Below are positions 1-32,250 of a DNA stretch of 32,250 bases, in pieces. Made by a program: the position numbers and the translations under genes. The stretch is taken from positions 1-32,250 of the forward strand of contig CAMWBA010000015.1 in NCBI GenBank assembly GCA_947172355.1, written 5' to 3'. How positions within the stretch are numbered: position 1 is the stretch's first letter; each line of letters begins with the position of its first letter. This DNA comes from an uncultured Bacillota bacterium (GTDB taxonomy: Bacteria > Bacillota > Clostridia > Oscillospirales > Oscillospiraceae). A model generated the notes under the pieces. That model did not search any database and was not told the DNA's origin. It saw only the letters and a program-made list of their open reading frames with translations.

Positions 1-214
1 GATTGGGCAGGTCCACTTGGATGGGGGCCTGCTCTTGGAGAAGGGACATCAAGGGCAGCGGAATGGCCAGCCGCTGGCACAGCAGCAGCCACGCCCAGCA
101 CCGCCACTTTGCTCCATAACGGCCCCTCGTATTCCGGCCCAGCAGCGCCAGCAGAGCGACGGCGGCGGAGCCGCCCAGGGTCAGCCCGCCCAGGGTGAGA
201 AGGATTTCATTCAT
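1..214 (-). CDS. M56 family peptidase / BlaR1-like sensor, N-terminal part only (runs off the window edge)
   Basis: Reverse-strand translation from ATG at 214: MNEILLTLGGLTLGGSAAVALLALLGRNTRGRYGAKWRCWAWLLLCQRLAIPLPLMSLLQEQAPIQVDLPN. The ATG overlaps the blaI stop (ATGA), which is typical of blaI-blaR operons. Confidence 0.75.
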   Translation of the reverse strand, partial: MNEILLTLGGLTLGGSAAVALLALLGRNTRGRYGAKWRCWAWLLLCQRLAIPLPLMSLLQEQAPIQVDLPN

Positions 215-582
215 CGCTTCTGACCTCCGTTCAGTTGGTCAATGAGAGCTTGCAGCTCCTCCAGTTCTCCCCGGTGCAGCCCCTCCCGGGCCAGGGCCGC
301 CACAAAGTTGCGTGGGGAGCCGTACAGCCGGTCCAGCACCGCCCGACTGTCAAAGGCCTGATACTCCTCCTGCCCTACCAGCGCAGTATAACGGTTGCTC
401 TTGCCCTCCCGGCAAACCTCCACAAAGCCCTTATCCGCCAGGCGGGCAAGATAGGTATTGATGGTATTGGCAGCCCAACCGAAATGGGCCAGCTTTTCCT
501 CTAACAAAGTCCTGGGGGTGTTGGCACCGGTGGCCCACAGGGCTTTCATCACTTCCAACTCCGTGTCAGGCAGCCGTTTCAT
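211..582 (-). CDS. blaI: BlaI/MecI/CopY family transcriptional repressor
   Basis: 123 aa; 'LPDTELEVMKALWA...TPRTLLEEKLAHFGWAANTINTYLARLADKGFVEVCREGKSNRYTALVGQEEYQ' is the BlaI winged-helix pattern; coupled to the M56 gene. Confidence 0.88.
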   Translation of the reverse strand: MKRLPDTELEVMKALWATGANTPRTLLEEKLAHFGWAANTINTYLARLADKGFVEVCREGKSNRYTALVGQEEYQAFDSRAVLDRLYGSPRNFVAALAREGLHRGELEELQALIDQLNGGQKR

Positions 583-602
583 AACATCACATCCACTTCA
601 AT

Positions 603-624
603 TGTAGTTGAACATTATACTACA
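603..624 (-). promoter_or_regulatory. Candidate BlaI operator overlapping the blaI promoter -10
   Basis: Inverted repeat TGTAGT-N10-ACTACA just upstream of blaI. The minus strand reads TAGTATAATG (extended -10) inside it. TACA/TGTA half-sites are the known BlaI operator style. Confidence 0.5.
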
Positions 625-696
625 CTTGTCGTCGATATCCGTCAAGTTACAGTATGGTTACAATTCCCTCCCCGCCAGACGGCAGTTTTCCGGACA

Positions 697-730
697 TAAA
701 AAGAGGCAGACACCGTAAAGTGTCTGCCTT
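697..730 (-). terminator. Rho-independent terminator of the atp operon
   Basis: Stem AGGCAGACAC / GTGTCTGCCT followed on the minus strand by CTTTTTATG, just downstream of atpC. Confidence 0.8.
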
Positions 731-748
731 CTTCTCTCTTCAGCGGAT

Positions 749-2574
<1,826 letters not shown>

Positions 2575-3474
2575 TCACCTCTCCTTCCCGCGCTGCTGCC
2601 GCTGGGCCCTGGCCCCGGCGGAGATCTCGGTGATCTCCTGGGTAATGGCCGACTGCCGGACCCGGTTAAACTGGAGGGACAGTTCTCCCAGCAGCTTTTC
2701 CCCGTTCTGGTTGGCGCTGTCCATGGCCATCATGCGGGCATTCTGCTCACAGCAGAAACTGTCAATCAGCGCGCTGTAGATAAACCCGGATACATAGCTT
2801 GGTATCATGCTGTTGAGCACCGCCCGCACATTGGGCAGAAACTCAAAGGGCTCTGTCACCGCCCGCTCCCCCGGGGCGGTAAGGAAGTGGCTCCGGTGAA
2901 AGGGCAGCACCCGGGTGGTCCGGGCCTCAAAGGACATGGCGCTGGCCATGTCGGTATAAATGACATAGATTTCCTTCAGTTCTCCCCGGTCATAGCCGTC
3001 CAGCAGCAGAGTGCTGATCTCCCGTGCCCGGGCCATGGTGGGGTTTTGCGCCGTATAGAGGAAACTGCATTCAATGGGAATATTTCGCTGGGCAAAAAAC
3101 CGCCGGCCATATTCCCCCACCACAAACAGCTTGGTATCTGGGTGCTCCTCCAAAAGCTGCTGAGCCTGGCGGATGGCGTTTTGGTTGTAAGAGCCCGCCA
3201 GCCCCTTGTCGGCGGTGATGACCAGGCAGCCATAGGTCCCCTTTAAGGGGGAGTCGTCCCCCACCGGGTAAAAATAGTGGCTCTCCACATCGTGCACCTG
3301 GCGGAAGATACGTTTGATCTCCCCCTGCACCGCCTGGAAATAGGGGCGGGTGTTGTCCAGCTCAGCCCGGGCCCGGCGCAGCTTGGTGGCGGCGATCAGA
3401 TACATGGCGTTGGTAATCTTCCGGGTCTCCTGCACACTGTCGATATGGGTTTTAATCTCTTTCGTCCCGGCCAT
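2575..3474 (-). CDS. atpG: F1Fo ATP synthase subunit gamma
   Basis: Start taken as MAGTKEIKTHIDSVQETRKITNAMYLIAATKLRRA (ATG at 3474, directly after the atpA stop); C-terminal 'ITQEITEISAGA'. The longer track ORF (to 3663) overlaps atpA out of frame. Confidence 0.95.
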   Translation of the reverse strand: MAGTKEIKTHIDSVQETRKITNAMYLIAATKLRRARAELDNTRPYFQAVQGEIKRIFRQVHDVESHYFYPVGDDSPLKGTYGCLVITADKGLAGSYNQNAIRQAQQLLEEHPDTKLFVVGEYGRRFFAQRNIPIECSFLYTAQNPTMARAREISTLLLDGYDRGELKEIYVIYTDMASAMSFEARTTRVLPFHRSHFLTAPGERAVTEPFEFLPNVRAVLNSMIPSYVSGFIYSALIDSFCCEQNARMMAMDSANQNGEKLLGELSLQFNRVRQSAITQEITEISAGARAQRQQRGKER

Positions 3475-3475
3475 A

Positions 3476-5236
3476 TCAGCCACCGCGCTTTCCTGCCGGC
3501 TGGAAGTCCTCCAGGAGCTTCCGGGCCAGACTGATGATCTCCTCCCGGTCCTCCTGTGTAAGCTGTCCGGTCCGGTCAATCCGCTGGCACAGGTCCGGAG
3601 CCTGTTCTTCCACACTGGCCAGCAGGCTGTTTCGATAGCTGTCCAGCTGTTCCAGCGGGACATCCTGCATCACATGGCTGAGAACCGCCACCAACATACA
3701 CACCTGCTGATGCTGGGAGAAGGGCGCATATTGGGGCTGGCGCAGCAGGCGCATCAGGCTCTGGCCATAGGCCAGCTGCCGTTGGGTGGCCTCGTCCAAG
3801 TCGCTGGAGAACTGGGTAAACACCGCCATCTCCCGGTACTGGGCCAGATCCAGGCGGATCGCCCCGGCGGCGGACTTCATGGCTTTGGTCTGAGCGTCGC
3901 CCCCCACACGGGAGACCGACAGGCCCACGTTGACGGCAGGCCGCTGGCCGGAGAAAAACAGGTCCCCTTCCAGGAAGATCTGGCCGTCGGTGATGGAGAT
4001 GATGTTGGTGGGAATATAGGCGGATACATCCCCCGCCTGGGTCTCCACAATGGGAAGGGCGGTCATACTGCCGCCCCCCAGCTCATCACACAGGTGGGCG
4101 GAGCGCTCCAGCAGCCGGGAGTGGAGGTAGAACACGTCGCCGGGAAACGCCTCCCGGCCCGGCGACCGCTCCAGCAGCAGGCTGAGGGTGCGGTAGGCAA
4201 TGGCGTGCTTGCTCAAATCGTCATAGACAATGAGCACGTCCCGGCCCTTGTACATAAAGTACTCCCCCAGGGCGCACCCGGCGTAGGGGGCTACATACTG
4301 CAAGGTGGCGGAGGCCCCGGCGGGGGCGCTGATAACGGTGGTATACTCCATCGCCCCCCGGCGGGCGAGGCTTTCCACAATCTGAGCAATGGAACTGGTC
4401 TTCTGTCCAATGGCCACATAGATACACACCACGTCCTTCCCCTTCTGGTTCAGGATGGTATCCAGGGCGATGGCGGTTTTGCCCGTTTGGCGGTCGCCGA
4501 TAATCAGCTCCCGCTGGCCCCGGCCGATAGGAAACATGGAGTCGATGGCCAGCAGGCCGGTCTCCATAGGGGTATTCACCGGCTGGCGGTCCAGAATGCC
4601 GGGGGCCGGGGTCTCAATGGGCCGGTAGGACTCCGCCTGAATGCGGCCCCTCCCGTCCACAGGAACCCCCAACGCATCCACCACCCGGCCCAGATAGTCG
4701 TCGCCCGCCGGCATAGCGGCGGTCTTTAGGGTCCGGCGGACCATGCTGCCCGCGGCCACTTCCTCGCTGTCGCCAAAGAGGATACAGCTCAGCTCTCCTT
4801 GGCGCAGGTCCTGTACCATCCCCTTGACGCCGGAGGAAAAGAGCAAAATCTCGCCGTACTGGGCGTGGTCCAGTCCGCTGACGGTGGCAATCTCGCTGTC
4901 CACCGTCAAGACCTCGCCGATCTCCTCCGGGATGACGGCAGGCTTCCACTCGTCAATGGCCTGCTGCATCAAGGGCAGAATATCGTCCTGACCAGGCGGA
5001 ATCTGCCTCAGATAGTCTTGGAATTGACGAACGCGGCCTTTCAGGCTCCAATCATATACGTCAGAACCCGCCTGGAGGCGAAAGCCCTCCCGCTGGGAGT
5101 CGTCCTTTTCCCAGGTGAGGGGAATTTCCCGCTGATAGGTGCGAAGAAGGAACTCGCCAAACCGGCGCATCTGCTCGGGAGATGGCTCTTGGGCGCTGCG
5201 CAGGGTGGCCGTCATCACCCCTCTAGCGTTTCTCAT
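3476..5236 (-). CDS. atpA: F1Fo ATP synthase subunit alpha with an N-terminal delta (OSCP) C-terminal-like domain fusion
   Basis: 586 aa. Residues ~8-75 'MTATLRSAQEPSPEQMRRFGEFLLRTYQREIPLTWEKDDSQREGFRLQAGSDVYDWSLKGRVRQFQDYL' match the delta C-terminal pattern (GG.+.+.G+...D.S..GRL). The rest is canonical alpha: EEIGEVLTVDSEIATVSGLDHAQYGE, Walker A GDRQTGKT, AIGQKTSS. Confidence 0.93.
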   Translation of the reverse strand: MRNARGVMTATLRSAQEPSPEQMRRFGEFLLRTYQREIPLTWEKDDSQREGFRLQAGSDVYDWSLKGRVRQFQDYLRQIPPGQDDILPLMQQAIDEWKPAVIPEEIGEVLTVDSEIATVSGLDHAQYGEILLFSSGVKGMVQDLRQGELSCILFGDSEEVAAGSMVRRTLKTAAMPAGDDYLGRVVDALGVPVDGRGRIQAESYRPIETPAPGILDRQPVNTPMETGLLAIDSMFPIGRGQRELIIGDRQTGKTAIALDTILNQKGKDVVCIYVAIGQKTSSIAQIVESLARRGAMEYTTVISAPAGASATLQYVAPYAGCALGEYFMYKGRDVLIVYDDLSKHAIAYRTLSLLLERSPGREAFPGDVFYLHSRLLERSAHLCDELGGGSMTALPIVETQAGDVSAYIPTNIISITDGQIFLEGDLFFSGQRPAVNVGLSVSRVGGDAQTKAMKSAAGAIRLDLAQYREMAVFTQFSSDLDEATQRQLAYGQSLMRLLRQPQYAPFSQHQQVCMLVAVLSHVMQDVPLEQLDSYRNSLLASVEEQAPDLCQRIDRTGQLTQEDREEIISLARKLLEDFQPAGKRGG

Positions 5237-5723
5237 CCGCGCCGCCTCCCTCCGCCAGATCCAGGAACTGGTCGAAGGGGTCTGTGCCCCGGCGGAAGGC
5301 CAGCTTCTTCGCCGCCTTGGCCGCCATCTCCCTCAGTTCCCGCTGAGAGTCCTTACGCAGCCGCTCCCGGGTGGCCTCCGCCTCCTCCTGGGCTTTCGAG
5401 ATGATCTGCCGCGCCTGGACCTGGGCCTGATCCAGCTGATCCTGGGTGGACTTTTGGATGTCCTGCTGGGCTTTCACCCGGGCCTGGTGGATCTCCTCTT
5501 CTGCGACGTCCAGCTTGACCTGATACTGGGTCTTCAGCTCCTCCGCCTGAGACAGTTTCTCCTGAACCTGCTGGTCCAGCTCCTGATAATACGCCTCCCG
5601 CTTGGCCATGAACTGCTTTACCGGCTTATAGAGCAGGAAATACAGTCCCCCTGCCAGAATCACGAAATTCATCCAGTGCAGCAAAATCTGCTGCCAATCA
5701 ATATTCAGCGGCATGTTTTCCAC
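5223..5723 (-). CDS. atpF: F1Fo ATP synthase subunit b
   Basis: 166 aa; one N-terminal TM ('LHWMNFVILAGGLYFLLYKPV') then a long charged coiled coil; between atpE and atpA. Confidence 0.95.
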   Translation of the reverse strand: MENMPLNIDWQQILLHWMNFVILAGGLYFLLYKPVKQFMAKREAYYQELDQQVQEKLSQAEELKTQYQVKLDVAEEEIHQARVKAQQDIQKSTQDQLDQAQVQARQIISKAQEEAEATRERLRKDSQRELREMAAKAAKKLAFRRGTDPFDQFLDLAEGGGADEKR

Positions 5724-5728
5724 CTGCC

Positions 5729-6100
5729 TTACAATACAAAGATGATTAAGATGACCACCAGCAGCGCATAGATGATGGCCGTTTCAATAAAGACAAGGCC
5801 CAGCATCATCATGGTGCGGATCTTGCCCTCGGCCTCCGGCTGGCGGGAGATGCCCTCCGCCGATTTGGCGGTGGCCAGGCCCATACCGATGGCGCCGCCG
5901 GCGGCGGCGATACCGATGGCCAGACCCGCGGCAATGGACTTCATCCCAATAGTTGTACCCTCGCTCTGTTCCTCTGCGGCGGCGGCCGGTTCCTCCGTGT
6001 CGGTGGTGCCGGCGGCCATGACGGGCGCCGCCAGAGCCATGGCCAACAGCAGCACCAAGGCGAATACACCAATCTTTTTTCGAGCAAACAGCTTTTTCAT
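5729..6100 (-). CDS. atpE: F1Fo ATP synthase subunit c with N-terminal signal-like segment and acidic extension
   Basis: 123 aa; 'GIAAAGGAIGMGLATAKSAEGISRQPEAEGKIRTMMMLGLVFIETAIIYALLVVILIIF' c-hairpin; preceded by 'MKKLFARKKIGVFALVLLLAMALAAPVMAAGTTDTEEPAAAAEEQSEG'. Confidence 0.95.
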   Translation of the reverse strand: MKKLFARKKIGVFALVLLLAMALAAPVMAAGTTDTEEPAAAAEEQSEGTTIGMKSIAAGLAIGIAAAGGAIGMGLATAKSAEGISRQPEAEGKIRTMMMLGLVFIETAIIYALLVVILIIFVL

Positions 6101-6166
6101 GTCAGAAAACCTCCGTTGTTAAAATCAGCTCCACCTCAACCGTCCATCCGGGACGGCGGAAGGGCC

Positions 6167-7012
6167 TTACAGGGACGCGGCAGAGGCGGATATTTTTTGT
6201 CCCCTGCGTTTTTTGGGCTTGTGCGGCACCTCAGACACCTCGCCGTAGTACAGGGCCGTCAGCATGGTGAGCACGTAGCTTTGAATCAGGGCGTGGAGCA
6301 GGGTGAACAGCACCCCCACAATCACCGGGAGCACAAAACTCAAGCTGACAAAGTAATATACCAGCTCCGTCACCAGCAGGCCGCTGAGCAGCGCACCGAA
6401 GAGACGAAAGCTCATGGAAATAGGTAGGGAGAACTCCTTCAGTGTCTTCCCCACGCCGCCCAGACCGTTGCCGGCAATCCCTCCGGAGAGGATGACCAGA
6501 TAGGACAGACAGCCCATGGCAATGGCTCCATTCACATCCGACAGGGGGGCGGGCAGAGTGACAGGGTGTCCGTGGACGGTAATGGCCTGGAGCCCCAACA
6601 GTTCAAAGAGGGTCCCCACAAAAATATAGGTGCCCACGGAAAAGAGATAGACGCCCAAAAATCCGTGGCGGTGGGGGCTGTTGCTTTTGGCCATGCCGTC
6701 AAACAGGCCCACCCATTCCTCCAGCAGCAGCTGAAATTTTCCGGGAATATATTGGAATCTGGGGATTACAAAGACTCGGACGCAGAGGGCAAAAACCAGT
6801 AAAACTGCCGTCACGGTAAAGGCGGAGATCAGTCCCGGATTGACCGCCTTTCCGCCTAGGAGGCCGATCTGGTTTACGTCGTGAAGCACTGCGTCCCGCA
6901 TGGCCTCCTGCACGCTCTCCAGCCGGCCTGGGGAACCGGTGAGCAGGGCGCCGGCCAACAGCAGCAGGATCGCCAGCAGCCACAGCGCCAAACCCTTTTT
7001 GTGTTGTCTCAT
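6167..7012 (-). CDS. atpB: F1Fo ATP synthase subunit a
   Basis: 281 aa polytopic; 'SLPISMSFRLFGALLSGLLV' and 'LFTLLHALIQSYVLTMLTALYYGE' are subunit-a motifs. Confidence 0.95.
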   Translation of the reverse strand: MRQHKKGLALWLLAILLLLAGALLTGSPGRLESVQEAMRDAVLHDVNQIGLLGGKAVNPGLISAFTVTAVLLVFALCVRVFVIPRFQYIPGKFQLLLEEWVGLFDGMAKSNSPHRHGFLGVYLFSVGTYIFVGTLFELLGLQAITVHGHPVTLPAPLSDVNGAIAMGCLSYLVILSGGIAGNGLGGVGKTLKEFSLPISMSFRLFGALLSGLLVTELVYYFVSLSFVLPVIVGVLFTLLHALIQSYVLTMLTALYYGEVSEVPHKPKKRRGQKISASAASL

Positions 7013-7041
7013 TCCACATGCCTTCTCTCACTTGTTTCCTA

Positions 7042-7198
7042 GGCCTTGCTTGAACCATGGCAATATGACCAGCAGCGAGAGCTTTTCCCCCGGACGAAGC
7101 CGATTTGAGCCAGAATACTGGACATATTTCCAGAAAAACCGGCAAAACGGGCAAAAAGATCCACTGATTGGGCGTGTTGCCAAAATTCAGGCAGGCCC
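7042..7198 (-). repeat. MITE-like ~160-bp interspersed repeat, copy 1
   Basis: Minus strand: GGGCCTGCCTGAATTTTGGCAACACGCCCAATCAGTGGATCTTTTTGCCCG...TGCCATGGTTCAAGCAAGGCC. Shares most of its length with 8390-8558 and 18842-19001; ends are imperfect inverted repeats. Confidence 0.82.
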
Positions 7199-7291
7199 TC
7201 AAGGAGCACGTCCTAATGTCCGGTTTCTTACTGGCCCTGGGACGTTGGTTCCTTCTCTAAAATTGTACTACTGTTGTCAAGAGTGCAAAGG

Positions 7292-7320
7292 AAAAGAAAG
7301 CCCGATTTTTCGGGCTTTCT
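7292..7320 (-). terminator. Rho-independent terminator downstream of the GT2 gene
   Basis: AGAAAGCCCGA-TTTT-TCGGGCTTTCT inverted repeat followed on the minus strand by TTTTCC. Confidence 0.75.
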
Positions 7321-7362
7321 GCTGACAAAATTCAAATTCTCAACATCATCTTGATGCAAATT

Positions 7363-8349
7363 TTACATTTTTTCATCAAATTTGACCATTTCTCCTGTCT
7401 CCTCTTTCTCCGCTCCAACCAAGGTGTTCCAGCGCTCTTGAATGCAGATGAGCTGCATCTCAAAATCCTGCCGGTTCTTCTGGTTGATGGTCTCCAGAAT
7501 CAGGCCGGAGAAAAACGCTTGAATGGCCGCAATGGCGGTAAAACCGCAGACAATGAGGGTGGGCTGATTGGGAACCAGGCCCGTCCGAACATAGTGGAGA
7601 AGCACCGGGAGGAAGAACCCTCCGGACAGCAGCATCAAAATCAGGGCCATCATCCCAAAAAAGAGAAAGGGCTTGTAGACACGAAAGAGCCTGCCGATGG
7701 TCCGCAGCACCTTGATCCCATCCGACACCGTGTTCAGCTTGGATTGGCTGCCGGCGGGCCGGTCCCGGTAGTCGATGACCACATTGCTGATTTGCATGTG
7801 TTTGTCGATGGCATGAATGCTCATCTCTGTTTCGATCTCAAAGCCCTTGGACAAAACCGGGAAGCTCTTGACGAACTGGTAACTGAAGGCCCGGTAGCCC
7901 GTCATAATATCCTTGATGCTGCTTTGAAACAAAAGATTGATGCTCCTGCGCACCATGCTGTTGCCAAAGTTGTGGAAGGGGCGTTTATTCTCCTCAAAGT
8001 ATGTGGAGGACAGCCGGTCCCCCACCACCATATCCACCTTCCGCTCCAGCACCTGCCGTACCATCTCGGGGGCGTGCTCTGCGGGATAGGTGTCGTCCCC
8101 GTCCGCCATAATATAGCACTGGGCGTCGATTTCCCGAAACATCCGCCGGATGACGCTGCCCTTCCCCTGCTGATACTCCTGCCGAACCACAGCCCCTGCC
8201 TGGCGGGCCGCATCTCCGGTGCCGTCGCTGGAGTTGTTGTCGTAGACATAGATAACCGCCTCGGGCAATGTCCGCTTGAAATCGGCCACCACCTTGGCAA
8301 TGGTCTGGCACTCGTTGTAGCAGGGAATTAAAACCGCGATTTTATCCAT
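7363..8349 (-). CDS. Glycosyltransferase family 2 (polyprenyl-phosphate glycosyltransferase / DPM1-like) with C-terminal TM segments
   Basis: MDKIAVLIPCYNECQTIAKVVADFKRTLPEAVIYVYDNNSSDGT...ADGDDTYP...VVGDRLSS; ATG at 8349. The track ORF extends upstream through repeat copy 2 and that part is spurious. Confidence 0.9.
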   Translation of the reverse strand: MDKIAVLIPCYNECQTIAKVVADFKRTLPEAVIYVYDNNSSDGTGDAARQAGAVVRQEYQQGKGSVIRRMFREIDAQCYIMADGDDTYPAEHAPEMVRQVLERKVDMVVGDRLSSTYFEENKRPFHNFGNSMVRRSINLLFQSSIKDIMTGYRAFSYQFVKSFPVLSKGFEIETEMSIHAIDKHMQISNVVIDYRDRPAGSQSKLNTVSDGIKVLRTIGRLFRVYKPFLFFGMMALILMLLSGGFFLPVLLHYVRTGLVPNQPTLIVCGFTAIAAIQAFFSGLILETINQKNRQDFEMQLICIQERWNTLVGAEKEETGEMVKFDEKM

Positions 8350-8389
8350 GGCAAATATCCTCTCTCCCGCTAAACCATCTTTGGTTCCA

Positions 8390-8558
8390 GGGCCTGTCTG
8401 AACCTTGGCCGCACGCCCAATCAGCGGATCTTTTCCGCCACACGTTGCCGGTCTTCCGGAAATACATCCAGCATTCCCGCAGCATACTTGGGTCAGATCC
8501 GCTTCGTTTGGCGAACACACTCTCACGGATGGTCATACCGCCATGGTTCCAACACGCT
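8390..8558 (+). repeat. MITE-like ~160-bp interspersed repeat, copy 2
   Basis: GGGCCTGTCTGAACCTTGGCCGCACGCCCAATCAGCGGATCTTTTCCGCCACACGTTGCCGG...CGCCATGGTTCCAACACGCT; homologous to copies 1 and 3. Confidence 0.82.
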
Positions 8559-10178
8559 CTAGTTCAGTCCCAGGCTGAGAATGGACGCGAATTTGTCCAA
8601 ATAGGCGGGGTCACAGTAGGTAAAGTTGTAATCATTGGGGTTGGCCCACAGCAAAAAGCTTTTGAACGCAGTCAGCAGCGCAGCGAGGGAAATGACAAAG
8701 CACCACCGCCTGCGGGATGTCTCCGGGGCGCTCTGGCAGAAAAAGCCAAAGGACAAAAAGCACAGCAGCCCCATCAGCCAGTAGAAATCGGAGCGGTAAC
8801 GCTCCAAAAGCCAGGGAGACATAAGCACCTCTGAAACAGTGATCAGGATGGGCAGGAGAAGCAGGATGGCGATAAAGCTCCGAAACCGCCTCGCTTTCAT
8901 CAAGGCCAGGGTATCCCGCTGCGCCAGGCAGAACAAGGCGAAGATGCACACCGGAAAGTTAATCAGTGCAGAGCTAATCGAGACATAAGGAAACTCCGGC
9001 TTGACTGCGTTGAAGAGCAAAAAGTTGCTCAGCAGACCGTTGACCACTTTGCACAGGTCGAAGCGGGAAAGGAGATTGCCATAGCTGCTCTGGTCCGTCA
9101 CGGTGATCTGATAGCTCTGTCCAAACTCGAAGGGGTTTTCAAAGCGGGCATAATTATAGGCCATCAGGGCGGCCCCCACCACAAGGTAGGGCAGGGCAAC
9201 GGCCGCAATCTGGCCCAGCAGCCTGCGGTCCCATCTCCTCCCTCTGACATAGTGGACCAGCATAGGCACCGCCAGCAGGTTGGCCAGGGCAACGGGAGGC
9301 CGGCATCCAAAGGCCAGCGCCCCCATCAGACTGCCCAGCACGCCCCATAGAGTCGCCCGTGTTTCGCTGGAGCTGTCCCATACTGCCCGGGCAAAAAAAT
9401 ACAGGCTCCACACCTCCATGCAGATGCCGGAGGCGATGGCTGTGCAGTACAGCGCCGGTGTCCCCGCCACATACCACACGCTCATCATGGAGAAGGCGGC
9501 GGACATACTGAGGTATGCCCCCCAGGACAGGGAGGGGAAGAACTTTCGCGCCAGCAGGCGGAACAGGAAAAAAACACCTACAATGAACAGGGCGGTAAAC
9601 ACCTGGGTCCCCTGATAGCTGAGCAGGGCGGTCCCCGTAATTACCCGGAAAGGGAGGAACACCAACAATACTGGCACCACCCCAAAATACATATAGTAGC
9701 GCCCATTATAAAAAGCGTGGTCCCAGTGGACCGACACGTCCAGCTCCACCCGCTTCATGGTGTCATAGGGGTTGTCCATCTCCAGTAGCCTGGGATCGAT
9801 GTCGTCGTAATCCATGTAAATATGGCCATTTAGTAAGGACTCTGCCATCACTTCATACTGATTTCTGTGCTGGGGAAACTCCCCGTTCCAATAGGGGCTG
9901 AGGGACATAGGAAGGATCCACACCAGAACGGTGGCCAAGGCCAGCCCAGCCATAACCAGCATTTCCCTGCGGCCGCAGATCTCCATATCCGTCCGGTTTA
10001 AAACTGCGTTGGGGCGCAGACAATAGACGGCGGCGGCCACTGCCCCCCAAAAGAGAACTCCTAACAGCCTAGCGTCCATAGCAACGGCGCGTCCAGCCCC
10101 ATACGGCATCCAACGCGCCTTCCCTCCTGTCCCAATAATGATGGGCAGCCCTTCCACCCACTTCAGATTATCCCTCAT
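8559..10178 (-). CDS. Polytopic membrane protein, probable GT39/GT-C type glycosyltransferase-like
   Basis: 539 aa with many TM segments; extracytoplasmic loop 'HRNQYEVMAESLLNGHIYMDYDD..LLEMDNPYD...HWDHAFYNGRYYMYFG' resembles GT-C/dolichyl-P sugar transferases. Start uncertain: a possible promoter TTGATA-N17-TACTAT abuts the first ATG, so a later start (MPYGAG.. or MDARLLG..) is possible. Confidence 0.7.
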   Translation of the reverse strand: MRDNLKWVEGLPIIIGTGGKARWMPYGAGRAVAMDARLLGVLFWGAVAAAVYCLRPNAVLNRTDMEICGRREMLVMAGLALATVLVWILPMSLSPYWNGEFPQHRNQYEVMAESLLNGHIYMDYDDIDPRLLEMDNPYDTMKRVELDVSVHWDHAFYNGRYYMYFGVVPVLLVFLPFRVITGTALLSYQGTQVFTALFIVGVFFLFRLLARKFFPSLSWGAYLSMSAAFSMMSVWYVAGTPALYCTAIASGICMEVWSLYFFARAVWDSSSETRATLWGVLGSLMGALAFGCRPPVALANLLAVPMLVHYVRGRRWDRRLLGQIAAVALPYLVVGAALMAYNYARFENPFEFGQSYQITVTDQSSYGNLLSRFDLCKVVNGLLSNFLLFNAVKPEFPYVSISSALINFPVCIFALFCLAQRDTLALMKARRFRSFIAILLLLPILITVSEVLMSPWLLERYRSDFYWLMGLLCFLSFGFFCQSAPETSRRRWCFVISLAALLTAFKSFLLWANPNDYNFTYCDPAYLDKFASILSLGLN

Positions 10179-10256
10179 ATAGTATCAAACTTTTTCTCAA
10201 ATATCAATAGCTTGTCTGCATATTGTTGTCAGGTTTTCCCTATTTCCGAAAAAAGC

Positions 10257-10286
10257 AGGGAGGGCCGTTTTTTAACAGCCCTCCCT
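10257..10286 (-). terminator. Rho-independent terminator of the GH13 gene
   Basis: AGGGAGGGC ... GCCCTCCCT inverted repeat with GCTTTTTTCGG after it on the minus strand. Confidence 0.75.
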
Positions 10287-10299
10287 ATTATGGCGGTTA

Positions 10300-12162
10300 T
10301 CACTCCGCCCCGTCCCGCAGCAGCCAGGCAAAGCCGTTGGGCCACAGCTCAATGGAACGAATGCCGCTGTATTGTGTACCATACATCAGCTCGGTGTAGG
10401 TGCCTTCCCGGTCCACACCTGCATGGACAAATTGGCTGCTGAAGTTAAACAGGCACACCAGTTCCCGATCCCCGGCCCTGCGGCACAGGGCCAGCACCCG
10501 GCGGTCACCGCTGTCCTCCACAGACACATCGGCTCCGGCATCGAAGCAGGGCTCTCCGGCCCGAATTTTCTCCAGCCGGCGCAAGCCTTGAAACAGCTTG
10601 CCCTGATAGGTGCCCGGGTCGGTCCGGTTCTCGGCTAATCCCCACTGGAATGTTCCGCGATGAATATACCGGCTGTCATCTCGCTTATCCGGATCGTTGT
10701 GATAGGTGTAGTCGTTGAGCTGGCCCACCTCGTCTCCGCTGTAAATCACCGGAATCCCGCTTTGCGACAGCATCCAGGCGTGGAGGGTCAGATCGCAGGC
10801 CACCGCACGCTCCAGTTTGAAGGGGTCCCCCTCAAAGTCGGCGGCCTCCACCCCGCACAGCGAGGCGGTGGTGCCGCACAGGCGGGCGTCCCCCAGCCGT
10901 GGGTCGTCGTTGTACAGTTCCCCCCGGGCAGGGCTGCCCGGCCACCGTCCGGTAAACCAGTCGTTGAGATACCGCTTGTGAGCCACCTCTCCGGCGCCAA
11001 AGTTCTCCTGGAGCCAGGGGTAGTCCAGCCCCCAGCCGATGTCGTCGTGGCAGCGCAGGTAGTTCAAAAACAGGAAGTCTTTGGGCAGCGCACAGACCGC
11101 CTCCATCTGCCGTTTCAGCAAGGAGGCGTCTCCGGCGGCCAAGGTGTGCCAGGTGGTACACATGGTGGTGACATTGTAGAGCATATGGCACTCAGGCCTT
11201 TCGGGGGTGCCGAAGTAGGGGGCCACCTTGGCCGGCTCCATCACCACCTCCCCCAGCAGGAGGACGCTGGGACAGACAATCTCACACACGATGCGCAGCA
11301 TCCGGGCCAGGGTGTGGACCTGGGGCAAATTCCGGCAGTTGGTGCCCAGCTCCTTCCAGATGTAAGGGATAGCATCCAGGCGGATAACGTCGATGCCCCG
11401 GTTTGCCAGAAAGAGGAGGTTTTCCGTCATGTCGTTGAACACCACAGGGTTGGCATAGTTCAGGTCCCACTGATAGGGGTAGAAGTTGGTCATAACAATC
11501 CAGCCATTCTCCAGCTGGGTAAAGCTGCCCGGGGCTGTGGTGGGGAATACCTGGGGGATGGTCCGTTCAAACTGACGTGGGATGTCCCAGCTGTCATAGA
11601 AAAAATACCGCTTCTGGAAGCCCGATTCCCCGGCCCGTGCTTTTTTCGCCCACTCATGGTCTTCGCTGGTGTGGTTCATCACAAAGTCCAGGCACAGGCA
11701 GATACCCGCCCGCCGGCAGGCGTTGGCCAGGGTCTCCAGATCCGCCATCGTCCCCAGATCCGGCCGGACACTCCGGAAATCGGAGACGGCGTACCCTCCG
11801 TCGCTGCGGCCCTTCGGCGTGTCCAGCAGGGGCATCAAGTGAAGGTAGTTCACCCCACACGCTTTGAGGTAGGGCAGTTTCTTTTTTACGCCCTCCAGAT
11901 TGCCGGCGAAAGCATCCACATAGAGCATCATGCCCAGCAGATCCCGCCGGCGATACCAGCCCGGGTCTGCTTCCCGGCGTGTATCCTGGTCCCGAAGGGC
12001 TTTTTTCCGCTCCTTCCAGCACCGCTCCAGCATGGAAATGAAATAGCCATAGGCCGCTTCGTCGTGGTACAGCTCCAGATAGAGCCATTTCAGCTCGTCG
12101 CGGTGACGGGCAAACCGGCTATGAAACACAGTCTTTCTAGCATTCATCGCTGTCGCCTCCAA
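10300..12162 (-). CDS. GH13 alpha-amylase family enzyme, amylosucrase-like
   Basis: 620 aa; 'LKACGVNYLHLMPLLDTPKGRSDGGYAVSDFRSVRPDLGTMADLETL', 'LCLDFVMNHTSEDHEWA', 'FYPYQWDLNYANPVVFNDMTENLLFLANRGIDVIRLDAIPYIWKELGTNCRNLPQVH', 'RCHDDIGWG', 'YSGDEVGQLNDYTYHNDPDKRDDSRYIHR' follow amylosucrase (GH13_4) block order. Confidence 0.88.
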   Translation of the reverse strand: MEATAMNARKTVFHSRFARHRDELKWLYLELYHDEAAYGYFISMLERCWKERKKALRDQDTRREADPGWYRRRDLLGMMLYVDAFAGNLEGVKKKLPYLKACGVNYLHLMPLLDTPKGRSDGGYAVSDFRSVRPDLGTMADLETLANACRRAGICLCLDFVMNHTSEDHEWAKKARAGESGFQKRYFFYDSWDIPRQFERTIPQVFPTTAPGSFTQLENGWIVMTNFYPYQWDLNYANPVVFNDMTENLLFLANRGIDVIRLDAIPYIWKELGTNCRNLPQVHTLARMLRIVCEIVCPSVLLLGEVVMEPAKVAPYFGTPERPECHMLYNVTTMCTTWHTLAAGDASLLKRQMEAVCALPKDFLFLNYLRCHDDIGWGLDYPWLQENFGAGEVAHKRYLNDWFTGRWPGSPARGELYNDDPRLGDARLCGTTASLCGVEAADFEGDPFKLERAVACDLTLHAWMLSQSGIPVIYSGDEVGQLNDYTYHNDPDKRDDSRYIHRGTFQWGLAENRTDPGTYQGKLFQGLRRLEKIRAGEPCFDAGADVSVEDSGDRRVLALCRRAGDRELVCLFNFSSQFVHAGVDREGTYTELMYGTQYSGIRSIELWPNGFAWLLRDGAE

Positions 12163-12820
12163 ATTGCTTCAAAATGGTGCGGATGAAAAAGTTTCCCAGC
12201 AGACAAGGGACGGAAAAGCCAATGAAAAGAAGGTAAATGGCGCTGATGGGAAATGCCAGCACCGCTGCTGCGATGGTTCCGTAGACAGACAAAGCGGCCA
12301 GCGCCGCCCGCATGGGCCTTCCAATCCCCAGAATCAAGGCCAGGCGCAGGCACACCCCGACCGGGCGGTCTGTGGTCAAAAAGCCGTAGAGATAGGTAGA
12401 GGCCAGCACTGTCACCAGAAACACGGTGGAACAAAGCAAAAAGGGGGCTAGAAACAGGGGCTGGCTTGCAGCCCGGCTCAAATAAAACCAAATTCCGCAG
12501 CCGGACAGCACCAGGGGAAGAACCACCAGCACAAAGCCGGCATATCCCCGCTTCCAATACCGGCAGAAGGCGGTGCGGTAATGATAGAAACACAGCACCG
12601 GCTGGTCCAGCACCATCTTGCGCACCACCTGGTTCATGGCCATCAGTGCGGCAGGGATGGTCACAAGGGGAATGCAGCTGACCAGAAACAGCAGGTTGAG
12701 CTGAAGCAGTGCAGCACACTCCAGAGACAAGATCTCCAGCAGGCGGGCCATCCCGGTTTTTTCCGGGGCGTTTGGGTCAATGCCCGGTCCGGGGGTGGCG
12801 TAATCCTTTTTCAAAAACAT
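12137..12820 (-). CDS. YesL / DUF624 family membrane protein
   Basis: MFLKKDYATPGPGIDPNAPEKTGMARLLEILSLECAALLQLNLLFLVSCIPLVTIPAALMAMNQVVRKMV...; linked to sugar-utilisation genes; ATG at 12820 with an upstream GGAG. Confidence 0.82.
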   Translation of the reverse strand: MFLKKDYATPGPGIDPNAPEKTGMARLLEILSLECAALLQLNLLFLVSCIPLVTIPAALMAMNQVVRKMVLDQPVLCFYHYRTAFCRYWKRGYAGFVLVVLPLVLSGCGIWFYLSRAASQPLFLAPFLLCSTVFLVTVLASTYLYGFLTTDRPVGVCLRLALILGIGRPMRAALAALSVYGTIAAAVLAFPISAIYLLFIGFSVPCLLGNFFIRTILKQFGGDSDEC

Positions 12821-13026
12821 GAGACCGCTCCTCTCCTGAACCTTGTTGACTGTGAAGTATATCATACCCGCCCGCTGGGGGCAAGGGCAAGAATCTGATG
12901 TGCCGGGTAATTTTTTTAGATCTGGGCAAAAGGTCAATATTTTACTGGCTCCATCTTAAATTTACCCTTGTACACAGCAAAAAGCCGTGCTATTCTGTTG
13001 CCAAAATCAAAGGAGGAGATTACACT

Positions 13027-14124
13027 ATGGCCAGCATTACTTTTAAGCATGTGGAAAAGACCTACCCCGGTAATGTCACCGTCGTCCCCGATCTGAACCT
13101 GGAGATTCAGGACAAGGAGTTTGTCATTTTGGTCGGCCCCTCCGGCTGCGGCAAGTCCACCACCCTGCGGATGATCGCCGGTCTGGAGGACATCAGCAGC
13201 GGTGAACTGTACATCGGCGACCGGGTGGTCAACGACGTGGCCCCCAAGGACCGAAACATTGCCATGGTCTTCCAGAACTACGCGTTGTACCCCCATATGA
13301 CCGTCTATAAAAACATTGCATTCGGTTTGATGCAGGCCAAGGTGCCCAAGGACGAGATTGACCGCCGGGTCCATGAGGCGGCCAAGGCCCTGGACCTAGA
13401 GCCCTACCTGAACCGCAAGCCCAAGGCCCTGTCCGGCGGCCAGCGCCAGCGTGTGGCTTTAGGCCGCGCCATGGTCCGCAACCCGGCCGTCTTCCTTCTG
13501 GACGAACCGCTGTCCAACCTGGACGCCAAACTGCGTACCGCCATGCGGGCGGAAATCAGCCGGCTTCACAAGCGCCTTCAGACCACCTTTGTCTATGTCA
13601 CCCACGACCAGACCGAGGCCATGACCATGGGCGACCGGATCGTGGTCATGAAAAACGGCATCATTCAGCAGAACGACACCCCTCAGAACCTGTACGACTA
13701 CCCCTGCAACCTGTTCGTAGCCGGCTTTATCGGCTCCCCCCAGATGAACTTCCTGGATGTGGTCATCACCCAGAAGGACGGCGGCTACTGCGCTCAGGCA
13801 GGGGGAAATTCCATCGCGCTGTCTCCCGAGATGGACAAAGCCGCCTTGGCCCCCTATGTAGGCAAGACCATGGTGCTGGGTATCCGGCCCGAGGATTTAG
13901 AGGCGGTGGATGCCGGTTCCAGCCACGATTTGGAAGGCAAGATTGAGATCGCTGAGCTGATGGGTGCAGAAATCAACCTCCACGTGGACTTCCAGGGCAC
14001 CCGCCTGGTGGTTCGCGCCCCCTCCACCTATGCCGGCCGCGAGGGCGATATGGCCGCTCTCAAGCTCAAGACCCATAAAATCCACCTGTTCGACAAGGAG
14101 ACCGAACTGGCTGTCGCCCACTGA
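13027..14124 (+). CDS. msmK: Carbohydrate ABC transporter ATP-binding protein (MsmK/UgpC/MalK family)
   Basis: MASITFKHVEKTYPGNVTVVPDLNLEIQDKEFVILVGPSGCGKST...LSGGQRQRVALGRA...DEPLSNLDAKLR; ATG at 13027 after AGGAGG. Family symbol only. Confidence 0.93.
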   Translation: MASITFKHVEKTYPGNVTVVPDLNLEIQDKEFVILVGPSGCGKSTTLRMIAGLEDISSGELYIGDRVVNDVAPKDRNIAMVFQNYALYPHMTVYKNIAFGLMQAKVPKDEIDRRVHEAAKALDLEPYLNRKPKALSGGQRQRVALGRAMVRNPAVFLLDEPLSNLDAKLRTAMRAEISRLHKRLQTTFVYVTHDQTEAMTMGDRIVVMKNGIIQQNDTPQNLYDYPCNLFVAGFIGSPQMNFLDVVITQKDGGYCAQAGGNSIALSPEMDKAALAPYVGKTMVLGIRPEDLEAVDAGSSHDLEGKIEIAELMGAEINLHVDFQGTRLVVRAPSTYAGREGDMAALKLKTHKIHLFDKETELAVAH

Positions 14125-14150
14125 TCAAGGGCATAAACGCTCACTGTTCA

Positions 14151-14190
14151 AACGCAGTATGGCGGGTCTGCCCCGCCATACTGCGTTTTT
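14151..14190 (+). terminator. Rho-independent terminator after msmK
   Basis: AACGCAGTATGGCGGG / CCCGCCATACTGCGTT long perfect stem followed by TTTTTG. Confidence 0.88.
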
Positions 14191-14308
14191 GCATCGCCGC
14201 TGCGTCATCCCCCGTCAGCACCGGAAAGCCACGACTTATGCTGTGATCCAGCGGACCTTTGCCCGCCGGATATGTACTCTGCCATAAAAACAACCGCGGA
14301 GGTTTGGT

Positions 14309-15175
14309 ATGCCGTCTTTTCAAACTGAACAAAGAAATCTCCAGCCAACAGCCCCAGATGATGCCGTCAGCGGACTGCTGGCACTGCCGTTGGCGCAAAT
14401 CCTTCCACTCACCGCAGGCGCCCGTTCCAACGGATATGGCAAGACAGGGGACTACATCCTGGCGGCCGCAGTCCAAGGCAGTCTGACCGTCTCTGCCCGC
14501 AGTCACTACGCCCTGCTGGACCCTGGTCAGGCTTTTCTGATGGCCAGTCCCGGAGAGTACACCATTCAGTCGGTCTCAGATGGGCTTTGTATGCTTCTGC
14601 TCCTTCGGGGAGAACTGGTCCCTCGTCTGCTGGAGGGCCGGCTCACAGAGGGCTCCGCCCTCTTTTCCGGCGGCGGGGCCGCTGTACGAGAGGCCGCCCT
14701 CTCTCTGGCCGTGTTGGAGGACGAGCAGGGCTGTGCTCCCGGCGAGACGGCCTCCGCCCTGGCCTATTCTCTGCTGCTCAAGCTGAGGACCATGCCCCAA
14801 CAGCCCGGAGAAAGCCTGGGCTCCCCCCTGGTAGAAGGGGCGCTGGCCATCATTCAGCAGGAACTCCCCTTTTTGGAGGGTGTGGAGGAGCTGGCAGGAC
14901 GGCTGGAGGTGTCCGCCGCCCATCTGAGCCGGGTGTTTTCCAAAAAGATTGGGCTTTCTCCGGGGAAATACATCACCCGAATGCGGGTGGAATACGCTAA
15001 GCTGCTGCTGCGGGACCCAGACATTACCATCACCTATGTGGCGGAGGCCTCCGGCTTTGCCAACGCCAACTATTTTTCCAAGGTATTCCGCAAAGAAACG
15101 GGTATGTCTCCCAGCGAATATTTGGAAAGCGTCCCCCGCCGGCCTGGGGAGAAAATCGCGCATTTTGACGTATAA
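14309..15175 (+). CDS. AraC family transcriptional regulator
   Basis: C-terminal two-HTH domain: 'ISAAHLSRVFSKKIGLSPGKYITRMRVEYAKLLLRDPDITITYVAEASGFANANYFSKVFRKETGMSPSEYL' (reads as EVSAAHLSRVFSKK in the track); GGAGG upstream. Confidence 0.93.
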   Translation: MPSFQTEQRNLQPTAPDDAVSGLLALPLAQILPLTAGARSNGYGKTGDYILAAAVQGSLTVSARSHYALLDPGQAFLMASPGEYTIQSVSDGLCMLLLLRGELVPRLLEGRLTEGSALFSGGGAAVREAALSLAVLEDEQGCAPGETASALAYSLLLKLRTMPQQPGESLGSPLVEGALAIIQQELPFLEGVEELAGRLEVSAAHLSRVFSKKIGLSPGKYITRMRVEYAKLLLRDPDITITYVAEASGFANANYFSKVFRKETGMSPSEYLESVPRRPGEKIAHFDV

Positions 15176-15393
15176 AAGCCTTTCCCGCCGCAGCAAACCA
15201 ATGCCGAAAAGCGAACCTTCTCTATTTTATACAAATCAAATATTTCAATTCTGTGTATTATTAACGATTTTTTGAAAAATATACCCGGATGTTGCCCGAC
15301 TTGCACGATACGTCACCAATGCAACATTCTGGTATATTTTATAAATTCCTGTCCATTTACACACCGCTAAGCCAGTATTATCATTTTATTACC

Positions 15394-15411
15394 ACATGGC
15401 AAGTGCCATGT
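15394..15411. promoter_or_regulatory. 18-bp perfect palindrome in the ABC operon leader (candidate operator)
   Basis: ACATGGCA-AG-TGCCATGT, downstream of a candidate -10 (TATTAT) and ~40 bp before the SBP start. Confidence 0.5.
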
Positions 15412-15451
15412 AACAGCTTGCAGGCGAACCATATCGTAGAGGAGTGGAGTT

Positions 15452-16735
15452 ATGAAGAAAATACCCCGTTTGATCACAGCCCTGCTGGCCATAACGCTGC
15501 TGCTGTCCCTGTCCGGGTGCGGCGCGTCAGACGGCAAGACCCACCTTACCTTCCAGATTTGGGATGTCGGCCAGCGTCCCGGTATGCAGGCCATCTGTGA
15601 TGCCTACACCGCCCAGCACCCCGATGTGGAAATTGAGGTCCAGGTCACCAGCTGGAGCGAGTACTGGACCAAGCTGGAGGCCGCTGCCGAATCCAACACC
15701 ATGCCGGACGTTTTCTGGATGCACACCGATCAGATTCTCTACTACGCCGATTTCGGCATTCTGGCCGATGTGACCGATCTCTATGAGGACCCCAACTTCT
15801 GGACCGACCACTATTCCGACGTGTCCATTTCCAATGTCACCGCCTCAGACGGGCGGATGTACGGCGTGCCCAAGGACAAGGACAACGTGGTGCTGGTGTA
15901 CAACAAGAACCTGTTCGATCAGGCCGGCCTCTCCTATCCCGACGAGAGCTGGACCTGGGATGACCTGGAGCGCGCCTCCCAGCAGATTTACGACAAGACC
16001 GGCAAATACGGCTACCTCGCCTACAATGACGAGCAGCTGGGCTACTGGAACTTCGTCTATCAGAACGGCGGCTACATCCTGGACCCGGAGACCAACATCC
16101 ATGCTGGCTACACCCAGCCCGCCACGGCGGAGGCCATCAAGTACTATGTGGGCCTCCAGCAGAACGACTGGTGCCCCGACCAGAAATACTTTGCCGAGAC
16201 CACCCCTGGCACCGCCTTCTTCGGCGCGCAGGAGGGCGCTATGTTCTTTGAGGGCAGCTGGAACCTGCTGGCCACCCTGCAAAACTACCCCAATCTGGTG
16301 GGCATGTGGGACATCGCTCCCCTCCCCAAGTGCCCTGACCCCGTCAGCGGCGACGGCCGGGGAACCATCTCCAACGGTCTGTGCTACGCCACCGCCGCCA
16401 AGGGAAAGAACCTGGAAATCGTCAAGGATGTGCTCCGCTTCTTCGGCTCTGAGGAGGGCCAGCGCATTCAGGGCGAGTCCGGCGCGGCCATCCCCGCCTA
16501 TCTGGGCCAGGAGGAGACCTGGTCCACCGTGTTCCAGAATTTTGACTACATGCTGAATTTGGATGTCTGCTACGACCAGTTCGAGTACTGTGTGCAGTAC
16601 GTCAACAACGCCACCCGCCGCAAGTGGAAATCCACCGTGTCCGACGAGATGGTCCGTGTCTACAACGGCTCTGACATCGACGCGTCCCTGGCCAAAATGC
16701 AGGAGATTGCGGAAAGCTACGTCATTTCGGATTGA
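15452..16735 (+). CDS. Extracellular sugar-binding lipoprotein of an ABC transporter
   Basis: Signal peptide with lipobox LLLSLSGCGAS; 'LTFQIWDVGQRPGMQAICDAYTAQHPDVEIEVQVTSWSEYWTKLEAA' SBP family 1 pattern. Confidence 0.93.
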   Translation: MKKIPRLITALLAITLLLSLSGCGASDGKTHLTFQIWDVGQRPGMQAICDAYTAQHPDVEIEVQVTSWSEYWTKLEAAAESNTMPDVFWMHTDQILYYADFGILADVTDLYEDPNFWTDHYSDVSISNVTASDGRMYGVPKDKDNVVLVYNKNLFDQAGLSYPDESWTWDDLERASQQIYDKTGKYGYLAYNDEQLGYWNFVYQNGGYILDPETNIHAGYTQPATAEAIKYYVGLQQNDWCPDQKYFAETTPGTAFFGAQEGAMFFEGSWNLLATLQNYPNLVGMWDIAPLPKCPDPVSGDGRGTISNGLCYATAAKGKNLEIVKDVLRFFGSEEGQRIQGESGAAIPAYLGQEETWSTVFQNFDYMLNLDVCYDQFEYCVQYVNNATRRKWKSTVSDEMVRVYNGSDIDASLAKMQEIAESYVISD

Positions 16736-16757
16736 TTGAGGGAGAGGAGGTATTTTT

Positions 16758-17654
16758 GTGAAGGAAAAACGAATTCAGCTCTCTGCCGCCGCCCGGCGGG
16801 AGGAAAACTGGGCCTACATCATGATCGCACCCACCATCCTAGGTCTGGTGATTTTGAACCTGTGGCCCTTCGTCCAGACCATCTGCACCAGCTTCTGTGA
16901 GCACCTGGGCTTTGGCCACTACCAGTTTATCGGCCTGGGCAACTACGTCCGGATGTTCCAGAACGGCGACTTCTGGAAGGCCACCTGGAACACCGTCTTC
17001 TTCTGTATCCTCACCGTCCCCCTGGGCATGGCCCTGGCCCTGGGCATCGCCATGCTGCTCAACGCCAAGGTCAAGTTCAAAGGTGGGTTCCGCACCATCT
17101 TCTTCCTGCCTCTGGTGTGCGCCCCCGCCGCCGTGACCATGGTGTGGCGCTGGATCTTCAACAGCAACTACGGCATTTTGAACCAGCTGCTGGGCACCAA
17201 TATCGGCTGGATCACCGACCCTAAGTTCATTATGATCTCCTGCGCCATTGTGGCCATCTGGAGCAACATCGGCTACGATGCGGTACTGCTGCTGGCCGGT
17301 CTGCAGAACATCTCCAAGTCCTACTACGAGGCCGCCAACATCGACGGCGCCAGCAAGCCCACCCAGTTCTTTCAGATCACCCTGCCTATGATCTCTCCCA
17401 GCCTGTTCTCCGTGCTGATCATGCGCCTGATGTCCTCCATGAAGGTCTACGACCTGATCTACATGATGGTGGAGGAGACCAGCCCGGTGGTCACCGACGT
17501 ACAGAGCCTGATGTATCTGTTCTACCGCTCCTCCTTTGTGGCGGGCGAGCGCGGCTACGGCTCCGCCATTGTCATCTGGACCGTGCTTCTCATCGGAATT
17601 GTGACGCTGATCCAGTTCCAGGGCCAGAAGAAGTGGGTCAACTACGACGTGTAA
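16758..17654 (+). CDS. Sugar ABC transporter permease (MsmF/UgpA-like)
   Basis: GTG start with GGAGGT upstream; EAA-type loop 'YEAANIDGASKPTQFFQITLPMISPSLF'. Confidence 0.93.
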   Translation: MKEKRIQLSAAARREENWAYIMIAPTILGLVILNLWPFVQTICTSFCEHLGFGHYQFIGLGNYVRMFQNGDFWKATWNTVFFCILTVPLGMALALGIAMLLNAKVKFKGGFRTIFFLPLVCAPAAVTMVWRWIFNSNYGILNQLLGTNIGWITDPKFIMISCAIVAIWSNIGYDAVLLLAGLQNISKSYYEAANIDGASKPTQFFQITLPMISPSLFSVLIMRLMSSMKVYDLIYMMVEETSPVVTDVQSLMYLFYRSSFVAGERGYGSAIVIWTVLLIGIVTLIQFQGQKKWVNYDV

Positions 17655-17670
17655 GAAAGGAGGAATTTTG

Positions 17671-18513
17671 ATGAAAAGCACGGCTTCTTTAGAGCGGTCC
17701 AGAAGGACCTCCACCATCCTCACCTATGTGGCTTTGATTTTCGGCGCTGTCATCATGGTGTTCCCCTTTGTGTGGATGATCCTCACCAGCTTCAAGACGG
17801 TAGAGGAGAGCATGATGGTCCCGCCTATCATCTTCCCCACCAGCCTGTCCCCGGCCAACTTCATCAAGGCCGTCACAAGCCTGCCCTTTACCAACCTGTA
17901 CCTCAACACCATTTTGATGGTGCTGTTCCGGGTGCTGTTCGCCATTTTGTTCAGCTCCATGGCGGGCTATGCCTTTGCCAAGCTGAACTTCCGGGGCAAA
18001 AATATCCTGTTCGGCATCGTGCTGCTCCAGATGTCCCTGCCCAGCCAAATCTTTATCATCCCCCAATACCAAATGGTGGCCAAGCTGGGAATGGCCAACA
18101 CCATCTTCGCCCTGGTTTTCCCCGGTCTGGTCAGCGCCTTCGGCGTGTTCTTCCTGCGCCAGACCTATATGGGCATCCCGACGGAGATCGGTGAGGCCGC
18201 CTATCTGGACGGCTGCAACCAGTGGCAGACCTTCTACAAGGTCATGTTCCCCCTCACCGGCACCTCGGTGGCCGCCCTGACCATCTTCACCGCCGTCTTT
18301 GCTTACGGCGACCTGATGTGGCCCCTGGTGGTCAACTCCGACCTGAACATGATGACCCTCTCCTCCGGTCTGGCCACCCTCCGCGGCCAGTTCAGCACCG
18401 ATTTCCCCACGCTGATGGCCGGTTCCCTGCTGGCAATGCTGCCTATGATCGTGCTGTATCTGATCTTCCAGCGCCAGTTTGTAGAAGGGATTGCCGGTAC
18501 TGGCGGCAAATAA
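17671..18513 (+). CDS. Sugar ABC transporter permease (MsmG/UgpE-like)
   Basis: 'IGEAAYLDGCNQWQTFYKVMFPLTGTSVAALTIFTAVFAYGDLMWPLVV'; ATG at 17671 after GGAGGAATTTTG. Confidence 0.93.
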   Translation: MKSTASLERSRRTSTILTYVALIFGAVIMVFPFVWMILTSFKTVEESMMVPPIIFPTSLSPANFIKAVTSLPFTNLYLNTILMVLFRVLFAILFSSMAGYAFAKLNFRGKNILFGIVLLQMSLPSQIFIIPQYQMVAKLGMANTIFALVFPGLVSAFGVFFLRQTYMGIPTEIGEAAYLDGCNQWQTFYKVMFPLTGTSVAALTIFTAVFAYGDLMWPLVVNSDLNMMTLSSGLATLRGQFSTDFPTLMAGSLLAMLPMIVLYLIFQRQFVEGIAGTGGK

Positions 18514-18542
18514 TCCTCCTCCTTTTCTCTCTTTCCTGTGAA

Positions 18543-18575
18543 AACAGCCCCGGCACACAATGGGCCGGGGCTGTT
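18543..18575. terminator. Strong hairpin, likely ABC operon terminator
   Basis: AACAGCCCCGGC-N9-GCCGGGGCTGTT, 12-bp perfect stem; weak U-tract on + (TTCCCC), TTTT on minus. Confidence 0.6.
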
Positions 18576-18640
18576 CCCCTATCAACAAAATCCCACTCTA
18601 AAATTGGTGCGGATTTGTCACATATTTTTGGTGTTTCCTC

Positions 18641-18669
18641 TTGCCTCTTTGGCAAAAATTTCGTACAAT
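18641..18669 (+). promoter_or_regulatory. Candidate sigma-A-type promoter for the GH36 gene
   Basis: TTGCCT-N17-TACAAT; implies a ~350-nt leader containing repeat copy 3. Confidence 0.35.
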
Positions 18670-18841
18670 CAGCCCGGATGCCGCAGCCAAAGCCGGCCGG
18701 TGCGGCACACGCCTTTTCCGTCCGCAGGCTATGGGCCCGCCGAGACACAGTGCGCGCTTTCGTCCTCGACCAGACAAGCTGCGTCCGCAAATGCCGCAGC
18801 GTTGAACCGGACCCTACAACCCTGTTCAACCTGCCCAACCA

Positions 18842-19001
18842 GGACCTGTTTGAACCTGTCAAAACGCCCAATCAGCGGATCTTTTCCGCCATACTTTGCC
18901 GATTTTCCTGAAAATATATCCCGTATTTCCAGGTCAAATCCGCTTCCTCCGGCGGAAAAATCCTTCGCTGCCGGTCCGATTGCCATGGTTCCAACAAGGC
19001 C
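18842..19001 (+). repeat. MITE-like ~160-bp interspersed repeat, copy 3
   Basis: GGACCTGTTTGAACCTGTCAAAACGCCCAATCAGCGGATCTTTTCCGCCATACTTTGCCG...CTTCCTCCGGCGGAAAAATCC...TGCCATGGTTCCAACAAGGCC. Confidence 0.82.
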
Positions 19002-19029
19002 GATCCGAATTCTATCAGGGGGTGTCCCT

Positions 19030-21210
19030 ATGATCGTCATTGACCAAGAAAACAACGTATTTACTCTGCATACCCAAAATACCACCTATCAAATGAAAGC
19101 CGACCAGCACCGGGTCCTGCTCCACACCTACTACGGCGCCCGGATTGGCGGCGGCGATCTGTCCTATCTGATCCGCCGCGCCGACCGGGGCTTTTCCCCC
19201 AACCCCAACGAGGTAGGGGACAACCGGGACTATTCTCTGGACACCTTGCCCCAGGAGTATTCTACTTGCGGCGTGGGGGATTTCCGCCTGTCTTCCATTG
19301 AGTTTGAGCCGGAGGACGGCAGCCGTCTGGCCGACCTGCGGTATGTGGGCTATGAGCTGCGTCCCGGCAAATACGCTCTGGAGGGACTGCCCGCCTTTTT
19401 CGGCGGAACGGAGTGGGAAACTCTGGTGGTCTTTCTGGAGGACTCCGCCGCCGGCATGTCCGTGGAGCTTTTTTACGGTGTGCTGGAGGACTGCGACCTG
19501 ATTACCCGGGCGGTTCGGGTGGTCAACAAGGGGGATGGGACCGTCCGCCTGCGCCGGTGCGCCTCCCTTTGTCTGGACTTCCAGCGGGATGATCTGGACT
19601 TTATCACCTTTGACGGCTGCCACACCCTGGAGCGCAACCGAAACCGCTCTCCCCTGCGTCCCGGAGTACAGAGTATAGAGAGCGTTCGGGGCACCTCCAG
19701 CCACCACCACAACCCCTTCGTCATCCTCTGCGATCACCAGGCCAATGAGGACTATGGCCTGTGCTATGGCGCCATGCTGGTATACAGCGGCAACTTCCAG
19801 GCCGCTGCCGAACGCACCCAGCTGGAGAACAACCGTCTGCTCATAGGCGTCAACCCCTACCACTTCTGCTTCGACCTGGCTCCGGGGGAGAGCTTCACCG
19901 CCCCGGAAGCGGCGCTGGTCTGCTCCCCGGCTGGCTTTGGTCCGATGAGCCGGCAGTACCACCGGGCCATCCGGAACCACCTGATTCGCGACCCCTACCA
20001 GGGCAGGCGGAGGCCGGTGCTCATCAACAATTGGGAGGCCACCGAGTTTTCCTTCGACGCCTCCAAGCTGGTGGACATCGCCGCCTCCGCCGCCCCTCTG
20101 GGCATCGAACTGTTTGTCATGGACGACGGCTGGTTTGGTGCCCGTGACACCGACCGGAGCGGTCTGGGCGACTGGACGGTAAACCAGAAAAAGATTCCCG
20201 GCGGTCTGGAATCCCTGGTCCCCAAAATCAAGGAGCTGGGGATGTCCTTTGGGTTATGGATTGAGCCGGAGATGGTCAGCGAAAACAGCGACCTCTTCCG
20301 GGCCCATCCGGACTGGGCTCTGGGCGAGCCCCACCGCCCCCAGACCCGGGGCCGGTGTCAGCTGGTGCTGGATTTCTCCCGCAAGGAGGTCCGGGACCAC
20401 ATCTATACCGCCATCAAAACCATTTTGGACAGCGCTGACATCACCTATGTCAAGTGGGATATGAACCGCAGCCTGTCCGATGTGTGGTCTGCCGCTCTCC
20501 CCGCCCACCGGCAGGGAGAGGTCTTCCACCGCTATGTGCTGGGGGTCTATGATGTATTGGAGCGGCTGCACCAGGACTACCCCGACCTGCTCATTGAGGG
20601 CTGTTCCGGCGGCGGCGGACGCTTTGACGCCGGAATGCTCTATTACACCCCCCAGATCTGGTGCAGCGACAACACCGACGCCATCGACCGCCTGCGCATC
20701 CAATACGGCACCTCCTTCTGCTACCCCGTCTCTTCCATGGGGGCCCATGTCTCCGCCGTCCCCAACGGCCAGACAGGCCGCCGGGTATCCATGGAGACCC
20801 GAGGGGTGGTCGCCATGAGCGGCACCTTTGGCTATGAGATGGACCTGAACCAATGCACCCAGGAGGAGCGGGAGACCATCCGCCGGCAGACGGCCTTTTT
20901 CAAAGAACATTACGACCTGATCCAGCAGGGGGACTACTACCGCCTGACCGATCCCTTCACCGACTCCCTCACCGCCTGGGCGCAGGTGTCCGCCGACCGG
21001 CGGGAGGCATTGATTTCCCTGGTCTCCGGAACGGTCCATGCCGCCGCTCCGTTCCGCGCCCTTCGTCTCAAGGGGCTGGACTCGGCACGCTCCTATCAGA
21101 TTAACGGCGAGGGCAGCTTCCCCGGCGATGTGCTGATGGAGGCGGGCTATCCCCTGCCCCTGTTCTGGGACGACTATTCCTGCATGCAGCTCTACCTCCA
21201 AGCCCTGTAG
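19030..21210 (+). CDS. Alpha-galactosidase, GH36 family
   Basis: 'YVKWDMNRSLSDVWS' nucleophile motif, 'LLIEGCSGGGGRFDAGMLYYTPQIWCSDNTDAIDRLRIQYGTS' acid/base region, 'LINNWEATEFSFD', 'MDDGWFGARDTDRSGLGDW'. Start taken at ATG 19030 (MIVIDQENN); the upstream track extension runs through the repeat. Confidence 0.95.
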   Translation: MIVIDQENNVFTLHTQNTTYQMKADQHRVLLHTYYGARIGGGDLSYLIRRADRGFSPNPNEVGDNRDYSLDTLPQEYSTCGVGDFRLSSIEFEPEDGSRLADLRYVGYELRPGKYALEGLPAFFGGTEWETLVVFLEDSAAGMSVELFYGVLEDCDLITRAVRVVNKGDGTVRLRRCASLCLDFQRDDLDFITFDGCHTLERNRNRSPLRPGVQSIESVRGTSSHHHNPFVILCDHQANEDYGLCYGAMLVYSGNFQAAAERTQLENNRLLIGVNPYHFCFDLAPGESFTAPEAALVCSPAGFGPMSRQYHRAIRNHLIRDPYQGRRRPVLINNWEATEFSFDASKLVDIAASAAPLGIELFVMDDGWFGARDTDRSGLGDWTVNQKKIPGGLESLVPKIKELGMSFGLWIEPEMVSENSDLFRAHPDWALGEPHRPQTRGRCQLVLDFSRKEVRDHIYTAIKTILDSADITYVKWDMNRSLSDVWSAALPAHRQGEVFHRYVLGVYDVLERLHQDYPDLLIEGCSGGGGRFDAGMLYYTPQIWCSDNTDAIDRLRIQYGTSFCYPVSSMGAHVSAVPNGQTGRRVSMETRGVVAMSGTFGYEMDLNQCTQEERETIRRQTAFFKEHYDLIQQGDYYRLTDPFTDSLTAWAQVSADRREALISLVSGTVHAAAPFRALRLKGLDSARSYQINGEGSFPGDVLMEAGYPLPLFWDDYSCMQLYLQAL

Positions 21211-21240
21211 CCTTTCCTTTTCGCAGCCATATAGCGCAGA

Positions 21241-21275
21241 AAAGAGGTGACCGAACACCGGTCACCTCTTTTTTT
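21241..21275 (+). terminator. Rho-independent terminator of the GH36 gene, overlapping the 3' end of the convergent araC gene
   Basis: AAAGAGGTGACC-GAACACC-GGTCACCTCTTT followed by TTTTG. Confidence 0.88.
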
Positions 21276-22128
21276 GTATTTGATTCCGGGCTCGCCATTC
21301 CCGGGGGGAAACTCCATATCGTTTTTTGAACGCCCGGGAAAAATGGAGCTGGTTCGGGTAGCCGCACATATAAGAGATGTCCCCGATGGAATTGTTGGTC
21401 CCCTTCATCATGTCCGCCGCTTTGGACAGCCGCAGGCGGATAAGAAATTCTTGGGGCGGACAGCCCATATTTTCCTTAAAAATCTTGCTGAAATAACTCC
21501 GATTCAGCTTGCACACATCGGCCAGGTCCTCAATGGTAATCTCACGGGGATAGTTGCGCTCCATATAGGTGATGGCCTCTTGGATGTAGAAGTCCCGCAG
21601 CTGGCCCCCCTTCAGCTCCCGGCGGGTGGCCGAAGTGGTCATCAAGCCGTCCAAAAACAGACACAGGTGGCCAATCAGATGGAGGGGGGATGCCTCTGTA
21701 TGTTCCACAATGTAAAGCATCCGGTCCCGAAGCCCATCCCCCTGGGCTTGGCTCAGGGGGCGGTAGATGGGCTGGGACGGGCCCAGCCCGGCGCTGTCGA
21801 TATATTCCGCTGCCCGCAGGCCGTCAAATTCCAGCCAGACGTATTTCCATGGGGCCGCTTTATGGGCCGCATAGGTGGTAACCTGTTCAGGGCAGATCAA
21901 AAACCCCTCGCCCTCCCCCAGCGTATAGGTATGGGTTACGCCTTCCACATCTTCGCAGTCCAGCTTCCCCTGCCCGGAGATTACATAGTGAAATAGATAG
22001 TGGTTGCGCACAAAGGGGCCAAAGGAGTGGAGGGGGGCGCACTGCTCCCAGCCATACTGATAAAGGCGCAGATCCAAAAAGTTCTCGTTGGGGAACACAG
22101 AGAATGAAAAATCGTCCACAGGGCACAT
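21262..22128 (-). CDS. AraC family transcriptional regulator with N-terminal cupin-like sensing domain
   Basis: 'LRLYQYGWEQCAPLHSFGPFVRNHYLFHYVISGQGKL...' plus the HTH region 'IEDLADVCKLNRSYFSKIFKENMGCPPQEFLIRLRLSKAADMMKGTNNSIGDISYMCGYPNQLHFSRAFKKRYGVSPREWR'. Confidence 0.93.
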   Translation of the reverse strand: MCPVDDFSFSVFPNENFLDLRLYQYGWEQCAPLHSFGPFVRNHYLFHYVISGQGKLDCEDVEGVTHTYTLGEGEGFLICPEQVTTYAAHKAAPWKYVWLEFDGLRAAEYIDSAGLGPSQPIYRPLSQAQGDGLRDRMLYIVEHTEASPLHLIGHLCLFLDGLMTTSATRRELKGGQLRDFYIQEAITYMERNYPREITIEDLADVCKLNRSYFSKIFKENMGCPPQEFLIRLRLSKAADMMKGTNNSIGDISYMCGYPNQLHFSRAFKKRYGVSPREWRARNQIQKKR

Positions 22129-22366
22129 CCTCGCTTCCTAGCTCACAGATATCCCAATTCCCATTTGCTTTCCCATGCTTAAACTTTTCTATAATGCCGC
22201 CCTGTGAATCCAGAAGCAGAGTTGGGAGCTGTGGATGGCTGCCGAGTTAAATTAAGATGCCATATCATATCACACTTCCCACTGAAATCCAACTAAAAAA
22301 TCAAATTTTCAGAAATTTTTTCCATTCTATCCTCTCTCCCTCAACGGCACAACCGCGGCAGCCATC

Positions 22367-23152
22367 TCAGCCGCTGATTCCCAGCGCCCGCAAACTTAAC
22401 AAAACCGCTCCCAGCACCGTGAGCACACCGCCCATAGCCCGGTTCAGCACTTCCGGCGCCGCCCGGTTGGCAAACCTGGCGGCAAGCCGCGCCCACAGCA
22501 GGGTAAAGGCTATGCACAGCACCAGCAGCAGCACATCCGGCGCACCGCCAATGGCAAAGTGAGACAGTGCGCCGGTGGCAGCGGTAAAGGTCATAATAAA
22601 CACGCTGGTGCCTACAGCGGTCTTCAGCTCGTAGCCCAAAGCACTGGTGAGAATAAACAACATCATCATACCGCCTCCGGCCCCGATAAAGCCGCAGATA
22701 AACCCAATCACAGCGCCCCCTGCCAGCGACTGAACCAGCCGTTTTGGGGCACTGACGGCCTCCATGCTCTCCCGGGTGGTCATAACCGGCTTGACCAGAA
22801 ATTTCACCCCCAGCAGCAGAAGCATCCAAGTGGAAAAACTCCCCATCGTCTGGTTTGGAACCTGGCTGGACACCCAGCTTCCCACCAGGGTGAAGGCAAG
22901 CACCGAGCCCATCATCACCAGGCCATTTTTGACATCCAGATTTTTGTTTTTGTGATAGGTATAGGCGGATATGGCGCTGGCCAGCACATCCGAGGCCAGC
23001 GCAATGCCGATGGCCTGGTAAGCCTCCACCCCCAGCATCCCCACCAGCATGGGGGTAATCACAGCGGCTGCGCTCATTCCCGCAAAACCAGTACCCAGTC
23101 CGGCCCCCATCCCGGCAAAAAAGCAGACAAGTACCGTTAACAACAGTTTCAT
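22367..23152 (-). CDS. TSUP family transporter (TauE/SafE sulfite exporter-like)
   Basis: 261 aa polytopic; 'GAGLGTGFAGMSAAAVITPMLVGMLGVEAYQAIGIALASDVLASAISAYTYHKNKNLD', 'GFICGFIGAGGGMMMLFIL'. Confidence 0.88.
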   Translation of the reverse strand: MKLLLTVLVCFFAGMGAGLGTGFAGMSAAAVITPMLVGMLGVEAYQAIGIALASDVLASAISAYTYHKNKNLDVKNGLVMMGSVLAFTLVGSWVSSQVPNQTMGSFSTWMLLLLGVKFLVKPVMTTRESMEAVSAPKRLVQSLAGGAVIGFICGFIGAGGGMMMLFILTSALGYELKTAVGTSVFIMTFTAATGALSHFAIGGAPDVLLLVLCIAFTLLWARLAARFANRAAPEVLNRAMGGVLTVLGAVLLSLRALGISG

Positions 23153-23202
23153 AACAAGTTCTCCTTTCTATCCTCCCACAATCGCTGGCGGGCTGAAGCC
23201 CG

Positions 23203-23646
23203 TTAAGGACGGCACCGCGCATTCAGCGCGGACTCCAAATTCCGTTGAATCCGGCCCATCAGCCGTCTCAGCGCTTCCCGGTCCTGGGAGGAGAAATCCT
23301 GAACTAAGATACGTCCAAATTCCTCCTGTCCCTGGCAGCCCAGTTCCACCGTTGGAGCGGCAGCGGCCGTGAGGGTCAGATGTTCCACCCGGCGGTCCGT
23401 CTCGTCGGTACGGCGCTGAAGAAACCCTTTTCGTTCCAAACTGCGTATCCCCACCGACACATTGGACTTGGCCAGCCGGCGCAGGGAAACGATGTGGGAG
23501 GCGGTATCGCAGTCTGGATTGTTGGCCAGAAAAAGGAGGATATCCAGTTCTGCCTGGGTCAGCCCCGCCGCCTCTCGGGCCGGCAGCAGCAGTTGATGAT
23601 ACAGCCGTCCTGCACTTTCGTAATACGATAAAACCTCAAGATGCAT
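23203..23646 (-). CDS. MarR family transcriptional regulator
   Basis: 'LTQAELDILLFLANNPDCDTASHIVSLRRLAKSNVSVGIRSLERKGFLQRRTDETDRRVEHLTLT'; start ATG 23646 after TTGGAGGGG. Confidence 0.88.
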   Translation of the reverse strand: MHLEVLSYYESAGRLYHQLLLPAREAAGLTQAELDILLFLANNPDCDTASHIVSLRRLAKSNVSVGIRSLERKGFLQRRTDETDRRVEHLTLTAAAAPTVELGCQGQEEFGRILVQDFSSQDREALRRLMGRIQRNLESALNARCRP

Positions 23647-23661
23647 AGTCCCCTCCAAATA

Positions 23662-23676
23662 GTTATAATTCATAAC
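23662..23676 (-). promoter_or_regulatory. Candidate MarR autoregulatory operator
   Basis: GTTAT-AATTC-ATAAC inverted repeat between a TTGACT-N17-TATTCT promoter (minus) and the RBS. Confidence 0.45.
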
Positions 23677-23877
23677 CATTAGAATAGCACTCCCGCCGTC
23701 CAAAGTCAAGAGCGGCGGGAAATCTTTTTGGGTTCCTCTCCTCCGACAAGGGAGCACCAGCTGGAAGCTGGACCGAAAAGTCTTGTGGGGCAGACAGCAA
23801 CCGACAAAAAGGGCGCAGGGCTTGTCCTATAATGAACTGGAAAATAATGGGATATACCCAAGAGAGGAGCAGGTATC

Positions 23878-24183
23878 ATGCCGGTGACCTGTAAGGAGGA
23901 AAACCGCCGCCTGACCGCGGCGGTCACTGGAGAATTAGATCACCATGGGGCCAGGGCGGTGATGGAGGAGCTGGACCGCCGCATTGACCTGGCCCAGCCC
24001 CGAGAACTGACCCTGGACCTGAGCGGCCTGACCTTTACCGACAGCTCCGGTATCGCTGTATTGCTCCGGGCTCACCGCCGGATGGGGCAGGTACGGGGTG
24101 TCATGCGGGTGGTAAGCACCCCCGACCAGGCGGGCAAGGTGTTTCAAGCGGCCGGACTGGAACGAATCATCCGGTTTGAGTAA
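23878..24183 (+). CDS. spoIIAA: Anti-sigma F factor antagonist SpoIIAA (STAS)
   Basis: 'LTAAVTGELDHHGARAVMEELDRRIDLAQPRELTLDLSGLTFTDSSGIAVLLRAHRRM'; followed by spoIIAB-sigF. Confidence 0.93.
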   Translation: MPVTCKEENRRLTAAVTGELDHHGARAVMEELDRRIDLAQPRELTLDLSGLTFTDSSGIAVLLRAHRRMGQVRGVMRVVSTPDQAGKVFQAAGLERIIRFE

Positions 24184-24185
24184 CC

Positions 24186-24208
24186 AGCCCTCCCTGACCG
24201 GGAGGGCT
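24186..24208 (+). other. Hairpin in the spoIIAA-spoIIAB intergenic gap
   Basis: AGCCCTCCC-TGACC-GGGAGGGCT 9-bp perfect stem 2 nt after the spoIIAA stop; no U-tract. Confidence 0.6.
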
Positions 24209-24307
24209 CTGCCCAGGTGCTGTTTGAGCCATGGGGTATGCGTTTGCCCCTTCGGGAGTACCCCGCATCCTTCACGCAGCCCCAATTCCAAGAAAGGACC
24301 GATACAT

Positions 24308-24745
24308 ATGAAAATTGAAAATCATGTGACGTTGGAGTTCCCCAGCCGCTCCGCCAACGAGGGTTTTGCCCGGACGGCGGCGGCCTGCTTTGCTGCCCAG
24401 CTGGACCCCACCTTAGAGGAGGTCAATGATATTAAAACCGCCGTCAGCGAGGCGGTAACAAACGCCATCGTCCACGCGTATCCAGATATTTTGGGAAAAA
24501 TCGTCCTCAGACTGCGCATTCGAGAGGACCATGCTCTGGAAATCACAGTTAAGGACTGGGGGGTGGGCATCGCCGACGTAGACCAGGCCAGAACACCTCT
24601 GTTTACCACCGGCAGTGAGGAGCGCTCCGGCATGGGCTTTACCATCATGGAGAGCTTTATGGATACCTTGAAGGTTCGTTCCGCCCCCGGCAGGGGCACC
24701 ACCGTCACCATGGTGCGGAGGATTGCCCGCCGGGCTGGCCGGTGA
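24308..24745 (+). CDS. spoIIAB: Anti-sigma F factor SpoIIAB (GHKL kinase)
   Basis: MKIENHVTLEFPSRSANEGFARTAAACFAAQLDPTLEEVNDIKTAVSEAVTNAIVHAYP...ITVKDWGVGIADVDQARTPLFTTGSEERSGMGFTIMESFMD. Confidence 0.95.
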   Translation: MKIENHVTLEFPSRSANEGFARTAAACFAAQLDPTLEEVNDIKTAVSEAVTNAIVHAYPDILGKIVLRLRIREDHALEITVKDWGVGIADVDQARTPLFTTGSEERSGMGFTIMESFMDTLKVRSAPGRGTTVTMVRRIARRAGR

Positions 24746-25455
24746 GCGCCCCGCTGTCCGGCCCGGATCTGTTTCAGGCCGCCCGGGAGGGGGACAGCGC
24801 CGCCTGTGAGCAGGTACTGTTAGAAAACAATGGTCTGATCTGGAGCGTAGTGCGCCGGTACTACGGGCGCGGCGTGGAGCCGGACGATCTGTACCAGCTG
24901 GGCTGTCTGGGGTTTCTCAAAGCGGTCCAGGGCTTTGACCCCGATTTCGGCACCCAGTTCTCCACCTACGCCGTCCCCAAAATCGCCGGGGAAATACGTC
25001 GATTTCTTCGGGACGACGGCCCTGTCAAGGTGAGCCGCGGACTAAAAGAGCGCGGCTCAGGCGTCCGTGCCGCCCGAGCCCGGCTGTCCGCCGTCCTGGG
25101 GCGGGAGCCCACCTTGTCCGAACTGGCGGAGGACACCGGTCTGTCTCCCGAAGACATCGCCGCCGCTGAGACAGCCATCGAACCGGTGGTATCCCTCCAG
25201 ACGGAGACGGGGACGGACGGCCTCACCCTGGAAGGAATGCTCACCACCGGGAACGAGGAAGAACATATGGTGGAACGGCTCACCCTGCGCACCGCCATCA
25301 CCGCCCTGCCCGACCGGGAACAGCAGGTTCTGCTCCTGCGCTATTACCGGGGGATGACCCAAACCAACACCGCCCGGATCTTAGGGGTGTCCCAGGTGCA
25401 GGTGTCCCGCCTGGAGCGGCGGGCGCTGGACAAACTGCGCAAAGAGCTGGTGTAG
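24742..25455 (+). CDS. sigF: RNA polymerase sporulation sigma factor SigF
   Basis: GTG start overlapping spoIIAB; 'YGRGVEPDDLYQLGCLGFLKAVQGFDPDFGTQFSTYAVPKIAGEIRRFLRDDGPVKVSRGLKE...LLRYYRGMTQTNTARILGVSQVQVSRLERRALDKLRKEL'. Confidence 0.95.
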   Translation: MSAPLSGPDLFQAAREGDSAACEQVLLENNGLIWSVVRRYYGRGVEPDDLYQLGCLGFLKAVQGFDPDFGTQFSTYAVPKIAGEIRRFLRDDGPVKVSRGLKERGSGVRAARARLSAVLGREPTLSELAEDTGLSPEDIAAAETAIEPVVSLQTETGTDGLTLEGMLTTGNEEEHMVERLTLRTAITALPDREQQVLLLRYYRGMTQTNTARILGVSQVQVSRLERRALDKLRKELV

Positions 25456-25460
25456 TGTGG

Positions 25461-25560
25461 TTGGGCTCCGCCCAAACCTGCCAGGGCTCTGCCCTGGACC
25501 CAGCAGGGGCTTTGCCCCTGCACCCCACCGCCCTTTGAAAAGGGCGGCCCGAAACTTTTT
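25461..25560 (+). terminator. Run of four consecutive hairpins ending in a rho-independent terminator after sigF
   Basis: TTGGGC/GCCCAA, CCAGGGC/GCCCTGG, GCAGGGGC/GCCCCTGC, CCGCCCTTT/AAAGGGCGG, then CCCGAAACTTTTTCC. Confidence 0.7.
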
Positions 25561-25581
25561 CCTTTTTTCATCGGGCCGCAA

Positions 25582-25706
25582 ATGCAAGGAGCACTGCCCG
25601 GCAGGGCGGTATTCCCCCAAGAAGATGCAAGGACCGCCGCCCATTGGGCGGCATCCCCCCAAAAGATACAAACGGACCGCCGTCCGGTTGGGCGGCGGTC
25701 CGTTTC
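25582..25706. repeat. Three ~41-43-bp tandem units, each with a hairpin
   Basis: Units start ATGCAAGGA (25582), ATGCAAGGA (25625), ATACAAACGGA (25666). Stems ACTGCCC/GGGCGGT, GCCGCCC/GGGCGGC, CGGACCGCCG/CGGCGGTCCG; spacers TATTCCCCCAAGAAG and CATCCCCCCAAAAG. Confidence 0.75.
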
Positions 25707-26900
25707 TCACTCTGTGGTGTAGTTGTCAAAATAGCCTTGGATAAAGACCACCGGAGTGCCCTTGTCCCCAGAGCCGGAGGTCAAATCGCACAGGGAACCG
25801 ATCAGATCGGTGAGCCGGCGGGGGGTAGTGCCCTCCGATACCATCTGCCCCACCAGGTCCCCGTCCTTCTTTTGTATGCGGTCCTTGATGGCCTCCTTCA
25901 ACGCCTCGCCGGACAGGCTGGCGAAGTCGTTGTCGGCCAAATATTTCAGTTTCAGCTCATTTGGGGTGCCCTCCAGGCCGGCGGTGTAGGCGGGGGAGAC
26001 CACCGGGTCGGCCAGCTCCCAAATTTTTCCCACCGGGTCCTTAAACGCGCCGTCGCCGTAGACCATCACCTCCACATGCTTGCCGGTCTCCTCCAGCAGC
26101 CTCTTCTGGATGGCCTCCACCAGCCCCTGGCAGTCCCGTGGGAACAGCTTCACCCGGTCCTCGGTGGCCTTGTTGGAGCCCAGCAGGCCGTACTTCTCGT
26201 TGCAGCCGCTGCCGTTTACCGGGGAGGTCAGAATCTCGTCCAGTCCGAGAACGGTCACCGCCCCGGCGGTCCGGAGCAGCCGCTTGGTGCGCTGGCGGGT
26301 ATGGATGTCGCAGCACAGCACGTGCTTGGTGTAGGGCAGGATGGCCCGAGGATCGTTGGCGAAGAGGATCTCCACCTCTGCCCCGCAGTCCTCAATCAGC
26401 TCCTGGTAATAGGCCACATAGTCCACCCCGGTGAATGGGTGCTTCTCATAGCCGAACAGCTCCCGGTACTGTTCCAGGGTGAGGACATCCTTGTAGGGGT
26501 CCACCCCCTTCTCGTCCACGGCATCCAGGCTGATGAGGTGATTGCCCACCTCGTCGGAGGGGTAGCTGAGCATGAGGACGATCTTTTTGCACCCCTTGGC
26601 GATGCCCCGCAGGCAGATGGCAAAGCGGTTGCGGCTGAGGATGGGGAAAATCACCCCCACCGTCCCGCCGCCCAGGCTGTCCCGGACGTCGGCGGCAATG
26701 TCGTCCACGGCGGCGTAGTTGCCCTGGGCCCGGGCCACGATGGCCTCGGTCATGGCCACGATATCCCGGTCCCGGATGGAAAAGCCGTCCTCCTTGGCGG
26801 CCTCCAACAGAGAATTGGTCACAATCTCCACCAAATCGTCCCCGCTGCGGATGATGGGGGTGCGGATGCCCCGGGATACGGTACCGACCATACGGCTCAT
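25707..26900 (-). CDS. Coenzyme F420-0:L-glutamate ligase (CofE/FbiB-N) family-like protein
   Basis: 397 aa; 'TVSRGIRTPIIRSGDDLVEIVTNSLLEAAKEDGFSIRDRDIVAMTEAIVARAQGNYA...' resembles CofE-family folds annotated in Clostridia. Function not implied. Confidence 0.65.
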   Translation of the reverse strand: MSRMVGTVSRGIRTPIIRSGDDLVEIVTNSLLEAAKEDGFSIRDRDIVAMTEAIVARAQGNYAAVDDIAADVRDSLGGGTVGVIFPILSRNRFAICLRGIAKGCKKIVLMLSYPSDEVGNHLISLDAVDEKGVDPYKDVLTLEQYRELFGYEKHPFTGVDYVAYYQELIEDCGAEVEILFANDPRAILPYTKHVLCCDIHTRQRTKRLLRTAGAVTVLGLDEILTSPVNGSGCNEKYGLLGSNKATEDRVKLFPRDCQGLVEAIQKRLLEETGKHVEVMVYGDGAFKDPVGKIWELADPVVSPAYTAGLEGTPNELKLKYLADNDFASLSGEALKEAIKDRIQKKDGDLVGQMVSEGTTPRRLTDLIGSLCDLTSGSGDKGTPVVFIQGYFDNYTTE

Positions 26901-27017
26901 AAAGGAACACTCCTCGTTTTCATATCGTTTGTGGGGAAATGTTTCCCACCATTTTATATCATACCACGATTGCGGCTCCTTGTAAATAAAATTTTGCAGA
27001 GTAATGCGGCAAAGTGT

Positions 27018-27320
27018 CTATACCACCCCAAAGGATGCGATGGCGTCCCGCATAGTGCGCCACTGCCCCCGCAGTTCCTCCAGCCGGGCCAGGCCGGAGG
27101 CGGTCAGACGGTAGTATTTCCGGTCCGGCCCGCCCCCACCGGGAGACATATACCACTCGGTACAGCCCGACTTGCCCAACCCTCGGAGCAGGGCGTAGAT
27201 GGCGCTCTCCTGGGTGTCCGGGAAGGCGGCGCGGAGCGGGGTGAGCACCTCGTAGCCGTACTTGTCCCCTCCCGCCAGCAGCTGGAGCAGGCACAGCTCC
27301 AGCAGGTCCTTTTTCAGCAC
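27018..27320 (-). CDS. PadR family transcriptional regulator
   Basis: 'LLELCLLQLLAGGDKYGYEVLTPLRAAFPDTQESAIYALLRGLGKSGCTEWYMSPGGGGPDRKYYRLTASG' PadR winged helix; overlaps the upstream membrane gene by 7 bp. Confidence 0.9.
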   Translation of the reverse strand: MLKKDLLELCLLQLLAGGDKYGYEVLTPLRAAFPDTQESAIYALLRGLGKSGCTEWYMSPGGGGPDRKYYRLTASGLARLEELRGQWRTMRDAIASFGVV

Positions 27321-28135
27321 AGGGCCACCCCCGTTCCAATCAGGCCCACCGCGCCCACTGGGAGAATCCGGGCAAACACATAGGCGCGAAACAGTTCGGG
27401 CTCACCTGCGGAGATGTCCATCCGCACCATGCAGAACTCCACAAAGCCGAACATGGCCGCCACCGTGACGCCCAGGGTGTACAGCGCCAGCCACCGCCGA
27501 TCGTAGCACTTGGCCAGCACCAGCCCAGCCAGGGCGGTCACGGCACAGGCCATGCCCCCTTCTACCAACAGCTCCCGCTGCAATATGACCTGCCAGGGGA
27601 TGCTGTCGGGGTAGGTCTGCCGATAGAACTCCAAGAACCCCGGAGAGGTGACATACCAGCTCCAGGCCATGCTCCCCGCCCCCAGGAGGAACACCGCCCC
27701 CAGAGCCAGTGCCAGCCGTCTGGACATCGGCCCGTTTTTCTGCCCGTGCCGCCGGAACCAGTACAGGGACAGGAGCAGGCCCACCGCCATGACCCACACC
27801 GGATACCACCAGGCCCTGATCTCATAGAAGCGGAACGGGATCATCGCTGTCCAGGCCCACTTGACCAGCAGGAACAGGCCGAAGGCCAGCACGGCGAACA
27901 CCGCCAGCCACCGGCGGTAGGTTTTCACGTCGGTGAGCAGGTGGGCCGCCTGGACGGGGTCGCCCAGCTCCTCCACCAGCTTCGTCTCGTCCCGTTCCTC
28001 CTGAAAAATCAGCTCCCGGTAGTCGGCGATGGCCTCCTCCGACTCCTGGGACGGCAGACGCCACCGCACCGCCCGGCTGAATTTTTTCAAATACTGCTCA
28101 CAAGTCAGGGGCTTGGCTTTTTTTACACGGTCCAT
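27314..28135 (-). CDS. DUF1700/DUF1129-like membrane protein
   Basis: N-terminal 'LTCEQYLKKFSRAVRWRLPSQESEEAIADYRELIFQEERDETKLVEELGDPVQAAHLL' helical domain plus about six TM segments; commonly paired with PadR. Confidence 0.75.
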   Translation of the reverse strand: MDRVKKAKPLTCEQYLKKFSRAVRWRLPSQESEEAIADYRELIFQEERDETKLVEELGDPVQAAHLLTDVKTYRRWLAVFAVLAFGLFLLVKWAWTAMIPFRFYEIRAWWYPVWVMAVGLLLSLYWFRRHGQKNGPMSRRLALALGAVFLLGAGSMAWSWYVTSPGFLEFYRQTYPDSIPWQVILQRELLVEGGMACAVTALAGLVLAKCYDRRWLALYTLGVTVAAMFGFVEFCMVRMDISAGEPELFRAYVFARILPVGAVGLIGTGVALC

Positions 28136-28165
28136 CTCAGCATCCTCCTGCCACTGAAAAAAATT

Positions 28166-28190
28166 CAGTACTATACAAAATATACTACTG
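28166..28190 (-). promoter_or_regulatory. Candidate PadR operator
   Basis: CAGTAcTATA-CAAAA-TATAcTACTG near-perfect 25-bp palindrome between the DUF1700-like start and its promoter (minus TTGACA at 28223-28228, TATTAT/TATAAT at 28196-28204). Confidence 0.5.
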
Positions 28191-28288
28191 TTAAAATTAT
28201 AATACACTGCCTCACCGAATCTTGTCAAGGAAAATTTTTGACGGCGGGGGTTTTTTATGGTATGCTCAATCCAAAGGAGGGACGCTCT

Positions 28289-29659
28289 ATGGACATCCAA
28301 GCCCTTGTAACGGCGCAGAGGGCCTGTTTTAATACCGGTGCCACCCTGCCCCTTTCTGGCCGGAAAGCGGCCTTAAAGCGGCTGAGAGAGGTCATTCAGC
28401 GCCATGAGAGGGATATCTGCGCCGCGCTGCGGTCCGACCTGAACAAGTCCCCCACCGAAAGCTATCTGTGCGAAATTGGCACGACCCTGTCCGAGCTGCG
28501 GTTTGTGGAGCGGCATCTAGACGGCTGGGCCAGGGACAAGCGCCATCTCACCCCACTGGCTCACTTCCCTGCTCGGAGCTTCACTGTCCAGGAGCCCTAT
28601 GGGGTGGTACTCATTCTGTCCCCCTGGAACTACCCATTTTTGCTCACCATGGAGCCCCTGATTGGGGCCATCGCCGCGGGAAACTGCTGCGTGGTAAAGC
28701 CCTCGGCCTACTCCCCCGCCACCTCTGCGGTGATACGGGACATGTTGGCGGAGTGCTTTCCGCCGGAGTTCGTATCTGTGGTGGAGGGGGGCCGGGAGGA
28801 AAATCAGGCCCTGCTGGACCAGAAATTCGACTATATCTTCTTTACAGGCGGCCCGACAGTGGGGAAGGAGGTCATGACCAAGGCAGCACAGCATCTCACA
28901 CCAGTTACTCTGGAACTGGGCGGCAAGAGCCCCTGTATCGTGGACGGTACTGCAAAGCTGGACTTGGCCGCCAAACGGCTGGTGTTCGGCAAGCTGCTCA
29001 ACTGCGGCCAGACCTGCGTGGCCCCGGACTATCTGCTGGTGGACCGGCGGGTGAAGGACCGCTTTTTGGCCCATGTGCGCAAGTGGGTGTCCATTCAATA
29101 TGGCACCGATGCTCTGGACAACCAGGGTTATGTCCGCATCATCAATCGGAAGCATTTCGACCGGGTGATGGGCCTCATCCAGCCGGACAAGGTGGTGTTC
29201 GGCGGAAAGGGCGACCCTGCCACCTTAAAAATCCAGCCCACCGTTTTGGACCATGTATCTCCGGACGCCCCGGCCATGCAGGAGGAGATCTTTGGACCGG
29301 TTCTCCCGGTCCTGACCTTTGACCAGGTGGAGGAGGCTTTAAACTTTGTCAACGCCCGCCCCCACCCGCTGGCCCTGTACCTGTTCTCCCAGGACAAACG
29401 GGTACAGGAGCTCTTTCTCCGCCGGGTCTCCTTCGGCGGCGGCTGCATCAACGACACCATCATTCATCTGGCCACCAGCCGGATGCCCTTCGGCGGCGTA
29501 GGGAGCAGCGGCATGGGCAGCTATCACGGCAAGGCCAGCTTTGATACCTTCTCTCACCAAAAGAGCATCGTAAAAAAGTCCACGCAGCTGGACCTGCCCA
29601 TCCGATATCCGCCATACACCCATAGCAAAGAAACCCTGCTGCGGCTGTTTTTGCGCTGA
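28289..29659 (+). CDS. NAD(P)-dependent aldehyde dehydrogenase (YwdH / class 3-like)
   Basis: 'EPYGVVLILSPWNYPFLLTMEPLIGAIAAGNCCVVKPSAYSP', 'FFTGGPTVGKEV', 'LELGGKSPCIVD', catalytic 'NCGQTCVAPDY', 'EEIFGPVLPVL'. ATG at 28289 after AAAGGAGG. Confidence 0.95.
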   Translation: MDIQALVTAQRACFNTGATLPLSGRKAALKRLREVIQRHERDICAALRSDLNKSPTESYLCEIGTTLSELRFVERHLDGWARDKRHLTPLAHFPARSFTVQEPYGVVLILSPWNYPFLLTMEPLIGAIAAGNCCVVKPSAYSPATSAVIRDMLAECFPPEFVSVVEGGREENQALLDQKFDYIFFTGGPTVGKEVMTKAAQHLTPVTLELGGKSPCIVDGTAKLDLAAKRLVFGKLLNCGQTCVAPDYLLVDRRVKDRFLAHVRKWVSIQYGTDALDNQGYVRIINRKHFDRVMGLIQPDKVVFGGKGDPATLKIQPTVLDHVSPDAPAMQEEIFGPVLPVLTFDQVEEALNFVNARPHPLALYLFSQDKRVQELFLRRVSFGGGCINDTIIHLATSRMPFGGVGSSGMGSYHGKASFDTFSHQKSIVKKSTQLDLPIRYPPYTHSKETLLRLFLR

Positions 29660-29748
29660 CCGCCTGAGCCGGTCTTTATGCCTGGATAGGCAGCCCCGCC
29701 AGCGGAATATCCGGGCATGAAAAAAGACGGCCTTCCGCCGTCCGCCTG

Positions 29749-29809
29749 CAAAAAAGAAATGACCCTTGACTGCCCGTCTTGTACTCCGCCGCAGTCAAGG
29801 GTCATTTCT
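29749..29809 (-). terminator. Very strong rho-independent terminator (19-bp perfect stem)
   Basis: AGAAATGACCCTTGACTGC-N17-GCAGTCAAGGGTCATTTCT; followed by TTTTTT on the minus strand. Confidence 0.88.
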
Positions 29810-30231
29810 GTTCTGTCTTATTATCTAACATCATATGGCTACCTCCGTTTCTATTGGATACGCTCCGCACCACACTCCGTCCTGCAACCTCCAGTTCCTC
29901 AACGACCATTCATCACCTGCCGTCTTGCGGCCCATTCCCTCATATGTGAGGTTCTTTGGTCGGATCCCTCTCGCCTTGCGCTTCGGACTGTCCGCTTTGC
30001 GCTCGCTGAACACCGCATGCCCGGGTTGAACATTTTAAGAGATTTCTTTTCCCATTTCAGATCCTGAGTTTTCTCGGGGTCTTTTCAATCGAGTGTTCCA
30101 TCTCCCAAAGGTTTCAGATTTCCCTCTTCCCTCTCACGGCACGCACTTGAACCTTAATCAATATATTACCTTGCATCCGGTTTCAGCTACTGGGACACTT
30201 ACTTGTACATTGGACTCACCCTTCCTTGTTC
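29755..30231 (-). ncRNA. Candidate large structured noncoding RNA (class undetermined; raiA-motif-type or another large Clostridia RNA should be tested)
   Basis: Minus strand: TTGACA-N17-TAAATT promoter at 30239-30267; conserved-looking non-ORF block with a long-range pairing 30138-30145 with 30014-30021, hairpins at 29938-29951 and 29919-29931; ends in a strong terminator at 29755-29809. Confidence 0.55.
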
Positions 30232-30343
30232 TGGTTATAATTTACCACACCAACGCAATCTTGTCAAGGTTTTTTGTTCGTTTTAATGAACAAAATCCAC
30301 AAGCGCTTTTTGGCGTTCTGCATAATTCCCGCTCCCGTCCTGC

Positions 30344-30375
30344 AAAAACAGGGTCTCTCCGCGGGAGAGGCCCTG
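30344..30375 (-). terminator. Rho-independent terminator of the DUF2461 gene
   Basis: CAGGGTCTCTCC-GCG-GGAGAGGCCCTG with one G-U; TTTTT after it on the minus strand. Confidence 0.8.
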
Positions 30376-30389
30376 TCCGCTGGTTTGAC

Positions 30390-31067
30390 TCACATATGCT
30401 CCGGCTCCGGGTCGCCGGGCAGGGAACACAAAAATTGATATTGCGGGACCAGAGACTTCCACCCCTCCAGCACCTGGCTGGCCAGCTCCGGCGTAAAAAA
30501 GACCCCTTCGCAGTTGCGCTCACAGCTAAAGCTGATCTGCCTCCGGTTGTACCAGGGATAGAGCAGCGGGCCCGGGTCCCCTTTGGGCCGCTTGTACGCC
30601 TGCCCATCCAGCACAAACTCTCCTCGCCGCTCCACCGCCCGGGCCAGCTTCTCCACCGGCTTCGGGTCCCGGTCGATGCGGGCGCGCAGCTTGGCCATGG
30701 TGATGGGGGGGAGCTCCCAGCAGCCCATACCATAGCCGTACCGGTCGGCCGCCACCTCAAACCAGAAACAGGGGATCCTGCCGTCATGCTCCCCGGGCTT
30801 GCGCAGAGAAAACCACAGGTGGTCCTTATAGGGCCCCCGGCCAAAGAGCCGCCGGGCATCCCGATAGATGCGGCTCACCTTCAGCTCCAGCCCCAGCTTG
30901 GGGAAGGCTGCGGTCATCTCCTGGGTCAGCTGTTCGGCCAGCTGCCGGGTGGGCCGGTCCACCAGAGCTAGAAACTCCTCCTTGTGGGCCTGGAACCAGG
31001 GACGCTCGTTGTTCAGCTTCAGCCCCCAAAGAAAGTCAATGGTGCCCTGGGTATATCCTTGAAACAT
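30390..31067 (-). CDS. DUF2461 family protein
   Basis: 225 aa; 'FLWGLKLNNERPWFQAHKEEFLALVDRPTRQLAEQL...KVSRIYRDARRLFGRGPYKDHLWFSLR' matches the DUF2461 pattern. Confidence 0.85.
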   Translation of the reverse strand: MFQGYTQGTIDFLWGLKLNNERPWFQAHKEEFLALVDRPTRQLAEQLTQEMTAAFPKLGLELKVSRIYRDARRLFGRGPYKDHLWFSLRKPGEHDGRIPCFWFEVAADRYGYGMGCWELPPITMAKLRARIDRDPKPVEKLARAVERRGEFVLDGQAYKRPKGDPGPLLYPWYNRRQISFSCERNCEGVFFTPELASQVLEGWKSLVPQYQFLCSLPGDPEPEHM

Positions 31068-31105
31068 CTCGTTTTCTCTCCATTCTGTCCATGGCCAAGA
31101 TCCGG

Positions 31106-31993
31106 TTATACGCCGTCTGACCAGCCCGATCCGCTCAGTGAATCCTGAACCGCGTCCAGCTCGTCGTGCATTGCGTGCCAGCCCTCATAGGTGGTAGGGT
31201 TGCCGTTGAAATCGGTGTAGCCGCCGGAATCGCCGGAGGAACCGCTATAGCTGCTATATGGACTGTCTTTCTACTCAAAGCCCTCCCAGCCCTTGGTCAG
31301 CATATAAATCCATATAGCTGCAAGATAGCTGAAGTAAAACAGCTCGCCAGCACCTGGCTCATGGATTCCCGACTTAACCAGATGCAAAACTAATGCCACA
31401 ATAAGGCAAAGGAACGGAGACATGACAAATCCGAAAAAAAGCATTATAACTGCCAAAAAAGGAGCCGCAAGCAGAGACCCAATCATCGACCACAGAACTA
31501 CGCTCCCAATTTCAGGTAACCGAACACGGCCTAGTGTGTTCTCACAGGCACCAGCAGTGAAACCTAACATATTTGCCGCGGCGGCAGGGAGCAGGAACAG
31601 CAGGGCGCAGCCCTCCGCCCCGCACAGCTTCCAAATCTCCCCCCACTCACCAAGCGGATCAATGGCAAAACCGTATTGCCGGAATGCCCAGATACCCATT
31701 ACGGTACATACCCCAGCGGAGAGCAACGCACACAGGCACCAGCTCAGCAGGTAGTTTTTCGTGACAGCCCGGGCCACCAGCAGCAGCAGAATCAATATCC
31801 CCACGGCGGCCAGCAGCAGGACGTCCGGCGGTATCTGAAAGGTGACCTCACTCTTTTTCTGCCACTCCAGGAAGTACAAGACCATCAAAATCGTAGCCAG
31901 AATACCCATGGCCACAAAAAAGCCATAAATGGTATAAGCCGCATACCTCAACAGGTTTTTCAGCCCAACGGGGCGTTTGGTTGACAAATTCAC
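31106..31993 (-). pseudogene. Membrane protein gene with an in-frame TAG at 31271-31273 (240-aa ORF plus 54 open codons)
   Basis: Frame 31271..31993 encodes a polytopic protein ending ..MLTKGWEGFE*. The same frame continues KDSPYSSYSGSSGDSGGYTDFNGNPTTYEGWHAMHDELDAVQDSLSGSGWSDGV* to TAA at 31106. Confidence 0.55.
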
Positions 31994-32060
31994 AATCCAT
32001 TCCGCCTTTCTTTCTACCTAGGGTCTCTGTCCTCAGCAGGAAAGGGTTCTTTGGCAGCGC

Positions 32061-32250
32061 TTACCCCACCATCGAATCCGGGTTGATGGGGTTCAGTCCG
32101 GAGTCAGAGGGCTCCGGACTGGGGTCCGGCTCGGCCGTCCCCGGGTCCGCTGGCACTGCTGCGCCGGGGTCGGTGGCAGCGCCGGGATCCACCGTTGTTC
32201 CCGGATCGGCGGGGGTGGTTGTGCCCGGATCGGCAGGGGTGGTTGTGCCG
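32061..32250 (-). CDS. C-terminal end of a Pro/Thr/Asp-rich repeat protein (5' end outside the window)
   Basis: Minus translation: ..GTTTPADPGTTTPADPGTTVDPGAATDPGAAVPADPGTAEPDPSPEPSDSGLNPINPDSMVG*; stop TAA at 32061-32063. Confidence 0.65.
   Translation of the reverse strand, partial: GTTTPADPGTTTPADPGTTVDPGAATDPGAAVPADPGTAEPDPSPEPSDSGLNPINPDSMVG
32197..32250. repeat. 24-bp in-frame tandem repeat at the window edge
   Basis: GTTCCCGGATCGGCGGGGGTGGTT, GTGCCCGGATCGGCAGGGGTGGTT, GTGCCG... Confidence 0.8.

Follow-up and report, generated by a model that had tools for sequence, protein, structure and literature searches.

Three repeat copies and a transposase-bearing partner

The window (the whole 32,250-nucleotide stretch analysed) holds three copies of a short repeat, one of which precedes the atp operon. 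Copy 1 (7042..7198, 157 bp, minus strand in the CGCCCAATCAG sense), delimited from its sequence, a genome search and a comparison of leaders, reads in the same sense as atpB (6167..7012, minus; PF00119, E 2.5e-20), the first gene of that operon, from whose ATG at 7012 it is separated by 29 bp. Its TA target duplication is intact on the atpB-proximal side (7040..7041) and decayed on the far side (7199..7200), where the minus strand reads GA. Copy 2 (8390..8559, 170 bp, plus strand; core-model match on the minus strand at 8409-8540) is flanked by the end of ORF 8559-10178 and by the start of a glycosyltransferase gene (7363-8349), and copy 3 (18842..19001, 160 bp, plus strand; core-model match on the minus strand at 18860-18982) lies upstream of a GH36 gene starting near 19033, its flanking dinucleotides decayed on both sides. 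A 21-base core, CGCCCAATCAG(C/T)GGATCTTTT, is identical in all three, and the terminal inverted repeats (TIRs), GGCCTGCCTGAA / GGCCTTGCTTGAA, are imperfect. The preliminary description had given three copies of about 160 bp with a common core and imperfect inverted ends, the first ending some 30 bp before atpB in the same sense, and these points all held on measurement. At copy 2, the TAG stop of ORF 8559-10178 (minus; window 8559-8561) consists of the TA duplication and the first G of the element, and three further copies in the same genome (L300, L301, L303) likewise end the neighbouring gene at the element boundary; that is, the element inserted into a stop codon and a stop is still present.

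The host assembly (3.13 Mb in 275 contigs, 77% complete) carries the repeat in 24 places at E<=0.01 when copy 1 is the query, in 34 when the consensus of a younger sub-family is used (eight of them 98-100% identical) and in 35 by a covariance model, bearing out the expectation of many genomic copies beyond the three. The core pattern, allowing up to 3 mismatches, occurred at 24 sites, and a reversed control pattern at 0; chance is excluded as the origin of the repeat. One 69-bp internal-deletion derivative retains both ends of the young sub-family (L110 150-290; G000:C21:27084-27152). Elsewhere, copies stand head to tail with one TA common to both, as if one had entered the other's duplication (L082 at G040:C74, L087, L195 and L225).

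TA flanks both sides of 68 of the 92 full-length copies from the host and related genomes. The 157-170 bp elements have no conserved ORF, and the G+C content of the copy 1 core is 0.50. A scan of 64 same-genus genomes for the MITE end sequence continuing into other DNA recovered insertion sequence (IS) elements, 844-849 bp long, that share their 18-bp ends with the MITE. Two 849-bp examples (L127 369-1217 and L122 672-1520) have the ends GGGCTTGTTTGAAAAAT, a TA target and transposase ORFs in two overlapping frames, the first matching PF13340 and the second PF01609, both exceeding the NCBIfam cut-off of NF033580 for IS5-family transposases. The frames overlap at a GGGGGGAAAAA run, and we infer that ORFA and ORFB are joined by a programmed frameshift. 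Between MITE and IS, matches of 14-18 bp are found at the ends and any others are at chance level, which is the pattern that defines a type II MITE, its similarity to the partner IS being confined to the ends (PMC10969869). In one locus (L125) an IS and a MITE directly abut.

An intact transposase or IS ORF was not found in the host genome, at its 77% completeness. Assembly breaks in two of its contigs (C35 and C123) fall immediately inside ends of this type, where the sequence continues like the two IS ends, so this genome probably holds an IS copy lost in assembly. The element gave no match in plasmid and phage records. Its identity as a MITE is secure: copy number, inverted ends with TA, an element with those ends that carries a transposase, and the empty atp sites described below all uphold the earlier label of MITE-like, and the autonomous element then suggested as a check exists in the 844-849-bp IS5-family elements of the same genus. 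Judged by sequence, it is a non-coding type II MITE with 2-bp TA duplications and the ends of an IS5-type partner. An IS5-family transposase (TA duplication, ORFA + ORFB) would recognise the terminal ~18 bp and mobilise the MITE in trans, the transposition step being deduced from these shared ends.

The insertion ahead of atpB

A protein search located atpB in 28 same-genus genomes, and 27 leaders were compared. By BLAST the repeat occupies 1 of the 27, that of its own genome, and the covariance model gave no match at any of the other 26 same-genus atpB loci; the empty sites in related strains that had been proposed as a check are thus present, none of these 26 loci carrying a copy. In the nearest relatives (L137, L138 and L139) the leader is contiguous and reads by eye as an empty site, and the Shine-Dalgarno region is the same as the relatives' (AGGAAATGAGCGAGAGAAGGCATGTGGAATG in L138, AGGAAACAAGTGAGAGAAGGCATGTGGAATG here). 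Such empty leaders would follow either from insertion in this genome or from loss in the others. Upstream of the insertion (7201..7292, minus) the comparison of the 27 leaders places predicted atp leader sequence with promoter-like boxes (TTGACA, TACAAT) common to the relatives. The spacing from TTGACA to TATAAT/TACAAT is only 7 bases here (~7262-7292, minus) and in L137, L138, L139, L141 and L142; the same boxes are 16-17 apart in most other relatives.

Because these boxes lie upstream of the insertion, copy 1 is likely to be in the 5' UTR, and of the two possibilities first entertained, that it is part of the 5' UTR or that it carries the atp promoter, the former is likely and the latter unsupported. 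The insertion sits between the promoter-like boxes and the Shine-Dalgarno sequence and most likely extends the atp leader with a long hairpin. In one fold model with an assumed start site, the mean unpaired value of the Shine-Dalgarno sequence was 0.83 with the element, versus 0.40 with the flanks joined; since it stays open in the model, the effect of copy 1 on atp is probably mild. We picture copy 1 as an old insertion whose TA target lay after the promoter region of the operon and before its Shine-Dalgarno sequence; there its hairpin may act as an RNase III target or may stabilise the leader. Correia/NEMIS elements offer an analogy for possible cutting of the atp leader by RNase III (PMC10969869, PMC2229807). 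The best-supported reading of this site, from the leader comparison, is that of a lineage-specific hairpin insertion. For the atp operon this is the more ordinary outcome, a recent leader change in one lineage and not a conserved regulator.

A folded core across Clostridia

Each element folds as a single hairpin of ~160 nt (fold z -4.6 in copy 1, -5.6 in the young consensus). The strand taken first gave almost nothing in RNAalifold (-0.67 kcal/mol), and the other strand was therefore tested. That opposite strand (CGCCCAATCAG-antisense) folded better in 52 of 56 representatives (mean -73.3 vs -57.7 kcal/mol) and in every member (69 of 69) of an independent set taken from a public collection of genomes (-74.9 vs -53.3); under DNA energy parameters the preference held in 70 of 70. 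In a 29-sequence alignment of the better-folding strand, two-sided pair changes numbered 154 (shuffles: 43.6 +/- 5.8), and the share of paired cells was 85.6%, as opposed to at most 48.7% when slid. Both controls flatter the result somewhat, the shuffles being inflated by relatedness and the structure having been derived from the same sequences; the size of the covariation difference nonetheless makes chance unlikely. Among the window copies, the strand advantage is kept in copy 2 (-77.4 vs -59.2) and copy 3 (-67.3 vs -56.1) and lost in copy 1 (-64.9 vs -67.0), as expected of an old, fixed, decaying copy. On the covariance-model strand, which is the family's better-folding one, the hairpin core of copy 1 (7061..7179, plus; model R1, 59.6 bits) is antisense to atp. 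The apical loop is four or five bases long, and sub-families differ by one-base indels. CAAG facing CGCAG appears as a loop pair at two places in the hairpin, in opposite orientations (alignment A1, columns 36-54 and 72-89); these could be copies of one protein-binding site.

With a 166-base consensus, BLAST found matches in 25 of 99 relatives, all of the same genus, and, at family level, in 31 of 301 genomes, representing 25 of 106 genera. The covariance model of the core reached 77 of 391 genomes sampled across the class (50 of 223 genera), which is to be taken as an upper figure because a model dominated by base pairs will also give scores to long palindromes that are unrelated. Most of the 29 covariance-model matches read by eye retain CAAGG, GCAGGAATAC, GTATTTCAAG and AACGCAG; the weaker ones may be unrelated palindromes. 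The exact apex pattern, sought in a named collection, was found among the matches listed mostly in gut and rumen members of Oscillospiraceae and other Clostridia. One exact apex match outside Clostridia, in a Desulfobacterales MAG (L378), does not have the motifs that normally flank it; it is probably due to chance. Rfam gave no family in the window at gathering score and no match to the core in 17 loci scanned by E-value; the sub-threshold matches lay elsewhere than the element or were ascribed to chance. A literature search whose reach included few subscription papers found no such family for Oscillospiraceae or Clostridia.

The core does not always come with the same ends. We count with confidence at least five end types around it (the end finder also gave ill-defined ones), among them GGGCYTGTTTGAA with TA, GGAAGCGCTGAT with TCAA or CTTG, GGCAACACCGCATAAT with TTAA, GGAACCTCTGAATAAATC with TTAG, and TAGAACCTGTATTCACA, besides others. 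Across these types, element length is nearly constant, at about 159-163 bp in well-defined cases, and in members with different TIRs the core is conserved more than the ends. No autonomous element was found with the TIR TAGARSCTGTATTCACA in five genomes; for the TAGGCATAAGAGAGTCGAA ends, three genomes gave only double hairpins of 279-280 bp and remnants. In these double hairpins two cores stand back to back and divergent (L464, L465, L466, L469, L470 and L471, in G425/G457), and short remnants of TAGGCATAAGAGAGTCGAA ends occur elsewhere. The element is part of a family of ~160-bp hairpins, distributed over Clostridia, that retain the core while TIRs and target duplications vary between members.

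Proposed selection on the core and comparison with known systems

The presence of the core in many Clostridia with different ends suggests that the core hairpin is itself under selection, and selection on one folded strand of it is well supported as a pattern by covariation and strand polarity, although mutation that is itself strand-biased could account for some of the asymmetry between strands. We saw no orientation bias relative to neighbouring genes, called by a simple ORF rule, in 30 copies of the host genome and about 50 others, and therefore infer that selection acts within the element's own life cycle and not via host mRNAs, most likely on a transcribed RNA and less likely on single-stranded DNA. 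Taken as a whole, an old type II MITE in the atp leader, mobilised by an IS5-family transposase and with a core strand selected in the element's own cycle, is an account in which we have good confidence. A bolder proposal, which we put forward tentatively and consider short of probable, is that the ~120-nt core, absent from Rfam, is a selected and portable nucleic-acid module which, across Clostridia, has acquired the ends of several transposase types, the hairpin strand being conserved and the transposase interchangeable.

Two other readings would give the sequence a role for the host or a protein product. That the repeat is not mobile and is instead a conserved cis-regulatory RNA, a leader riboregulator of the atp operon, would agree with the place of copy 1 in the leader and its stable hairpin, but the scarcity of the repeat in the leaders of the genus (1 of 27 at atpB), the dozens of copies beside unrelated genes and the TA duplications make this very improbable. 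Still harder to credit is a short peptide encoded in the core: several copies have, on the better-folding strand, a frame reading EYWMYFKEN... that is open over part of their length, but loop-length changes and one-base indels shift it, leading us to reject it, and pairs change on both sides throughout.

The polarised hairpin might have been selected as single-stranded DNA and not as RNA, for example through lagging-strand extrusion and recognition by a host or transposition protein; the persistence of the strand preference under DNA energy parameters in 70 of 70 copies, the absence of orientation bias to genes and the sub-families with two divergent hairpins per element all speak for this. 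DDE transposons, however, cut double-stranded DNA, the ends and target duplications here are of the DDE type, and no single-stranded step appears among our results, so that we hold selection as single-stranded DNA to be doubtful, if worth keeping in mind. The core might also need no function, being the decayed inside of an ancestral transposon whose TIRs diverged along with their transposases and whose pairing is kept by hairpin-templated repair or gene conversion. MITEs are commonly regarded as remnants (PMC10969869), and the end types could be diverged descendants; but correction of one arm by the other would give no advantage to G-U pairs on a particular strand, unpaired bases are conserved, length is nearly constant across end types, and it is the core, not the ends, that is better conserved in members with different TIRs. 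We judge such a functionless origin unlikely, and prefer selection on the folded core strand. MITEs are usually viewed as transposon deletions in which only the ends matter; here the reverse is seen, the ends varying and the middle being conserved, covarying and strand-polarised across many genera. This opens a test of whether selection can act on a non-autonomous element for the folded strand it carries, and whether such an element can switch transposases.

Compared with the IS5-family element of the same genus, the MITE has the same 18-bp ends (GGGCTTGTTTGAAAAAT) and TA target, whereas the IS is 849 bp long, has transposase ORFs and is without internal similarity to the MITE. Correia/NEMIS elements of Neisseria are about 100-155 bp long, with TA ends and a long hairpin, are often gene-adjacent, and yield transcripts that RNase III can cut (PMC2229807, PMC2649163). 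Our repeat resembles them in size, TA ends, long hairpin and gene adjacency, making RNase III cutting a plausible model for the atp copy; it belongs to another phylum and has other ends, and the likeness is claimed for form, not sequence. Prokaryotic type II MITEs in general are short, non-coding, multi-copy and intergenic, with TIRs, 5'-TA-3' ends and a target duplication, and their transcripts are predicted to form a long stem-loop (PMC10969869; PMC2229807). The present family agrees with them in all the listed traits and in having IS similarity confined to the ends, and differs in a core conserved across genera, with two-sided covariation, strand polarity and several end types at near-constant length.
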